Part shown: positions 1 through 64,000 of the stretch, piece after piece
Layout: each line of letters begins with the position of its first letter
Position numbering within the stretch: the stretch's first letter is position 1
Assembly (NCBI GenBank): GCA_019187225.1
Contig: JABAQQ010000039.1
Location: forward strand, 1-64,000
Direction: 5' to 3'
DNA length: 64,000 nt
From: Saprospiraceae bacterium
GTDB lineage: Bacteria > Bacteroidota > Bacteroidia > Chitinophagales > Saprospiraceae
The notes under the pieces: generated by a model
What the model was told of the DNA's origin: nothing
The model's database searches: none
What the model saw: the letters and a program-made list of their open reading frames with translations, nothing else
Made by a program: the position numbers and the translations under genes

Positions 1-297
1 GCAGTAGCAGTGGGCAGTGGCAGTAGCAGTGGGCAGTGGCAGTAGCAGTGGGCAGTGGCAGTAGCAGTGGGCAGTGGCAGTAGCAGTGGGCAGTGGCAGT
101 AGCAGTGGGCAGTGGCAGTAGCAGTGGGCAGTGGCAGTAGCAGTGGCAGTAGGCAGTGGCAGTAGCAGTGGGCAGTGGCAGTAGCAGTGGGCAGTAGCAG
201 TGCTGTTGCCCACTGCTACTGCCCACTGCTACTGCTACTGCTACTGCCCACTGCTACTGCCCACTGCCTACTGCCACTGCTACTGCTACTGCCCGCC
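1..297. repeat. Short-word tandem array with inverted second half
   Basis: From base 1 to about 203 a 19-base unit (gcagtagcagtgggcagtg) is repeated about seven times exactly and then degenerates into its sub-words gcagta and gcagtg. At about 203-208 the sequence switches to the reverse complement (cccactgctactg), which continues to about 297. The two halves can pair into a long hairpin. The right half contains the stop codon and last codon of panD (286-291). The array continues off the left edge of the window. It has no spacers, so it is not a CRISPR. Confidence 0.95.
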
Positions 298-648
298 GTT
301 TTTCACCAACCGGTTGTTCTCGTCCGGGAAAATCGCCACCGGCCGGAAGGTTTTGGCTTCTTCCGGCGTCATCAGGGCGTAGGAGATAATGATCACAACA
401 TCGCCGACCTGCACCCGCCGGGCCGCGGCGCCGTTGAGGCAAATGACCCCGCTGCCGCGCTCGCCGCGGATGGTATAGGTCTCGAAGCGCTCGCCGTTGT
501 TGTTGTTCACGATCTGCACTTTCTCGCCTTCCAGAATATTGGCCGCTTCCATCAGCTCTTCGTCAATGGTGATACTGCCGATGTAGTTCAGGTCGGCCTG
601 CGTGACGCGCACGCGGTGTATTTTGCTTTTGAAAACTTCTATGAACAT
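286..648 (-). CDS. panD: Aspartate 1-decarboxylase precursor
   Basis: PanD converts L-aspartate to beta-alanine and CO2 in the cytoplasm, supplying beta-alanine for pantothenate and coenzyme A. The 120-residue product has the usual family length. It starts [20 protein letters not shown] and has the self-processing site YIGS, where cleavage between Gly24 and Ser25 creates the pyruvoyl cofactor. The conserved [11 protein letters not shown] and [11 protein letters not shown] segments follow. The last residue and the TAG stop (286-291) lie in the short-word array that fills 1-297, so the C-terminus appears to be set by the repeat. No other pantothenate gene is adjacent. Confidence 0.97.
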
Positions 649-852
649 AATGTGGCTTTTGCCGAATGATGGTTGATTAAAACAACCGCACCCTCATTTT
701 AGTTGGGCAAAAGTAGAATCTTAGACGGGTTTCCCGCTTCCGGGTGTCATTGTTTTGCAAAGAGGGTGGAATTTAACTGATCCCGCTCGCGTCACCCCCG
801 AAAAGCAATTTTCTTTTGCATTGGCCGTTTTTGCCCCAAAATCAATCCATCC

Positions 853-1836
853 ATGCAAAAACTGCTCCTTTCCCTCCCCTTTGTACTGGCGACCACTCCC
901 ATTTTTGCCCAGGTGATGGGCAACTACGGCCAGCAACAAAAAACCTACCAGAACATCCAATTCAACGCCCAGTACCGCGCCCTGCCGAAAGCCGCCACGT
1001 TCATTGGCGACAACCAATTGGAGATCACCGTCAATGCACTTTCCAACCAAAAGGCCAGTACCTATGCGGCCATTTTCAGCATCGTGCAACTGGGCAAAAC
1101 CGCCGACGAAACCAATACGCTGCTCAATAACCGCCTCGACGCTTTGCTCGCCGACCTCAAGGCGCTCGGGATTCCCATTACCGATATTTATGTAGACATG
1201 GTCAATTTTCTGCCGAAATACGAGTACGATGTGACCAAAAAACTGTTTTCCAAAAAAACGTACACTGAAATACCGAAAGGATTCGAATTGCAAAAAAACG
1301 TACACATCCGCTACACCGACCCTGCACTGCTCGACCGCATCGTGACCGCCGCCGCCCGACAGGAGATTTACGACATCGTGAAGGTGGACTACTTCGTCAA
1401 AGACCCGGAAGCCGTGTACACCCAACTCCGCGATGCCGCCTTCAAATACCTTAAAAAGATTGAAGACCAGTACAAGGCTATCGGCATCCGCCTTGATTCG
1501 GCATACCTTGTCACTGCTGAAAACGCGTGGGTAGCCTACCCCATCAACCGCTATGAAAGTTATCAGGCTTTCAGCACCCAGCGCCTCGACGCCGACGACA
1601 ACAGCAAAATAAATCCCGCCGACAAACTCACCTCCCGGTTCTACAACGCCGTGCCTGCCAACGACTACGACATCGTGATCAACCCGGAAATCCTCGAACC
1701 AGCCGTGCAGTTCTCCTACAACCTCGTCGTGCGCTTCACCCTGCCCGAATACAAACCGCGCGAGAAAACGACGGTGAAAAAAGAATTTATCATGATCACA
1801 CCCGCCGGCGACGTAAAAACGCTCAAAATTGAATGA
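853..1836 (+). CDS. Secreted SIMPL-domain (DUF541) protein
   Basis: The 327-residue product begins with a signal peptide (MQKLLLSLPFVLATTPIFAQ), so it is exported, probably to the periplasm. The mature part resembles the SIMPL/DUF541 family: an early segment on spurious or enhanced signals (ITVNALSNQKAS), repeated pairs of alpha-beta units, and the AYLVTAENAWVAYPINRYES stretch near residue 215. Family members have been linked to oxidative stress or signalling, but no reaction is known. The start is the first ATG before the signal peptide. It stands alone between panD and asnS. The family call is by pattern only and is moderately sure. Confidence 0.6.
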   Translation: MQKLLLSLPFVLATTPIFAQVMGNYGQQQKTYQNIQFNAQYRALPKAATFIGDNQLEITVNALSNQKASTYAAIFSIVQLGKTADETNTLLNNRLDALLADLKALGIPITDIYVDMVNFLPKYEYDVTKKLFSKKTYTEIPKGFELQKNVHIRYTDPALLDRIVTAAARQEIYDIVKVDYFVKDPEAVYTQLRDAAFKYLKKIEDQYKAIGIRLDSAYLVTAENAWVAYPINRYESYQAFSTQRLDADDNSKINPADKLTSRFYNAVPANDYDIVINPEILEPAVQFSYNLVVRFTLPEYKPREKTTVKKEFIMITPAGDVKTLKIE

Positions 1837-1863
1837 AGCCCTTTCAAAATCGGGTTTTCGGCT

Positions 1864-1871
1864 TACCTTTG
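1864..1871 (+). promoter_or_regulatory. Bacteroidota -7 box (TACCTTTG) for asnS
   Basis: TACCTTTG fits the Bacteroidota TAnnTTTG -7 element. Transcription would start near 1877, giving a leader of about 135 bases that contains the palindrome at 1911-1994. Confidence 0.6.
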
Positions 1872-1910
1872 CGCCTCTTTTTTAAAACCATATAGCACAC
1901 CCTACTTTTT

Positions 1911-1994
1911 GTCATCCTGGCGGGAACCGTCCGCCCTAAGCCGTTTTTCCACTCCGCTACCCCACGTAGAGCGGACGGCTTCCGACAGAATGAC
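1911..1994. repeat. GTCATYCYG palindromic element, copy 1
   Basis: Left arm 1911-1940 begins gtcatcctggcgggaaccgt; right arm 1965-1994 is its imperfect complement and ends cagaatgac. A closely related copy lies at 12621-12707, and more distant relatives with the same terminal word are at 40053-40141 and 54917-55007. The right end supplies an ATG at 1990 in the asnS frame. Confidence 0.85.
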
Positions 1995-2013
1995 AAAGCA
2001 AATCGAACGCGAC

Positions 2014-3462
2014 ATGCAGCGCACGAAAATCGCCGAACTCCTCCGTACTGAACCCATCGGCACAGAAGTAATGGTCAAAGGATGGGTCAAAGCCTTCCGC
2101 AACAACCAGTTTATCGCCCTCAACGACGGCTCCACCCCCCACAACCTGCAGGTGGTGGTGGATTTTGAAAACACCGATGCCACCCTGCTCGACCGCATCA
2201 AATTCGGGGCTGCAATCGGCGCACGCGGCCCATTGATCGAATCGCAGGGCAAAGGACAAAAAGTGGAAGTGAAGGCTGCCGAGATCGTCATTTACGGCGA
2301 CTGCAACCCGGAAGAGTATCCGCTGCAACCTAAAAAGCAATCACTCGAATTCCTGCGCGAACACGCCCACCTGCGTTTCCGCACCAACACCTTCGCCGCG
2401 GTATTCCGCATCCGCCACACACTGGCGTACGCGATCCACAAGTTCTTCAACGATAAGGGGTTTTATTACCAGCATACGCCCGTTATCACAGCCAGCGACG
2501 CCGAGGGCGCGGGCGAAATGTTTCAGGTGACCACATTGCCTTTGGAAAACCTGCCCCGCACGGAAAACGGCGCCATTGACTTTTCCCAGGACTTTTTTGG
2601 CCGCGCCACCAACCTCACCGTTTCCGGTCAGTTGGAAGGCGAACTCGCAGCCCTCGCTTTGGGCGACATCTATACGTTCGGCCCCACTTTCCGCGCCGAA
2701 AACTCCAACACCACGCGCCACCTCGCCGAATTCTGGATGATCGAGCCGGAAATGGCTTTTTATGACCTGCACGACAACATGAACCTCGCGGAGGAAATGC
2801 TCCAATATGTCATCCGCTACGCCCTGGATCACTGCGCTGACGATTTGAAAATCCTCGAAGAGCGCCTGACCGAAGAAGAAAAAACCAAACCCCAGGACCA
2901 GCGCAGCGAAATGTCTCTGACCGAAAAACTGCGCTTCGTGATTGACAACCAGTTCGTTCGGCTGACCTACACCGAAGCCATTGACATCCTGAAAAACTCC
3001 AACCCCAACAAAAAGGGCAAGTTCCAGTTCCCGGTGGAAGGCTGGGGCACCGACCTGCAAAGCGAGCACGAGCGCTACCTCGTGGAAAAACATTTCAAAA
3101 AACCCGTTATCCTGACCAACTATCCCGCCGCCATCAAGGCATTTTACATGCGCCAGGACGACCCTAAAGAAGGCGTGCCCGGCCCGACCGTGTCGGCTAT
3201 GGACATCCTCTTCCCCGGTATCGGCGAAATCGTGGGCGGCTCGCAGCGCGAAGAACGGTACGACCGCTTAGTGCAACGGATGCGCGACATGCACATCCCC
3301 GAAAAGGAACTTTACTGGTATCTGGACACCCGCCGCTTCGGTTCCTGCCCGCACGCAGGTTTCGGTCTTGGTTTTGAACGACTTGTGCTGTTTGTGACAG
3401 GCATGACCAATATTCGCGACGTGATTGCCTTCCCGCGCTACCCGGGAAATGCGGAGTTTTAA
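2014..3462 (+). CDS. asnS: Asparaginyl-tRNA synthetase
   Basis: AsnRS charges tRNA-Asn with asparagine using ATP in the cytoplasm. The product has the N-terminal OB-fold anticodon-binding domain ([20 protein letters not shown]) followed by a class II core with motif 2 ([20 protein letters not shown]) and motif 3 ([12 protein letters not shown]). The [12 protein letters not shown] segment is typical of AsnRS. I chose ATG 2014 ([10 protein letters not shown], 482 residues) because Bacteroidota homologues begin this way. ATG 1990 and the more upstream in-frame start at 1909 would include codons made by the palindromic repeat at 1911-1994. A -7 box at 1864-1871 would drive it. Confidence 0.96.
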
Positions 3463-3862
3463 TGTGTATTAAGCAGTGCCGGCGATACCTTTTGTTGCAC
3501 CGACGCTGCTTTTTTAACATTTTTCTGAAAAAAATTTTGTGGAAAACGTGACCGAAACGGCAAAAAAGCGTCTGAATCCAGCCTTTTTTGACAGAAAACG
3601 GATTTTTTTTCCACAACCCCTTGCGCAGCGTATTAAGAAAATCTTAAATTGCGTCGTTTTTCGACTAATCCAACCGTGAACATTCGCCCGCGACGCTTGT
3701 TAATCCGCGCTTTGTCGCTAATCCAATTGACCAACCCGAGATGTGCTAATTTGACTGTGGCGCTTTTTTCCCAACACTGATTCCCACCACTACTTACCCT
3801 TTGCAACCAAAGTGAAAGCGTTTATCCCAACAGTCAGATTCTTTTTTAACAAAGATTTGCGA
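3463..3862. other. Intergenic region asnS to rsbW-like gene
   Basis: About 400 bases, AT-rich between 3510 and 3660. It contains TGTGGAAAA (3538-3546) and its inverse TTTTCCACA (3607-3615), each one base from a DnaA box, and a small palindrome (attaagaaaatcttaa) near 3632. TTACCCTTTGC at about 3796-3806 resembles a -7 box with one extra base. I see no gene here; the in-frame GTG at 3812 is an unlikely start for the next gene. Confidence 0.5.
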
Positions 3863-4270
3863 ATGAGCGATTTACACACAAACCTGACCTTACCGTCCAC
3901 CCCCGACAACGTTTCCAAAGTAGAGCCTTTCGTACACGACGTAGCCACCCGCTACAATCTTTCCCCAGATATTCACGGAAATATCCTTATCAGCCTTACC
4001 GAAGCAGTCACCAATGCTATTTTGCACGGCAATCAAGCCGACTGCAACAAATCTGTATCCATTTCCCTGCGCCGCCAGAAAGACGCGCTTTCGATCCGCG
4101 TTTCCGATGAAGGCCCCGGCTTCGACCCGGAATGTGTGCCCGACCCCACCACCGGCGAATGCCTGGAAAAATGCGGCGGTCGCGGCCTTTTCCTGATGCG
4201 CCACCTGAGCGACGAATGCAAATTTATGCACAAGGGAAGTACGGTGGAAATGCGCTTCAAACTCGATTGA
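3863..4270 (+). CDS. RsbW-like anti-sigma/histidine-kinase-type ATPase
   Basis: This 135-residue stand-alone GHKL ATPase domain resembles the serine kinases RsbW and SpoIIAB, which bind an alternative sigma factor or phosphorylate an anti-anti-sigma protein. The N box is EAVTNAILHGN, the G1 box DEGPGFD and the G2 box GGRGLFLM. There is no membrane segment, so it is cytoplasmic. ATG 3863 gives the compact domain; the GTG at 3812 adds 17 residues with no family support. No STAS-domain or sigma partner lies next to it, so its target is unknown. Confidence 0.85.
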   Translation: MSDLHTNLTLPSTPDNVSKVEPFVHDVATRYNLSPDIHGNILISLTEAVTNAILHGNQADCNKSVSISLRRQKDALSIRVSDEGPGFDPECVPDPTTGECLEKCGGRGLFLMRHLSDECKFMHKGSTVEMRFKLD

Positions 4271-4294
4271 GTTCAATAAATTACTTCAAAACGA

Positions 4295-4424
4295 GAGGCC
4301 GTCTCATAAGTCTGTTTATTCGTTTAATTGTGGATTTGGTTATTCGTTACACCTTCATAACCAGGGTTGTTTTCAAATAAACAAATCATCAGATAAACCA
4401 ATCACCGACTTATGAGACGGCCTC
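4295..4424. repeat. 130-base element with 18-base perfect inverted ends (MITE- or terminator-like)
   Basis: gaggccgtctcataagtc at 4295-4312 is exactly repeated in inverse at 4407-4424. The inside is AT-rich and weakly complementary. A T tract follows the right arm. The end word GAGGC.GTCTCATAA resembles terminal repeats of some IS families, which would make this a MITE; no clear target duplication is visible. It may also end transcription of the upstream gene. Confidence 0.7.
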
Positions 4425-4442
4425 TTTTTTATTGCCGCCACC

Positions 4443-4910
4443 ATGCAATTTCCAGAACTGGACGCACTCGAAGCGCCGCAACAACCCATCGGATTTTTTT
4501 TTGAAGATGTGGATATTGAACTGCCCGACGAATGGAAGCTGCGCGAATGGCTTCTTTCGGTCGCCGCTGCGGAAAATAAGCCCATTTTTGAAGTCAATTA
4601 CATTTTTTGCTCGGATGAATACCTGCGCGGCATCAACGTCGAATTTCTCGATCACGATTACTACACCGATATCATCACCTTCGACAACGGAGAAGGGAGC
4701 GGTCAAATGCGCGGCGAAATTTACATCAGCACGGAACGGGTAGCGGAAAATGCACAAACACACGGCGTTTCATTCGCCCACGAACTCTGCCGGGTAATGG
4801 CACACGGCGTGCTGCACCTGGCCGGCTATGGCGACAAAACTCCTGAACAGGAAGCAGTGATGCGGGCGAAAGAGGATTTTTATTTGGCAAAACTACCATT
4901 TAATGCCTGA
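4443..4910 (+). CDS. ybeY: Endoribonuclease YbeY (rRNA maturation factor)
   Basis: YbeY is a zinc-dependent single-strand endoribonuclease that takes part in 16S rRNA 3' maturation and ribosome quality control in the cytoplasm. The 155-residue length fits. The motif FAHELCRVMAHGVLHLAGYG carries zinc-binding His121 and His125. In most phyla the motif ends GYDH; here it is GYGDKT, so the third zinc-ligand His is replaced, a variant I recall as common in Bacteroidota. The gene follows the 130-base inverted-repeat element, and no promoter box is obvious. Confidence 0.93.
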   Translation: MQFPELDALEAPQQPIGFFFEDVDIELPDEWKLREWLLSVAAAENKPIFEVNYIFCSDEYLRGINVEFLDHDYYTDIITFDNGEGSGQMRGEIYISTERVAENAQTHGVSFAHELCRVMAHGVLHLAGYGDKTPEQEAVMRAKEDFYLAKLPFNA

Positions 4911-4991
4911 ATCGAGCAATCGGCAGACCACCTGAGAAAGTGATATATGTTGATTGAGTTGGCTAAGATGGATAATTCGCACGCCCCTTCG

Positions 4992-4999
4992 TAAGTTTG
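4992..4999 (+). promoter_or_regulatory. -7 box TAAGTTTG almost touching the start codon
   Basis: An exact TAnnTTTG match ends five bases before ATG 5004, so a transcript starting at the usual distance would have almost no leader. Confidence 0.5.
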
Positions 5000-5003
5000 C
5001 CAC

Positions 5004-5792
5004 ATGTCACTGCAACTGAACCTTCCTCCCGCTTTGGAGCCGTTCCGTGAAAAACTGCTCCAAACGAAAAAAAACTTCATCCGCGCTACGGCCGAAAAGT
5101 CGCGCGCTACCCGACCCTGGGAAAGCAAAGTCGGCGGCCAGCCCTACCTCCCCAAAGCGCACCCCTGGCCCACCGCTCCCGACGGACGGGAACTGTTTTT
5201 TCTCGCCCAACTCAATTTCGCCGAAATGCCGCCACTCGATCCGTTTCCTTCGGCGGGCATCGTGCAATTCTTTATCCTCGACGACGACCTTTACGGCATG
5301 AACTTCGACGACGGCGAAAATCAGGACACCTTCCGGGTGCTGTACCATCCCGAAGTGGCTCAAAATGAAGCCGATTTGCATACCTCTTCCCCCATGCTGC
5401 GCGACTACGAGGAGTTGCCGCACCACCCCGACGAGTCTTATCCGTTGAAATTTTCCCTGGAAGAGGAAGTAGCGCCGATCACCGATTACCAATTCGACCA
5501 GCTTTTCGGCGCCGATTTTTTCCGGCAGTTCGGGGAAAAAGAATGGGATGTGATGGACGAATTCGGAAAAGCCGTGCGTCCGCAAGGCCACAAGATCGGC
5601 GGTTATGCCTATTTCACGCAGGACGACCCGCGCCGCACTGCCGACCCCATGCTGCTGCTTTTTCAACTGGACAGCGACGAACTCATGGACCTGATGTGGG
5701 GCGATATGGGGGTGGGGCACTTTTTTATCCGGGAAAAAGACCTGAAATCTCTGGAATTTTCACGGGTGCTGTACGATTGGGATTGTCTTTAA
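5004..5792 (+). CDS. YwqG/DUF1963-family protein
   Basis: The 262-residue product matches the YwqG (DUF1963) family of cytoplasmic proteins of unknown function. Visible family marks are KVGGQPYLPKAHPWP near residue 47, the LFFLAQLNFAEMPPL segment, GIVQFFI near residue 88, and the closing HKIGGYAYFTQDDPR and LLFQLDSD segments. There is no signal peptide. The start is unusual: an exact -7 box ends at 4999, so the message may be leaderless, and no other ATG lies nearby downstream. It runs toward ppgK, with only five bases between the two stops. Confidence 0.85.
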   Translation: MSLQLNLPPALEPFREKLLQTKKNFIRATAEKSRATRPWESKVGGQPYLPKAHPWPTAPDGRELFFLAQLNFAEMPPLDPFPSAGIVQFFILDDDLYGMNFDDGENQDTFRVLYHPEVAQNEADLHTSSPMLRDYEELPHHPDESYPLKFSLEEEVAPITDYQFDQLFGADFFRQFGEKEWDVMDEFGKAVRPQGHKIGGYAYFTQDDPRRTADPMLLLFQLDSDELMDLMWGDMGVGHFFIREKDLKSLEFSRVLYDWDCL

Positions 5793-5797
5793 AAATA

Positions 5798-6541
5798 CTA
5801 CTGTTCCGCAGCATAAGCAGCGGCTCCAATGATACCCGCATTATTGAGCAATTTAGCCGGCACGACGCGGGCATTCGTCTTGAGTTGTTCTTTATATACT
5901 TCAAAAAACTTGCTTTCGCCGCCGCCGAGGATAAACAGATCTGGCGAGAACAGCAATTCGAGGTGCTGAAGATATTCATTGAAGCGGCGCGCCCATTCTT
6001 TCCGGCTGATCTTGAGGCGCTCGCGCGCTCCGGAAGAAGCGTACAATTCGGCGGATTTGCCGTTGTTCCATTTCAAATGGCCGAGCTCGGTGTTGGGGAT
6101 CATCACACCCTTGTAGAAGATGGCCGTGCCTAAGCCAGTGCCGATGGTGATCAGGACGACCAGGCCGTTTTCGCCTTTGCCGATGCCATAGCGCATTTCG
6201 GCCATTCCGGCCGCGTCGGCATCATTGGTGGCATAGACGCGGCAACCGCTAGCCTCTCCAAATACAGTTTCTATGTTTTTGCCTACCCAGGATTTGTCAA
6301 TGTTGGCCGCCGATTGCGCCACGCCGTGTTTGACCAAGGCCGGGAACCCGCAGCCCACGACGCCTTTGTAGTTGAAAAAACGGACGACTTCGGCAAAAGC
6401 CTTTGCCATGGCTTCGGGCGTGGAGGGTTGGGGGGTGGGTACGCGAAAGCGTTCGCCGTACAACTTGCCTTTGTCGAGGTCCACCAAAGCGCCCTTAATG
6501 CCGGAGGCGCCGACGTCAATGCCGAGAATGGCGTTCATCAT
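5798..6541 (-). CDS. ppgK: Polyphosphate glucokinase (ROK family)
   Basis: PpgK phosphorylates glucose to glucose-6-phosphate using inorganic polyphosphate (and often ATP) in the cytoplasm. The 247-residue protein has the ROK phosphate-binding loop [15 protein letters not shown] at residues 7-21, the sugar-site segment [16 protein letters not shown] and the second phosphate loop [11 protein letters not shown]. The [14 protein letters not shown] stretch matches PpgK rather than general ROK glucokinases. ATG 6538 is an equally possible start. Upstream of the start is a short-word array (6543-6787), and pdxA lies beyond it in the same direction, so the two may be co-transcribed across 250 bases. 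Confidence 0.9.
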
Positions 6542-6542
6542 A

Positions 6543-6787
6543 AGTTGGTTAATAGTTCCTGGTTATTGGTTGCTGGTTATTGGTTATTGGTTGTTGGTTG
6601 TTGGTTGTTGGTTGTCAGCTTGGGGGAGTGTTCAAAAATCTATTTAAAGTCAATAAAATCATAATATTTAACTATCTTATAATTATTTTTTTAAATAAAA
6701 AACAACGAATGAAAACACAATATTTTGAACAGTCCCTTGACAAACAACTGATAACCAACAACCAATAACCAATAACCAATAACCAGT
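6543..6787. repeat. Inverted pair of short-word arrays (ggttattgg / ccaataacc)
   Basis: 6543-6606 repeats ggttattgg and ggttgttgg; 6746-6787 repeats the complement ccaataacc and ccaacaacc. The 140-base AT-rich centre also begins and ends with complementary words around GTTCAAAA. It lies between ppgK and pdxA and ends seven bases from the pdxA stop. Confidence 0.9.
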
Positions 6788-6793
6788 ACTAAT

Positions 6794-7891
6794 TTATTCT
6801 TCGGGTATCACTTCCTCCACCACCTCGTCTTCGCCGGTCTCGCTGATAAGCGCTTTTTGTTTGCGGCGCTCGAGCGAATTGGCGTGCATTTCGAGGTATT
6901 CATTGCGGTTGCGCACAATATCGGCAGCAAGGTAAATGGCTTTGATGATCGAACCTTCGTCGGCTTCGCCTTTGCCTGCAATATCGTAGGCTGTGCCGTG
7001 GTCAGGCGAAGTGCGCACCGAGGCCAGGCCGGCGGTATAGTTCACGCCGTCGCCAAAAGAAAGCACCTTGAACGGCACCAAGCCCTGGTCGTGATACATG
7101 GCAAGGATACCGTCGTATTTGTTGAATTGTCCCGAACCGAAAAAACCGTCCGCCGGGAACGGCCCGAACGCCAAAACCCCTTTGGCTTTGGCTTCTTCGA
7201 TGGCCGGGCGGATGATGTCGTCATCTTCTGTGCCGATGGCGCCTTCATCGCCCGCGTGCGGATTCAGGCCCAGGACGGCGATGGTCGGCTTCTGGATATC
7301 GAAGTCAATGCGCAGGGTTTCGGCCATGATGAGGATTTTGCGCAGCACTTTTTCTTTTGTGATGGCTCCGGCAACTTCTTTCAACGGCAGGTGATTGGTG
7401 ACCACGCCCACCCGAAGGGCATCGGACACCATAAGCATCAGGGAATCTTTCGCTTTGAACTCGCTCGTGATGTATTCCGTGTGACCGACAAACGGGAAAT
7501 TTGCCATTTGCATCGCCTTTTTGTTGATGGGAGCAGTCACGAGCGCCTCAAGATGGCCTGCTTTCAGATCCTTCACAGCGCGTTCGAGCGCTTGAAATGC
7601 ACATTTCCCGCTTAGATCAGTGGGTTTGCCGAGGGTGATGTTGACGTTGTCGGGCCAGCAATTGATGACGTTGATGCGGTCGGGTTGCGCTTCCGAAGGC
7701 GAGGAGATGGAGTGAAACGAGACGTTCTCCTGCGTGATGATGTTTTTATGGTAAGCAACAACTTTCGTGCTGCCGTAAATGATGACGGTGAAGTTTTTTC
7801 CCACTTTCTTGACAGCAAGCGCTTTCAAGATGACTTCCAGGCCAATGCCGTTGATGTCGCCGCAGGAAATACCGATGGTTATGTTGCTCAT
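6794..7891 (-). CDS. pdxA: 4-hydroxythreonine-4-phosphate dehydrogenase
   Basis: PdxA oxidises 4-phosphohydroxy-L-threonine with NAD+ in the DXP-dependent route to pyridoxal 5'-phosphate. The 365-residue protein starts ITIGISCGDINGIGLEV, as the family does. It carries the metal and substrate motifs GHTEY, MYHDQGLVPFK and RTSPDHGTAYDIAGKG, with metal-binding histidines in each. The last 25 residues form an acidic tail (EDEVVEEVIPEE). The start lies six bases from array 7897-7998, so its leader passes through that hairpin-forming repeat. Same direction as the M17 peptidase upstream and ppgK downstream. Confidence 0.96.
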   Translation of the reverse strand: MSNITIGISCGDINGIGLEVILKALAVKKVGKNFTVIIYGSTKVVAYHKNIITQENVSFHSISSPSEAQPDRINVINCWPDNVNITLGKPTDLSGKCAFQALERAVKDLKAGHLEALVTAPINKKAMQMANFPFVGHTEYITSEFKAKDSLMLMVSDALRVGVVTNHLPLKEVAGAITKEKVLRKILIMAETLRIDFDIQKPTIAVLGLNPHAGDEGAIGTEDDDIIRPAIEEAKAKGVLAFGPFPADGFFGSGQFNKYDGILAMYHDQGLVPFKVLSFGDGVNYTAGLASVRTSPDHGTAYDIAGKGEADEGSIIKAIYLAADIVRNRNEYLEMHANSLERRKQKALISETGEDEVVEEVIPEE

Positions 7892-7896
7892 CTTTT

Positions 7897-7998
7897 TTAG
7901 AGATGAGTGATGAGAGGTAAATTATGAGTTGGGAGTTATAAACCGGGTATGATTTATCACCCATCACTCCTATCTTATAACTTATCTCTCATCACTCT
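7897..7998. repeat. Inverted pair of short-word arrays (gatgagtgatgag / ctcatcactc)
   Basis: Left arm 7897-7938 and right arm 7952-7998 are imperfect complements built on words like agtgatgag and ttataac. The right arm encodes the last codons and stop (SDER then TAA) of the M17 peptidase, so it fills the whole space between that stop and the pdxA start. Confidence 0.88.
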
Positions 7999-9436
7999 TT
8001 GCGTATTGTTTTTTCAGGAAATCGTAGATCAATCGCACGCCGACGCCCGTCCCTTCTTTGGTGCGGTAGCCGTTGGCGGTGCGAAGATAGGCAGGTCCGG
8101 CGATGTCCAGATGCAACCAGGGATAATCGGAAGTAAAATGTTCGAGAAATTTCCCGGCGGTAATCATGCCGGCGTTGCTCGATCCTATGTTTTTCAGGTC
8201 GGCGATGTTGCTTTTCAGGTCTTCGCCGAACTCGCGCCAGAGCGGAAATTCCACCAAGCGTTCGTAGGTATTCCAACCGCTCTCTTCCAGCGCGCTTTTA
8301 ATTTCCTTCGGGGCTGTACCCATGTAACAAATCGCCTGTGTGCCCAGCGCCCGTACGGCCGATCCCGTGAGCGTGGCAAAATCGAGCACGAGTTCGGGGT
8401 CGTATTTTTTAGCGTAGTGCAACGCATCAGCGAGAATGATCCGGCCCTCCGCATCGGTATTGAGCACTTCGACGGTTTTACCTGAGTACATGCGCACGAC
8501 ATCGCCCGGCGCGAGGGCGCGGTCGCCGATCTGGTTGTCGGTAGCGGGGATGAGACCGACGAGGTGAACGGGCAATTTGTTGCGCGCTGCTGCTGCCATC
8601 GTACCGATGACCGTGGCTGCGCCCGCCATGTCGCACTTCATATAGTCCATGCCCTCGGTGGGTTTCAGGCTGAGACCACCGGTGTCGTACACGACGCCTT
8701 TGCCTACCAAGACGACGGGCTTAGGATTCCGCGCATTTTCAGGTCTCCATTCGAGGATACAGAACTGCGGCGGCACGCTGCTGGCGCGGTTCACGGCGAG
8801 CAGGCCGCCCATTTTGAGCGCTTCCAATTTTTCTTTTCCCAGTACCTCTACCGAAAATCCATATTCCTTACCGACCGTTTCCACCATTTCGGCCAATTGC
8901 ACGGCGTTCAGATTGGAATGTGGCTCGTTCACCATGTCGCGGGTGAGAAAGACCGAATCCAGGAGCGCATTCAACTCTGCAACTTCCGTTTCCGAAGCGC
9001 CTTCCAGGGTGATCTCACGAAGCGAATTTTCTTTTTTGTCGGCGTCGGAAAAGTATTTCAGGAACTGGTAATTGCCCAGTACCATGCCCTCGGCAAAAGT
9101 CAGCGAAGAATTGTCCGCACAAAGGTTCCGGATCGCAAGGGTTTCGATCTTGTAGCGGCGGAGTTCGGTGAGCAGTTCGTTGCCGGCGAGGCGGGCGTCT
9201 TCCGCTGCGAATGCCGGGTTTTTATCGGTTTTCATCAGGCGGACAAACACGCCGCCTTCGGCGCGTGGAAAGAAAAAAGTGGCGATGTCGCGCGCAGCAC
9301 TCTGGCGCAAAAAAGCCATTTCGGAAGGCGCAAGCGTCACCTCGAGTCGGTCAAGCCCGTCTTTTTCGGCGAGAATGACCAGATTTGTATCGTGGGTTTG
9401 ACCGGGTTGGGCGGCCAGGAGTTGCACACGTTTCAC
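7982..9436 (-). CDS. Leucyl aminopeptidase, M17 family
   Basis: M17 enzymes are two-metal cytosolic aminopeptidases that release N-terminal residues from peptides. The C-terminal catalytic domain has the metal site VGKGVVYDTGGLSLKP, the DMAGAA segment and the signature NTDAEGR. I place the start at GTG 9436 (MKRVQLLAAQPGQ, 484 residues). The longer frame to 9619 runs through tacatttg at about 9499-9506 on this strand, which is itself a likely -7 box, and the upstream residues look non-coding. The last four residues and the stop are made of the array at 7952-7998. Confidence 0.9.
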   Translation of the reverse strand: MKRVQLLAAQPGQTHDTNLVILAEKDGLDRLEVTLAPSEMAFLRQSAARDIATFFFPRAEGGVFVRLMKTDKNPAFAAEDARLAGNELLTELRRYKIETLAIRNLCADNSSLTFAEGMVLGNYQFLKYFSDADKKENSLREITLEGASETEVAELNALLDSVFLTRDMVNEPHSNLNAVQLAEMVETVGKEYGFSVEVLGKEKLEALKMGGLLAVNRASSVPPQFCILEWRPENARNPKPVVLVGKGVVYDTGGLSLKPTEGMDYMKCDMAGAATVIGTMAAAARNKLPVHLVGLIPATDNQIGDRALAPGDVVRMYSGKTVEVLNTDAEGRIILADALHYAKKYDPELVLDFATLTGSAVRALGTQAICYMGTAPKEIKSALEESGWNTYERLVEFPLWREFGEDLKSNIADLKNIGSSNAGMITAGKFLEHFTSDYPWLHLDIAGPAYLRTANGYRTKEGTGVGVRLIYDFLKKQYAKSDER

Positions 9437-9669
9437 AGACGGGGCAGTTGAATGAATAAAACCGGATGATGGGCGTCCATTAAAAAGGGAGGCAAATGTA
9501 GGTCTTTTCCTGTGAAAAATTAAGATAAAATGCCGGAGCGGGCAAATGGATGAGCAGGCGGCGGAAAAATTAAACCGGGAAGGAGGGCACAAGAATGATG
9601 CCTTTTTTGTTTCAGCCACTTGCGATGCTTTCCGATTGGCGGGAGGTATTATTCTTGCGAAAAAAAACT

Positions 9670-9677
9670 TATTTTTG
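9670..9677 (+). promoter_or_regulatory. -7 box TATTTTTG for the first toxin-antitoxin locus
   Basis: TATTTTTG fits TAnnTTTG and lies 17 bases before ATG 9694. Confidence 0.55.
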
Positions 9678-9693
9678 TTCCAAAATAAAAGCC

Positions 9694-9906
9694 ATGCAAC
9701 AAGTCATTCTGAACGTCGAGGAAAGTAAATACGCCCTGTTGCTGCAACTCTTGCAAAGCCTCGACTATGTGAAAATCGTGCAAGCCCCTGCCGTTCCCGT
9801 GAAAAATGGCCGGAAGCCGAAGTATGATTTCTCCGACTTGGCGGGCAAACTCCAATGGCAGGGCGACGCCGTAGCCGAACAACGCCAGATGCGCGATGAA
9901 TGGTAA
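9694..9906 (+). CDS. Antitoxin-like protein, locus 1
   Basis: This 70-residue protein (MQQVILNVEESKYALLLQLL) resembles the small antitoxins of PIN-domain toxin loci in this phylum. Its first half predicts a beta strand and helix, and the second half is charged and suited to toxin binding. The upstream in-frame ATG at 9595 would place the promoter box inside the gene, so ATG 9694 is preferred. Its end overlaps the start of the PIN gene by 11 bases, as in many vapBC operons. The role is inferred from the neighbour. Confidence 0.7.
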   Translation: MQQVILNVEESKYALLLQLLQSLDYVKIVQAPAVPVKNGRKPKYDFSDLAGKLQWQGDAVAEQRQMRDEW

Positions 9907-10271
9907 ATTCCTGCTCGACACGAACGCTGTGGTCGCTTTGCTAAACGGCAACGCTTCCCTGACCCAGACCTTGCAGACGGCGGTGTGGTTCGGCATCTCT
10001 GTTATTACAGAATTGGAGTTTTTTGTCTTTTCCCGGCCTCTCATCCCAAGACGAGACTTTGTTCCAACAATTTAAAAGCCGTGTAGAAGTTGTTGATTTG
10101 CAGGCATCTGACAGTAAATTACTTGCCCGCGTCATATCGGTCAGAAAGTTGAATAACGTAAAATTGCCCGATGCTATCATTGCCGCTTCCACCATCGAAA
10201 ACGGCGCTACGCTCCTCACACAGGATGCGGGTTTTTCCAGGATTGCGCTGCTTCCCATTCAGCGTTTTTAG
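9896..10271 (+). pseudogene. PIN-domain toxin, frameshifted
   Basis: From ATG 9896 the frame reads MNGKFLLDTNAVVALLNGNA and later VITELEFF, the first acidic half of a PIN ribonuclease. At the run of six T (10019-10024) the frame then reads VFSRPLIPRRDFVPTI and stops near 10076. The correct continuation (LSFPGLSSQDETLFQQFKSR through the second PIN half LPDAIIAASTIENGATLLTQ) is one base off and runs to 10271. Removing one T restores a normal PIN protein of about 124 residues. Options are a true inactivating mutation, slippage at the T run, or a sequencing error. Confidence 0.85.
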
Positions 10272-10284
10272 TCACCTGGCGGTT

Positions 10285-10318
10285 CCGGCACAAGATTTTG
10301 CAGGATTATTTTACGGGG
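10285..10318 (+). repeat. Dispersed 34-base repeat, copy 1
   Basis: The word caagattttgcaggattatt with flanks ccggca and ttacgggg recurs at 11751-11784 and 12520-12553. It lies between the broken toxin and the lipase promoter. Confidence 0.85.
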
Positions 10319-10344
10319 ACGGACACAGGTCGCACGTGAGGCGC

Positions 10345-10352
10345 TACATTTG
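10345..10352 (+). promoter_or_regulatory. -7 box TACATTTG for the lipase gene
   Basis: An exact TAnnTTTG match 48 bases before ATG 10401. Confidence 0.55.
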
Positions 10353-10400
10353 TCGTGCGCCGCTGTTTCGGCATTGTCATTCCACTTGCCCGTTCTCTTG

Positions 10401-11726
10401 ATGATTCGATTTTTCACGTTGTCCGTTCTTTTCGCCGCTTTCGGCGCCCTGGCCTGTTCCCACGCCGATTTTTCGGCAGACGAGGGCGACATCTCGCCGC
10501 TATCACCCCCGGAAGTGCAATGCGACACTTGTTTTTACCCTGTCGTCATGGTGCACGGCTTCCTCGCTTCGGGCGACACCTGGGCAAAATTCCACCAGCG
10601 ATTCACCTCCAATAGTTACAAACCCAGCCAATTGTACGCTTTCGACTGGAATTCGCTCAACCAGGGAGCGAACCACGTCGCTGCGCTCGACGCTTTCATT
10701 GACAACATTTTGACCAAAACGGGCGCGCCCAAAGTGCGGCTCATCGGTCACTCTGCCGGTGGCGGACTGGGCTACAATTACCTCTCCGACGCGGCGCGCG
10801 CGGCAAAAGTGGATGGCTACGTACACATTGGTTCGTCGGTGCAAAGCGGCCCGGCGGGTCCCGGCGGCTCGATGGCAACCCTCAACCTTTGGTCGCCCGA
10901 CGACAATGTGGTGCAAGGCGGCGATATTTCCGGCGCGACGAATGTCCAGATTCCCGGCAAAGACCACTACCAGATCGCCACGAGCCAGGAATCCTTCGCG
11001 GCCGTGTGGCAATTTTTTCACAACCAGCCGCCCAACACGCTGGAGATCACGCCGGAGAGTATTGTCTGCATCGCCGGCAGAATGCTTTATTTTGGCGAAA
11101 ACACCCCTCTCGTCAATGGGAAAGTGGAAATTTATCAGGTGAATCCGGCTACCGGCGAACGCCTGACCAGCGCTCCCGCGCACACGCTTTTCACCGACTC
11201 ACTCGGCTATTGGCCGGCCATTAACGTGGATGCGAACGTGACTTATGAATTCGTCGCCACCCCTCCGATACCCGCCCAACGCGAAATACACTACTTCCGC
11301 GAGGGATTTACGCATTTGAACACGTTGGTCTATCTGCGCACTATCCCGCCGCCGACTTCGCTGGCAGGGCTATTGCTCGCCGGATTGCCGAACAACGATA
11401 ACCAAACGGTGATGAACGTTTTCTCCGCCAGCCAGGCCATCATCAACGGGCGCGACACCCTGACGGTGGCCGGTTCGGTGCTTTCCACACCCCAATACGC
11501 CGCTCCGGACAAAACGGCCATCTCCTACTTTCTCTACGACGACGGCGACAGCCAAACTGAACTGACGCCCGTCGGTATCTTCGGCACGTTCCCCTTCCTG
11601 AATGGCGTCGATATGTTTTTTCCCACCAACCCGCCCGGAACCATTTCCTTGCAGTTCAACAACCGTCAGTTGAACGTGCGCAACCTCAAATCCTCGCAAG
11701 GCGTTGTGGTGGGGGTGTTCGATTAA
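10401..11726 (+). CDS. Lipoprotein alpha/beta-hydrolase (lipase/esterase)
   Basis: A 441-residue exported hydrolase. MIRFFTLSVLFAAFGALAC ends in a lipobox, so the mature protein would be lipid-anchored at Cys19. The alpha/beta-hydrolase core has the oxyanion strand VVMVHGFLASGDTW and the nucleophile elbow GHSAGGG. A candidate acid is in LWSPDDNVV and a candidate His in GKDHYQI. The remaining 230 residues form beta-rich modules of unclear role. ATG 10401 follows the -7 box; the upstream TTG frame overlaps it. The gene sits between two damaged toxin-antitoxin loci and between copies of the 34-base repeat. The true ester substrate is not predictable. Confidence 0.82.
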   Translation: MIRFFTLSVLFAAFGALACSHADFSADEGDISPLSPPEVQCDTCFYPVVMVHGFLASGDTWAKFHQRFTSNSYKPSQLYAFDWNSLNQGANHVAALDAFIDNILTKTGAPKVRLIGHSAGGGLGYNYLSDAARAAKVDGYVHIGSSVQSGPAGPGGSMATLNLWSPDDNVVQGGDISGATNVQIPGKDHYQIATSQESFAAVWQFFHNQPPNTLEITPESIVCIAGRMLYFGENTPLVNGKVEIYQVNPATGERLTSAPAHTLFTDSLGYWPAINVDANVTYEFVATPPIPAQREIHYFREGFTHLNTLVYLRTIPPPTSLAGLLLAGLPNNDNQTVMNVFSASQAIINGRDTLTVAGSVLSTPQYAAPDKTAISYFLYDDGDSQTELTPVGIFGTFPFLNGVDMFFPTNPPGTISLQFNNRQLNVRNLKSSQGVVVGVFD

Positions 11727-11750
11727 GTTTGAGCGGGCCGAATGGCGTAT

Positions 11751-11784
11751 CCGGCGCACGATTTTGCAGGATTATTTTGCGGGG
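11751..11784 (+). repeat. Dispersed 34-base repeat, copy 2
   Basis: Same word as at 10285-10318 with a few changes (ccggcgcacgattttgcagg then attattttgcgggg). It lies between the lipase and the second antitoxin. Confidence 0.85.
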
Positions 11785-11825
11785 CATTCGGCGTGAACGA
11801 AGTTTGAGGTTGGCGGCTTTTTATG

Positions 11826-11833
11826 TAGTTTTG
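11826..11833 (+). promoter_or_regulatory. -7 box TAGTTTTG for toxin-antitoxin locus 2
   Basis: Fits TAnnTTTG and lies 21 bases before ATG 11855. Confidence 0.5.
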
Positions 11834-11854
11834 TGTCAACAAAATCATCAAGGT

Positions 11855-12070
11855 ATGTCATCTATCACGGTACAACTGCCCGAAAAGTTAAAAACGCAAC
11901 TTCAGGAACGCGCCAAAGAACTCGATGTCAACGTGGACGCTTTGGTCGAAAAAGCATTGTTGGAGTTTTTTTATCTGGAGCGCCTCAACCGGCTACGCGA
12001 GCGTCTGGGGCAGCAATTCAAATCGCAGGGTATTGAAAATGAAGAAGATATTTACGCGCTGGTGTCGTGA
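11855..12070 (+). CDS. Antitoxin, locus 2 (ribbon-helix-helix-like)
   Basis: A 71-residue protein starting MSSITVQLPEKLKTQLQERA, which looks like a ribbon-helix-helix DNA-binding antitoxin: a short N-terminal strand (SITVQLP) and two helices, then an acidic tail (IENEEDIYALVS) for toxin contact. The frame open upstream to 11729 crosses the 34-base repeat and the promoter box, so ATG 11855 is the start. Its stop overlaps the toxin ATG (TGATG). The partner toxin is broken, which leaves this gene as a possible solitary regulator. Confidence 0.8.
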   Translation: MSSITVQLPEKLKTQLQERAKELDVNVDALVEKALLEFFYLERLNRLRERLGQQFKSQGIENEEDIYALVS

Positions 12071-12483
12071 TGAAAATTGTGCTGGACACCAATATCTTCA
12101 TTTCGGCTTTTGTCTTTCGGGGCAAAGCCGCCGCTGTTTTCGACCATTGCGCACTTCGGGAAGAATTGTTTGTGTCGCAATGGATTTTGGATGAACTCGC
12201 CTAAAAACTGCGTTCAAAATTCAACATCGAAGAGCGCGATGTACTTGAAATGATTTCCCTGATTGCCGAAAAATCGAGTTTGGTTCAACCGCACACCCCG
12301 CTGCCCACCGTCTGCCGCGACACGGACGACAACAATGTTTTGCAGTTGACCGAATCCGTCCAAGCGGATTACCTCATCACCGGCGACAAAGATCTGCTCG
12401 TGCTGAATATTTATCAAGGCACACGCATTGTCGCTCCCGCCCAGTTTCTTGAAACACTGGATCCGGCAGATTCAGGCACTTAA
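12070..12483 (+). pseudogene. PIN-domain toxin with in-frame stop codon
   Basis: One frame from ATG 12070 to TAA 12481 encodes a complete PIN_3-type (COG1569-like) ribonuclease except for a TAA at codon 45 (12202-12204, after WILDELA). The first part has the catalytic start MKIVLDTNIFISAFV. After the stop the frame goes on normally with RDTDDNNVLQLTESVQADYL and the final acidic motif ITGDKDLLVL. A single base change would explain it. The 44-residue product cannot be an active nuclease. The reading frame downstream of the stop is otherwise undamaged, which suggests the mutation is recent. Confidence 0.9.
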
Positions 12484-12519
12484 CGCTCGCGCATTTTTTC
12501 GAGATGCCACCCGGCGTTT

Positions 12520-12553
12520 CCGGCACAAGATTTTACAGGATCATTTTGCGGGG
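12520..12553 (+). repeat. Dispersed 34-base repeat, copy 3
   Basis: Closely matches 10285-10318 (cggcacaagattttacagga then tcattttgcgggg). It follows the broken toxin of locus 2. Confidence 0.85.
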
Positions 12554-12620
12554 CTACAGTAATTTGTCATTCTGTCAGAATCTATCCACTCTACGAATAC
12601 TCTACGGAACGCTCTACATT

Positions 12621-12707
12621 TGTCATCCTGCCGGGAACCGTCCGCTCTACGGGCGGGTACGACACGCAACTTCCCACGTAGAGCGGACGGTTCCCGTCAG
12701 GATGACA
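12621..12707. repeat. GTCATYCYG palindromic element, copy 2
   Basis: Arms 12621-12651 and 12677-12707 are almost perfect complements (gtcatcctgccgggaaccgt in the left arm). A half-copy (tttgtcattctgtcagaa) lies just upstream at about 12563-12580. Closely related to 1911-1994. Confidence 0.9.
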
Positions 12708-12823
12708 AGATAGGGTGTTCGTTTCTCTTTTTTTAAAACAAAAAATAGTTTTTTACCCTACCTTGCTGCGCAATTCCCCAATTACTTCAATTATGTTGTA
12801 ATTACCCCAATTACCCCCTCGTT

Positions 12824-15718
12824 ATGTCAAAAAAACTCTTCCTCCTCGACGGGCACGCCCTTATCTACCGCGCGCATTTCGCTTTCATCACCCGCCCGCT
12901 CATCAACTCCAAAGGCTGGAATGTATCTGCCATTCAGGGTTTTATGCGCACCTTGTGGGACATGATGCAATCCGAGAAACCCACCCACGTCGCCGTCGTG
13001 TTCGACCCCAAAGGCGGCACCTTCCGCCATGCGCAATACGAGCCTTACAAGGCCAACCGCGAGGCGCAGCCGGAGGACATCACCTTCGGCATCCCCTGGG
13101 TGGAGCGCATCGTGCGCGCCATGAACCTACCGGTCGTCTGTGTGCCCAACTACGAGGCCGACGACGTGATCGGCACTCTGGCCAAACAGGCGGAAAAAGA
13201 CAACTACGAGGTATATATGGTCACGCCCGACAAGGATTTCGGGCAGTTGGTGGACGACAAGATTTTCCTTTACAAACCCGGCAAAGGCGGCGACGGCGCG
13301 GAGATATGGGGCAAAAAGGAGGTCTGCGAGCGTTGGGGCATCCGTCGCGTGGACCAGGTGATAGATATGCTCGGGCTCATGGGCGACTCGGTGGACAACA
13401 TCCCCGGCCTGCCCGGCATCGGCGAAAAAACCGCCGCCAAACTGCTCGACGAATACGATACGGTGGAGAATCTGCTCGCCAACGCCGACAAACTCAAGGG
13501 CAAACAACAGGAGATCGTAAAAACGCACGGCGAAAAAGCCATCCTCTCCAAATGGCTCGCCACCATAGATACCAATGCGCCGATCCAGTTCGACGACAAG
13601 GCATTCGAGGTCGAACCTTTCAACCGCGAGGAGCTCGTCGATATTTTTAAGGAACTGGAATTCAGGACTTTGGCCGATGCGATCTTGCGAAGCCCCTGGG
13701 CGGGAAGTGGCCCGGAAGTCCGTTCGGGGCAAACGGCGGATAATTCGGGGCAGGTTGTTAATAAGAAAACAGCGGAACGGACCTCCGCTGCACAAAGTAC
13801 ACAGGGCAGCCTTTTCGGCGACGATCCTGCCGCGCAACCCCTCGCTACCGGCGGCATCGTGGAAAGCGGCGGCACGGCGCACCGGATCGCCGACAACAAC
13901 ATTCACAACACCCCGCACACCTATCACCTGGCGGATACGCCTGACCGCCGCGCAGCCTTGCTTGTCATTCTGAAAGAATCTGCGGTCATCTGCTACGACT
14001 CCGAAACCACCGCACTCGAAGCCACACAAGCCGATCTCGTCGGTTTTTCCTTCTCCGTAAAAGCGCGTGAAGCCTGGTACGTGCCCATTCCCGCCGACCG
14101 CAATGCGGCGCAACAAATCGTCGAAGAGTTCAGGCCGGTCTTTGAAAATGAAAACATTACGAAAATCGGGCAGAACCTGAAATACGACGCCATCGTCCTG
14201 AAAAACTACGACTGCGAGCTGCGCGGCCCGTTCTGGGACACCATGCTCGCCCACTACCTGCTCGAACCCGAACTCCGCCACAACATGAATTACATGGCGG
14301 AAACTTATCTCAATTATTCCCCCGTCAAGATCGAGGAACTGATCGGCAAAAAAACCGGTGGCGCGCAGGGCAATATGCGCGACGTGCCGGTGGAAAAGAT
14401 CAAGGATTACGCTGCCGAGGATGCCGACGTAACGATACAACTATACGAGTATTTGAAACCGAAATTAGAAGCGGGCGGGGAAAGTTTAGTCAAACTCTTC
14501 CGCGAAGTGGAAACGCCTTTGGTGAAAGTGCTGACCGATCTGGAATTTGCGGGTGTGCGTATTGATCCCGGTTTTTTGAAAGAGTATTCCGGCGAACTCG
14601 CGGTTCAAATCGTTGACCTGGAGAAAAAAATACTCGCCGAAGCGGGTTTTAATTTCAACATTGCCAGTCCGAAACAAGTCGGCGAAGCCTTGTTCGACCG
14701 GCTCAAACTCCCCTACCCCGGAAAAAAAATGAAGTCCGGCCAGTACAGTACCGACGAGGACGTGCTGACCGAACTGGCCGCTACTTACCCCATTTGTACC
14801 GATATTCTCGCCCACAGGGGCTTGATGAAACTCAAAAGCACCTATGTGGATGCGCTGCCCGCGCTCATCAACCCGCGCACGGGACGGGTGCATTCTTCGT
14901 TCAACCAGGCGCTGGCTGCCACCGGTCGTCTCAGCAGCCAAAATCCCAACCTGCAAAACATCCCCATTAAAACTGCCGAAGGGCGCAAGGTGCGTGAGGC
15001 GTTCATCCCGCGCAACAGCGACCACATCCTGCTCTCTGCCGACTACTCGCAGATCGAACTGCGGCTCATCGCCGAGATCAGCAAGGACGAAGCCATGCTC
15101 GACGCTTTTCAAAAAGGCCTCGACATCCACCTGGCCACCGCTGCCGGGGTGTTTGGTGTGCCGTTGGATAAAGTGACGCCGGAACAACGCCGCGCCGCCA
15201 AAACGGTCAATTTCAGCATCATCTACGGCGCAGGGGCCAGCAATCTGTCTAACCAGCTCGGCATCAAACGCACGGAGGCGAAAGAATTGATTGACAATTA
15301 TTTCCGCCAGTACAAGGGTCTGAAAAACTACATGACCGACATCGTGGAATTCGCCCGCAAACACGGCTACGTCGAGACGCTGCTGGGCCGCCGCCGCTAC
15401 CTGCGCGACATCAATTCCGGAAACGGCATGATGCGCTCCATGAGCGAGCGCATCGCCATCAACACGCCCATTCAGGGCACGGCAGCGGATTTGATCAAGG
15501 TGGCAATGGTGAACATTTGGAAGGCCATGCGCGAGGGCAAGTTCAAGTCGCACATGATCTTACAGGTACACGACGAACTCGTGTTCGACGCCCGCAAGGA
15601 CGAAGTGGAGCGCCTCAAGCCGATCATCCAACACGAAATGCAGACGGCAATTCCGAACCTGAAAGTGCCGATTCTGGTGGAAATGGGGACAGGGGAGAAT
15701 TGGCTGGAGGCGCATTAA
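12824..15718 (+). CDS. polA: DNA polymerase I
   Basis: PolA fills gaps in excision repair and removes Okazaki primers. The 964-residue protein has three domains: a 5'-3' exonuclease (residues 1-290; DGHALIYRAHF, DDVIGTLAKQAE, GLPGIGEKTAAKLL); a 3'-5' exonuclease (about 365-560) whose metal residues are kept (YDSETT, IGQNLKYDA, YAAEDADVT), so proofreading is probably active; and a family A polymerase (about 580-964) with DYSQIELR, the KTVNFSIIYGAG helix and VHDELVF. A Ser/Gln/Ala-rich linker of about 60 residues precedes the proofreading domain. The last 15 codons are duplicated at 16773-16819. Confidence 0.97.
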   Translation: MSKKLFLLDGHALIYRAHFAFITRPLINSKGWNVSAIQGFMRTLWDMMQSEKPTHVAVVFDPKGGTFRHAQYEPYKANREAQPEDITFGIPWVERIVRAMNLPVVCVPNYEADDVIGTLAKQAEKDNYEVYMVTPDKDFGQLVDDKIFLYKPGKGGDGAEIWGKKEVCERWGIRRVDQVIDMLGLMGDSVDNIPGLPGIGEKTAAKLLDEYDTVENLLANADKLKGKQQEIVKTHGEKAILSKWLATIDTNAPIQFDDKAFEVEPFNREELVDIFKELEFRTLADAILRSPWAGSGPEVRSGQTADNSGQVVNKKTAERTSAAQSTQGSLFGDDPAAQPLATGGIVESGGTAHRIADNNIHNTPHTYHLADTPDRRAALLVILKESAVICYDSETTALEATQADLVGFSFSVKAREAWYVPIPADRNAAQQIVEEFRPVFENENITKIGQNLKYDAIVLKNYDCELRGPFWDTMLAHYLLEPELRHNMNYMAETYLNYSPVKIEELIGKKTGGAQGNMRDVPVEKIKDYAAEDADVTIQLYEYLKPKLEAGGESLVKLFREVETPLVKVLTDLEFAGVRIDPGFLKEYSGELAVQIVDLEKKILAEAGFNFNIASPKQVGEALFDRLKLPYPGKKMKSGQYSTDEDVLTELAATYPICTDILAHRGLMKLKSTYVDALPALINPRTGRVHSSFNQALAATGRLSSQNPNLQNIPIKTAEGRKVREAFIPRNSDHILLSADYSQIELRLIAEISKDEAMLDAFQKGLDIHLATAAGVFGVPLDKVTPEQRRAAKTVNFSIIYGAGASNLSNQLGIKRTEAKELIDNYFRQYKGLKNYMTDIVEFARKHGYVETLLGRRRYLRDINSGNGMMRSMSERIAINTPIQGTAADLIKVAMVNIWKAMREGKFKSHMILQVHDELVFDARKDEVERLKPIIQHEMQTAIPNLKVPILVEMGTGENWLEAH
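15670..15716 (+). repeat. Direct repeat of the polA 3' end, left copy
   Basis: 47 bases encoding the final polA residues ILVEMGTGENWLEAH. 45 of 47 bases recur at 16773-16819, so the pair brackets a 1.1-kb segment with a toxin-antitoxin locus. Confidence 0.9.
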
Positions 15719-16077
15719 CACATTCACATAGAATTGTTTAACTCAAAACTCGACTAATGGATAACATCTTGAACTTTAACTGGAAATATATAGCCTCGAT
15801 ACTCGGCTCTTCCCATAGCTCGATCATTGGCTTCATTAGTTGCGAATGGATAAAACAAAATTCGAGCGCTTTTCTTGTACTTGATGGTGCACCATCCCCA
15901 ATAACCTTGAAATATTTAGGGTTAAGAACCAAGTCAATATTCTTAATGATATGAATGTCCAAAGCAGTTATTACAGATGGGAAGTTGATTGTATTCGCTA
16001 TTGGGATATGAATAAATCAGTTAATCTGTTTTCACGCTGATTTCTATATAAAAAGCTTAATTTTTAAAAAAAATCTG
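15719..16077. other. Gene-free left part of the polA-flanked segment
   Basis: About 360 bases, more AT-rich than the surroundings. Open frames of 65-74 codons exist on both strands (15757-15954 plus, 15738-15962 minus) but neither has a recognisable motif or a promoter. I see no RNA gene or repeat here. Confidence 0.4.
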
Positions 16078-16085
16078 TATTTTTG
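16078..16085 (+). promoter_or_regulatory. -7 box TATTTTTG for toxin-antitoxin locus 3
   Basis: Fits TAnnTTTG, 18 bases before ATG 16104. The same word is used by locus 1 at 9670-9677. Confidence 0.6.
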
Positions 16086-16103
16086 AGCATAAATCTACTT
16101 GTC

Positions 16104-16343
16104 ATGCAACAACAAGGCTCAACGCAATCGCAAAAATTGAACGAGACGCAACTTATGTTGCTTAAACTCTTTTCGCGTCAAATGCCGCCGGAGCAATTGC
16201 AGAAACTGCGCCTGTTGCTGGTTGAATTTTACGACGACTTGGTGCAGGAGGAAATCGAACGACTATCAAAAGAAAAGGACTTGAGTCAAGAAAGGTTGGA
16301 TGCTTTACAACATGAGCATCCTAAACGCACACCCTATTCCTGA
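16104..16343 (+). CDS. Antitoxin-like protein, locus 3
   Basis: A 79-residue helical, charged protein (MQQQGSTQSQKLNETQLMLL). The leucine-rich middle (LMLLKLFSRQMPPEQLQKLR) and the acidic following helix (DDLVQEEIERLSKEKD) suit dimerisation and toxin binding. No DNA-binding fold is obvious. The frame open upstream to 16083 starts inside the promoter box, so ATG 16104 is chosen. Its stop overlaps the PIN gene start (TGATG). Its role as antitoxin is inferred from that overlap and its size. Confidence 0.65.
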   Translation: MQQQGSTQSQKLNETQLMLLKLFSRQMPPEQLQKLRLLLVEFYDDLVQEEIERLSKEKDLSQERLDALQHEHPKRTPYS

Positions 16344-16762
16344 TGAAAATCGTGCTCGACACCAACTGCCTTCTGCAAATTGTGCCGCGTTCGGCCAAAC
16401 ATAGATGGCTGTTTGATTTGATAAAACGCGGCGATATTGTGTTGGCCATCACGACTGAAATTCTGGCTGAATACGAAGAGCAACTGGCTGATTTTTATGC
16501 ACCTATAGTCGCTGACGGCGTATTGCAAATCCTTGATACACTGGAAAATGTTCAACCTTTTCGGGTTTATTTCAAATGGAATTTGATTGTAGTTGACCCG
16601 GACGATAACAAATTCTCAGACTGCGCCGTCGCCGCCGGAGCGGATTATTTAGTCACTTACGACCGGCATTTTCGTATTCTTGCCGACATCGCATTTCCAA
16701 AAATCGTTTGCGTGACATTGGAAGAATTGAGAGAGATTGTCGAATCAAAAATAAGATTATAA
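16343..16762 (+). CDS. PIN-domain toxin (PIN_3/COG1569-like), intact
   Basis: A 139-residue PIN ribonuclease that would cleave RNA when not bound by its antitoxin. The acidic active-site set is complete: Asp6 in MKIVLDTNCLL, Glu39 or Glu43 in AITTEILAEYEEQ, Asp93 in DDNKFSDCAVAAGADY, and Asp107 in LVTYDRHF. It overlaps the antitoxin stop by one base. It belongs to the same broad family as the broken toxin at 12070-12483. It is enclosed by the two copies of the polA 3' end, so it appears to have arrived with the inserted segment. Confidence 0.85.
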   Translation: MKIVLDTNCLLQIVPRSAKHRWLFDLIKRGDIVLAITTEILAEYEEQLADFYAPIVADGVLQILDTLENVQPFRVYFKWNLIVVDPDDNKFSDCAVAAGADYLVTYDRHFRILADIAFPKIVCVTLEELREIVESKIRL

Positions 16763-16772
16763 ATCATTTTCT

Positions 16773-16819
16773 GATTCTGGTGGAAATGGGGAAGGGGGAG
16801 AATTGGCTGGAGGCGCATT
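16773..16819 (+). repeat. Direct repeat of the polA 3' end, right copy
   Basis: 47 bases that differ from 15670-15716 at two positions and still read ILVEMGKGENWLEAH followed by TGA. It has no upstream polA sequence and is probably the displaced original end of the gene, or an attachment-site remnant. Confidence 0.9.
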
Positions 16820-16860
16820 GAATTGAAACCCTTTCCTCTCTCCCGTTGTTTACCCGCCCT

Positions 16861-18090
16861 ATGAACACAAAAGAACGCCTTCTCCTTTTCATCCTCGCGG
16901 CGGTCAACTTTACCCACATCATGGACTTCATGATCATGATGCCGCTGGGGCCGCAGTTGATGAACCTCCTGAATATCAATCCCCAACAGTTCGGTCTGGC
17001 CGTTTCGGCGTATGCGATCACGGCAGGCGCATCGAGTTTTGTCTCCGCCTTTTTTGTGGATCGCTTCGACCGGAAAAAAGTGCTGCTGTTCGCTTATATT
17101 GGCTTTACCGTGGGCACATTTTCCTGCGCTTTGGCGCCGAATTATGAATTGTTGGTAGCGGCGCGGGTGCTGGCGGGTTTGTTCGGCGGTATGATCGGCG
17201 CGCAGGTGCTCGCGATCGTGGCCGATACATTTGGGTATGAGCGCCGGGCACGGGCGATGGGCATTTTAATGACCTCTTTTTCGCTGGCTTCGGTGGCAGG
17301 TGTGCCGGCGGGTTTGTGGCTGGCAGCGAAATTCAGTTGGCACATTCCTTTCGTGGCGATTGGCGCGTTAGGGGTGATCGTGGCGATACTGATCGCATTG
17401 TTTGTGCCGCCGGTGAATGCGCACCTCGATGAGAGCCAACCTGCGGGAAACCCGCTCCGCGTACTCACCGATATTTTTCAAACGCCCAACCAGATGAAGG
17501 CGCTCAGCCTCTCCACCGTGCTGATGTTGGGGCATTTTTCCATCATTCCTTTCATCGCGCCATCGCTGGTGGGCAATATCGGCTATGATGAGCACAACAT
17601 TTTCCTGATATACCTTGTCGGCGGGGCACTGACGATGTTCACTGCGCCTTTGGTAGGTAAAGTTGCCGACCGGCGCGGCAAATACCCTGTATTTGTGACG
17701 TTTGCGCTCTTGTCGCTTATTCCCGTATGGCTCATCACCAACCTGTGGCCGATGCCCTTGTGGGGTGTATTGCTCATTTCCGGCTTGTTTTTTATTTTCG
17801 TCAATGGCCGTATGATCCCGATGCAAGCCATCGTATCGGGGGTGGTGACGCCACAGCAGCGCGGTGGTTTTATGAGCATCAACTCTTCCGTACAGCAGTT
17901 GGCGACGGGGCTGGCAGCCATGATCGGCGGCGCCATAGTGCACAAAACGGCGGATGGTCACATCGAGCACTATGCCGAAGTGGGTTATATTTCCATTTTG
18001 CTGATTGCAGCAAGCATTTGGCTGGCAGGGAGAGTAAAGCCGATAGAAGACGCGAACGTGGTACAGCAGGCAACACCTGCCACTACCTGA
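16861..18090 (+). CDS. MFS transporter (drug/arabinose-efflux-like)
   Basis: A 409-residue inner-membrane protein with about 12 hydrophobic segments, the usual major facilitator layout. Between TM2 and TM3 is SAFFVDRFDRKKVLLF, the MFS motif A equivalent, and RVLAGLFGGMIGAQVLAIVA is the drug-efflux-like TM4-5 stretch. The start MNTKERLLLFILAAVNFTHI is ATG 16861; an earlier TTG adds nothing. It probably exports a small molecule by proton antiport; the substrate cannot be told. It begins 41 bases after the right polA-end repeat and ends beside the palindrome at 18116-18264. Confidence 0.85.
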   Translation: MNTKERLLLFILAAVNFTHIMDFMIMMPLGPQLMNLLNINPQQFGLAVSAYAITAGASSFVSAFFVDRFDRKKVLLFAYIGFTVGTFSCALAPNYELLVAARVLAGLFGGMIGAQVLAIVADTFGYERRARAMGILMTSFSLASVAGVPAGLWLAAKFSWHIPFVAIGALGVIVAILIALFVPPVNAHLDESQPAGNPLRVLTDIFQTPNQMKALSLSTVLMLGHFSIIPFIAPSLVGNIGYDEHNIFLIYLVGGALTMFTAPLVGKVADRRGKYPVFVTFALLSLIPVWLITNLWPMPLWGVLLISGLFFIFVNGRMIPMQAIVSGVVTPQQRGGFMSINSSVQQLATGLAAMIGGAIVHKTADGHIEHYAEVGYISILLIAASIWLAGRVKPIEDANVVQQATPATT

Positions 18091-18115
18091 TGCGACCATC
18101 GGAGCGATTGTCAAT

Positions 18116-18264
18116 ATGAGTCATGCGAATCAGGCGTTAAAATGCAAATGGCTGCTGGCTATCAGGGCGTTAGATGCCACGTTTACGAAACTTTTTAAGT
18201 TTCGTAAACGTGTAAACACCTGAAAATCAAAAGCGATTTTTAACCCCTGATTCGTATGACTCAT
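18116..18264. repeat. Nested palindrome between convergent genes
   Basis: Outer arms 18116-18143 (atgagtcatgcgaatcaggc) and 18237-18264 are near complements. Inside is a perfect 15-base hairpin (acgtttacgaaactt, 18179-18193 with 18197-18211). A single outer arm recurs at 21161-21187. It may end transcription from both convergent neighbours. Confidence 0.85.
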
Positions 18265-18284
18265 GTTTATTGAATATCTGCGAA

Positions 18285-20477
18285 TTACCGCACGAACAAC
18301 AATTCGCGGTATTTCACCAACGGCCAGTATTGATCGTCAATGATCGCTTCCAGGTCGTCCACCGCTTCGCGGATGGCTTCCATTTGCGGTTTGGCTTTGT
18401 GACACAGGATATCTGCCTCGGCGCGCACATTTTCCGATTCATGGGCTTTATCGAGCGCCTTTTGCAGTTTATCCAATCCTTCGCGGATGGCATTGGCATT
18501 TTTCACCACCCGTTTGAGCGCGTCCTTCTGGTAACCGATGGCGTCGTCCATGCCAATCTCTTTCATGGCGTCAATGTTATCGGCCAGTTCCGTCTGGTAG
18601 CGAATAACGGCGGGCATCACCATGGAATGCACGATCTCGTCGAGCGCTTTGGATTCGATGCTCAGTTTGGTGCAGTAGCCGTGCAATTGCACGGCGTGGA
18701 AAGCTTCCAGTTCGACTTTGTTCATTACACCGGACTTGCTGTAAAAGTCCTGTGCCAGTTTGCTGCCCAGCACGTCGAGCGCTTCCGGCGTAGTGGCGAA
18801 ATTGTTGAGTCCGCGCTTGGCAGCTTCCTCCCTCCACTCGTCGGAGTAGTTGTTGCCTTCAAAACAAATCGCTTTTGATTTACGGATAAGCGATTTTAAT
18901 ACCGTCAGAATGGCCTCTTCCCTGTTCACCTTTTTAGCGACCAGTTTATCTACTTCTGCCTTGAATTCAACAAGTTGCAGCCCCATCATGGCATTCATCA
19001 CCGCCATCGGACCGGCGCAGTTCTGGCTGGATCCTACGGCACGTATCTCGAACTTGTTGCCGGTAAAAGCGAAAGGTGAAGTGCGGTTGCGGTCGGTATT
19101 GTCGAGTTCGAGATTGGGCAATTTTGAGATCAGGTCGAGTGCGCGTTTCACCTCCTTGCCGTCGGCGTTTTTGCCTTTGGCGATCTGGTCGAGCAGTTTG
19201 GTCATCGCGTCGCCGATGAACACGCTGATAATGGCTGGCGGCGCCTCATTGGCGCCCAAACGGTGGTCGTTGCCGGCGTGGGCGATGCTGGCGCGCAGGA
19301 TGTCGGCGTATTTGTGCACAGAAGCGATCGTATTGACGAAGAAGGTCAGGAAGCGCAGGTTCGTGCCCGGGTTCTTGCCCGGCGAAAGCAAATTGATACC
19401 CGTGTTGGTGCCCATGCTCCAGTTGTTGTGCTTGCCGGAGCCATTGATACCGGCGAAAGGTTTTTCATGCAGCAATACCCGCAGTTTATGGCGGCGCGCT
19501 ACCCGCTCCATCAGGTCCATCAACAACTGATTGTGGTCAACAGCGACGTTTATTTCCTCAAATACCGGCGCCACTTCGTATTGCGACGGGGCGACTTCAT
19601 TGTGGCGGGTGCGGACGGGGATACCGAGTTTGTGGCTCTCGGTTTCGAGGTCGCGCATGAAGGCGTATACGCGTTCGGGAATAGAGCCAAAGTAATGGTC
19701 TTCCAATTGCTGGTGTTTGGCGGCCGGGCGTCCCAGCAGGGTGCGGCCCGTCATCGCGAGGTCGGGACGTGCATTGAACAAGGCGTCGTCCACCACAAAA
19801 TATTCCTGTTCCCAACCGAGCGTGGCGGTGATCTTGTTCACGTTGGCGTCGAACATTTGCGCCACCGGCACAGCGGCTTTATCCAAAAACGATTGGGAGC
19901 GCAGCAGCGGGAGTTTAAAATCCTGTGCTTCGCCGCCGTAGGTCACAAAAATCGTGGGGATACAAAGCGTTTTGCCGTCAGCAACTTCCATGATGAAGGC
20001 CGGGCTTGACGGGTCCCATACGGTGTAACCGCGCGCCTCGAAAGTACTGCGCATGCCACCGGAGGGGAACGACGACCCGTCGGGCTCCTGCTGTACCAAG
20101 GCAGAACCGGTGAACTCTTCTATTACCCGGCCGTCGTGTGTCAGCGTAAAAAAAGAATCGTGTTTTTCGGCAGTTTTGCCGGTAAGAGGCTGGAACCAGT
20201 GGGCGAAGTGGGTACACCCCTTTTCTTCCGACCATTTTTTCATGCCATTGGCCACTTCGTCGGCCACTTCACGGGTGAGTTTCTGACCGCTTTGGATGGC
20301 AGCCTTTACACTGAGGTAAGCGGCTTCCGGGAGGTGCTTTTTCATCGCCTCGTCGTTGAAGACGTTTTCGCCGAAATACGACGCGATGTTTTCCGCCTGG
20401 CCTTCGGCAAATTCTACCGGAAATGGCTCCATGCGGTTTTCCATAGTTTGGAGAGCGTTGAAACGAGAGAGGGACAT
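18285..20477 (-). CDS. glnN: Glutamine synthetase, type III
   Basis: GSIII makes glutamine from glutamate, ammonia and ATP as a large dodecamer, and is the usual type in Bacteroidota. The 730-residue length fits GSIII rather than GSI (about 450). Visible marks are CTHFAHWFQPLTGKTAEKHD near residue 85, FPSGGMRSTFEARGYT, the MRDLETESHKLGIP segment, HEKPFAGINGSGKHNNWSMG with catalytic-loop residues, and FTGNKFEIRAVGSSQN. ATG 20477 (MSLSRFNALQTMENR) is chosen over a frame that starts at 20543 in a short gatgaat repeat. A candidate -7 box lies far upstream at 20838-20845 on this strand. Confidence 0.95.
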   Translation of the reverse strand: MSLSRFNALQTMENRMEPFPVEFAEGQAENIASYFGENVFNDEAMKKHLPEAAYLSVKAAIQSGQKLTREVADEVANGMKKWSEEKGCTHFAHWFQPLTGKTAEKHDSFFTLTHDGRVIEEFTGSALVQQEPDGSSFPSGGMRSTFEARGYTVWDPSSPAFIMEVADGKTLCIPTIFVTYGGEAQDFKLPLLRSQSFLDKAAVPVAQMFDANVNKITATLGWEQEYFVVDDALFNARPDLAMTGRTLLGRPAAKHQQLEDHYFGSIPERVYAFMRDLETESHKLGIPVRTRHNEVAPSQYEVAPVFEEINVAVDHNQLLMDLMERVARRHKLRVLLHEKPFAGINGSGKHNNWSMGTNTGINLLSPGKNPGTNLRFLTFFVNTIASVHKYADILRASIAHAGNDHRLGANEAPPAIISVFIGDAMTKLLDQIAKGKNADGKEVKRALDLISKLPNLELDNTDRNRTSPFAFTGNKFEIRAVGSSQNCAGPMAVMNAMMGLQLVEFKAEVDKLVAKKVNREEAILTVLKSLIRKSKAICFEGNNYSDEWREEAAKRGLNNFATTPEALDVLGSKLAQDFYSKSGVMNKVELEAFHAVQLHGYCTKLSIESKALDEIVHSMVMPAVIRYQTELADNIDAMKEIGMDDAIGYQKDALKRVVKNANAIREGLDKLQKALDKAHESENVRAEADILCHKAKPQMEAIREAVDDLEAIIDDQYWPLVKYRELLFVR

Positions 20478-20837
20478 ACGTTTATCGAATGATGAATGAT
20501 GAATGAAATGTGATAGCAGGTACTCAGGGCAATAAAAAGTCACGGTCGTGACATGGAATGTCAGAAGAATGGTTCCGTAATTCCTATGTCTTCCGCAATG
20601 AAGGATGATTGCAACAATACGATCAGTGCGAACCGGCTGCGGCTCAACACTGGAAATGAGAATGACCCGGCGCAGGGCGCCATTGTCGGGTATCCGTGAA
20701 ATAAAAACAAAGGCTAAAATTTGGTTGGCAGGCAGGGCGGCTTCTCCGGCTGCCGGGCGGGGCCGGCATTGTTGAATTGCTCGCGGAGAAGTATCGGATA
20801 AGCGGCATTAAAGAGTGTAAACGCGCCTTTTAAAGTG

Positions 20838-20845
20838 CAAAATTA
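20838..20845 (-). promoter_or_regulatory. Candidate -7 box TAATTTTG for glutamine synthetase
   Basis: Fits TAnnTTTG on the minus strand. It would give a leader of about 350 bases, which is long, so another promoter may exist closer to the gene. Confidence 0.3.
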
Positions 20846-21412
20846 AGCAAATTTTACAGAAAATTAAATTTTGAGTGCGATTTTGGGAAAATTAACACTA
20901 AATCAAATCGAAAGTTTGAGGCGAAAGTCAGCATCATTTGCCGACAATAATTTGGTTTAAGCAAGTTATTCTTCACAATCATACTGTTTTATATTGTTGA
21001 AATTTCTTACTCACAGTATTTAGCCAATAAGCGGCAGTGTGGTGTGTATGAAAAAGAGATAGCCGCAGATTTTGATCTCGATCTGCGTAAATCCGCGTCA
21101 TTTTTCTGCGCAAATCTGCGGGAAATGACTCTACGTCGCGTATACCGGCTGCATTGTTCCTAACCCCTGATGCGCATGACTCATGTTACCCTCGGGGTAA
21201 ACCCGCTTTCGCCAAAAAGTAAGTTCGGATGGGGAAAACCCGCCTTCGCCGGGGCTACGGCGGGTAAAAAAAAAGCCCCCCTCCAACTTTAGGAGAGAGG
21301 CCATCCCAAAAACCGATTTTAAAGTATGTGGCTTGTAAAATCGGTGTTCAGCGATTCGTCTGCAGCCGGCTCGTGGACTGCTTATTTATCTTATCCGAAG
21401 CAAAAGAGAAGA
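20846..21412. other. Intergenic region upstream of glutamine synthetase
   Basis: No gene seen. It holds an AT-rich tract (20846-21010), an imperfect repeat of cgcagatt/aatctgcg words (21062-21125), the single palindrome arm at 21161-21187, and GC-rich words (aacccgctttcgcc, aacccgccttcgcc) around 21200-21260 followed by a run of nine A. Confidence 0.5.
21161..21187. repeat. Solitary arm of the 18116-18264 palindrome
   Basis: taacccctgatgcgcatgac followed by tcatgtt matches the right outer arm at 18241-18267 with two changes. Confidence 0.7.
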
Positions 21413-21444
21413 AGAAGTGGCACTATTCAAAAAGTGCCACTTCT
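21413..21444 (-). terminator. Intrinsic terminator of the giant secreted-protein gene
   Basis: Perfect 11-base stem (agaagtggcac, 21413-21423, with 21434-21444). On the minus strand it follows the stop at 21454 by ten bases and is followed by a pyrimidine tract (cttctctttt). Confidence 0.75.
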
Positions 21445-21453
21445 CTGCTATTC

Positions 21454-24400
21454 TTACTTCGTCTGGATCATCTTCTTCGTCGCCGCGTCGGTAGCGGTTT
21501 CGAGTTTGTAGTACATCAAACCAGTGGTGTTCAGCAGCGAGCGGTCAACCGAAATGGCGTTGTAGCCTTTCGCAAACTGACCTTTCTGCGTGAACAACAT
21601 CCGGCCGCTTTCGTCGAACACCGTCAGCGTCGCTTCTGCTGCCTCGGGCAGGTGGAAGCCGATCACCGTCTTGTTCACAAACGGGTTGGGCTGGTTCTGG
21701 TACAACTCGAAGCCAACGCCCGAGATCACCTGCGTCGCGCCGTTGAAGCGGAAAGCAACATCCATGCGGTTGTTCGACAGGCTGTAGGCTTCAGCACGCG
21801 TGATGCGGCTCGATGCGCCCAGCATTTCGCTTACGCGACCTGCTTTCACTGCGCGGAACGTCACGGCGAATTCATTGCCTTCGCCGTCCACCGAAGTGGT
21901 CACAGCGTCAGCGAACACGCCGAAGTTGTCCATGCTCATGCCTGCGCCAGGCGTCACGTTCACCACTTCCAGACCCGACAGGTTCATCGTGAACTGGTAG
22001 CCCTGTACGCGCTCTGCCCCTTTGAACGTCAGCGTGAAGGTCTCGCCGGCTTTCACCTCGCGGTCTTCCACGTCGAACAACAAGGTGCCCGCAGCGCGGT
22101 CGTCGCTCGTCAGCAGCGAGTTGGCGATGGCCGTGCCATTCACGTCGCCCACTTTCACTGCCACAAAGTCGTCGGCCAACTGGTCAACCGCCGCGCCGGC
22201 CACCGATTTCGTCTCGGGGAACTGCGTCTGGAACGGATTGGCCGGGTTCGGGAACGCAAAGTCCTGATCCACAAAACGCCACGAGGTGTTGTTCGGCAAC
22301 TCGTTGTAAATGCCCAGGATCAACTTGCGGATCTCCACGATGTCGAACGTCGTGATCGAGTTGGACTTGTTGGCGTCCGCAGCGATCATTTTGTACGGGC
22401 TGCCCAGCGGCTCCAGGCCCAGGATGTGCTTGGAGATCAGCACCAGGTCGTACGTCGATACCCCGTTGAGCGGGTTGACGTCGTTCGTCGGTGTCACCGT
22501 ATAGTTGGCGTTCACGTCCACCGCGTTGGTGAACTGGTAAGCGCCCTGGTCGTCCGTCATATCGAACAGGCTGGTCACACCAGACTGCAGGTTCACGTTC
22601 GCGTCTTCCAAACCGTCGTTGTTCTCGGTCTTCAGCGCGCCCGCTACGTCGATCTTGCTGCCTTGCGTGCACACGCCGTCCGGATCCTGTACGTCGATGA
22701 ACGTCTGGCAGAACGAGGCGTTGCCCGCCAGGTCTTGCGCCCACAGTTCAACAGGCTGTTCGCCCAGTTCCGTGCAGTCGAATGTCACCGACGTGATCGG
22801 GTTGCCCAGGGCGTCTACCGGGAAGCCCGTGCCCTGGCCAGCCTTGCGGATGGCGTATTTCAGCAGGTTCGAAGGCGTGCAGTTGTCTTCGCCGTATTGC
22901 AGGAAGTCCACTGCCCACAGCGTGATCATGCCGCCAGGCATGATGTTCACACTCAGGCCGTTGAGGCACACCACCGTCGGTGCTTTGCAGTCTTTCACCA
23001 CAAACTGGTATTCGCAGTAGTTCTCGTTGCCGCAGCCGTCCGTGATCGTCCACTTGATCTTGTGCGTGCCGTAGGGCAGTTGCGGGGCGATGCCCGGAGT
23101 ACCCAGCGGGTTGGAAGGAGTGGGCAGTTGTGCAAATGTCTTCCACTGTACCGCCGCCGTGCGCGACGTGCCCGACACCGACTGGTGGTTCGCCCAGCGG
23201 TAGATGTCGTTGGGAAGCACCGGACGCCCGTCGAACACGCGCACCGTGCCGCCCGAGTAGTTCGGGTTGCCCAGGTTGTTGTAGTTCACCGTGCCGGGTG
23301 CCGGCGGGTTGTTGCTGTTGATCACCGTCTCCATCACTCCGTCGCCGTCCAGGTCTAAGAACAGCAGGTACGTGATGTTGATGTTCGCGCCCGAGCAGGC
23401 GTCCGTGGCCGTGATCGTCAGCGGTGCGTCGCCTTCGCACAGGTCGTGCGATACGCCGTCCCACCAGTACATCTGGTTCCACAGCAGCGGGTCGTTCGTC
23501 GTGTAGTCGCAGTATTCAACCGGGGAAGCCGGGCAGTTGTCTACCGTCGGATCCTGCAGGTCTACCACCTTGATGATCTGCTTGTAACGGAAGCAGTTGT
23601 TGTTTGCGATCGACGGAATCGCCGGTACCGCGTTGGGGTTGCCTTCCCAGTACTGCGCAAAGTTGTGCGAGGGCTGGCCGGGCGCCAACGGCGTGTTCGT
23701 CGGGTTCCACGGAGCAGGTGTGCCCATCGGCGATACGATCGGGCCTACCAGGTTCTGCGGCGCGTTCAGCGTCGCGTTCGGGTTCGGGTTCGGTACATCC
23801 ACACATGGCTTGTTCGGGTCGTACGTGCACCAGTTGATGATCGTCCACGTCCGCTCGATCTTGAAGCAGGCGTCGGGTACCACCGTGAAGATCTGGTCTT
23901 CGTACGATACGCCCAACAACTCGCAATCCTGGTCGCCGTTGAATACCGGCTCGCCGTAGTTGCCCGTGCCGTCGCAAGAGGTCACCACCACGTCGTTCGG
24001 GAACTTGATCCAGTAGTCCTGTTCGTACGTCACGATGATACGCTGCGTGCACTGGCTCGATTGGCCGTGGCAGTCGTACACGCGGAACGTGCGGTTGATC
24101 GTGCCTTTGTTGCACACCGTGTCAAATTGCGTGTAGCTCACCAGGTGCTGCAAACCGCACTGACCCTGGTAGTTGTACGCCGTATCCAGGCAGCAGTTGT
24201 CGTACACTGCCGGTTTGCCATAAGCCCACAGGCTCGGGTCAAACGCTTCGCACGATACCGTCACGTTGCCCGGAGATACGCACACCGGCTTGATCTTGTC
24301 CTGTACTTCCACTTCGATCATGCAGGAGTTGTGGATCGGCGTGCCGTCCGGACCGATGGCAAAGTTGCCAAACGCATCCAACTGGTACACGCGCAGGATG

Positions 24401-27400
24401 ATCATCTGCGTGGTGCCTACCTCGCAGCAGTAGAACTTGATCGAATCCTGTTCGGCCACAGCGCGCTCAAACTCGCTGGGGAAATCCGGGAATTGGTCGT
24501 CGCACGGCAAAAAGCCGTTCACAGAGTTCAGAGCGTTGATGCAATCCGAGTACGGAGCCATCCGCTGTACCGTGAATTTCACGTTGTTGCAGTTGTCGTA
24601 CGAACCCTGGTCGAACGTCGAGGCTTTCACCCACGTCACACCCGCGCCTTCGCAGTCGCCCAAAGCAGGCGGAACGTCAAGGAATCCGGCCGGGCCGTAG
24701 CAGTCGTACGGGTCGTCCACACCGATGGATACCACCGTGTATTCCGTGCAGGCTGCCACCGGCGGAACGTAGTCGCGTACCGTCAGGCGGAACGTGCAGG
24801 TGCTGGTGTTGCCGCAGTCGTCTTCAGCCTGGTAAACCACCGTGTGCGTGCCCACAGGCAGGCACGGCGTGTTGCCAAATGCAGCCAGCGTGTCGGGATT
24901 CCACAGGTTGTTGCCCGGGAACGAAGTCAGGCTGCCGCTGATCGGGAACATGCCGATCGTGTCCAAAGTGGACGGATCGATGCCGATGATCATGCCGCCG
25001 ATGTTGTTGATGCGCGAGCAGTTGTCGGATACGATCACGTCGGGCAGGTTCACAATAGCGCAGCAGGAGAACGGATCGGTGCTTACCGTCAGGTTGGCCG
25101 GGCAAGCGATCGAAGGACCTTCCTCGTCCAGTACTTTGATGACCTGGTTCACTTCAACGGCTTCGCCGGTGCACCAGTCAATAATAGACCATTTACGGAG
25201 GATCTTATAGGTACCGTCGCATACGTCGATCACCACGTCGGTGTAAGTCCAGCCGATGGTGCAGCCATCGGAAGAGCCGAACACTTCGGGATAGCCCTGC
25301 AGGCCGAGACCTTCGATGTAGTCGGGCGTCGGGTACTGACCGCCGCAGGCAAGAGCGGGCTCTTCAACGTTGTCGTAGTCGGGCGGGAACACCACATCGC
25401 CGATGGTCGGAGCGATCACATTGATCACCTGGATGCAGGTAGCGGTGTTGCCGCTGGCATCTTTGGCCGTCCATTTGCGGTTGATGATCTTCGTCAGGCC
25501 CGTAGAGCAATCCTGCGGAACTTCGGAATCAATGTAGGACAGGGTCACGTCGGAGCAGTTCTCCATCACCGGAGAACCTTCGCCGGCAAATACAACCCAG
25601 TTGGTGCCGTTCCAGGTAACCTGGTTGGACAGCAGACCGTTGGGCAGCGGTACGCAAGCCTTCAGCGTCGAGCTGTAAGTGAAGGCGATTTGCGGTTTCG
25701 GATTTTCACCCGGGAAGGCAACACCACCGAACAAGCCGTTCACCCAGTTGCCCGGGCTGTTGGAGATACGGAGTTTGCTGTCTTCCGTCGGGGTAGTGGC
25801 AATCGTAGCGACCACGCGAACACCGGTGCCGTTGCCGTTGTTGGCCACGATGTAGAAACCGGCCGTCTGGCCTGCGGGTATGTCGAAGGTAGTCGTAAAC
25901 GGAATGTCGAACAGCAGAACAGTCGGGAAGCCGGCAGTGATGTTCACGTCCACGCTGCCTACCTGAGTCCAGGCAGCTGCATTGGCGTCGAAGCCAACGT
26001 AAGTGCCCAGTTTCATGAATGCGCGGAGGTTGTAGGTACCTGCACCGGCGCCGGCAAGGGAGGCTTGCACCCGCGCTGCCTTCATCGTCAGAGGCGAGGA
26101 GCTGATGTTTTGCACATTGCCCATGTAACCAGTCCAGTAGTTGGTGAAACCAACGTTCTGGGTCAGCACCGTGTTGCTGCCGGGCACATCCGGGCATGCA
26201 TCTGCAGGTGCAGGAGTGGGATCAATGTTGCAGGGAAGAATTGCCGGCGGGCAGTCGAGCACCGGAGCCAGTTTGTCTTCCACTTTCAGGTTGCCCCAGC
26301 AAGTGTTCTCGTTGGCGTCGAGCACGCCGTCGCCGTCGAGGTCGTCGAATACGCGCACAGCGTAGGTTTTACCCACGTCTTGCGGGCCCAGAACGCCGGG
26401 TACCCACGGACCGTTGCCGTAAGGAGGCGTTTTGTCCAATTGAACGACATATTCATCATAGCAGCCGTACGGGCCGCCTTCCAGAACCTGGTCAGCATTG
26501 AGTTCTTCCGTGCAATCCTGGTCGAGCGACACATACACGAAGTCGTTGCAGATCAGCGTAGAGATCGCGTTGGGATATTCCTGCACCGTTACCGAGAAGC
26601 AGCAGGTAGCGGTGTTGCCGGCCACGTCTGTAGCCGTGAAGCAGTTCACAGTCGTGCCGATCGGGAATTCACCGCCGGAAGGTATGCCTGCGTATTGAAC
26701 GCCGAAGCCTGGCACTGCTACCTGGCCGTACAGCACGGCAGCCATGTCGTTGCCGGGGAAGCCGATCGAAGCAAACGTCACCGGGTTGGTAACCGGGAAG
26801 CCGCAAGCAGGAGCGGCAAGCCACGTTTTCACGCCACCGCCACCGCCCTGGTTACCCACCGAGAACGGAGCGCTGGCTTGTACTTCCAGCAGCACGGTAG
26901 AGCCAGCCGGAATGTTCACACTGATCGGAATGTTGATGTTGCCACCACCCAGGCCGGGGCCCAGCGTCACTGCAGCCGAAGTAGCAATGAGGGTGCGGTT
27001 GGCAGCCGATACGTTGTAAGGCTGTGCCGGGTTGTTCAGCGTGTAGAGGCGAACGATGAAGTTCGAGTTGACCGTGTACGCGCTGTTGACGCCGATACGT
27101 GCGTAGGTGGCAGTAAAGCCGCCGGCGAACGCGCCCGGAGGCAGATCCAGCACCTGGAAGTAGTGGTTCGGACTGACAAAGCAGGAAAGCGAAGAGTTCA
27201 CCAGCAGCGGCGCAGCCGTATCCAAAGCCCATGCAGCCTGGTTGACGGTGAGCGGGCAGTTGTCGGTGAAAGGCACCGAGTAGCTGTAGAAGGTCGAACA
27301 TTCGCCGGGGCCCAGGTTGAGTGTAACGCTCGGCGGGCAGGAAATAACCGGAGGCGTATTGTCTATCACCGTAATGGTGTGCGACACCTGGGCCGACACG

Positions 27401-28140
27401 TTGCCGTTGACGTCCAGAATTTGCCAAAGGATAACGTTAACGCCTTTCGGAAGGTTGATGGTCACGGAAGCGGGTAAAGGCGGCTGCGGGATAACCACCG
27501 GAGCGCCGCCGTTGACGCGATACTGCAGCGTAAAGCCGGTAGCGCAGCCAGCCGGAGAAAGACCCGGCAGAGCGGTCACGGCAGCAACCAAGCAGTCCGT
27601 GTCGCCGAGGCCGGTAGACAACGTCTGGTTCGGGGGAGCCGTCATCGCGCAGGCAGCAACGATCTCCTGCACCACGGAAGCCCAGCCGGCGCCGTTGATG
27701 ATAAAGTCGGAGAAGAAGTTGAAGGTCAGCTGACCGGTAGCGTTGGCCGGCGTAGCTTGTACGATGTTGCCCGGCATGTTGGTCGGGGGAATGTTACCCG
27801 ACGTGGAGGCAATCAAAGGAGAACCCGTCGTGGGGCCGTCGTATACCGAGAGGAAGTCGAAGCTGCCTTCAGTAGCGAACGACGAGAAAGTGCAGCGCAC
27901 TTTATTAGCCGGAGCGCTCGGAGCGAAGGTTACGACCGAGTTGAAAATGTTGTTCGGATAAGCGCCGGCGGAGCCTCCCGGGTCGTAGTAGTTGAAAAAA
28001 CCGGTGCCGGCAGGGGAGATCGTAAAAGTCCCTGCGTTACCCGATACAGGGTGGTTGACGGTTGCCTGGGCAAACACCTGTGCTCCAAGCAGGCTACCCA
28101 ATAACGTCAAACACCAAAGTGTAATATTTCTCTTTTTCAT
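21454..28140 (-). CDS. Giant secreted CUB/HYR/dockerin/cohesin-like protein with T9SS sorting domain
   Basis: A 2,228-residue cell-surface or secreted protein. Order: signal peptide (1-25, ending AQVFAQA); CUB-like domain (about 27-165, SFDFLSVYDGPTTGSPLIAS); many HYR/Ig-like units (about 170-1,825) marked by VIDNTPPVISCPPSV-like starts and DVAGNTATC or DECGNTSTC-like ends with paired cysteines; a carboxypeptidase-regulatory-like fold (1829-1885); a dockerin-like pair of calcium loops (DVNPLNGVSTYDLVLISKHI and ADANKSNSITTFDIVEIRKL, about 1888-1945); a cohesin-like domain (about 2016-2135); and a T9SS type A C-terminal domain (2141-2228, YQNQPNPF). It probably acts in adhesion or matrix building. 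It ends at the terminator 21413-21444, and a small secreted protein gene lies 62 bases upstream of its start. Confidence 0.92.
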   Translation of the reverse strand: MKKRNITLWCLTLLGSLLGAQVFAQATVNHPVSGNAGTFTISPAGTGFFNYYDPGGSAGAYPNNIFNSVVTFAPSAPANKVRCTFSSFATEGSFDFLSVYDGPTTGSPLIASTSGNIPPTNMPGNIVQATPANATGQLTFNFFSDFIINGAGWASVVQEIVAACAMTAPPNQTLSTGLGDTDCLVAAVTALPGLSPAGCATGFTLQYRVNGGAPVVIPQPPLPASVTINLPKGVNVILWQILDVNGNVSAQVSHTITVIDNTPPVISCPPSVTLNLGPGECSTFYSYSVPFTDNCPLTVNQAAWALDTAAPLLVNSSLSCFVSPNHYFQVLDLPPGAFAGGFTATYARIGVNSAYTVNSNFIVRLYTLNNPAQPYNVSAANRTLIATSAAVTLGPGLGGGNINIPISVNIPAGSTVLLEVQASAPFSVGNQGGGGGVKTWLAAPACGFPVTNPVTFASIGFPGNDMAAVLYGQVAVPGFGVQYAGIPSGGEFPIGTTVNCFTATDVAGNTATCCFSVTVQEYPNAISTLICNDFVYVSLDQDCTEELNADQVLEGGPYGCYDEYVVQLDKTPPYGNGPWVPGVLGPQDVGKTYAVRVFDDLDGDGVLDANENTCWGNLKVEDKLAPVLDCPPAILPCNIDPTPAPADACPDVPGSNTVLTQNVGFTNYWTGYMGNVQNISSSPLTMKAARVQASLAGAGAGTYNLRAFMKLGTYVGFDANAAAWTQVGSVDVNITAGFPTVLLFDIPFTTTFDIPAGQTAGFYIVANNGNGTGVRVVATIATTPTEDSKLRISNSPGNWVNGLFGGVAFPGENPKPQIAFTYSSTLKACVPLPNGLLSNQVTWNGTNWVVFAGEGSPVMENCSDVTLSYIDSEVPQDCSTGLTKIINRKWTAKDASGNTATCIQVINVIAPTIGDVVFPPDYDNVEEPALACGGQYPTPDYIEGLGLQGYPEVFGSSDGCTIGWTYTDVVIDVCDGTYKILRKWSIIDWCTGEAVEVNQVIKVLDEEGPSIACPANLTVSTDPFSCCAIVNLPDVIVSDNCSRINNIGGMIIGIDPSTLDTIGMFPISGSLTSFPGNNLWNPDTLAAFGNTPCLPVGTHTVVYQAEDDCGNTSTCTFRLTVRDYVPPVAACTEYTVVSIGVDDPYDCYGPAGFLDVPPALGDCEGAGVTWVKASTFDQGSYDNCNNVKFTVQRMAPYSDCINALNSVNGFLPCDDQFPDFPSEFERAVAEQDSIKFYCCEVGTTQMIILRVYQLDAFGNFAIGPDGTPIHNSCMIEVEVQDKIKPVCVSPGNVTVSCEAFDPSLWAYGKPAVYDNCCLDTAYNYQGQCGLQHLVSYTQFDTVCNKGTINRTFRVYDCHGQSSQCTQRIIVTYEQDYWIKFPNDVVVTSCDGTGNYGEPVFNGDQDCELLGVSYEDQIFTVVPDACFKIERTWTIINWCTYDPNKPCVDVPNPNPNATLNAPQNLVGPIVSPMGTPAPWNPTNTPLAPGQPSHNFAQYWEGNPNAVPAIPSIANNNCFRYKQIIKVVDLQDPTVDNCPASPVEYCDYTTNDPLLWNQMYWWDGVSHDLCEGDAPLTITATDACSGANINITYLLFLDLDGDGVMETVINSNNPPAPGTVNYNNLGNPNYSGGTVRVFDGRPVLPNDIYRWANHQSVSGTSRTAAVQWKTFAQLPTPSNPLGTPGIAPQLPYGTHKIKWTITDGCGNENYCEYQFVVKDCKAPTVVCLNGLSVNIMPGGMITLWAVDFLQYGEDNCTPSNLLKYAIRKAGQGTGFPVDALGNPITSVTFDCTELGEQPVELWAQDLAGNASFCQTFIDVQDPDGVCTQGSKIDVAGALKTENNDGLEDANVNLQSGVTSLFDMTDDQGAYQFTNAVDVNANYTVTPTNDVNPLNGVSTYDLVLISKHILGLEPLGSPYKMIAADANKSNSITTFDIVEIRKLILGIYNELPNNTSWRFVDQDFAFPNPANPFQTQFPETKSVAGAAVDQLADDFVAVKVGDVNGTAIANSLLTSDDRAAGTLLFDVEDREVKAGETFTLTFKGAERVQGYQFTMNLSGLEVVNVTPGAGMSMDNFGVFADAVTTSVDGEGNEFAVTFRAVKAGRVSEMLGASSRITRAEAYSLSNNRMDVAFRFNGATQVISGVGFELYQNQPNPFVNKTVIGFHLPEAAEATLTVFDESGRMLFTQKGQFAKGYNAISVDRSLLNTTGLMYYKLETATDAATKKMIQTK

Positions 28141-28201
28141 GAGACGATTGTTGTTTAAAAGAATTCAAAAGAAAAGAAACTAAGGTCGGATGAGGGTAAA
28201 A

Positions 28202-28636
28202 TCAAAGGGTAAGCAGGTCAACAGCGTTGTTCTTCATCTGCTGTTTTAAGGCAGCATCGATCGTAACGTCGTCGAACACAGAAGTGTCGTAGGGCTTAAT
28301 GCCATCCGAACCGCCGGAAACGATTTCGAGTGCGCTGTCAACCGCAATGATGACCGCCGTGCCCTGAGTGATTTGCTGACGGATCACTCTGTAGTAATAG
28401 GCATGCGCCAACTTGGTGTTGTAGTTGGGAGTGCCGGGCTGCAGTAAAGCCAACTGGTTGTACAGGTCGACTACTGCCACCTCGAGCTCCTGGCGAGCCT
28501 CGTCGGATCCCATCCAGGTGTACGGCGTACCTGCAGTCTGCGCTTCGGCGCGACTTGCAGTCAGCATCAGTACCCCAAAAAGGAAGAACCCTGCTACGAG
28601 TGACATCAGACCTCGTTTTGCGAATGTTCTTTTCAT
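28202..28636 (-). CDS. Small secreted protein of unknown function
   Basis: 144 residues with a signal peptide (about 1-32, LTASRAEAQ cut site). The mature chain (TAGTPYTWMGSDEARQELEV onward) is helical, has no cysteines and matches no family I know. Two long helices contain LYNQLALLQPGTPNYNTKLA and the C-terminal KQQMKNNAVDLLTL. It is transcribed just before the giant surface protein with a 61-base gap, so it may be an export or assembly partner of that protein; this is inference from position only. Confidence 0.7.
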   Translation of the reverse strand: MKRTFAKRGLMSLVAGFFLFGVLMLTASRAEAQTAGTPYTWMGSDEARQELEVAVVDLYNQLALLQPGTPNYNTKLAHAYYYRVIRQQITQGTAVIIAVDSALEIVSGGSDGIKPYDTSVFDDVTIDAALKQQMKNNAVDLLTL

Positions 28637-28740
28637 GATGTGATAATAAGAATTTTAAGTTAAAAGATGTTGATTGATGACTATGCCTGAAACCCAAGCG
28701 GTAACCCGGCGACGGGCAAGTTTTTTATTTTGGAAAAAAT

Positions 28741-28786
28741 AATAAGGCATTGACGGCGCAGGGCAATGCGCTGTCAATGCCTTATT
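28741..28786 (-). terminator. Hairpin terminator, minus strand
   Basis: Perfect 14-base arms (aataaggcattgac, 28741-28754, with 28773-28786). On the minus strand a T-rich tract (ttattattttttcc) follows. It would end transcripts from the HTTM gene before the small secreted gene. Confidence 0.65.
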
Positions 28787-29230
28787 CAGAAAACCGTATG
28801 GCGTAAAGTAACTGGGTACAGTTTATTTTCATGAGATTAAAAACAGAATAACCGCGCAAGCGCGAAAGTCAGATTGAAAAGGCCAATAAAAAAACGACTG
28901 ATACACTGCACCTTGCGGAGAGGGTGTATGTAAGTAAGTCACTTTAAATGGCACAAAATTCTTGCCAAAAATCGGATGGAATGAGGGCGAGGGCGGGAAA
29001 AGATATCTGACTGTCAGGTCGGTTATCCGTGCCGGGCGTAAGCGCTGCCAAGGCACACCTGCTCTCACGAGATTACTACGGATTAAAAATTGATTAGAAT
29101 TTTAGTGGAAAATTCCGGCGACAAATATATTTCGGTTTTTGATGAAAAAAATACGGGCGTTCATTTTTTTTTATAACCATCTTCAATCTACCGGTAAATG
29201 GGTAAAAAAGGGAGGGTATCGAGCCTTAAT
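28787..29230. other. Intergenic region, no gene seen
   Basis: About 440 bases with no convincing frame. A weak minus-strand frame (28829-29068) has no motif. An AT-rich stretch lies at 29070-29180. No tRNA or repeat recognised. Confidence 0.45.
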
Positions 29231-30628
29231 TCATTCCTGCAACGGCATCACCCAGCCCAGTTTTTTAAACGGGTCGTACGTCGCGGAAGCCAGGTCCACA
29301 TCGGGATCGACAAAAAGTTGAGCCGGCCGGCCGTTGTAACGAACCAATATACGCGCCCTTACAACGGCGCCCGGTATTCCCTGCTGCGCTACGTGATCGC
29401 GCAATTTCCGTGCAAATGCCGCCACCGAACGGGCATCATTGGCCATGTTCAAAATTTGCATTTCATTCACAAATGAGCCTACATTGACGGGCATCGCTTG
29501 CCCGTTCGCCGGGTTGTACACGGTAAATTGAAATTCCTGGATCGAGCGGGTATCCACTTTCATACGCCAGGAAAAATTTTTTCCGATACCGGTCCAGTCC
29601 ATAGGATTTGGCAGAAAAAATCCGCGAAAGGGGAATAACAGTTGAAAAACGAAATATCCGACCAGGGCATTTTGAATCCAAACGGGAGACCGCAGTATAT
29701 TTACCGAAACGGGCGGGACAACCGAAGACGCAGTCTTGCTTGCACGAATGGTGTGTTTGGATTTCGGCAAAGGCGCCGCTCCGGGCGCCCGCAAGGCCAG
29801 TTTGCGCAGCCAGGGCAACTCCTGCGTTTCAAAAAACAGGATCAACGCGCACAGCATCACAAAGGGGAAAATGCCAATGTCGCTGAAGATTTGACTGTTG
29901 GCCAAATGGAACGCCGCAAAAGGAATGATCGCCCAACGCCTCACGGGTTTGTACCACAACAACAGTGGCGCCAGAATATCTATCAAAAGCCCTCCGTAGG
30001 TCAGCAGATCGATCGTGAAATCGGTTTTCAGCCAACCGCCCGGAAGTGTGTTCACCAGCGTGGTGACCGGTTCTTTTAAAAACAACCAGTCGGCTTTCAG
30101 CTTGGTAAGGCCCCCGTAAAAATAAACGATGATGAACTGCGCCTGGAGGATGAATTGCTGCCAGCGCGGCACTTTCAGCCAAGCTCCTCCCTCGTGAGCG
30201 TTATTTTTGCTCCGCAACGACAAAAAACGGTCGGCGTTCGTGCAACTCAACAGCACTCCCAAAAGGATAAACAGATAGATGTGGTTGTTGTAATAACTTT
30301 TTTCCTGAAAAAAAATAAAGGACAGGCTCAATACAAAAAGCCAGCACGCCCAGCGAAACAATACGCCCATGGCGATCAATGCAGCGGAGAGACCCATCAG
30401 CCCCAGTATCGCCAGCATGGCCGGCTTGGGCAGGAGCGGCAGCCAACCCAGGCCGTCAAATTTGAACAGTATCTGCGGCGCCAGCAATCCTTTTTCAATC
30501 AGCCCCATCCGGTAATAAACCCACGCTTCATAAGTCATGAACAAACCGAATATGATACGGAACAACCCCAACACATGACCGTCTACCGGTTCGGACAACC
30601 AAATTTTAAACTTCCTAAGATATGCCAT
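29231..30628 (-). CDS. HTTM-domain membrane protein (gamma-carboxylase-like)
   Basis: A 465-residue inner-membrane protein with a start like other HTTM proteins (WLSEPVDGHVLGLFRIIFGL). HTTM domains are shared with vitamin K-dependent gamma-carboxylase, but bacterial members have largely unproven roles. About seven or eight hydrophobic segments occupy residues 20-340; KSYYNNHIYLFILLGVLLSC, FIIVYFYGGLTKLKADWL and AFHLANSQIFSDIGIFPFVM hold the conserved polar residues. The last 130 residues form a soluble domain. ATG 30628 is preferred, because the longer frame to 30673 crosses the promoter and start codon of the divergent FG-GAP gene. Confidence 0.85.
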   Translation of the reverse strand: MAYLRKFKIWLSEPVDGHVLGLFRIIFGLFMTYEAWVYYRMGLIEKGLLAPQILFKFDGLGWLPLLPKPAMLAILGLMGLSAALIAMGVLFRWACWLFVLSLSFIFFQEKSYYNNHIYLFILLGVLLSCTNADRFLSLRSKNNAHEGGAWLKVPRWQQFILQAQFIIVYFYGGLTKLKADWLFLKEPVTTLVNTLPGGWLKTDFTIDLLTYGGLLIDILAPLLLWYKPVRRWAIIPFAAFHLANSQIFSDIGIFPFVMLCALILFFETQELPWLRKLALRAPGAAPLPKSKHTIRASKTASSVVPPVSVNILRSPVWIQNALVGYFVFQLLFPFRGFFLPNPMDWTGIGKNFSWRMKVDTRSIQEFQFTVYNPANGQAMPVNVGSFVNEMQILNMANDARSVAAFARKLRDHVAQQGIPGAVVRARILVRYNGRPAQLFVDPDVDLASATYDPFKKLGWVMPLQE

Positions 30629-30635
30629 TGAAAAG

Positions 30636-30643
30636 TACCTTTG
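30636..30643 (+). promoter_or_regulatory. -7 box TACCTTTG for the FG-GAP gene
   Basis: Exact TAnnTTTG match 28 bases before ATG 30672, in the gap between divergent starts. Confidence 0.65.
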
Positions 30644-30671
30644 CGGCGATTTGATGTAATTTTTTTCAAGC

Positions 30672-33600
30672 ATGGCAAAAGTAGCACCTTACCCTTTCTT
30701 TCAAATTCCCCGGCGCTTTTTTATACTCACCGTTTTTGTATATATAATAATAGGTGTGTCGACATCGTGCAAAACCGATTCCAAACCTGCCCCCGAGGAA
30801 GTGGAAGAGCCTACCCTTACTGCAGACAATCCGCGCCTGAAACTCCTCACCCCCGAACAAACGGGGATCGATTTCCAAAACCAGATCATTGAAACTTATG
30901 AAAACAATATCACCACCAATATTAATATGTACAACGGTGGGGGGCTCTGCATCGGCGACTTCAACAACGACGGTCTGCCCGATATCTATTTCATTTGCAG
31001 CAACGGTAAAAACCGTTTGTATCAAAATGAAGGGAAACTCAAATTCCGCGACATTACCGACGCAGCAGGGGTCGCATCGGAAGAAGGGTTCGAAACGGCT
31101 GCCACCGCCGCAGACGTCAATGCCGACGGATGGCTCGATATTTACGTCTGTCGCGGCGGCGTGGAAAACAACGAGACCCGCCGCAACCGGCTGTATATCA
31201 ACAATGGCACATCTTCCGGCGGGGTGGTCACTTTTACGGAACGGGCGAAAGAATTCGGTCTCGACGATCAAAGCGCCAGCACTGGCGCCAACTTTTTCGA
31301 CTACGACAACGACGGCGACCTCGATTGCTACATCCTCAACTACCCTACCGAACAGGTATATTCCAACAAACTGGAAGCGCATCTCGGCCCCGATGGCAAA
31401 ACCTACATTCCGTTGCTCGATCCCAAAGGCCCCTACGACAGCGACCGGTTTTACAAAAACGAAGGGGGAAAATTCGTTGATGTCAGCCAAAAATCCGGCG
31501 TCTGGAACCTCGCCTACGGCCTGAGCGTATCGGTCAGCGATTTCAACCGCGACGGATACGTGGATGTGTACGTTGGCAACGACTTCGTGCAACCCGATAT
31601 CCTGTACATCAACAACCGGAACGGCACGTTCAGCAATAAAATGGCGGACTACTTCCGGCATTGCTCGCAACACACAATGGGTACCGACCTGACCGATTTC
31701 GACAACGACGGTCTGATCGACCTGTATGCCGTAGACATGCTGGCCGCCAACAACGCCCGGCGCAAAGCCTTTCTCGCTACCAATACACTCAGCAAATACA
31801 CCGCGATGGTGCAACACGGCTACTTCGAACCGGTGGTGCGCAATGTGCTCCAGCGCAACAACGGCAATGGCACATTTAGTGATATCGCCTGTGTCGCCGG
31901 CGTGTTCCAAACCGACTGGTCGTGGAGCGGTTTGATATTCGATATCGACAACGACGGCCTGCGCGATATCCATGTGACCAACGGCTACCGCCGCGAAGTG
32001 ACCAACCGCGATTTCGCCGACTTCACCTTTCCCGAGATCAAAAAAGAACACGGCGGCAAACGCCTCCGCGACATTTATCCCAATTTCAATGATTTTCTAA
32101 AACTCGTTCCCACTTTCAAAGTCCGCAATTTTTGCTTTCAAAATAAAGGCAACTGGCAATTCGCCGACGTAGGAGGCGCCTGGATGACCATTCCGGCTTC
32201 CTGGGCCTGTGGCGCCGCATGGGCCGACTTCGATACCGACGGCGACCTCGATCTCGTGGTGAACAACCTGGAACAACCGGCTTTTATTTATGAAAACGCG
32301 AGCGCAGGCCAGCCCAATTCCGGTTTTTTGCAGTTGAAATTACAGGGCAGCCCTCAAAATCCGTTCGCCGTTGGCGCCTCGGCCACCATTTATTACAACA
32401 GCGGCCAGGTGCAATACCAGGAAAACTTCCCCACGCGGGGCATTTTTTCTTCCGTCGAACACCTCTTCCATTTCGGGCTGGGCAATACCGCCCAGGTGGA
32501 CAAACTCATCGTGCGCTGGCCCGACGGCAAGACCCAAACTCTGACCAATGTACCTGCCAATCAGAGGCTTACACTTAAATACGCCGATGCTTCCGGCTAT
32601 GTCGCCCATATCGGCCCGGAAAAACCCGCGTCGTCCCTCTTTTCCGATAAAACCGCCGCTGCAGGCATTCCATTCGTCCACCAGGAAAACGAATACAATG
32701 ATTTTGAAAACTGGCCGCTCAACACCTGGAAAGTGACCGAACTCGGCCCGCTCATGGCCAAAGGCGACGTGAACGGCGACGGCCTCGACGATTTTTATAT
32801 CGGCAATGCTTTCGATCAGCCGGGAGCGCTGTACGTTCAAACCCCCGGCGGCACATTCCGGGCAGCATCCGCCGATACCTGGGCGGCAGATAAAATTTAT
32901 GAGGACCACGGCGCCGTGTTTTTCGATGCCGATGGCGACGGCGACCAGGATCTTTTCGTCGTCAGCGGCGGCGCGGAAGCAACGGCGCCGCAGGCCTGGC
33001 AAAACCGCCTGTATATCAACACCGATGGCAAAGGCAAATTCGCCAAAGCGCAGGGCGCCGTACCGCCCAGCCAGGATGTAGCCTTGCGTGTCGTCTCTCA
33101 CGACTACGACGGCGACGGCGACCAGGATCTTTTCATCGGCGGACGCGTCACCCCTGCCAAATGGCCGCTTACTCCCCGCAGCTTCGTGTTGCGCAACGAT
33201 CAAAACCGGTTTACCGATGTCACCGCCGAAGTTGCGCCCGCTTTCGAACGCTGTGGTATGGTCACCGACCTTGCGTGGGCAAATGTGGACGCCGACCCGC
33301 AACCCGAACTCATCGTCGTCGGCGAATGGATGCCGGTTATGGTATTCAAACTGCAAAACAACAAGCTGGAAAACGTCACAGCCTCCTATGGCCTCGACAA
33401 GTCGAACGGCCTGTGGTGGCGGCTCGCCCTGTCCGACCTCGACGGCGACGGCGACCTCGACCTCGTCACGGGCAATTTGGGCCTCAATACGCGCCTGACC
33501 GCTTCTGCGGAATGGCCCTTGCGCTGTTTTGCCAAAGATTTCGACAACAACGGCACCCTCGATCCCATCGTTGCCTACCATGAAAATGGGAAATTGTACC

Positions 33601-34106
33601 CTCTGGTGCAAAAAGAGGTTTTGAACAAACAAATGCCCGTCCTGAAGAAAAAACTGCTCTATGCCAAAGACTATTCGACGGCGACTATGGAACAGGTGTG
33701 GCCGGAGAAAGACCTCGACGCTGCGCTCAATCTTTACTGCTACACGCTGGAGACCTGCTGGTGGGAAAATCAGGGCGGCAAATTTGTGCGCCGCAGCCTA
33801 CCCCTTCAGGCACAGATTTCTGTCATACAAGGTATTGCTGCCGAAGATTTTAATGGCGACGGCAAAACCGACCTGCTTTTGGCAGGCAACAAATACGGCT
33901 TCGAAGTGGAAACCAACCGCTGCGACGCCGGGAACGGCGCGCTTTTGCTGGGCGACGGCAAAGGCAATTTTACCTGGCTGAACAACCTTGAAAGCGGTTT
34001 CTGGGCGATGAAAGAAGCGCGCGACCTGGCCTTGCTGCGCGGGGCCGGCGGCAAACGGCTGATCATCATCTCAAACAACAATGGCAAACCGCAGGTATAT
34101 CAATGA
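30672..34106 (+). CDS. FG-GAP/VCBS-repeat lipoprotein with ASPIC/UnbV domain
   Basis: A 1,144-residue surface lipoprotein. The N-terminal hydrophobic segment ends GVSTSCK, a lipobox at about Cys34. Many calcium-binding FG-GAP motifs of the form DFNNDGLPDIYF, DVNADGWLDIYV, DYDNDGDLDCYI and DLDGDGDLDLVT occur through the protein and predict a beta-propeller, probably two. Between them (about 540-640) is an ASPIC/UnbV region (FPTRGIFSSVEHLFHFGLGN, VDKLIVRWPDGKTQTLTNV). Such proteins are common in Bacteroidota beside SusCD systems, but none is here. It likely mediates adhesion or binding. The stop TGA is the first word of the array at 34104-34170. Confidence 0.9.
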   Translation: MAKVAPYPFFQIPRRFFILTVFVYIIIGVSTSCKTDSKPAPEEVEEPTLTADNPRLKLLTPEQTGIDFQNQIIETYENNITTNINMYNGGGLCIGDFNNDGLPDIYFICSNGKNRLYQNEGKLKFRDITDAAGVASEEGFETAATAADVNADGWLDIYVCRGGVENNETRRNRLYINNGTSSGGVVTFTERAKEFGLDDQSASTGANFFDYDNDGDLDCYILNYPTEQVYSNKLEAHLGPDGKTYIPLLDPKGPYDSDRFYKNEGGKFVDVSQKSGVWNLAYGLSVSVSDFNRDGYVDVYVGNDFVQPDILYINNRNGTFSNKMADYFRHCSQHTMGTDLTDFDNDGLIDLYAVDMLAANNARRKAFLATNTLSKYTAMVQHGYFEPVVRNVLQRNNGNGTFSDIACVAGVFQTDWSWSGLIFDIDNDGLRDIHVTNGYRREVTNRDFADFTFPEIKKEHGGKRLRDIYPNFNDFLKLVPTFKVRNFCFQNKGNWQFADVGGAWMTIPASWACGAAWADFDTDGDLDLVVNNLEQPAFIYENASAGQPNSGFLQLKLQGSPQNPFAVGASATIYYNSGQVQYQENFPTRGIFSSVEHLFHFGLGNTAQVDKLIVRWPDGKTQTLTNVPANQRLTLKYADASGYVAHIGPEKPASSLFSDKTAAAGIPFVHQENEYNDFENWPLNTWKVTELGPLMAKGDVNGDGLDDFYIGNAFDQPGALYVQTPGGTFRAASADTWAADKIYEDHGAVFFDADGDGDQDLFVVSGGAEATAPQAWQNRLYINTDGKGKFAKAQGAVPPSQDVALRVVSHDYDGDGDQDLFIGGRVTPAKWPLTPRSFVLRNDQNRFTDVTAEVAPAFERCGMVTDLAWANVDADPQPELIVVGEWMPVMVFKLQNNKLENVTASYGLDKSNGLWWRLALSDLDGDGDLDLVTGNLGLNTRLTASAEWPLRCFAKDFDNNGTLDPIVAYHENGKLYPLVQKEVLNKQMPVLKKKLLYAKDYSTATMEQVWPEKDLDAALNLYCYTLETCWWENQGGKFVRRSLPLQAQISVIQGIAAEDFNGDGKTDLLLAGNKYGFEVETNRCDAGNGALLLGDGKGNFTWLNNLESGFWAMKEARDLALLRGAGGKRLIIISNNNGKPQVYQ

Positions 34107-34170
34107 GTGTTTGAGTGTTTGAGCGCTCCTACACTCAAACACTCAAACACTCAAACACTCAAACACTCAT
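34104..34170. repeat. Short-word array with inverted halves (gagtgttt / aaacactc)
   Basis: 34104-34122 repeats tgagtgtt; after gcgctccta the complement aaacactc repeats to 34170. The first three bases are the stop codon of the FG-GAP gene, and the array ends nine bases before the GTG of the next gene. Confidence 0.92.
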
Positions 34171-34178
34171 TCATAAAA

Positions 34179-35246
34179 GTGCGCATACGCATCCTTCTTT
34201 GGCTTTTTCTGTTCCTCTGTGCGGCTTTCGTCGCCTGGAAATTGTATGTCAATAAAAAAGAACTTGCTGCCGAGACCGAACTCAGCAAGGTGGGCCGCGC
34301 CTACGTGCCGGTACAGATCGTTGCGGCCCAGTACGAGACTCTCGCCAACCGCCTCGAGGCCGACGGGATATTTCTGCCGGCAAAGGAAATGTTCGTCATC
34401 TCCGAAACAGCCGGCCGAGTGGTGGAAGTGTATAAAAACAAGGGGGAGTGGGTTCGCGAAGGCGACCTTATCGCCAAGGTGGACGACGAGTTGCTGCGCA
34501 CCGAACTGGAAGCCACCCAGGCCAACCTCGCCAAACTGTACAAGGACCGCGAGCGTCTGACCAATCTCATCGAGGGAGAAGCCGCACCGCGAAGCAAGAT
34601 CGAAGACATCACCCTCGGTATTCTTGCTGCCGAAGCGAAAGAAAAGGGATTGAAAAAACAGATTGCCAATACGAGCATCAAGGCGCCTATGACGGGCACC
34701 ATGGGGCTGCGTTTTATCGAACGCGGCAGTGTGATCGGGCCCGGCATCCAGGTAGCGCAGATCACCAACCTGGAAAAACTGTTCCTGATGGTGAAAGTGA
34801 CCGAGCGCGATGTACTGAACGTGGGGAAAGGCCAATTGGTCAGTGTGTCGCCGGATGTATATCCCGGTCTGTCTATTCCCGGAAAGGTGACAAATATAGG
34901 TTTGCGGGCCGATAACGCATTTACATACGACGTTGAAATCGAGGTGGTTAATCCTAAAAACAATCCTTTGCGGGCCGGTATGCACGCCAAAGCGAAATTC
35001 ACGTTCAATACCAACCGGCAGGGTCTGACCCTGCCGCGCAAGGCCATTGCCGGCAGTTTGCAGGATGCCAAAGTGTACGTAGTGCACGACTCGATCCTGG
35101 CAGAGCTCCGCCCGGTCACGCTGGGTGTTATTTACGACGACAGAGTGGAGGTTACTTCCGGCCTGAAGCCGGGCGAACAGGTAGTTGTGACCGGACAGAT
35201 GAATCTCTCCGACCGGGCGAGGGTACAAGTGGTCAAACCCAACTGA
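34179..35246 (+). CDS. RND efflux periplasmic adaptor (membrane fusion protein)
   Basis: A 355-residue membrane-fusion-type protein. One N-terminal membrane anchor (ILLWLFLFLCAAFVAWKLYV) precedes a biotinyl-lipoyl half-site (GRVVEVYKNKGEWVREGDLI), a short coiled-coil hairpin (about residues 105-165), the second lipoyl half (SIKAPMTGTMGLRFIERGSV) and a beta-barrel (VKVTERDVLNVGKGQLV). Such adaptors bridge an RND pump and an outer-membrane channel. No pump or TolC gene follows, so this one is an orphan here. The start is taken as GTG 34179, because the longer frame reads through the array 34104-34170. Confidence 0.85.
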   Translation: MRIRILLWLFLFLCAAFVAWKLYVNKKELAAETELSKVGRAYVPVQIVAAQYETLANRLEADGIFLPAKEMFVISETAGRVVEVYKNKGEWVREGDLIAKVDDELLRTELEATQANLAKLYKDRERLTNLIEGEAAPRSKIEDITLGILAAEAKEKGLKKQIANTSIKAPMTGTMGLRFIERGSVIGPGIQVAQITNLEKLFLMVKVTERDVLNVGKGQLVSVSPDVYPGLSIPGKVTNIGLRADNAFTYDVEIEVVNPKNNPLRAGMHAKAKFTFNTNRQGLTLPRKAIAGSLQDAKVYVVHDSILAELRPVTLGVIYDDRVEVTSGLKPGEQVVVTGQMNLSDRARVQVVKPN

Positions 35247-35251
35247 GCGCC

Positions 35252-36394
35252 ATGAGCGACCAGCCATCCACAGACTTTTTCAGGGGGAAAATTCCGGCGC
35301 TCGACGGGGTGCGCGGTCTTGCGGTGCTGCTGGTTTTGCTGAGTCATTTTTTGCTGAAAGAATTCTGGGCCGACCAGAAATTATTCGTGCTCGCCCAGGC
35401 CGGATGGCTGGGGGTGGACCTGTTTTTCGTATTGTCGGGTTTTCTCATCACAGGCATCCTGCTCGATTCGCGCGAAAGCGGGCATTACTGGAGCAGTTTT
35501 TACAAACGCCGGGTGCTCAGGATCTTTCCGCTCTACTTTTTTGTGGTCACCGTGACCTGGCTCACGGTGATCTTTATCGAAAAAGCGCCCGACCGTTTGC
35601 AGGGGTACGATTCGTTCGTATGGTTTTTTACGTTCACGCCCAACATCGCCATGGCGCTGAAAAACGACTGGCTTTACCACAGTCACGTCTTCAATCTCAA
35701 TCACTTGTGGTCGCTGGCAGTAGAAGAACAGTATTATATCCTTTGGCCTCTTATTGTGCGGTTCGTGCCGATGCGCTGGCTGGCCGCCCTTTGTATCGGC
35801 CTCGTATTTTTCAGCACTCCCCTGCGCACATGGGTGGCCGGAGAACAGGGCGTCAATTCTGTGGCTTCCTACGTTCTGCCGTTCACGCGCATGGATGGCC
35901 TGGCATCGGGCGCTTTTCTCGCGGTTTTTTTCCGGCTCGATCTGCACAGTTTTATCCCTTATCACAAGTGGATGGCGCGGATACTGTTCGTTTGGGGGGG
36001 CTGGGAAATATCTCAGATTTTTCTGCACGGCACCGAACTGCGCCTCTACAACCTTTCCGCGCTGTTTTTCGCTTCGCTGCTTTATCTCGCGCTCAATACG
36101 GATGGCAACGCCCTCATCCGACGGGTATGCGAAAACGCTGTGTTGCGCGACCTCGGCAAGTACAGCTATGGCCTTTACGTATTCCACCTGATGTTTGAGT
36201 ACGTTTGGCTCGACGGCTTCGGCAAGCGGCTGTTGCACAGCGACTTACATCCGGCCATCGGTCAAACGATCTATATCCTGCTCGCATTGGGCGGCACTTA
36301 CCTGCTGGCACGGCTGAGCTGGGCGCTGATCGAGCAGCCGTTTTTAAGGTTGAAAGATGTATGGGCGCGGCGGGAAGGACCAAAATCACCTTGA
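35252..36394 (+). CDS. Acyltransferase family 3 (OafA/YrhL-like) membrane protein
   Basis: A 380-residue inner-membrane acyltransferase with about ten hydrophobic segments. The N-terminal signature IPALDGVRGLAVLLVLLSHF carries the catalytic-site His, and GWLGVDLFFVLSGFLITGIL and SFYKRRVLRIFPLYFFVVTV follow as in OafA. The family moves acyl groups (often O-acetyl) to sugars of surface polysaccharides or peptidoglycan. It starts five bases after the adaptor gene stop, so the two are probably one transcript. No SGNH domain is fused. The acceptor is unknown. Confidence 0.88.
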   Translation: MSDQPSTDFFRGKIPALDGVRGLAVLLVLLSHFLLKEFWADQKLFVLAQAGWLGVDLFFVLSGFLITGILLDSRESGHYWSSFYKRRVLRIFPLYFFVVTVTWLTVIFIEKAPDRLQGYDSFVWFFTFTPNIAMALKNDWLYHSHVFNLNHLWSLAVEEQYYILWPLIVRFVPMRWLAALCIGLVFFSTPLRTWVAGEQGVNSVASYVLPFTRMDGLASGAFLAVFFRLDLHSFIPYHKWMARILFVWGGWEISQIFLHGTELRLYNLSALFFASLLYLALNTDGNALIRRVCENAVLRDLGKYSYGLYVFHLMFEYVWLDGFGKRLLHSDLHPAIGQTIYILLALGGTYLLARLSWALIEQPFLRLKDVWARREGPKSP

Positions 36395-36440
36395 AGTGAT
36401 CGGTTTTCTGAATCTGTGATTTGCTTACACCCAGAAATAA

Positions 36441-37106
36441 TTATTTCAAAAAGTAGCTCAACGTCAGCCGCAGCGAATTGCTGCGGATGCGGTGACCCGA
36501 TTCTGTCGTGTAGAGGTTGTTGTACAGGTTGCGCGCGCCGAGGTAGTAGCGGATGTTGGCGCGGAAACGGCCCTCGCCGGCGCTGAGACCGACTACCGGC
36601 CCGAAGTCGACGCCCGAAAATGCGTCGTTGAGATCCATGGCGCGGGTGGCGCCGGTGATACTTTCATAATCGCCGACATAGAGCTCGGGGTTCTTTTCAT
36701 CGAGATTGTTGAACAGTGTGCCAAAATATCCGCCCGCCTGGATGCGGAAGGGCGCGTTGGCCACGGGTTTGAAACCGGCCAAAAGCCCTGCTTCGAAGGT
36801 GTTGTAAAAGTATTGATAGGTGCGCAGGTCGGCCTTTTCTTCGGGTACAAAGTAGGCTACCTGGGCGTTCGCGCCTTTTTGCGTAAACACGATTTCAGGG
36901 TTCAGTTCGAAGCGGTCGCCGAAACCGAGCACAAAAGAGCATCCGGCGGCAAGACTGAGCCGGCCCGATGAAGTGGGAAAGAGGTCGGAACGAAGCGAAG
37001 CGTAGTTGCTGCCGAAGGTGAATCCCATTTGATAACGGGTCTGGGCAACAAGGGTGGTAGTAAGGGCGGTCAGAAAAGCGGCGGCAAAAAATGTCCTGGC
37101 ATTCAT
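36441..37106 (-). CDS. Outer-membrane beta-barrel protein (PorT/OMP_b-brl-like)
   Basis: 221 residues with a signal peptide (MNARTFFAAAFLTALTTTLV, cut near AQT) and alternating strands that suggest an 8-strand outer-membrane barrel, as in the PorT-like family (YQMGFTFGSNYASL, LNPEIVFTQKGANAQVAYFV, GVDFGPVVGLSAGEG). The chain ends in SLRLTLSYFLK, an aromatic barrel-terminal strand. It lies convergent with the acyltransferase gene. No specific role can be assigned. Confidence 0.8.
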   Translation of the reverse strand: MNARTFFAAAFLTALTTTLVAQTRYQMGFTFGSNYASLRSDLFPTSSGRLSLAAGCSFVLGFGDRFELNPEIVFTQKGANAQVAYFVPEEKADLRTYQYFYNTFEAGLLAGFKPVANAPFRIQAGGYFGTLFNNLDEKNPELYVGDYESITGATRAMDLNDAFSGVDFGPVVGLSAGEGRFRANIRYYLGARNLYNNLYTTESGHRIRSNSLRLTLSYFLK

Positions 37107-37421
37107 AGGAATCGGATAAAAATTTGATGAAAAAATGTGTTAAAAATGTGTGGTGTACAGATGTATCCGATATGTGCCAGTGTTGGAATAGTTGAGAAAA
37201 AATTGAGTTATGTCAAAGGTGATGCCAAAATGTATTATATGACTGTATTTGACAAATGAATGACAAAAAATAGTACCGTTCGCCAAATCATTGTCCGAAT
37301 AATGGGCACAAAAAACGGCGTAAATGAATTATTATTTTGAAGCCATTGATTTTTCGAGATAAAAAACACAAGAGTGACAATTGGAGTGCATTGCCGTACT
37401 TTTCCCCCAAATTTTACACGA
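37107..37421. other. Intergenic region between divergent genes
   Basis: About 315 bases, AT-rich. TACTTTTC at 37397-37404 is one base from the -7 consensus and could serve the M14 peptidase. No gene or repeat seen. Confidence 0.4.
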
Positions 37422-39986
37422 ATGAAAAGTTGTTTTGCTCTGCTGACCGTTCTTTTTTGGGCGCCTGCACTCCTCTTCTCTCAGTCCCGGCCCTCGCTCG
37501 AATATTATTTACCCGGTGTCCGTTTTAATCCCGCAATACCCACACCTGCATCATTTCTCGGCTTTGAACCGGGCGAATGGCACGTCAGTCACGATCAGCT
37601 CGCAGGTTATATGCGCGAACTCGACCGCAGCAGCGACCGCATCGCGATGACGGAATACGGCCGCTCGCACGAAGGCCGCCCGATGCTCTGCCTTTTCATC
37701 ACCGATCCGGCCAATCACGCCCGGCTCGATGCCATCAAAAATACGCGCCGCCAATTGGTTGATCCCGCTCAGAGCGCGGCATTGGACGTAAAAAACCAGC
37801 CCGCTGTCAACTATATGGGCTATTCGATACATGGCAACGAAGCCAGTGGCAGCAACGCCGCCCTGATCGTAGCATATTATCTCGCGGCAGCAGCAAGCTC
37901 CGAAGTGGAACAACTTCTGAAAAATACAGTGATCCTGTTCGACCCTTGTTTCAACCCCGACGGCATGCAGCGTTTTTCAGCCTGGGTCAACAGCCGCCGC
38001 AGCCTGAACGGCTCCGCTGATCCCGCAGGCGACGAATTCAACGAACCCTGGCCCCGCGGACGCTTCAACCATTACTGGTTCGACCTCAACCGCGACTGGC
38101 TGGTGGTGCAACAGCCCGAATCGCGCGGTCGCGTCGCACTTTTTCAGGAATGGCACCCCAACGTGCTGACGGACCACCACGAAATGGGAAGCAACGCCAC
38201 TTTCTTTTTCCAACCGGGAGTGCCGACACGCGTCAATCCGCTCACACCCGCCCGCAACCAGGAACTGACCGCCAAAATCGCAACCTACCACGCCCGGCTG
38301 CTGTCGGAAAACCGGGTACTCTTCTACACGGAAGAAAATTTCGACGATTTCTACTACGGCAAAGGCTCCACTTATCCTGACGCGCAGGGCAGCATCGGTA
38401 TTCTGTTCGAGCAAGCCAGCAGCCGGGGCAGCGCCCAGGAGACAGCAAACGGCCTGCTGACTTTCCCTTATTCGATCAAAAACCAGGTGCTTGCATCGCT
38501 TTCCACCCTGAAAGCCGTCGGCGACATGCGTGTTGAACTGAATGAATACAAAAGGGATTTTTTCAAACAGGCGCTTACAGAGGGAAAGAAAAGCGAGGTC
38601 AAAGGCTACCTGTTTGCCGACAACCGCGACCTGCCGGCCCGCGCCTTGCTGGACGTGTTGGCGCGTCACCGGATCGAAGTGCGGAGCCTTGCGCAGGATA
38701 TCACGGTGAATGATCAGGTATTTCATTCCGGCAACGCTTTCTGGGTTCCAACAGAACAACCCGCCTATCGCCTGATAGAAGCCATCTTCAACCGCCGGAC
38801 CACTTTTCAGGACAGCATTTTTTACGACATCTCGGCATGGACATTGCCCGACGCTTTCGGCGTGCTGTGGGCGCCTGTCAGGTTGAGGGACATTCCAGCG
38901 GGCTGGGATCACCGGCAAAAGCCGATGGGACTTACTTCGCGATATGGCGCCTCCGTTCTTTCAAATCCCGCCTATGCATATGCCATCGGCGCAGTGGGGT
39001 ATGAAGTGCCCGAAGTACTGGCAAAACTGCTTCGGGACGGAATCCGGGTCAAAGTGGCCATGAAACCCTTCGAAGCCGACGGGCAGCGTTTCGCCGCCGG
39101 CAGCCTCGTCATCCCTTCGGAAAAACAACCATTCGATGAAAACGCTTTGCTCGCCCGGATGAACAATCTTGGAACGGAACTTCCGGTCTTTCCCATCAAC
39201 AACGGCCTTACCGCCGCCGGCCCCGACCTCGGCAGCAGCAATTTTCCCGTGGTGCGCCCGCCCAAAGTGCTCATGCTGACCGGTGAGGGCGTACAACCGG
39301 AAGCCGCAGGGGAAATATGGCACCTGCTCGACACCCGCTACGGCATACCGGTCACTATGGTAAACACCGAACGGTTTTCCGATATCAACTTATTGAATTA
39401 CAACGCATTGATCTTACCCGACGGCAATTACAACAAGGGGCCTGCACCCGATAAGATCCGCGAATTCGCCAACAATGGCGGCACGGTGATCGCTTCCGGC
39501 GGCGCGCTGCGATGGTTGAAAAACAATAACCTTTGCTCTATCGAATTCCGCAACACATCCTTCGAAGTCAAAGGGCGCCGGCCATACGAATCGTACGACG
39601 AAGACCGCGGTGCGCGACGCATGGCAGGCGCCATCTTCGACGCGGAACTCGACTTATCGCACCCGCTTAGTTTCGGCTACGAACGCCCGCGCCTGCCGAT
39701 GTTCCTTGGCGATACGATCTTTATTGAAACAACGAAAAACCCCTACGCTACTCCCGTTGTATTTTCCAAAGAGCCGCTTTTGGCCGGCTATGTTCATCCT
39801 AAGCAAAAACCGCTGGTCGCCAATTCCGCCGCTGCCACAGTCGGAGGACTTGGCAAGGGGCGCGTCATTTGTTTTGCAGGAAATCCGAATTTCCGCGCTT
39901 TTTGGTACGGCACCAACCGGCTGTTTGCCAATGCCATTTTTTTCGGGAACTTAGTGAGCGGAGAGGCGGTGGAAAAAAAGGAATGA
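37422..39986 (+). CDS. Secreted M14-family zinc carboxypeptidase
   Basis: An 854-residue exported peptidase of the M14 fold. The signal peptide is MKSCFALLTVLFWAPALLFS. The zinc site is HGNE in YSIHGNEASGSNAALIV (His137, Glu140), with the third ligand in TDHHEMGSNATFFF. NPDGMQRFSAWVNSRRSLNG and FDLNRDWLVVQQPESRGRVA match the substrate-binding part of the family, and GSIGILFEQASSRG holds a likely catalytic Glu. The second half (about 400-854) is a class I glutamine amidotransferase-like and beta-rich extension seen in large Bacteroidota M14 proteins. ATG 37422 is chosen because the upstream frame adds residues before the signal peptide. Confidence 0.88.
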   Translation: MKSCFALLTVLFWAPALLFSQSRPSLEYYLPGVRFNPAIPTPASFLGFEPGEWHVSHDQLAGYMRELDRSSDRIAMTEYGRSHEGRPMLCLFITDPANHARLDAIKNTRRQLVDPAQSAALDVKNQPAVNYMGYSIHGNEASGSNAALIVAYYLAAAASSEVEQLLKNTVILFDPCFNPDGMQRFSAWVNSRRSLNGSADPAGDEFNEPWPRGRFNHYWFDLNRDWLVVQQPESRGRVALFQEWHPNVLTDHHEMGSNATFFFQPGVPTRVNPLTPARNQELTAKIATYHARLLSENRVLFYTEENFDDFYYGKGSTYPDAQGSIGILFEQASSRGSAQETANGLLTFPYSIKNQVLASLSTLKAVGDMRVELNEYKRDFFKQALTEGKKSEVKGYLFADNRDLPARALLDVLARHRIEVRSLAQDITVNDQVFHSGNAFWVPTEQPAYRLIEAIFNRRTTFQDSIFYDISAWTLPDAFGVLWAPVRLRDIPAGWDHRQKPMGLTSRYGASVLSNPAYAYAIGAVGYEVPEVLAKLLRDGIRVKVAMKPFEADGQRFAAGSLVIPSEKQPFDENALLARMNNLGTELPVFPINNGLTAAGPDLGSSNFPVVRPPKVLMLTGEGVQPEAAGEIWHLLDTRYGIPVTMVNTERFSDINLLNYNALILPDGNYNKGPAPDKIREFANNGGTVIASGGALRWLKNNNLCSIEFRNTSFEVKGRRPYESYDEDRGARRMAGAIFDAELDLSHPLSFGYERPRLPMFLGDTIFIETTKNPYATPVVFSKEPLLAGYVHPKQKPLVANSAAATVGGLGKGRVICFAGNPNFRAFWYGTNRLFANAIFFGNLVSGEAVEKKE

Positions 39987-40052
39987 ACAAGCCAGTGGAT
40001 GAAATCATTTGGTAAGTAACGGCCAAAAAACAAGTTCTCATTTTCTTAACCA

Positions 40053-40141
40053 CCGTGTCATTCCGGGGCACAAGGGATCTGGTTAAACTATTGAAATTCA
40101 GTTTCTTTTAACCAGATCCCTTGTGCCCCGGAATGACACGG
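40053..40141. repeat. Perfect 35-base inverted repeat, GTCATYCYG family
   Basis: Arms 40053-40087 and 40107-40141 are exact complements (start ccgtgtcattccggggcaca) with a 19-base loop. Flanking words (gtaacggcca and acaagttctcattttctt) recur inverted around 55012-55050, so this and 54917-55007 are copies of one longer element. Confidence 0.93.
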
Positions 40142-40272
40142 CGGAGGGGTAAAGTCAGGTACTTGTTTTTTAACCATTACTAAAGCGATATTTTTTTCAA
40201 CTTTACAGAAAAAATCAATAATTTTCCGTTTGTTTTTTGGAAAAAAATCCATTTTTCCAGCAAAACTGAACC

Positions 40273-41733
40273 ATGGCACGCCGACACAAACTTACCGCCT
40301 CCGAATTCACCCGGTTATTTGAAAAAATCCTTGAAAAACATCTGGGACGGGTTGATTTCAGCGCCGTCGAAAAAAACGCTTCCGCTTTTTTCGGTTTCCG
40401 GGAGCACGACCCCTATCCTGCAGACGAGGCAGCCTCCTCTCCGCTTCAAAATGCGCACAGCCTGAAAAAAGCGATGGTAGAGGACCCGAAAATATTCCGT
40501 TATCTGACCGATATTTTCAAAAGAGACATTCCCAAAGATAAGTGGAAAGCCGGGTTGGATGCGCGGCATTTCTTTAACGGCCAGAATCTCTATAATAAGT
40601 ACCGGGAAGTATACAAAGAACGCGTAAAGGAATGCACTTTACAGGAGCCTTATGCCAGCGTTTTTGCCATGTATGCGGGTTACGACGGTCTGGCCGTTTT
40701 TCAAAAGGCACATTCAGGCGCCGAAAATAGCGACCGGTCTATGAGACTCACCCATTACCGGGCCTTTTTTTATTCTTACCTGAAACACGATGTCCGCGAG
40801 TTTCGCCTGCAAATTGACTGGACGGCGGAGCCGTTTGAAATACGGCAAAAGGGGTTCCACGATTTCAACCAGGAGCCCGAATACGCAGGAACAGCCACGC
40901 TGGTACAGGGCAAGGTACACGCGGTGGTAATGGACAACAATTCAGGCGATCAGATGAAATTAGTCATCAGTTCGGGCTTCGAGCCCGAAACGCGGGAAGC
41001 GATGCTGTGTGCCGTGCAGGCTGTTTCTTCCTATAAAGACCGCAACCCGATATGTTGCGAAGCGGTGCTGGTGCGGGACGACCACGCGTTGACGCCCTCC
41101 GAAGAAGTGCGCATCAGACGTTTCCTTTTCCTGCACCGCTACAATTTCAAGATCAGGGACACAGAGGTGACGCTCGATTTGCTGGAAGCCAAACGCCGGG
41201 ACGTAGATATGATTGATTATCTCGCCGGGCACTTTTACCGCGTATGGCAATTCGATGAAAACTACAACCTCGTCCAATGCGTGATGCACATCAACGATTA
41301 CTACCGCGCCACGTGTTACACCACGCAATACCACCGCGATATCCTCAACGAGCAGGTATGTCTCATCGAGATCAATGTAAGCGATGCGTTGCGCAGCCAG
41401 ACGCTTTGTATCTCCACCCACCCGAAAAAGGGAGCTATGATCATTTCCTACATGATGCTCAACCTTCCGGAACGCAGCAACAGCGACATATTGGGGGGAA
41501 TTATTTGCCTGACCGGACAAGGACACCCCGCCGTTCGCTCTATTGCGATGATGAAAGACGAACGCTTAGCGGCAGATTTTGACCGGAACATTCTGAGGAG
41601 TTTCCCTTTCGGGCAAGCTGAACAGGAAGTCAAAAACGACCGGCGTTTGACTCCCCTGTTTGAAAAACTGATGGAAGAAGAAAGGCGCAATTCAAAGCCC
41701 GAACACATCCGGCAATACCTCACCGGCAATTGA
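40273..41733 (+). CDS. Unrecognised 486-residue protein
   Basis: I do not recognise this family. There is no signal peptide or membrane segment, so it is probably cytoplasmic. The N-terminal third is helical and charged (MARRHKLTASEFTRLFEKIL; KAMVEDPKIFRYLTDIFKRD). The middle is mixed alpha-beta with HYRAFFYSYLKHDVREFRLQ and TATLVQGKVHAVVMDNNSGD. The last part contains IDYLAGHFYRVWQFDENYNL and a strand-loop-strand (IICLTGQGHPAVRSIAMMKD), somewhat like sensory or ligand-binding folds. It lies alone between a palindromic element and a convergent monooxygenase gene. Coding use looks normal for the window. Confidence 0.75.
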   Translation: MARRHKLTASEFTRLFEKILEKHLGRVDFSAVEKNASAFFGFREHDPYPADEAASSPLQNAHSLKKAMVEDPKIFRYLTDIFKRDIPKDKWKAGLDARHFFNGQNLYNKYREVYKERVKECTLQEPYASVFAMYAGYDGLAVFQKAHSGAENSDRSMRLTHYRAFFYSYLKHDVREFRLQIDWTAEPFEIRQKGFHDFNQEPEYAGTATLVQGKVHAVVMDNNSGDQMKLVISSGFEPETREAMLCAVQAVSSYKDRNPICCEAVLVRDDHALTPSEEVRIRRFLFLHRYNFKIRDTEVTLDLLEAKRRDVDMIDYLAGHFYRVWQFDENYNLVQCVMHINDYYRATCYTTQYHRDILNEQVCLIEINVSDALRSQTLCISTHPKKGAMIISYMMLNLPERSNSDILGGIICLTGQGHPAVRSIAMMKDERLAADFDRNILRSFPFGQAEQEVKNDRRLTPLFEKLMEEERRNSKPEHIRQYLTGN

Positions 41734-41761
41734 CCTGTGCCCGGCGCCCCCCAACGTGTCC

Positions 41762-43387
41762 TTATTCCACCACTAACTTTCCGGTCCGGCCATCGGCATG
41801 GAACAGGTAAATGCCGGGCGAGAGATCACCGAGTCCGATCTCGAAAGAATTGCCGGCAATACCATCCCGGCGTAAGACCTCCCGTCCTGCCAGGTCGAAC
41901 AAGCGGAATTGCCGCACCTCCGACACCCCGGGCAAATAGAATGCAGCACTGCCGTAGGCGGGATTGGGCACGACCAGTATCTGCTTTTCAGCAACTTCAC
42001 TTTCTGGCTCAGCGGCTCCGACCGTCACGGGATCGAGCGTGTAAAAAGCGATGAGCACCATCATTTCGTCGTCCGATGTGGGACCAAAATTGACCGCCAC
42101 AGGCCCTTCATTGACCCAGCTCGCTTCGTGGATGATGCCGTCGCCCCACTTGATGGGCAACAGCGGTTCCCAGTAGCGCAACGGGATGTGCCGGTAGTCG
42201 AAATACTGGGAAGAGCAGCCGGGTATGCCGAACGGGCAGGAGGCGTTGTAGATCATTTCGCCTTTCTGGCCGTTGGGCAGGCGTTTCCATACTTTGTAGC
42301 TTCGGCCGTATTTGTGCGTATGCCCCATGAGCCCCCAAACGTAAATGCTGTCGGCGCCAAACTGAAATTCAGGCTTCGTATGCGTGATGACGTTGCCGTT
42401 GTTGGGTATGGGTATGAACGGATTGACGAGCAGCGCGGCGAACATTTCCTGTTCTGCCGTTCCGCTGGGCTGGGTGTATACGTTGAGGTATGCTTCGCAC
42501 TGATAGGGAAATGCTGCGGAATAGTTGATATAGTGCGAATTGAGGTCGAGCACAATGTCCTTACCCCATTTGAAAGCCGTCGTTTCCGGGAGTTTCAAAT
42601 CGGTTTGTTCCTGCACGGCGGCCACGAGATTGATATCGAAGTGGTTGGCATCGAGCCGCAGGCCATGGGGGATGGCATCATCGCCATTTCCCGTAAAATT
42701 ATAAACGATAAAATGGTGCGAATAGCCCGACATCTGGAGGGCGAGGCGGTTTACCTCCACATCGGCCGGCAGTTCGAGTTCATACTTCTGATAGTACTCG
42801 ACTTCTGTGCCGGGAGCGAGATAGAACGGCCCCATTTTGATCTGAAAGCCTTCCCCGGGCGCCGGTGCGGGCGGGGGGCCGTCGGGGAATGATTTTTCCC
42901 CCCCGGTGTTGTAAAAGGCTTCCACCACCGGTTTGTTGAATTGAACACCGGCTGTTTTAGCGCCGTACAGTATCCATTGCCGGACGATCTCTTTTTCCGC
43001 GTCCGTCAACGGTGTTCCCGGATAGTTGGGCATGGCTGCGCCTTCATCCTGGTGCAAGGCAGCGATGGTCGGCTCGAATCCGCCGTTGATTTTCCGGAAT
43101 AAAAAACTGCGGTCGGGACGACCCGGATAGACGCGCTTAAGCCCATTACCAAGCGCAGATGCGTTGGAAGGATTGACGTTCGTCAAATTTTGGGCCACGT
43201 TGACCGCCCTGAGATAGGCTGTCGCTCCCGAACCTTCGAGGTCGAGACCACCTTCGGGCGAGGCGTGGTCGTGGCATGAAATGCATTTTGCCTGAAAGAC
43301 CTGGTACACTTCCTGTACAGAGGGAAGTTGTGCTTTCATGTGAATAGCAGCGAACAGGAGCGGGTAAAGTACAATGTGTTTTTGCAT
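41762..43387 (-). CDS. Secreted cytochrome c-copper monooxygenase (PHM-like) fusion with T9SS domain
   Basis: A 541-residue exported protein. After the signal peptide (1-20) comes a c-type heme motif CISCH (Cys35, Cys38, His39) in a small cytochrome domain (to about 150). Residues 180-450 resemble copper type II ascorbate-dependent monooxygenases (PHM/DBM): His224-His225 in GYSHHFIVY and His285 in LNSHYINYS would bind one copper, His356 and His358 in GHTHKYG plus Met442 or Met443 in TSDDEMMV the other. A T9SS sorting domain (about 465-541, VVPNPAYGSAAFYLPG) sends it outside the cell. Substrate unknown; the heme domain could feed electrons to copper. Confidence 0.85.
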   Translation of the reverse strand: MQKHIVLYPLLFAAIHMKAQLPSVQEVYQVFQAKCISCHDHASPEGGLDLEGSGATAYLRAVNVAQNLTNVNPSNASALGNGLKRVYPGRPDRSFLFRKINGGFEPTIAALHQDEGAAMPNYPGTPLTDAEKEIVRQWILYGAKTAGVQFNKPVVEAFYNTGGEKSFPDGPPPAPAPGEGFQIKMGPFYLAPGTEVEYYQKYELELPADVEVNRLALQMSGYSHHFIVYNFTGNGDDAIPHGLRLDANHFDINLVAAVQEQTDLKLPETTAFKWGKDIVLDLNSHYINYSAAFPYQCEAYLNVYTQPSGTAEQEMFAALLVNPFIPIPNNGNVITHTKPEFQFGADSIYVWGLMGHTHKYGRSYKVWKRLPNGQKGEMIYNASCPFGIPGCSSQYFDYRHIPLRYWEPLLPIKWGDGIIHEASWVNEGPVAVNFGPTSDDEMMVLIAFYTLDPVTVGAAEPESEVAEKQILVVPNPAYGSAAFYLPGVSEVRQFRLFDLAGREVLRRDGIAGNSFEIGLGDLSPGIYLFHADGRTGKLVVE

Positions 43388-43482
43388 GGCGGAATGGATG
43401 TTGTTTTCGGCACGACAAAGATGAACGGCAATCGGGGATCATTGCTGACAGCCGCGCTTCACCGGTCGAATTTGAGAAAAAT

Positions 43483-44547
43483 TTAACCTTTGGAAGCGCT
43501 GTTCTGCATATGTTTTCGGGAAAGCCGCTGGAGGATAGATGTGAATATGAACATCAGCGCGATCTCCAGCATCAATAAAACGGAAGTACCAAGTTGATCG
43601 AACGCTATGGCAACTACAATAAACACGATATTGACGCACAACAGAATAGCCGTCGCTTTCACATGGCTTAATCCCAGGTCGAGCATCAGGTGATGTATGT
43701 GCGTCTTATCGGGGGAAAAGGGCGAACGCCCGTGAATGATCCGCTGGACGAACACCCGTAGGGTGTCGTACAAGGGCAAGATCAGGATACCGACCGCAAT
43801 AGCCGGTGCGGCGTTGAAAGTATAAGCCGGTTTTATCGAAACGAGGTGGTTCATCTCGATAAAATTGATGGCAAGGATAGAACATACGGTCCCTATCAGC
43901 AGCGAGCCGGTGTCGCCCATGAATATCCGGGCAGGCGTAAAATTGTATTTCAGAAACGCTGTGATGGCGCCCGCCAGCGAAAAAGCCACTACCGCCAATG
44001 CAGGCGAATGGATCGCCAGAAACCATGCCCCCCAACTGACGCAGGCCAGCAAGCCGATGGAACCTGCCAGGCCGTTGATGCCGTCAATCAGGTTGAAGGC
44101 GTTGATGATCGCAACGATGACGAGTACGGAAAGCACAAAACCCGTCAACTCCGGCAGGTCGTACACGCCCAAAACGCCGTAGAGGCTGGTGATGCGCACA
44201 TCCGATTTGTAAGCGAGGATAATGGCGACGAGCAGCTGAGCGGAGAATTTTTTGGTCGGCGACAAAGGAAGCAAATCGTCCATTGCACCGATGAGGAAGA
44301 TCAGGACGAAAGCGGCGAGGATGTATTGCAATACGCCAAAAGCATCGAGCGGCGTCCAGAGCACGACGGCACAAATGGTGCCGGCAAATATTCCGATCCC
44401 TCCCAGCGAAGGCGTCGGTTCGTCATGCGAGCTGCGTTCGTTGGGGCGGTCGTAAATGCGCCTTTCACGCGCCACCCGGATGATGACCGGAATGATGGAA
44501 AACGTGAGCGTGAAGGCGGTAATAAAACCGAGTATGACGGCGTACAT
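43483..44547 (-). CDS. MraY/WecA-family glycosyl-1-phosphate transferase
   Basis: A 354-residue inner-membrane enzyme with about 10-11 hydrophobic segments that moves a sugar-1-phosphate from a UDP-sugar to undecaprenyl phosphate, the first step of a surface-polysaccharide repeat. Motifs: RIYDRPNERSSHDEPTPSLG, the AMDDLLPLSPTKKF aspartates, NAFNLIDGINGLAGS, FMGDTGSLLIG and the HGRSPFSPDKTHIHH histidines. The pattern fits WecA-like N-acetylhexosamine transferases better than MraY. ATG 44547 (MYAVILGFITAFTL) begins at the first TM; a TTG at 44574 is possible. No other polysaccharide genes adjoin it. Confidence 0.9.
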   Translation of the reverse strand: MYAVILGFITAFTLTFSIIPVIIRVARERRIYDRPNERSSHDEPTPSLGGIGIFAGTICAVVLWTPLDAFGVLQYILAAFVLIFLIGAMDDLLPLSPTKKFSAQLLVAIILAYKSDVRITSLYGVLGVYDLPELTGFVLSVLVIVAIINAFNLIDGINGLAGSIGLLACVSWGAWFLAIHSPALAVVAFSLAGAITAFLKYNFTPARIFMGDTGSLLIGTVCSILAINFIEMNHLVSIKPAYTFNAAPAIAVGILILPLYDTLRVFVQRIIHGRSPFSPDKTHIHHLMLDLGLSHVKATAILLCVNIVFIVVAIAFDQLGTSVLLMLEIALMFIFTSILQRLSRKHMQNSASKG

Positions 44548-44817
44548 GAGAGGTTGGAGGATTTGCCGCTGCAACTTTCGGGAAGTTCCCCCACATACCG
44601 TAATGTATCGGGTCTAAATTGCATAAAAAGCCGAAGTATTGTTTGAAATCATCATTTTTTAACCTGCGGCATACGCAGCGTTTCACGTCTGTTTTTCCGT
44701 TACATTTGGGGCAGTAAATCGTCTGAACAGACGTCTGGGAAAACATAAATTTTTTCCTTTCGTTTTTCTGACATCCACAGTGCGCCCCGATGCACAAAAA
44801 CTTTGAATACGCTGAAA

Positions 44818-45441
44818 ATGAATAAGATCGGACTAACCCTCCTCTCCATACTTTTCTTGTCTGCCCCGCTGGCCGCACAAACCTCCGTGCGTTCAACACC
44901 ATTGGATACACTGGCAAAAGGCGGCGCCTGGGCGCGAATGGAAGTGGAAAACGGCGATACCACCTTCGTCATGTCGCTCTGGACAGTGCGCGTGACCTCC
45001 AAACGCAATTTTAAAAATCTGGACGAGCAGCGGCTCTACTACCGCTATGTGCGCGCCTGCCGCAAAGTGTACCCCTACGCATTGCAGGCCATAGAACTCT
45101 ATCAGAATATCCAGGACGAAACGAAGGATATGGGCAAAGGCAAAAAGCGGCGTTATATCCGCAAGGAACACAAGGAGTTAAAGGAGGATTTTAAAGAGCA
45201 AATGAAAAACCTCTCTAAAACGGAAGGCAAGGTGCTGATTAAAATGATCGAACGCCAGACTGAAAAGCCGTTTTACGATCTTATCTCCGAGACACGCGGC
45301 GGCACGACGGCAAAATACTGGAACACCCTGGGCAAATTCTGGGGGTACGACCTGAAGGAAGGGTATCGCCCCGGCGCCGAGCCGCTACTCGACGACGCCC
45401 TGTTGGACTATGATTTCGGCGAGGCAGTGTACCAGTATTGA
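44818..45441 (+). CDS. DUF4294-family exported protein
   Basis: 207 residues with a signal peptide (MNKIGLTLLSILFLSAPLAA). The rest matches the Bacteroidota-specific DUF4294 family: an N-terminal strand region (WTVRVTSKRNFKNLDEQRLY), a long basic helix pair (DMGKGKKRRYIRKEHKELKE), a segment KVLIKMIERQTEKPFYDLIS and the closing FWGYDLKEGYRPGAEP. Its function is unknown. ATG 44818 gives the cleaner signal peptide; the TTG at 44803 adds five residues. The TGA stop is the first word of a 7-base satellite array. Confidence 0.88.
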   Translation: MNKIGLTLLSILFLSAPLAAQTSVRSTPLDTLAKGGAWARMEVENGDTTFVMSLWTVRVTSKRNFKNLDEQRLYYRYVRACRKVYPYALQAIELYQNIQDETKDMGKGKKRRYIRKEHKELKEDFKEQMKNLSKTEGKVLIKMIERQTEKPFYDLISETRGGTTAKYWNTLGKFWGYDLKEGYRPGAEPLLDDALLDYDFGEAVYQY

Positions 45442-46073
45442 CGGTGGACGGTGGACGGTGGACGGTAGACGGTAGATGGTGGACGGTAGATGGTGGACGG
45501 TAGACGGTGGATGGTGGACGGTGGACGGTGGACGGTAGACGGTGGACGGTAGACGGTAGACGGTAGACGGTGGATGGTGGACGGTAGACGATGGACGGTA
45601 GACGGTAGACGGTAGACGGCGGACGGTGGACGGTAGACGGTAGACGGTAGACGGTAGACGGTAGACGATGGAAAGCAGGTTTCCCCGTAAAGGACTATTT
45701 CAAATAAAATTTGGATTTTCGACACCACATCTAAGTGTGGCACGCCTAAGTGAAATGATTGATTATCAATGTGCGGACTGAGGTGTGCCACATATAGGTG
45801 AGCACTCTCAAATTATGAGGTTGTAGCAACACATCATTCGTTAACAGCAAAACTACAGAAAAACAAAAAGTCGCTTTTTTGCAGGAAAACCCTCAAAAAC
45901 GGGGTAAAATGAGGCGCAAAAACCCTTATAACCAATTGGTTTTGCTCCTGTTAGCCTTTTACAGGAAGACCCTGCTTTCCACCGTCTACCGTCTACCGTC
46001 TACCGTCTACCGTCCACCGTCTACCGTCTACCGTCCACCGTCCACCGTCCACCGTCTACCGTCCACCGTCTAC
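45439..46073. repeat. Inverted pair of 7-base satellite arrays (gacggtg / ccaccgt words)
   Basis: 45439-45668 is about 32 tandem copies of a 7-base word (gacggtg, gacggta, gatggtg). 45977-46073 is about 13 copies of the complement. Just inside both arrays ggaaagcagg (45669-45678) and cctgctttcc (45971-45980) also pair. The left array starts at the DUF4294 stop codon and the right array contains the last five codons and stop of the cyclase gene. The 290-base centre includes a weak hairpin (tggcacgcct with aggtgtgcca, 45738-45794) and no clear gene. Confidence 0.95.
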
Positions 46074-48149
46074 AAAATACATCTCAATTTCTCCCTTGTT
46101 TTTGGCGGCTAATTTTCCCCGGAAGGTACAATCGAACAGATGGCGGACGCGCTGATAAGTGGTTTCGGAAATATTGATCTTTCCCGTTTCTCCGCTTTGT
46201 TCGAGCCGTGCCGCCGTGTTCACGGTATCGCCCCAGATGTCGTAGGCGAATTTGTGGCTACCCACAACGCCGGCTACTACGGGGCCAGTGTGGATACCGA
46301 TACGCATTTCGAAGACGGGCTTTCCGGCGGCGGCGTTTTGTTGCATGAGTGCGCCGAGTTCGTGGAGCATTTCGAGCGCAGCGTTCACAACATCAGCCGG
46401 GTGTGTTTCATTGGGAGTGGGCAGACCACCCGCACACATGTAGGAGTCGCCGATGGTTTTGATCTTTTCAAGGCCATGTTTCTCAACAATGGTGTCGAAC
46501 AGCCGGAAGCAATTGTCTAATTCCTGGATGAGTTCTTCGGGCGACACCCGTTCGGCGATCATGGTAAATCCTTTAAAATCGGTGAACATGACCGTGACGG
46601 ATTCATAGCGGACGGGTTGCACGGTATTGTGCAATTTGAGTTCCTCGGCTGTTTTTTCGGGCAGGATATTTTTGAGCAAACGGTCGGCGCGCTCGCGTTC
46701 GCGCTGTATGGCGTCGTTTTTGGCGGCCAGTTCGCGGTTGGCGCGCGCGCGGATGCGGTTGCGGTTGAAGAGCAATGCCGCCAAGAGAGAGAGGGCAAAG
46801 GCACCGCCCAGCAGGGCGTATTGCCGCGTGCGGGCAGTGGCCAGTTCGGCGTCGCGGATGCGCAGTTCCTGTTTTTGTCTTTCTATCTCCTCCTCTTTTT
46901 TCTGGTCTTTAAACAACTCTTCTTTCCGGGCGAATGCGACGCCAAGCCGCAGATTCATCCGTTTGTATCTGAGTTCGTCGTATTTCACCCTCCATTGATA
47001 GGCTTCGTCAAAATCACCCATGGCTGCATATACCTCTGCGAAGTCCTTGTAAGCGCCCTGAATGTATTTTTCATCTCCCGCTTCCTGTGCGATCTGGTAG
47101 TATTTCTGCGTGTATTCGAGCGCCAGGTTGAGCCTGCCTGCGCGCCCATGCACGTCGCCGATGATGTTGTACACTTCCATCAACCCCTGCACATCGTTCA
47201 ATGAAAGGCAGATTTCTTCTGCCATTTGCAAATAGCGGAGCGCTACCGGGTACTCGCCGGTATGCTTATAGGCATCGCCCATGTTGATATAAACCTGGGC
47301 CTGGCCGGGCAGATCGTCCAATCGTTTGCTGATATCGAGCGCTTGTTGGTAATAAACGAGCGCAATCCTTGGCGAATCCAACTCATCGAGCGCGTTGGCA
47401 TAATCCAGGATGGCTTCGGCGTACCGGCCGGGGTCGTCTAATTGCTTGCGGAGCCGGAGGGCGCGTTCGTACCAAACGAGTGCAGAATCATAACGCTCCA
47501 TTTCAAACCACAGGTGTCCCAGTTGCGCTTGTACCTTAGCGACACCTTCGCGATCCTCGAGGGTTTCAAAAACGGCGCGGGCGCTAAGCAGGTCGTTCTG
47601 CGCTTCCGGGTACAAGCCCATTTCCTGCTGTGCAGCGGCCATGTTGAAATGCGCGCGGGCAACTTTTACAGTGTCGCCCAACTGTCGTTGTATCCTGAGA
47701 TTTTCGCGGTAGACTGCCAGGGCAGAATCGAAACGCCCCTGATAATCGTACAAAATGCCGAGATTGTTCAGCGTGGCGCCGACTTCGCGCAGGTCGCCCA
47801 AGCGGCGGCGGATGGCAAGGGCTTTCTGGTAATAAATTTTCGCTTGTTCGAGGTTACCCCGGATTTCTTCCACCACGCCGAGACCGTTCCAGGCGACGGC
47901 TTCGCCTTTGGGAAAATTGAGTTGTTGCGCCAGGGCAAGGGCTATATGCAGCAGAGAATCGGCCTTATCCGTATGCGACTCGTTGATCTCCCATGCGTAA
48001 TCCGTCAGCAAGGTGACGCGGTGCGTATCTGCCGGGGCTTTTTCCAGCAAGCGGGCAAGGGAATCGGCTATGGAGTTTTGGGCGAAAAAAGCGGCCGGCA
48101 GCAGGAGAACCGCTACCAGGAAAGTATTTTCCAGGAACCGTTTTTTCAT
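46056..48149 (-). CDS. TPR-repeat class III adenylate cyclase
   Basis: A 697-residue membrane protein. A signal or anchor segment (1-24) precedes about eight TPR repeats (about 60-390, e.g. AVAWNGLGVVEEIRGNLEQA), likely periplasmic. A transmembrane helix (QYALLGGAFALSLLAALLFN, about 440-460), a coiled coil (to about 495) and a cytoplasmic class III cyclase domain (about 515-690) follow. Metal Asp residues are in FTDFKGFT and IGDSYMCAGG; Lys in EKIKTIGDSY and Asp in YDIWGDTVNTAARLE point to ATP, so it should make cAMP. The final VDGGR and stop are satellite sequence. The stop of the SNF2 gene upstream lies 16 bases before the start. Confidence 0.92.
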   Translation of the reverse strand: MKKRFLENTFLVAVLLLPAAFFAQNSIADSLARLLEKAPADTHRVTLLTDYAWEINESHTDKADSLLHIALALAQQLNFPKGEAVAWNGLGVVEEIRGNLEQAKIYYQKALAIRRRLGDLREVGATLNNLGILYDYQGRFDSALAVYRENLRIQRQLGDTVKVARAHFNMAAAQQEMGLYPEAQNDLLSARAVFETLEDREGVAKVQAQLGHLWFEMERYDSALVWYERALRLRKQLDDPGRYAEAILDYANALDELDSPRIALVYYQQALDISKRLDDLPGQAQVYINMGDAYKHTGEYPVALRYLQMAEEICLSLNDVQGLMEVYNIIGDVHGRAGRLNLALEYTQKYYQIAQEAGDEKYIQGAYKDFAEVYAAMGDFDEAYQWRVKYDELRYKRMNLRLGVAFARKEELFKDQKKEEEIERQKQELRIRDAELATARTRQYALLGGAFALSLLAALLFNRNRIRARANRELAAKNDAIQRERERADRLLKNILPEKTAEELKLHNTVQPVRYESVTVMFTDFKGFTMIAERVSPEELIQELDNCFRLFDTIVEKHGLEKIKTIGDSYMCAGGLPTPNETHPADVVNAALEMLHELGALMQQNAAAGKPVFEMRIGIHTGPVVAGVVGSHKFAYDIWGDTVNTAARLEQSGETGKINISETTYQRVRHLFDCTFRGKLAAKNKGEIEMYFVDGGR

Positions 48150-48165
48150 GGGGGAAAACTACGAC

Positions 48166-51123
48166 TTATCCCAACAACATCTCTACATCCGCTTTGTCCA
48201 ATGCCGGAAATTCAGCGCCGGCGACAAAAAGTTCCTGACCGAGTTGTCGCTTTTTTTCCTGCAACAGGAGGATTTTTTCTTCGATGGTATCGCGGGTAAT
48301 GAACCGGATGGCCGTCACCGGGTGGGTCCGGCCAATGCGGTGCGCGCGGGCGATGGCCTGGTCTTCTTTGGCGGGGTTCCACCAGGGATCGAGTAGAAAA
48401 ACATAATCCGCAGCGGTGAGGTTGAGCCCTACCCCACCGGCGCCAAGCGTCATCAGGAAAGCCTGCACCGATGCGTCACGCTGAAACTGCTCTACGGCAC
48501 GGGCGCGATCTAACGGCGCCACAGCGCCCGTGAGCCAGGCGTAAGGCTGCCGTGCAGCCTCGATGTATTTTTTGAAAATCTGCAAGTGCTGCTCGAACGA
48601 ACTGAAAAACAATACTTTGTGTCCTGCTCTGCGAACCACGTCCCATTGCGCCAACACGTCGTCCGTTTTGCCGCTGGCGCCCGAATAGGCTGGGTCGGCC
48701 AGCGCAGGGTGGTTGGCCAATTGCCGCAAGCGGGTGAGCGCCTGCAGGGCCATCAGGCGCGTTTTGGGGTCGTCGAACAAAGAGAGGATTTCATTGCGCA
48801 CGGCGGATTTCACCTGTTCGTAGCGTTTTCGCTGTGCGTCGGGCATTTCGCAGAAAAATATCTGTTGCGTCAATTCGGGCAGATCGGGCGCCACCTCTTC
48901 CTTCGTACGGCGCAGGAAAAACGGCTGCACCCGGCTGAAGAGTCGGGCTTTTGCCTGCGCGTCGTTTTGTTTCTCGATGGGCGCCTGGAATTGTTCGCGA
49001 AAGGAGGCGTAACTGCCCAGCGTATCGGGATTGATGAATTCCATTTGCGTCCACAAGTCGGCCAGCGAGTTCTCGATGGGTGTGCCCGACAGCGAAATTT
49101 TGTGCCGCCCCTGCAGGCTGCGCACCACTTTGGATACTTCGGACTCCCTGTTTTTGATCTGCTGGCTTTCGTCGAGCACAATGAATTGCCACGCTATTTT
49201 TTCCAGCAAAGCCAGATCCTGGCGGGCCGTATGATAGGTGGTGAGCACCACGTCGTGGCTGGCCAGGGCGCGCGCGTCTTTGAGCCGTTTGGGGCCCGTG
49301 TGGGCGTATACGAACAACGAGGGAGCGAATCCGGCCAATTCGCGCTGCCAGTTGAAGACGAGCGAAGCGGGTAAAATGACGAGCGCCTGAAGGGGGCGGA
49401 GTTCCCGCTGGCGGGATTGAAAGAGGTCGAGTTGAAGCCCGCTGCCCATTTCGGATTGCGGATTTGAGATTGCGGATTGCGGATTGCGGATTGCGGATTG
49501 ATTGGCTTCGCTCTCTTTGGCGTACAACAGTACCGCAATTGTTTGCAGGGTTTTCCCCAGTCCCATATCATCAGCAAGGCAGGCGCCGAAACCGTGCCGG
49601 TAATGGCCGATGAGCCATTTCACGCCGGTCAACTGGTAAGGCCGGAGGGTGGCCTTCAGGCTTTCGGAGGCTTGATAGTCAATACTTTCCGGTTCGATAA
49701 CGGGGAGTTTGTCGAGCGCTGCTCCGGGCAGGCTTTCCTGCAACACGGTGTAGAGCGCCTTGGGCAAACGCAGGTGTTCGCCCTGCTCCTGAACGGCCCC
49801 GGCGAGATCGGCATAACGGGCAAACCACTCGTCAGGGATGAGAAAAAACGCGCCGTCGGGAAGCGGGAAATACCGGTCGCGGCGGCGCAGGTGGGGCAAA
49901 AATTTTTGGAACGGGAAGGTGAAATCGCCGATCGTCACCTTGCCCTGCACGTCGAACCAATCGCCCGCTGCTTCGGAGCGAACGCTGATGTCGTGCGCGG
50001 CCAGGGCGAGCACCTTGCCGTCCACTTCGGGGGCGACAACCGCGAATCCCGCCGCTTCGAGTGCCGGACGGTGTCGGGTCAGCCAATGCAATATGGCTTC
50101 AAGACCGCTGCCATCACCGTCTCCCGGCACGAAGGCATTGCCTGCCGCCTGGAGCCCCGTCTGTTCCAGAAAAAGCAGGCGCTCGCCTTCGGCTGCTCCG
50201 TTGCGGATGACAAGCCGGACAGCGATCTCGCCTTGTTCATCCTCCGGAATATCGAGCGAAGTAATGCGGTCACGCCGGTCGCCGAAAGGAAACTCCACGC
50301 CGTCGTATTCGAATACCGGCCGGAGCAACCAGCGGTTTTCCAACACATTTTCAACAGGTTCGAGGCGCGTCGCGCGCAGCGCATCCGTTTTTTCCACGCG
50401 GAAACCCTCCGCTTCCACGCGGCTGCGTCGGATGCTTTTGGCGATGAATTGACGGAAATAGACGCGTTCCTTGTCGGGCGGGATTTGCACCACGTCTTTT
50501 TGCCGGAACGGCTTCACCATATTGCCGTTGATGCCCGGCACGCGAAAGAGCGCGAAATCTACCAGCAGCCAGGCAGGGTCAGTATTGGTGAGCGGCACGA
50601 CGTTGCACTTGCTGAGGTCCCATTGTTCGTTTTCCGTGCCGAGGCGGAGGCGGTATTCGATACCCGTTGCCGTTTTTTTGAAAAACAGGTGCGGCACGAG
50701 CGGTTCACGGCTAAACGCGATTTGCACATCTTTGGCCAGCGTCCGGCGTTCGGCGTCGAGGGTGAGCGGCAGGTGGTGGCGGACGAGTTCGGAGAAAAAA
50801 ACGTCTAATTGATTGAAAATGAATTTTTCCACTACTTGCCGCGTGTCATTGCCGGTCAGCAATTGCGCCAGCGGCAAAGCATTTTTCGCTTTGGCGGGTT
50901 TGAATTTCGCTTCCAGTGATTTGGGTGTCAGCGCATCCACTAGCCCCAGCAAGCGCGTGAGCGCCGGCGTCATTTCGATGTGATAGGAAGGTATGGTCAC
51001 CGCCGACGCGCGTTGCACGAAATGGGTCAGTTGGCCGCCCGCGTCCACCCGGACGATGTTGGCGGAGGGCAAATACAGCGATTCGTTGAACGGGTAGAGG
51101 TTGAAAACGACTTGGTGGGTCAT
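48166..51123 (-). CDS. SNF2-family helicase-like ATPase
   Basis: A 985-residue cytoplasmic DNA translocase. The first 460 residues are a poorly conserved SWIM-less N-terminal region (QVVFNLYPFNESLYLPSANI). The SNF2 motor follows: motif I ADDMGLGKTLQT (about 515-530), motif II as DESQQIKN, motif III SLSGTPIENSLADLW, and the helicase C half with GAGGVGLNLTAADYVFLLD and QAIARAHRIGR. It remodels protein-DNA or repair complexes; the target is unknown. A short-word array is inserted in the gene (49452-49504, about residues 540-557), reading NQSAIRNPQSAISNPQSEM. The cyclase gene follows at 16 bases. Confidence 0.93.
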   Translation of the reverse strand: MTHQVVFNLYPFNESLYLPSANIVRVDAGGQLTHFVQRASAVTIPSYHIEMTPALTRLLGLVDALTPKSLEAKFKPAKAKNALPLAQLLTGNDTRQVVEKFIFNQLDVFFSELVRHHLPLTLDAERRTLAKDVQIAFSREPLVPHLFFKKTATGIEYRLRLGTENEQWDLSKCNVVPLTNTDPAWLLVDFALFRVPGINGNMVKPFRQKDVVQIPPDKERVYFRQFIAKSIRRSRVEAEGFRVEKTDALRATRLEPVENVLENRWLLRPVFEYDGVEFPFGDRRDRITSLDIPEDEQGEIAVRLVIRNGAAEGERLLFLEQTGLQAAGNAFVPGDGDGSGLEAILHWLTRHRPALEAAGFAVVAPEVDGKVLALAAHDISVRSEAAGDWFDVQGKVTIGDFTFPFQKFLPHLRRRDRYFPLPDGAFFLIPDEWFARYADLAGAVQEQGEHLRLPKALYTVLQESLPGAALDKLPVIEPESIDYQASESLKATLRPYQLTGVKWLIGHYRHGFGACLADDMGLGKTLQTIAVLLYAKESEANQSAIRNPQSAISNPQSEMGSGLQLDLFQSRQRELRPLQALVILPASLVFNWQRELAGFAPSLFVYAHTGPKRLKDARALASHDVVLTTYHTARQDLALLEKIAWQFIVLDESQQIKNRESEVSKVVRSLQGRHKISLSGTPIENSLADLWTQMEFINPDTLGSYASFREQFQAPIEKQNDAQAKARLFSRVQPFFLRRTKEEVAPDLPELTQQIFFCEMPDAQRKRYEQVKSAVRNEILSLFDDPKTRLMALQALTRLRQLANHPALADPAYSGASGKTDDVLAQWDVVRRAGHKVLFFSSFEQHLQIFKKYIEAARQPYAWLTGAVAPLDRARAVEQFQRDASVQAFLMTLGAGGVGLNLTAADYVFLLDPWWNPAKEDQAIARAHRIGRTHPVTAIRFITRDTIEEKILLLQEKKRQLGQELFVAGAEFPALDKADVEMLLG
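49452..49504. repeat. In-gene short-word array (gcggatt) in the SNF2 motor
   Basis: Six or seven copies of cggattg/gcggatt, in frame, between motif I (YAKESEA) and motif Ia (LQALVILPASLVFNW). Homologous proteins would usually have a short loop here. Confidence 0.9.
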
Positions 51124-51401
51124 ACGGGTGGCAAAGGTAGGGGGCGTTTATTTCACGTAGATCGGACTGGAGGTTACACCATGACAAAAAGTAGCAAAAG
51201 AAGGGGGTGTTTATTTCGTTGCGAAGCAATTTTTTTGATTTCCGATATTAGCCGGTTACTTTTTCATTTGAGCAGGCATAAATAGTTGAACACACTCAAA
51301 ATGCCCGGTTGTTGCCGGGGACATGAAACTGCCATCACAAAATAAAAAACAAAATAATTCCGCCTTCACAGTAAAATTGCACTAAGATTTCAAATGAGAC
51401 C

Positions 51402-52016
51402 ATGGCTCGCATCTTAGACATTTTTCTGAATCGCGGCGGCAACAAACACTGCCATGCGTATCCCGACCCTAAAAGCCTGTTCGACGGACTCGAACGGGAA
51501 GCTCCCGGCGCCATCCGCTGCCTTTCGGCCAAAATCGCCGGTTCGGTGTACAAAACCGGAAGACTGTACCAGCTCGTGGACGACGACATCGAGGAACTGA
51601 TGTGCGACTGCATCACTCTCATGATCGAAAAGATCAGGGCGGGGCAGTACGCATTTCAGGGTTACGACCCGGCCACTTTTGCCATAGAGATCGCCAAAAA
51701 CAAAGTCCGCAATTTCCGCCGGAATGCCGACCGGAATGCCACCGGAGAACTCACCCCCGCGCACGAACTGGCCGAAGATGACGAAATTCACCTCAGCAGC
51801 CTCGAACAAACCGAATTGCTCGAAACGCTGCTGCAAAAAATCAGCGACAACTGCCGCAACCTCATCCGCCTCAGATACCTCGAAGAAATCAAGGACAAAG
51901 ACGCGATCGCCCGACAACTGACTCAATACAGTACCGTGGACGCGTTGAAAAACCACCGGGCAATGTGCATGAAAAAGTTGGTCGAACTGGCGCAACAACG
52001 CAGCGTGAAACACTAA
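51402..52016 (+). CDS. ECF-like RNA polymerase sigma factor
   Basis: A 204-residue protein with sigma-70 regions 2 and 4. Region 2: CLSAKIAGSVYKTGRLYQLV through IEELMCDCITLMIEKI and NKVRNFRRN. Region 4: LLQKISDNCRNLIRLRYLEE then IKDKDAIARQLTQYSTVDAL, a helix-turn-helix that reads the -35-like element. It would direct RNA polymerase to a dedicated promoter set. It starts a plus-strand cluster with the anti-sigma-like gene 15 bases downstream. No region 3 or 1 is present. taagatttc at about 51382 is a weak -7 candidate. Confidence 0.85.
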   Translation: MARILDIFLNRGGNKHCHAYPDPKSLFDGLEREAPGAIRCLSAKIAGSVYKTGRLYQLVDDDIEELMCDCITLMIEKIRAGQYAFQGYDPATFAIEIAKNKVRNFRRNADRNATGELTPAHELAEDDEIHLSSLEQTELLETLLQKISDNCRNLIRLRYLEEIKDKDAIARQLTQYSTVDALKNHRAMCMKKLVELAQQRSVKH

Positions 52017-52031
52017 AAACTTCAACCGGTT

Positions 52032-52805
52032 ATGCATTCGATTTACGATAACATAGAGGCCTTCATCAATGGCGAACTGGAAGGAGCCACCTTGCAGGAA
52101 TTCGAATCGGCACTGGCCTCGGATACCGCGTTGCAAGAAGCCGTAGCCCGACACCGCGACATGATCGCCCGGCTCGGCGCCCTGCGCCTGCGGCAAACGG
52201 TAAAAAAAAATATGGTGCGGCCTTCGGAAGGGGGCGCATCTTTTACGGTTAGCCGCCGCCTGCTGGCAGCGGCGGCATCTTTGGTGTTGGTGGCTGCAGC
52301 CGTTTATTTTTGGTTGCAAACACCTAAACCGGTTAAGCCGGATATTGCCGGGCCTGCTCCCGTTGTGCCCGATACTTCCGCAGTGGTGGAAATGCCCCCG
52401 ACACCCGACTCGCCACCACCCGGCACAGCGCGACCTGCTTCACCCGCCGAAACGCTTACGAAAGACAATGCCGTGCTCATCGCCTGCGCGGAGGCCGTGC
52501 AGCAAATGAGCGAAATTGATTACACCACGATGGGCGCCGATGAAAAAGACCCTGTGATCGAACGCCAACTGAACAATGCCATCCGCCTGCTCCGGGATAA
52601 AAAACCTGCCCAGGCCGGCGCTTTGCTCGATGCCGTTTTGAAAAAAAACAATGCCCTCTACCGGGAAGACGCCGAATGGCTGTACGCCCTGAGTTGGCTG
52701 ATGCGCGACCCGGCAAAAGGCAAAAACCTGCTGAAAAACATCGAACAGGACCCGGCGCACGGTTACCGCTCCAACGCGATCGGCTTGTTAGAAAAAATTG
52801 AATAA
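52032..52805 (+). CDS. One-TM anti-sigma-like protein
   Basis: 257 residues. The N-terminal cytoplasmic part (1-75; YDNIEAFINGELEGATLQEF) has the short helical form of anti-sigma domains but no zinc-binding HXXXCXXC. A single membrane helix (about 77-95, LLAAAASLVLVAAAVYFWL) follows, then a Pro-rich periplasmic linker (about 97-145, PPTPDSPPPGTARP) and a helical C-terminal domain (146-257, NAIRLLRDKKPAQAGALLDA) like TPR repeats. Between the sigma factor and a secreted caspase-like protease, it is the natural sigma inhibitor and possibly a substrate of the nearby proteases. Function is inferred from order and topology. Confidence 0.75.
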   Translation: MHSIYDNIEAFINGELEGATLQEFESALASDTALQEAVARHRDMIARLGALRLRQTVKKNMVRPSEGGASFTVSRRLLAAAASLVLVAAAVYFWLQTPKPVKPDIAGPAPVVPDTSAVVEMPPTPDSPPPGTARPASPAETLTKDNAVLIACAEAVQQMSEIDYTTMGADEKDPVIERQLNNAIRLLRDKKPAQAGALLDAVLKKNNALYREDAEWLYALSWLMRDPAKGKNLLKNIEQDPAHGYRSNAIGLLEKIE

Positions 52806-52826
52806 AAACCTGAAAATAAAACCTTT

Positions 52827-54731
52827 ATGAAATCAATCTTTTTATCCCGCGCCATCGCCTTCGCGCTCCTGTTCGGTGCATTTTTCGCACAGGCCCAACC
52901 CCGCAAACGCGCCCTGCTCGCCGGTGCTGGCAATTATCCGCCCGCCTCCGGCTGGTCCGTCCTGAACGCTGCCTCCGGCGTTCAAATGATGCGCTCCACC
53001 CTGCTCCAGCAAGGCTTCCAGGACAATGACATCCTCGTCCTGACCGATGCCGCCGCCACGCGGGCAGGTATTATCAAGGCTTTTCAAAATCACCTGATCC
53101 AACAATCTGCCCCCGGCGACATCGCGGTTTTTCATTTTTACGGTCATGGCTGCCAGGTGCCCGACGACAACGGCGACGAGATTGACCAGGCCGACGAAGC
53201 CATTGCTCCTTACGACAGCGAAAAACCAGTGGCGGCCGGTCAGACCAGGAACCTCATCCGCGACGACGAACTGAGCGAATGGACAGCCCGCCTGCGCGAA
53301 AAAGCCGGGGCTTCAGGCCAGGTATTGGTATTGCTCGATGCCTGCCATGCAGGCACGGGTGTGCGCGGAAGCGAAGACGCCCCCCCCGGCGCTGCTGCTG
53401 AAACCCATAGTTTGTTAAAAAACACTACGGCGTCCGGGGATGCCGCACCCGCGCCAATGGTCGCTTTTTTCTCCAGTGCGCCCCAGCAAAAGAGCCTCGA
53501 AATCACCTGGGAAAACGGCGAAAAATGCGCCCTGCTCACCTGGGCTTTTTGCAAAGCTATGACGCGCGTCAGGCCGGAAAGCACTTATAGGGGCCTCTTC
53601 GAACAAATCGCCCTTTTGATCACTGCCAAAATCAACAAACAAACGCCTCAGGCCGAAGGAGCGCTCGACATGCGCGTGTTCGGTGAAAAAGTAGCGCCGC
53701 CTCCGCTCTATTTCAACACCTACATATCCAGCGCCAACGGCCGGGAGATCCGCCTTCGCGGCGGCCTCATGCACGGCCTGCAACCCGGCACCGAAGTCGC
53801 GTTGTATCCCCCGGAGACCCGCGATACCGCCACCCTCCGGCCACTGGCGAAAGGCTACGTCATGGACGAAGGCGCGGGCCTGATCGAATGCCGCGTGGCG
53901 CTCGACCGGCCCCTGACTGCCGAGCAACTGACGCCAGCCTGGACTTTCATCACCCTGCGCCGTTTCAACGGCTACAACATCAGCATACGACTCGCCATCA
54001 GCGACCCGGTACAGGAAAAAGCTGTCCGCGAACGGCTCGCCTCCATGCCTTCGGTGCGGTGGGGCGATGAAAATCCCGAATTGACCATAACCTCGGACAA
54101 AGACAAACACCTGCTGCTGTTTTCCGCCGACAGTACACTGGTATGGAAAACGGATTACGCCGCTGCTCCTCCTGAAACCGCTCTGAAAGCCCTGCAGGAC
54201 GCCATCGGCAATTACATGCAGGCCGAGTTCCTGCGCGACCTGGAATTCGACGGCACGCCCTACCGCATGGACTTCGACGCCCGTGCCGAAGCGACCGCCT
54301 CGACGCCCGTAGCCGCCGGCCTCACACTTCGCCGGAATAAAGACGTCGCCCGGCTGCGCGTGGCCAACCGCAGCCCCAAAACCGTGTATTACACCATTCT
54401 CGACATAGACGGCGCCAACAAAGTGACCGTGCTGCTGCCGCCCGAAGGCAGGAGCCCCAACGAATACGCGCTCGCTCCCAACGAAAGCCGCGAACACCGG
54501 GTCAAATTCGACACGCCCGGCCGCGAAGTGCTCAAACTCATCGCCACACCGGTGTCCATTGACCTGCGGCCCGCCATCGCATCGCGCGGGCGCTCCACAC
54601 AAGGCCGCACGTTTTTTGAAAACCTGTTTTCCGATACTTTCCTGTGGGAGGGCGATCAGCGCGGGCCGCTGGAGGCGTATAAAGGAAACGAGGCGGGGGT
54701 GGAGACGGTGGTGATTGAGGTAAGGGAGTGA
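52827..54731 (+). CDS. Secreted caspase-like (C14/metacaspase) protease
   Basis: 634 residues with a signal peptide (MKSIFLSRAIAFALLFGAFF, cut near AQA). The caspase fold at 25-290 starts RKRALLAGAGNYPP; the catalytic dyad is His107 in HFYGHGCQVPDDNGDE and Cys173 in LLDACHAGTGV, with an acidic pocket region (EIDQADEAIAPYDSE) typical of metacaspase-like proteins. Residues 300-634 are beta-rich with a DUF4384-like segment (KTVYYTILDIDGANKVTVLL). It starts 21 bases after the anti-sigma-like gene. A short-word array begins six bases after the stop. It is probably periplasmic; its substrate is unknown. Confidence 0.9.
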   Translation: MKSIFLSRAIAFALLFGAFFAQAQPRKRALLAGAGNYPPASGWSVLNAASGVQMMRSTLLQQGFQDNDILVLTDAAATRAGIIKAFQNHLIQQSAPGDIAVFHFYGHGCQVPDDNGDEIDQADEAIAPYDSEKPVAAGQTRNLIRDDELSEWTARLREKAGASGQVLVLLDACHAGTGVRGSEDAPPGAAAETHSLLKNTTASGDAAPAPMVAFFSSAPQQKSLEITWENGEKCALLTWAFCKAMTRVRPESTYRGLFEQIALLITAKINKQTPQAEGALDMRVFGEKVAPPPLYFNTYISSANGREIRLRGGLMHGLQPGTEVALYPPETRDTATLRPLAKGYVMDEGAGLIECRVALDRPLTAEQLTPAWTFITLRRFNGYNISIRLAISDPVQEKAVRERLASMPSVRWGDENPELTITSDKDKHLLLFSADSTLVWKTDYAAAPPETALKALQDAIGNYMQAEFLRDLEFDGTPYRMDFDARAEATASTPVAAGLTLRRNKDVARLRVANRSPKTVYYTILDIDGANKVTVLLPPEGRSPNEYALAPNESREHRVKFDTPGREVLKLIATPVSIDLRPAIASRGRSTQGRTFFENLFSDTFLWEGDQRGPLEAYKGNEAGVETVVIEVRE

Positions 54732-54736
54732 GGGGC

Positions 54737-54823
54737 GGACATTGGACTGCTGGACGTTGGACTGTTGGACATTGGACTGCTGGACATTGGACGTTGGACT
54801 GCTGGACGTTGGACTGTTGGACA
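54737..54823. repeat. Short-word array (ggactgctggac)
   Basis: Tandem words ggactgct, ggacattgg and ggacgttgg with no inverted half. It starts six bases after the caspase gene stop. Confidence 0.9.
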
Positions 54824-54916
54824 ATTGATTATCAAACCTTTGACTGAGGAACTATCGAAATCAAATCTTTATCTCAGGAATGGCTAAAAAACAAGCACCC
54901 TATTTTCCCTGTCTCG

Positions 54917-55007
54917 CGTGTCATTCTGAGCGCAGCGAAGAATCTGCCCAGGAGCATCTGATATTCAATCGCTTCAGCAGATTCCTCCTGCGTCGGAATG
55001 ACACGGC
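54917..55007. repeat. GTCATYCYG palindromic element, copy 4
   Basis: Left arm 54917-54950 (cgtgtcattctgagcgcagc) and right arm 54976-55007 are imperfect complements; flanks to about 55050 match inverted flanks of 40053-40141. It forms a false N-terminal extension (with the CHSERSEES-type peptide) to the TPR-CHAT frame. Confidence 0.85.
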
Positions 55008-55122
55008 GGAGAGGAAAATGAAGAACTTATTTATGGCCGTTACCCACTTTACCCAACGTCCCTTGTCAATGAATCAAACATCAGAAATACAACACATCAA
55101 TTCATCACAAATGGCATTCAAC

Positions 55123-58100
55123 ATGAAAACAATTGTCTTTTGCTTATCCGTTTTTTTTGTTCTTTTTTGGGGGGATCGGGTGGAAGCGCAGGTGGCGGAT
55201 TCGGCGGCGGTGGTGAGGGAGGTGGATAGTTTGATACAGATTTCCCGCGCCCTTACGGGTAAAAAAGATTTCGACAAAGCATTGGAAGTCAATGTTGTTG
55301 CTGAAAAAATTGCATTGGAAAGATTTGGCAAAGAATCGGCAGCCTATGGTAGTGCGTGCTTTAATCATGGAAGAGTGCTTCATTTTAAAGGAGATTTTTC
55401 TGAAGTGGAAAAATGGTACTTAGAAGCCAAAGCCGTTCGGGAAAAAATATTGGGCAAAGAACACTCTGACTATACAGCAAACCTAAACAATTTAGCAGCT
55501 TTGTATAGAAGCTTGGGTAACTATGAAAAAGCCGAGCCGCTTTATCTCGAAACCATTGCCATTCAGAAGAAAATATTGGGCAATGAACATCCTGATCATG
55601 CAGCGAGCTTGAACAATCTGGCGATTTTATACAAGAGCATGGGCAACTATGAAAAAGCCGAGCCGCTTTATCTAGAGGCTTTAGCCATTCGGAAGAAAAT
55701 ATTGGGGGAAAATCATCCTGATTATGCACGGAGCTTGTATAATCTTGCGGGTTTATATTCAGACATGGTTAATTATGAAAAAGCCGAGCCGCTTTATCTC
55801 GAAACTATTGCCATTCAGGAGAAAATACTAGGCAAAGAGCATCCTGACTATGCCTGGAGTTTGAGTAATTTGGCGAATTTATACGATCATAAGGGAAATT
55901 ATGAAAAAGCCGAGCTGCTTTATGTTGAAGCCCTTGCCATTAAGGAGAAAATATTGGGTAAAAATAACCCTGACCATGCACGGACCCAAAACAATCTGGC
56001 GGTTTTGTATACAAAAATGGGTGCATATGAAAAAGCTGAACTATTTTATCTCGAAACCATTGCCATCCGGAAGAATATATTGGGCAAAAATCACCCTGAC
56101 TACGCCTGGAGCCTGAATAATTTGGCGCTTATGTATTTTGACATGGGCAACTATGAAAAAGCCGAGCCGCTTTATCTCGAAACCATTGCAATTTGGGAGA
56201 AAATACCGGGCAAAGAAAATCCTGGTTATGCATCGAGCCTGAACAATTTGGCGAATTTGTACAATAGTATTGGCAACTTTGAAAAAGCTAAGCAGCTTTA
56301 TCACGAAGCCCTTCCCATTCAGGAGAAAATATTAGGCAAGGAACATCCTGACTATGTACAAAGCCTGAATAATTTGGCTGTCTTGTTCGATCGCATGGGT
56401 AACCATGAAAAATCTGAGCAGCTCTACATCGAAATCCTTGTCATTCGAAAAAAAACGTTAGGTAAAGCGCATCCTGACTATGCGCAGAGCCTGAACAATA
56501 TGGCGATTTTGTATTGGCGCATTGGCAACCATGAAAAAGCCGAACTGCTTTATCTTGAAGCGCTCTCCGTTTATGAAAAGACTTTTGGTAAGGAGCACCC
56601 TATCTATGCACAGAATCTGAACAATCTGGCAAATTTGTATTTGGACATGGGTAACTATGAGAAAGCCGAACAGCTTTTCGTCGAATCTCTTGCTATTTGG
56701 GAAAAAGTATTGGGCGACAAGCACCCTGAATATGCATGGAATCAGCACAGTCTGGCGAAATTTTATTGGACTGTAAAAAAATTTAACCTCGCCAGACATT
56801 TTTTATTTAATGCCTTGAAATTAGATGAATTGCTGCTCCTGAATGCCGCACGGCATCTTTCTGAAAAGGAATTGACCGCATACATCCGAATATTTGCTGA
56901 TGGAGGAAATCAATTGTTCTCTTTCGCGCAAATGAAGGAGGAAGGATATACCCTTGGTTACAACTTTACTCTTTTTCACAAAGGTTTTTTGTTAAACGCT
57001 GTTTCGCAGATCGCCAAACTGTCGCAGAGCAATCCGGCAATCGTAGAAAAATACCATCTCTTCAAATCGTATCACCATCGTCTGGCCAAAGGAAACGCTG
57101 CACCTTTTGCCGAGCGCGACAGCGCAAACGTTGTCAATCTCGAAGAAAAAGCCAACAACCTCGAAAAAGAACTCACCCGCACCGTCGCCAGCTTCGGCGA
57201 AGCATCGCGGCAGGTCGAATGGCAGGAAGTGCAGGCTGCACTCCGCCCGGAAGAGGCCACCATCGAGTTCGTCCATTATGAATTCGTCAATCCGAAGCCG
57301 ACGGACAGCACCATGTATGCTGCCCTCGTTCTCTTGCCCTCCGACACCGCCCCCCACTTCATCCCCCTCTTCGAACAAAAACAGCTCAACACCCTCCTCT
57401 CCAAAACCCAAAGCAGCGCCCAATCCGTCGGCAACCTCTACGCTGCTGCCCGCAGCGGCATCGTGCTCGACGAAATCCCCGCCTACGGTACCGAACTCTA
57501 TAACCTCATCTGGAAACCATTGGACAGTCTCCTGCAAGGTGTTAAAACCATTTATTTCTCCCCTTCCGGCCTGCTGCACCGCGTCAACCTCGCCGCCATA
57601 CCGGTGGATTCCACCCACGTCCTGGCAGATCGTTACACCCTGCGCCAAATGAGCAGCACACGGAATCTGGTGGTCAAAACACCCGAACCTGTACCGGCAG
57701 GATACACCGCCGCCCTGTTCGGCGGCATCCAGTACAACACCGACAGCACAGCATTGAGCAGCGCGGCGCTGGCATCGAGAGGAAGCGAGACGCCCGCTTC
57801 GCGCAGCACCCTCGAATACACCGCCGATGCGCAGCGCGATACCGCCAAAGCCTGGAATTACCTCGAAGGCACCCGCGCCGAAGTGGACAGCCTGCAACGG
57901 CAAATGCAGCGCAACGGCCTGAATGTCAAAACCTTTACCGGCCTGGCGGCCACCGAGGAAAGCCTCAAAGCCCTCGGCCGCGACACCGTCAAAAGCCCCG
58001 ACATCCTGCACATCGCCACACACGGCTTTTTCTTCGACGACCCGGAAAAACGCAGGGAGCAGCGCTTCGGCGACGAAAACGTGTTCCGCTGGAACGAAAA

Positions 58101-58509
58101 CCCGCTGTTCCGCTCCGGCCTCATCATGGCCGGCGCCGACCATGCCTGGCAGACGGGGCGTCCCTACGCCAACCTCGAAGACGGCATTTGTACGGCTTAC
58201 GAGATCAGTCACCTCAATCTTTCCAACACCAAACTCGCCGTTTTATCCGCCTGCGAGACCGGCCTGGGCGACATCAAAGGCTCGGAAGGCGTGTATGGCC
58301 TGCAACGCGCCTTCAAAATGGCCGGGGTGGACTACCTCATCGTCAGCCTGTGGAAAGTGCCCGACGCGCAGACGGTAGAGTTCATGGACGCTTTTTACAG
58401 GAACTGGCTGGGTGGAGAGACGATACACGAAGCATTCGCCAAAGCGCAGCAGATGATGCGGCAGAAGTATGGGGTGTATGAGTGGGGGGCGTGGGTGCTG
58501 ATCGAGTAG
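55123..58509 (+). CDS. Secreted TPR-CHAT protease
   Basis: 1,128 residues. Signal peptide MKTIVFCLSVFFVLFWGDRV (cut near EAQ). About eleven TPR repeats at an exact 42-residue step (about 90-550; consensus NYEKAEPLYLEALAI and HPDYA.SLNNLA.LY). A helical linker follows, then the CHAT caspase-type domain (about 780-1128) with His967 in HIATHGFFF and Cys1044 in LSACETGLGD. TPRs in such proteins usually sense a partner and switch the protease. The TPR part is visibly more AT-rich than the CHAT part. ATG 55123 is preferred; 55111 is also possible, and the frame to 54880 is repeat-derived. It is 391 bases beyond the caspase gene, in the same direction. Confidence 0.9.
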   Translation: MKTIVFCLSVFFVLFWGDRVEAQVADSAAVVREVDSLIQISRALTGKKDFDKALEVNVVAEKIALERFGKESAAYGSACFNHGRVLHFKGDFSEVEKWYLEAKAVREKILGKEHSDYTANLNNLAALYRSLGNYEKAEPLYLETIAIQKKILGNEHPDHAASLNNLAILYKSMGNYEKAEPLYLEALAIRKKILGENHPDYARSLYNLAGLYSDMVNYEKAEPLYLETIAIQEKILGKEHPDYAWSLSNLANLYDHKGNYEKAELLYVEALAIKEKILGKNNPDHARTQNNLAVLYTKMGAYEKAELFYLETIAIRKNILGKNHPDYAWSLNNLALMYFDMGNYEKAEPLYLETIAIWEKIPGKENPGYASSLNNLANLYNSIGNFEKAKQLYHEALPIQEKILGKEHPDYVQSLNNLAVLFDRMGNHEKSEQLYIEILVIRKKTLGKAHPDYAQSLNNMAILYWRIGNHEKAELLYLEALSVYEKTFGKEHPIYAQNLNNLANLYLDMGNYEKAEQLFVESLAIWEKVLGDKHPEYAWNQHSLAKFYWTVKKFNLARHFLFNALKLDELLLLNAARHLSEKELTAYIRIFADGGNQLFSFAQMKEEGYTLGYNFTLFHKGFLLNAVSQIAKLSQSNPAIVEKYHLFKSYHHRLAKGNAAPFAERDSANVVNLEEKANNLEKELTRTVASFGEASRQVEWQEVQAALRPEEATIEFVHYEFVNPKPTDSTMYAALVLLPSDTAPHFIPLFEQKQLNTLLSKTQSSAQSVGNLYAAARSGIVLDEIPAYGTELYNLIWKPLDSLLQGVKTIYFSPSGLLHRVNLAAIPVDSTHVLADRYTLRQMSSTRNLVVKTPEPVPAGYTAALFGGIQYNTDSTALSSAALASRGSETPASRSTLEYTADAQRDTAKAWNYLEGTRAEVDSLQRQMQRNGLNVKTFTGLAATEESLKALGRDTVKSPDILHIATHGFFFDDPEKRREQRFGDENVFRWNENPLFRSGLIMAGADHAWQTGRPYANLEDGICTAYEISHLNLSNTKLAVLSACETGLGDIKGSEGVYGLQRAFKMAGVDYLIVSLWKVPDAQTVEFMDAFYRNWLGGETIHEAFAKAQQMMRQKYGVYEWGAWVLIE

Positions 58510-58585
58510 GTATTTTGATGGACGAATGGCCATGCGTCCATCAAAATAAATCCCCCAACAATCTTAAACAAACAAAAAGAAACAG

Positions 58586-58756
58586 TAAAAACTTAGGCAG
58601 GGGCAGCGCCCCGAAAGATTTGTAGTGATTTATGCACAAAATCACCGTGGAGGGGCAGCGCCCCGGAATATGTTACGGGGCGCTGCCCCTCCACGAAATA
58701 ATATCGGTCTTTCTGCTACAAATTTTTCGGGGCGCTGCCCCTGCCTAAGTTTTTAC
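58586..58756. repeat. 171-base nested palindrome, copy 1
   Basis: Begins aaaacttaggcaggggcagc and ends with the complement. Two further gggcagcgccccg/ggggcgctgcccc blocks lie inside. A near-identical copy in the same orientation is at 61567-61735. Confidence 0.95.
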
Positions 58757-58788
58757 AAGAAACAAATAAAATTTAGTAATTAACGCAA

Positions 58789-58862
58789 GTTGTGACCAGC
58801 CCCGGAGGGGCGAAATATTTGTAGCAGATCAGGTTAAAACAGCATTAAAAGCCCCTTTAGGG
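58789..58862. repeat. Left half of an interrupted palindromic element
   Basis: gttgtgaccagccccggagg through gcccctttaggg is complementary to 60287-60374. The IS4-family element sits between the halves. Confidence 0.9.
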
Positions 58863-60276
58863 CAATGTCGTTGACTTAAGGAAAAAAGCGAGTGTGGAAA
58901 GTGTAAGTTTGAGTTGGAAAAATTCAAACACGCTCACACACCCGCCATGACAACAAAAGTAAAAATCATCTTGGAAGGGATGAAGGCCTTTGTGCAAAAC
59001 GCGCTGACTCGCCCTGATAAATACCTATGCAGAGCACAGGATTTCACGCGTCAACGTGTTCTAAGTTTCGACAAATTGTGTTTTTTTATGATTAATCAAT
59101 CCAAACGTTCTTTGAGTATTGAATTAAATGAACACTTTGGTTACTATGACCAGCGGGCGTGCACCAAAGGAGCCTTCAGTAAGGCTCGGTATCGGGTTTT
59201 ATGGTGTTTTTTTCGGGATTGGCAGCGCCACTTTACTTCTTTGGTGTATGACCAACCAAAGGATTTAATGCGCTGGAAGGGGTATTACCTCAAAGGCATT
59301 GATGGGACGAGTTTGTACCTATTCAAGGATGAAGAGGTAGAAAAAGAATTTGGCAGCCAAACCAACCAACATGTACGCATTCCGATGGCTCGGGCTGGCT
59401 TGGAAGTAGATGTGCTCAATGGGTTTTGCACCCAAGCCCAACTACAACCCTATTGGGCAGGGGAGAAGGTATACGCCGAGGCGTTCCTGGAGCGTGCCGG
59501 TGAAAAAGATCTACTGATATACGATCGCTATTTTGCAGGTTTTGAATTGATATTCAAGCACATGCAGAAAAACAGGTTGTTTTTAATGCGTTGTAAAACA
59601 GGTTTTAATCAGGTGGTCAAGCGCTTTGTTGCCAGCGGCAAAAAGCAAGCCTTAGTGGAATTCCCCATTCCCCACATCAGCCGATGTGCTCTTCAAAAAC
59701 AAGGATATGATGTCAATGTTAAAACAACCCTTCGCATTAGATTAGTGCGCATCGACATAGGACAAGAAGAACCGGAAATTCTTATTACCAACCTCTTGTG
59801 CCCCAAGCGCTACCCGCATGCTGATTTCAAAGAAGTCTATAATTACCGTTGGGGAGATGAAACCAAGTTCGATCAGATAAAAAACAAATTCCAGATCGAA
59901 ATCTTTTCAGGCCACAAACCCCAGGCCATTTACCAAGATTTTTTTGCAACTATTATCGCGGCTAATCTTCATAATTTGATCCTCCGTCAGTGCGACCACG
60001 AAGTACAACAGATCAATGCTCAAAGAAAAAAACCTGTTGCAATTAACCAAAATGTTTCAATCGGCCTGCTTAAACCACGTTTGATTGAACTGTTCACTAC
60101 CAAACATCCCTCCTCTATTTTCAATGAACTCAAAGAACTTTTTTTAGCGCATTTGGAATTGGTTCGTCCAGGCAGGATGTACCCCAGAACCAAAACCGCC
60201 CGACGATTAAAGGGGAAATTTCAAACCTTCAAAAATTATCGAAGAGCATGCTAATTTCCTTAAGTCAACGACATTG
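58863..60276 (+). mobile_element. IS4-family insertion sequence, complete
   Basis: 1,414 bases with perfect 22-base terminal inverted repeats (58863-58884 starting caatgtcgttgacttaag, and 60255-60276). Ten-base flanks CCCTTTAGGG (58853-58862) and CCCTTGAGGG (60277-60286) match at nine positions, as a target duplication would. It carries one intact transposase gene and lies in the middle of a palindrome. Confidence 0.92.
58947..60254 (+). CDS. IS4-family transposase
   Basis: A 435-residue DDE transposase. The acidic triad is visible: Asp in YLKGIDGTSLYLF, Asp in LLIYDRYFAGFEL and Glu in YNYRWGDETKFDQIK. The last segment fits the IS4-family Y-(2)-R-(3)-E-(6)-K signature exactly. The long beta insertion between the second Asp and Glu is the usual IS4 form. 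The frame is intact, so the element may be active. ATG 58947 (MTTKVKIILEGMKAFVQ) is chosen over a TTG at 58914. Confidence 0.93.
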   Translation: MTTKVKIILEGMKAFVQNALTRPDKYLCRAQDFTRQRVLSFDKLCFFMINQSKRSLSIELNEHFGYYDQRACTKGAFSKARYRVLWCFFRDWQRHFTSLVYDQPKDLMRWKGYYLKGIDGTSLYLFKDEEVEKEFGSQTNQHVRIPMARAGLEVDVLNGFCTQAQLQPYWAGEKVYAEAFLERAGEKDLLIYDRYFAGFELIFKHMQKNRLFLMRCKTGFNQVVKRFVASGKKQALVEFPIPHISRCALQKQGYDVNVKTTLRIRLVRIDIGQEEPEILITNLLCPKRYPHADFKEVYNYRWGDETKFDQIKNKFQIEIFSGHKPQAIYQDFFATIIAANLHNLILRQCDHEVQQINAQRKKPVAINQNVSIGLLKPRLIELFTTKHPSSIFNELKELFLAHLELVRPGRMYPRTKTARRLKGKFQTFKNYRRAC

Positions 60277-60286
60277 CCCTTGAGGG

Positions 60287-60374
60287 GCGGTAACATTTCG
60301 CCCCTAAAGGGGCTTTTTTGCTGTTTTAACCTGATCTGCTACAAATATTTCGCCCCTCCGGGGCTGGTCACAAC
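60287..60374. repeat. Right half of the interrupted palindromic element
   Basis: Complement of 58789-58862, ending ggggctggtcacaac. The innermost part also forms its own small hairpin (cccctaaagggg). Confidence 0.9.
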
Positions 60375-60398
60375 TGCATTAATTATCAGTGGTTTACA

Positions 60399-60440
60399 AT
60401 TGCCCGGTTCGCACGATTTGCGTTCCGGGTAATTTTTTTT
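60399..60440 (+). terminator. Possible intrinsic terminator
   Basis: attgcccgg (60399-60407) pairs with ccgggtaat (60425-60433) with one mismatch, followed by eight T. It would stop transcription leaving the IS element. Confidence 0.4.
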
Positions 60441-60592
60441 GAAAAAATTTCGGCAGGCGGTTACAAACGCCCGAAAGGCGGGCATGAATGGTCAAACAAA
60501 AAACGGAGGCGCCGGAAAATCCGAAAAAGAGTACGGCGGGGATGCTGAAAACCGCGAAGAGTAGGCAATCAAAATTCATTCATCTCTCCAAT

Positions 60593-61093
60593 ATGAAACA
60601 GATCCTTTTTGCAACGGTCCTTTTCGCATCCTTCTTGTTCGATGCCAACGCTCAAATCGTTCGTTATGAAAAATTCATCGGCGACCTTCCCAATTACCAG
60701 CAAGTCAGCGGCGTGTACCGCCGTACGGTCAATCCTGATCTCTATGTCTGGGTAGATGTGCCAGCACAGCCCGGCAATTACGCTGAATCCACCTGCAAAG
60801 AATGCCTTCGGGAGGCCATCATCGCCACAGGCGTTTCCACCATGATTTCAGCGGTCAGTTCCTCCGGCACCGCTTCGATGGCGACGGCCTCTGCCACTTT
60901 TCAAACGGTACTGACCAGCTGCATCCGCCAAAAGCTTCGCATTGCTTGCAGGTACGGGGCTTACGTGAGCAACGAATACGGCTCCTGGCATTATGTCACC
61001 ACTCCGGGATCGGATGTCGTGAACGCACCCAAAAAAGTAGCTAAAGAAGCGGAGCGTGCTGTAGAGAGAGTTGAAAAAATCCTGGGCTGGTAA
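60593..61093 (+). CDS. Small secreted protein of unknown function, Ala/Ser/Thr-rich core
   Basis: 166 residues, with signal peptide MKQILFATVLFASFLFDANA. I do not recognise a family. The mature chain has a Tyr/Pro-rich start (RYEKFIGDLPNYQQVSGVYR), a CKEC pair, then a 36-residue small-residue hydrophobic stretch (AIIATGVSTMISAVSSSGTA onward) bounded by cysteines, and a basic amphipathic C-terminus (KKVAKEAERAVERVEKILGW). The stretch could insert in a membrane. ATG 60593 sits just before the signal peptide. The sequence in front of it resembles that in front of the next small gene, so both may share control. Confidence 0.7.
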   Translation: MKQILFATVLFASFLFDANAQIVRYEKFIGDLPNYQQVSGVYRRTVNPDLYVWVDVPAQPGNYAESTCKECLREAIIATGVSTMISAVSSSGTASMATASATFQTVLTSCIRQKLRIACRYGAYVSNEYGSWHYVTTPGSDVVNAPKKVAKEAERAVERVEKILGW

Positions 61094-61269
61094 ATCCGGC
61101 TTGACAACCGAAGCAACCGGAAAAAAGAACGGCAGGGTTGCTGAAAACCGGATAAAGCAGGTAAGTAAAATCACAATTGTTGTGCGGCAGGCAATCCCGA
61201 AACTGCCTCAAAAAGAAGTAGGGCGCATGCTCCGAAAGCGTTAGTGTAGGAGACAAAATCTCTGTTATT

Positions 61270-61563
61270 ATGAAAAAAATCGTTTTGTTTTCCGCTTTTA
61301 TCAGCGCATTGTTTTCCGCTTTTTCCAGTAGTGCGCAATCGTCCTCCGCAACAATCGGAACCCGGCAAGGTGTGTCCTATGAAGTTGTCTCTACCAGAAT
61401 CGTGTATGAATTGACAACAAGATGCGGATACAACGACCTGGGCTCTGCTAATCAGGGGAAATTCAAGGTCGAAACCTTGCGCTTCGAGCAGTACGACAAA
61501 GGAAAGCTCGTCAAAACGTGGACTGAAGAGCGAAAGACTTTCATTGAATGTTACATTCTTTAA
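61270..61563 (+). CDS. Small secreted protein of unknown function
   Basis: 97 residues: a signal peptide (MKKIVLFSAFISALFSAFSS, cut near SAQ) and a beta-rich mature part of about 74 residues with two cysteines (TTRCGYNDLG and TFIECYIL) that could form a disulphide. No family recognised. It lies between the other small secreted gene and the second 170-base palindrome, four bases from it, so the palindrome could act as its terminator. Confidence 0.65.
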   Translation: MKKIVLFSAFISALFSAFSSSAQSSSATIGTRQGVSYEVVSTRIVYELTTRCGYNDLGSANQGKFKVETLRFEQYDKGKLVKTWTEERKTFIECYIL

Positions 61564-61566
61564 GGG

Positions 61567-61735
61567 TTAAAACTTAGGCAGGGGCAGCGCCCCGAAAGAT
61601 TTGTAGTGATTTATGCACAAAATCCACCGTGGAGGGGCAGCGCCCCGAAAAATATTCCGGGGCACTGCCCCTCCACGAAATAATATCGGTCTTTCTACAA
61701 ATTTTTCGGGGCGCTGCCCCTGCCTAAGTTTTTAC
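61567..61735. repeat. 169-base nested palindrome, copy 2
   Basis: Near-identical to 58586-58756 and in the same orientation; it differs by a few substitutions and short indels. The two copies bracket the IS element and both small secreted genes. Confidence 0.95.
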
Positions 61736-61764
61736 CTTTAAGGAATAAAGGGTTGTAGCAGTAT

Positions 61765-61797
61765 ATTCACCGGGTGACATCGAATCACCCGGTGAAT
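61765..61797. repeat. Perfect 13-base hairpin
   Basis: attcaccgggtga (61765-61777) pairs with 61785-61797 across a seven-base loop. It is 99 bases past the GH97 stop on the minus strand and lacks a T tract, so its role as a terminator is uncertain. Confidence 0.6.
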
Positions 61798-61895
61798 CGT
61801 TGGTAATCAGTGATTTTTCCCGGGGCGGGTTTCATGCTCCGGGCATTTTCTATTCACCAACCGGTCTTTCTTTCGTGCATCGCGCAAACCTGATA

Positions 61896-63863
61896 TCACA
61901 ACTTCCGCAACACCGCCACATACCCGCCTCCCGGCGCCATCGCCGCTCGTACCGCATCGCCGCTTTTGATGCGCATCACCGTTCGTTTGTAGTCCTGCGC
62001 GAAACGGTCGGCGTTTACGCCGTCCTGGTACACCTCCATTTCATAGTCGCCGGCGGGCAGGAAATCGGTTTTTAGCCGCAGCTCGCGCTTCGTCCAGTCG
62101 GTCATGGCGCCGATATACCAGAGGCCGTCGGCAGCCTGGCGCGCCACGGCGACATAATCGCCGATTTTGCCGTCGAGCGCAACGGTCTTTTCCCAAACCG
62201 GCGGCACCTTGGAAAGAAAATTCAGGCATTCCGGTTCCCTGCGGTAGTTGGTCGGGCTGTCGGACAACATTTGCAGGGGGCTCTCGAACACGACGTATTT
62301 GGCCAGTTCGTGGCAACGCGTGCCGAGCGAGGCCGGGCGGTTGAACGACGGCGCCCAGTCGGCCTTCTGGGTATTGAGCATGGCGCCGGGGGTATAGTCC
62401 ATGGGGCCGGCCACCTGGCGGAGGAAGGGCAGTGTGACGTCGTGTTCGGGGTCAATTCTTTTCTGAGTATCCCATTTCGCGTTCTCCAGGCCGTACACAC
62501 CTTCGAAACTCAATACGTTCGGCCAGGTGCGGTGCAGTCCTGCCGGTTTGTGCGCACCGTGGAAGTCGAGCAGCAACTTGTTTGCCGCGCAATTTTCGGC
62601 CAGCCGCCAGTAGAAATTGACGGCTTCCTGATCGTCGCGCTGCATGAAGTCCACTTTCAGTCCCTTGATGTCCCATTTTTTCAGGTTGGGCAGCACCTTT
62701 TCAAACTCCCTGGCGATCGTCGTCCAGGTGACCCAAAGGATGAGGCCGACATCCTTCGATTTGGCATAAGCGGCGAGTTCGTCCATGTTCAGCTCCGGGT
62801 TGATCCAGTCGAGGTGGCCGGTTTCGCACCAACCTTCGTCGAGGATCACGTATTCGAGGCCGTTTTCGGCGGCAAAATCCACGAAATACTTGTAGGTGGC
62901 GGTGTTGACGCCCGCGCGGAAATCCACGCCGTATATATTGAGGTTGTTCCACCAGTCCCAGGCGACCTTGCCGGGCCGTACCCAGGAAGCGTCTTTCAGG
63001 CGGCTGGGTTCAGCCAGCAGCCAGGGCATCTGGTTGACGAGCAGTTCCGCGTCGTTGATTGCCACGAGAAAGAGACGCCAGGGGTAGCTGCGCTGGCCGT
63101 TCGTGAGTGCGAGCGTTGGTTCGCGGTCGGTGGGTTGGACGTCGCGGTTGGTGAGTTCGACAGTGAATTTGGGGTAGCGGGGAAAGACACCGCGCAGGTT
63201 GCCGTTCTTACCCGAGGTGCCTGTGAGCCAGAGGCCGGGATAATCCCGAAGGTCGGTTTCGGTGAGCAGGATCTTGATCCCTTTGTCCAGTTCGACCAAA
63301 GTGGGCAGGCTGGCCAGGCGGTTTTCGTTCAGGTCACCGGGGTCGAGTTGTTTCGCAATGCGCTCGTTGTGCGAGTAAAAACCGTCCTCTTCCGGGAAAA
63401 AAATGGTTTTGCAGACGGCGGGGCGGAAAGCATAAGTCTCGTCGATCACCGTCACCTTTCCTTTGAAGTTGGTGAAAAAACGATAGGCCACCCCTTCGTC
63501 GTAGACGCGGAACGCCACGCCCCAGTCGCCCTTGAACGTGAACACCATCTCGCTGTAATTGTCGCGCACGGTCGCGCTTTTCTGAGGCACGTAGGGTTCC
63601 CGGATCAGGTCGGTGGTCCCCCGGTCAATTTTCACCACCTCCGGGTTGGCGCCCAGTGTACCGATGTTGGCGAAGGTCATGGACAGCGGCGCGGGCAAAG
63701 TAAGCGGTTGGTTGCGCAGGCTGAGTTGCCAGGTCAGACTGGGCTTGGTCTCAACGGTGAGACGCAGCAATTCGTTTGGGGAAGTGGCGATGTAGGTGTT
63801 TTGAGCGGAAAGAATGGGGGTGAATAAAATGCAGGCGATGGATAGTTTGATCCGGAGGCACAT
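61896..63863 (-). CDS. Glycoside hydrolase family 97 (alpha-glycosidase)
   Basis: A 655-residue exported enzyme. Signal peptide MCLRIKLSIACILFTPILSA. The N-terminal beta-sandwich (about 25-270) starts PNELLRLTVETKPSLTWQLS. The catalytic barrel has WDWWNNLNIYGVDFRAGVNT, YVILDEGWCETGHLDW, GLKVDFMQRDDQEAVNFYW and SFEGVYGLENAKWD. The Asp in KVDFM matches the nucleophile position of retaining GH97 alpha-galactosidases, which SusB-type inverting alpha-glucosidases lack, so a retaining enzyme is more likely. ATG 63863 gives the signal peptide; the frame to 63983 adds unlikely residues. No SusCD pair lies nearby. Confidence 0.92.
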   Translation of the reverse strand: MCLRIKLSIACILFTPILSAQNTYIATSPNELLRLTVETKPSLTWQLSLRNQPLTLPAPLSMTFANIGTLGANPEVVKIDRGTTDLIREPYVPQKSATVRDNYSEMVFTFKGDWGVAFRVYDEGVAYRFFTNFKGKVTVIDETYAFRPAVCKTIFFPEEDGFYSHNERIAKQLDPGDLNENRLASLPTLVELDKGIKILLTETDLRDYPGLWLTGTSGKNGNLRGVFPRYPKFTVELTNRDVQPTDREPTLALTNGQRSYPWRLFLVAINDAELLVNQMPWLLAEPSRLKDASWVRPGKVAWDWWNNLNIYGVDFRAGVNTATYKYFVDFAAENGLEYVILDEGWCETGHLDWINPELNMDELAAYAKSKDVGLILWVTWTTIAREFEKVLPNLKKWDIKGLKVDFMQRDDQEAVNFYWRLAENCAANKLLLDFHGAHKPAGLHRTWPNVLSFEGVYGLENAKWDTQKRIDPEHDVTLPFLRQVAGPMDYTPGAMLNTQKADWAPSFNRPASLGTRCHELAKYVVFESPLQMLSDSPTNYRREPECLNFLSKVPPVWEKTVALDGKIGDYVAVARQAADGLWYIGAMTDWTKRELRLKTDFLPAGDYEMEVYQDGVNADRFAQDYKRTVMRIKSGDAVRAAMAPGGGYVAVLRKL

Positions 63864-64000
63864 AAGAAAGAGCGTCTTTTTTTGGGGTGAAAATAAAAAC
63901 TTCCGCTGTGGGAGGGGTGGGTTTGGGCGATTCAGAGTGTCTGCTACAGATGCGAGCGGAAAAAGACAGCAAATTCCAACCATTGTCGGCGCCCTGCCAA

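What the first reader, a model, noticed from the sequence alone, without database searches (positions are those of the whole stretch)
51402..58509. Sigma / anti-sigma / caspase / TPR-CHAT cluster: a candidate protease-gated transcription module
Four plus-strand genes encode an ECF-like sigma factor, a single-TM anti-sigma-like protein with a Pro-rich periplasmic linker, an exported caspase-like protease (His107/Cys173) and an exported TPR-CHAT protease (His967/Cys1044). The first three are 15 and 21 bases apart. Two clan-CD proteases beside a sigma/anti-sigma pair recall type III-E CRISPR, where a TPR-CHAT protease cleaves Csx30 and affects its RpoE-like sigma factor; here there is no CRISPR and the proteases carry signal peptides. 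Hypothesis: the proteases cut the periplasmic linker of the anti-sigma protein and free the sigma factor.
Basis: partly seen in the sequence, partly recalled or inferred. Interest (0 to 1): 0.8.

Follow-up and report, generated by a model that had tools for sequence, protein, structure and literature searches.

The report
Sigma-factor switches with exported caspase-like proteases
This is one of many copies, in a group of uncultured Bacteroidota, of a gene set in which a sigma factor and its membrane-bound inhibitor sit beside exported caspase-like proteases, probably a switch that lets proteases outside the cytoplasm turn on a nearby surface-protein gene.

Summary
The four genes are real and correctly named. 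The cluster is not a one-off. The host genome (relatives are Saprospiraceae-type MAGs) holds 16 sigma/anti-sigma/TPR-CHAT triplets, and 13 of its 26 CHAT domains lie within 5 kb of a sigma match (1.9 expected). Related species keep sigma + anti-sigma + CHAT together in same-strand, convergent or divergent order. Outside the genus such triplets occur, but the enrichment over a subtilase control is not significant. A caspase directly behind the anti-sigma was seen only here, in G013 and in G001. All 58 sigma-near CHATs examined keep the catalytic His/Cys pair; most look exported.

Two results bear on mechanism. The periplasmic part of the anti-sigma co-varies with the CHAT after sigma divergence is allowed for (r 0.39-0.44); the cytoplasmic part does not. 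A promoter-like motif, GGTTAC-N15/16-GGCAT, precedes the close sigma genes and recurs ahead of neighbouring secreted proteins, but not ahead of 8 convergent CHAT genes. This fits protease as input, surface protein as output. In the window a second copy precedes a small exported orphan, beyond an insertion sequence.

Closest known: DdvA (PDB: transmembrane anti-sigma factor with a CHAT domain), type III-E Csx29, ECF54. New variant of a known kind. Cleavage is not shown.

The parts
51254..51279 (+). promoter-like motif GGTTAC-N15-GGCAT, 122 bases ahead of the sigma start; likely autoregulation
   Evidence: Motif of this kind within 300 bases of 12 of 14 close sigma starts, window included; found in the window by pattern
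51402..52016 (+). ECF-like sigma factor, 204 aa
   Evidence: TIGR02937 35.1 bits, below cut-off; profile matches ECF SigE structure 2q1z; homologues at E<=1e-5 in 43 of 100 genomes searched, own genome included
52032..52805 (+). single-membrane-helix anti-sigma-like protein, 257 aa: cytoplasmic helices 4-60, TM 71-95, Pro-rich linker, periplasmic TPR-like domain 146-256
52827..54731 (+). exported caspase-like (C14) protease, 634 aa, H107/C173, with a C-terminal region conserved in its orthologues
   Evidence: PF00656 68.5 bits; orthologues 47% and 44% identical in L075 and L085 keep His and Cys
54880..58509 (+). exported TPR-CHAT protease; likely start 55123 (Met82); H1048/C1125 in ORF numbering
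58788..60375 (.). insertion sequence: DDE transposase ORF 58914-60254 between 76-base inverted repeats, 91% complementary; lies between CHAT and the putative output gene
60459..60485 (+). second copy of the motif, GGTTAC-N16-GGCAT, ahead of the small exported protein
60593..61093 (+). small exported orphan protein (166 aa from MKQILF...), putative output gene; the longer ORF starts at 60488
   Evidence: no relative at E<=0.001 in 99 other genomes
61270..61563 (+). second small exported protein, 97 aa, possibly co-transcribed with the last
   Evidence: no Pfam match

Best explanation
The locus is a trans-envelope switch. The single-pass anti-sigma protein holds the sigma factor at the inner membrane with its cytoplasmic helices and shows a Pro-rich linker and a small TPR-like domain to the periplasm. 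The exported TPR-CHAT protease, joined here by an exported caspase, engages that periplasmic part. When its TPR region meets a cue (unknown), the protease cuts the anti-sigma protein, ordinary regulated intramembrane proteolysis finishes the job, and sigma is freed. Sigma then drives its own operon and a neighbouring secreted surface-protein gene through GGTTAC-N15/16-GGCAT promoters; in this window the output would be the small exported protein(s) at 60593-61563. Shown: gene content, conservation, intact catalytic residues, motif positions, co-variation. Inferred: binding, cleavage, direction of control, cue.
For: Sigma-CHAT proximity in the host genome far above chance. In loci chosen by sigma similarity alone, 12 of 15 close ones have an adjacent CHAT or caspase, and 13 of 16 less close ones have a CHAT on the same strand behind the anti-sigma. 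His/Cys kept in 58 of 58 sigma-near CHATs and in the window, L075 and L085 caspases. Export-like N-termini in 40 of 49 sigma-near CHATs by a crude rule. Periplasmic part of anti-sigma against CHAT, given sigma: r 0.39-0.44, permutation p 0.001 or less; cytoplasmic part -0.02 to 0.09; host-genome paralogues alone (16) 0.32, p 0.016, against -0.03; seen in same-strand, convergent and divergent loci. Motif ahead of sigma and of secreted proteins: 20 of 113 genes in close loci against 2 of 771 control genes; no match ahead of 8 convergent CHAT genes. A stricter form of the motif: 17 sites in 18 genomes, 1 for the reversed control, 12 of 17 on the sigma contig. DdvA, titled an anti-sigma factor, carries a CHAT domain in one chain.
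Against: No cleavage, binding or expression data. Co-variation can reflect shared gene history, is not significant in other genera alone (14 loci, r 0.17, p 0.17), and in the convergent loci the cytoplasmic part also correlates somewhat (0.24). Outside the genus the sigma-CHAT link does not beat the subtilase control after correction (12 of 38 against 3 of 21, P 0.12). The exported location is predicted from sequence only. In the window the caspase is 21 bases behind the anti-sigma gene and so probably in the same transcript, which also fits protease as output. Two close relatives (L076, L088) have the pair without CHAT or caspase nearby. The anti-sigma identity rests on position, topology and weak matches. 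Genome-wide in the host the exact motif is no more common than its reversed control, 7 against 8.
Confidence: 0.5

Rival explanations
1. Proteases as output: the sigma/anti-sigma pair answers some other envelope signal and the proteases belong to its regulon, acting outside the cell membrane on other targets.
For: In the window the caspase is probably co-transcribed with sigma and anti-sigma, behind the motif at 51254. In 13 of 16 second-tier loci CHAT follows anti-sigma on the same strand.
Against: In the convergent loci the motif precedes the divergent surface protein, not CHAT. Co-variation with the periplasmic part only.
Confidence: 0.2
2. Non-proteolytic sensor: the TPR-CHAT protein binds the periplasmic TPR-like domain and controls the anti-sigma by contact, as a split form of a DdvA-like anti-sigma that carries a CHAT domain.
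For: DdvA joins anti-sigma and CHAT in one chain; co-variation fits contact as well as cleavage; both partners have TPR or TPR-like domains.
Against: His and Cys kept in 58 of 58 sigma-near CHATs, although 23 of 24 distant ones keep them too.
Confidence: 0.17
3. CHAT matures, escorts or checks the neighbouring surface protein during secretion and has no direct business with the anti-sigma protein.
For: Large secreted proteins, several with type IX sorting tails, lie next to CHAT in close loci; gingipains, which are clan-CD type IX cargo (recalled), match the fold.
Against: Type IX-tailed proteins are common (150 matches listed in this genome, from 413 candidates of which 150 were scored), so the neighbourhood alone says little. 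CHAT co-varies with the anti-sigma.
Confidence: 0.1
4. Coincidental neighbours in a genome rich in CHAT, caspase and sigma genes.
For: 26 CHAT, 11 caspase-domain and 53 sigma matches in one genome; outside the genus the enrichment is not significant against subtilases.
Against: In the host genome 13 of 26 within 5 kb against 1.9 expected; subtilase control 1 of 15; conservation across species of the genus.
Confidence: 0.03

Closest known systems
DdvA transmembrane anti-sigma factor (PDB 8rot, 8rw5); source organism Myxococcus xanthus and partner DdvS are recalled, not from a call
   Different: One chain; here anti-sigma and TPR-CHAT are separate genes, CHAT is predicted exported, a caspase may be added, and many paralogues exist
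Type III-E CRISPR: Csx29 - Csx30 - CASP-sigma (PMC10028731, abstract and passages seen)
   Different: Works in an RNA-guided effector complex (Cas7-11); here no RNA-guided effector seen at the locus, proteases predicted exported, inhibitor predicted membrane-anchored
ECF54 sigma group (PMC8999054, one section read)
   Same: CHAT and subtilase genes in the sigma neighbourhood, proteolytic control proposed
   Different: [quoted passage not shown] here an anti-sigma-like gene is present
RseA/RsiW-type regulated proteolysis of anti-sigma factors (named in passages of PMC10028731)
   Same: Release of an ECF sigma by proteolysis of its anti-sigma (proposed here)
   Different: First cut would be made by a clan-CD cysteine protease instead of DegS/PrsW types (the latter recalled)
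Metacaspase operons with sigma-70 genes in Myxococcus and others (PMC3501461, one section read)
   Same: C14 caspase next to sigma-70
   Different: No anti-sigma or CHAT mentioned in the section read; the genera named there are from other phyla

Membership tests
Type III-E CRISPR (Craspase) | Cas7-11 effector at the locus | tested here: not met
   None of the 9 ORFs scanned around the locus matches a Cas family in Pfam. RAMP-family matches in the genome lie only on contig C36, in open frames of 344-625 aa
Type III-E CRISPR (Craspase) | TPR-CHAT protease of the Csx29 fold | tested here: met
   [not shown]
Type III-E CRISPR (Craspase) | protease cleaves a sigma inhibitor | not testable with these tools
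   needs an assay
DdvA-type anti-sigma | anti-sigma and CHAT in one polypeptide | tested here: not met
   separate ORFs
DdvA-type anti-sigma | CHAT domain homologous to that of DdvA | tested here: met
   profile E 1.6e-11 to 8rot
ECF54 | sequence membership in the ECF54 group | not tested
   no ECF group models on hand
ECF54 | no anti-sigma factor in the context | tested here: not met
   an anti-sigma-like gene directly follows sigma in the window; the relatives' triplets were defined by having one, so no frequency is claimed
ECF sigma factors | score over the TIGR02937 cut-off | tested here: inconclusive
   35.1 bits against 42.9 for the window protein; relatives' profile matches ECF SigE 2q1z; 42 of 53 matches in the genome are over the cut-off, the window's is not
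Single-pass anti-sigma with regulated proteolysis | N-terminal helical sigma-binding domain plus one TM helix | tested here: inconclusive
   topology predicted; AlgU-MucA match only at rank 50, E 2.9
Single-pass anti-sigma with regulated proteolysis | site-2 protease (RseP) in the genome | not tested
C14 caspase | family score and His/Cys pair | tested here: met
   68.5 bits against 21.4; H107/C173

The most novel reading that the evidence does not exclude
A many-times-duplicated class of trans-envelope switches in Saprospiraceae-like Bacteroidota, in which an exported separase/Csx29-like TPR-CHAT protease, each with its own matched periplasmic anti-sigma domain, turns on a private ECF sigma that drives one neighbouring secreted adhesin: caspase-type signalling outside the cytoplasm that controls which surface protein a cell shows. 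DdvA and type III-E Csx29 would then be a fused and an RNA-guided relative of a more general CHAT-to-sigma wiring.
Probability: 0.35. Interest if true: 0.87.

Novelty: new variant of a known kind. Interest (0 to 1): 0.72.

Why it matters
CHAT and caspase-like proteases are numerous in such bacteria, mostly without a known job (recalled). If right, this gives a job to many of them: reading signals in the periplasm and passing them to gene expression. It would place the type III-E protease and the DdvA anti-sigma in one larger family of CHAT-to-sigma circuits, and it supplies 52 natural pairs, some with a promoter read-out, on which CHAT activation and specificity can be tested.

Tried and rejected
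Type III-E CRISPR itself: no RNA-guided effector among the ORFs scanned at the locus; RAMP-family genes are on another contig.

Defence-system labels: PADLOC gives only generic caspase and TPR models and a weak Cas11a hit on sigma (E 0.005); not used.

Enrichment outside the genus. In a sample of other genera (about every fourth row of the listing, itself truncated; 38 sites) one search counted 13 of 38 CHATs with a sigma within 3 kb against 2 of 20 subtilases, P 0.042. Two mends: one of the 13 (L182) is a CHAT ORF that also took a weak sigma label, and one control locus (L202), dropped because its target gene was not called, has a sigma 1.4 kb away. Mended, 12 of 38 against 3 of 21, P 0.12: not significant. 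Two of the three control sites (L178, L202) are themselves inside sigma-CHAT loci, and L178 is in both samples; several CHAT sites sit at contig ends. So no claim of enrichment outside the genus.

Type IX cargo beside modules as evidence by itself: rejected, since such tails are common (150 matches listed).

A general pairwise search for shared promoter halves in the 52 loci had little power (close loci 8 observed, 5.3 expected; rest 56 against 39.4, in part from divergent neighbours that share one region). Leads seen there in L160 and L178 (TGTCAC...GATT ahead of both sigma and a secreted protein) were not followed.

Motif controls differ: exact GGTTAC-N15/16-GGCAT in the host genome is at chance overall (7 sites, 8 for the reversed control), while the stricter form designed from the relatives' sites is enriched (17 against 1). 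The forms used were chosen after seeing sites, so the positions matter more than the counts. A 10-of-98 Fisher value printed used a miscounted numerator and is not used.

VIA-align rows for the 52032 model were filled by the TPR part and show no anti-sigma structure; that is not evidence against.

Papers: PMC10028731 abstract and passages; PMC8999054 one section and passages; PMC3501461 one section and passages; PMC10907252 passages; the rest seen only as search listings. The DdvA paper was not read; a DOI given from memory is not held. No paper listed in these searches was seen to describe the exported sigma/anti-sigma/CHAT module; only open-licence papers were searched.
Full report
What is there. 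The four ORFs named in the finding are present and oriented as stated. Gene 3 is a C14 caspase and gene 4 a TPR-CHAT protein by Pfam, both far over the cut-offs. Gene 1 is ECF-like but under the TIGR02937 cut-off by itself; a profile of 31 sequences of its family matches the ECF SigE structure 2q1z. Gene 2 has no Pfam match; its AlphaFold2 model shows N-terminal helices, one membrane-type helix, a low-confidence Pro-rich linker and a TPR-like C-terminal domain.

The host. The window is contig C19 of a 7.18 Mb genome. The 13 named records with a close relative of its sigma gene are metagenome-assembled genomes labelled Saprospiraceae (7), Chitinophagales (3), uncultured Bacteroidetes (2) and Saprospirales (1). 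The genome has 26 CHAT, 11 C14 and 53 sigma matches.

The association in the host genome and genus. In this genome 13 of 26 CHAT domains lie within 5 kb of a sigma match, 1.9 expected, P 6e-9; for caspases it is 3 of 10, P 0.03 (two C14 matches on C1 were counted as one). The subtilase control gives 1 of 15. With profiles that also find divergent sigma genes, 16 sigma/anti-sigma/CHAT triplets appear in the host genome, each with its own CHAT, one followed by two further CHATs. Loci picked by sigma similarity alone, so not chosen for CHAT: of 15 close ones (window included) 12 have a CHAT or caspase adjacent (one, L082, cut by its contig end), 2 do not (L076, L088) and 1 ends too early (L086). 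Of the next 16 sigma matches in other genomes, 13 have CHAT on the same strand behind the anti-sigma, 12 of them within 100 bases; about 40 weaker sigma matches were not fetched. Orientation varies: 23 same-strand, 19 convergent, 10 divergent among all 52 triplets collected. Proximity kept with free orientation suggests a functional link rather than only an inherited operon.

Outside the genus. In a systematic sample of 38 CHAT genes of other genera, 12 have a sigma gene within 3 kb against 3 of 21 subtilases, P 0.12 after two mends to one search's count of 13 of 38 against 2 of 20. Triplets exist there (13 of the 52, plus one in a control region), but enrichment is not shown.

The caspase. 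The exact order of the window (sigma, anti-sigma, caspase, CHAT) recurs in G013 (L075); G001 (L085) has the first three before its contig ends. These caspases are 47% and 44% identical to the window's and keep His and Cys. Elsewhere in the host genome three caspase genes lie 3.4-4.4 kb from a sigma gene (L093, L094, L095), and the other caspase genes have no sigma gene in the stretches fetched.

Who talks to whom. For 52 triplets (14 of them from other genera) I compared pairwise distances. Given sigma distance, the periplasmic part of the anti-sigma correlates with the CHAT (0.44; 0.39 with a quadratic control; permutation p 0.001 or less), the cytoplasmic part does not (0.09; -0.02). This holds within the host genome alone (16 triplets, 0.32, p 0.016, against -0.03), in column subsets of matched size (0.29-0.43), with one locus per sigma cluster (35 loci, 0.27, p 0.001, against -0.02), and in same-strand (0.46), convergent (0.53) and divergent loci (0.73, 10 loci), where sigma rather than the periplasmic part lies nearer to CHAT; in the convergent loci the cytoplasmic part reaches 0.24. 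It is not significant in the other-genera set alone (14 triplets, 0.17, p 0.17). Shared gene history can also produce such residual correlation; the cytoplasmic part serves as the control against that.

Direction of control. Upstream regions of the close sigma genes share GGTTAC-N15/16-GGCAT-like sites: 12 of 14 within 300 bases, first element, spacer and second element varying slightly. In the window it is at 51254-51279. A loose pattern, set before the upstream regions of the large secreted proteins had been viewed, matched ahead of that protein in the 5 loci printed and in none of the 8 convergent CHAT upstream regions. Over the genes of the close loci 20 of 113 carry the motif (9 sigma, 11 other, of which one, ahead of the window caspase, lies inside the anti-sigma coding region) against 2 of 771 in control loci, P 5e-17 (the sigma part is circular). 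A stricter form gives 17 sites in 18 genomes, 1 for the reversed control; 12 of 17 are on the sigma contig, three of these being sigma promoters, and one more (L226) sits between the start of a TPR protein and an adhesin-like gene on another contig of a genome whose sigma contig ends inside CHAT. Of the proteins behind these sites that were scanned, several carry type IX sorting tails, SdrD_B, PKD, HYR or lectin domains. So sigma most likely controls itself and one or two neighbouring surface proteins, and CHAT stands outside that regulon in the convergent loci: an input, not an output. In the window the second exact site (60459-60485) precedes a small exported orphan, beyond an insertion sequence with 76-base inverted repeats. 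In the host genome as a whole the exact motif is at chance, 7 sites against 8 for the control.

Mechanism. The best-supported reading is a protease-gated anti-sigma switch with a surface protein as output (confidence 0.5). Cleavage, the cue and the final release by a site-2 protease are inferred. Why two proteases occur here is open: the anti-sigma proteins of the three loci with a caspase right behind them share a shortened periplasmic domain in the alignment, so the caspase may have taken over as the partner; three related cases cannot prove it.

Known and new. A review notes carboxypeptidase, subtilase and CHAT genes beside ECF54 sigma factors and proposes proteolytic control without an anti-sigma; metacaspase-sigma operons are noted in Myxococcus and others; type III-E supplies the proven case of a CHAT protease cutting a sigma inhibitor. 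I found no description of the exported, anti-sigma-containing, multi-copy module in the searches listed. Hence a new variant of a known kind.

Noticed in passing
window 54737-54822: Short tandem array (units of 15-37 bases around GGACATTGGACTGCT) between caspase and CHAT genes.
   Followed up: partly
window 58585-58756: 41-base near-perfect inverted repeat (98%) rich in GGGGCAGCGCCCC behind the CHAT gene, outside the insertion sequence.
   Followed up: no
window 46056-48149: TPR protein with an adenylate/guanylate cyclase domain, two genes upstream of the module on the other strand.
   Followed up: no
L151 4047-5873: An ORF with a Thiol_cytolysin domain lies between the sigma pair and CHAT in another genus; subtilase, SprB-repeat and M43 proteins sit in similar places elsewhere (L178, L203, L130, L162).
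   Followed up: partly
L160 and L178: Possible different promoter (TGTCAC...GATT) shared by sigma and a secreted neighbour, which would extend the local-regulon idea to other genera.
   Followed up: no
G099: A genome of the same order with 45 CHAT matches in 7.6 Mb.
   Followed up: no
G000 contig C36 20287-26671 (L230, L231): Three RAMP-family matches, so a type III CRISPR-like cluster may exist elsewhere in the host genome.
   Followed up: no
L076 2635-3540: In one close relative the sigma pair has no CHAT or caspase nearby; an ORF that looks by eye like a subtilase lies there instead.
   Followed up: no
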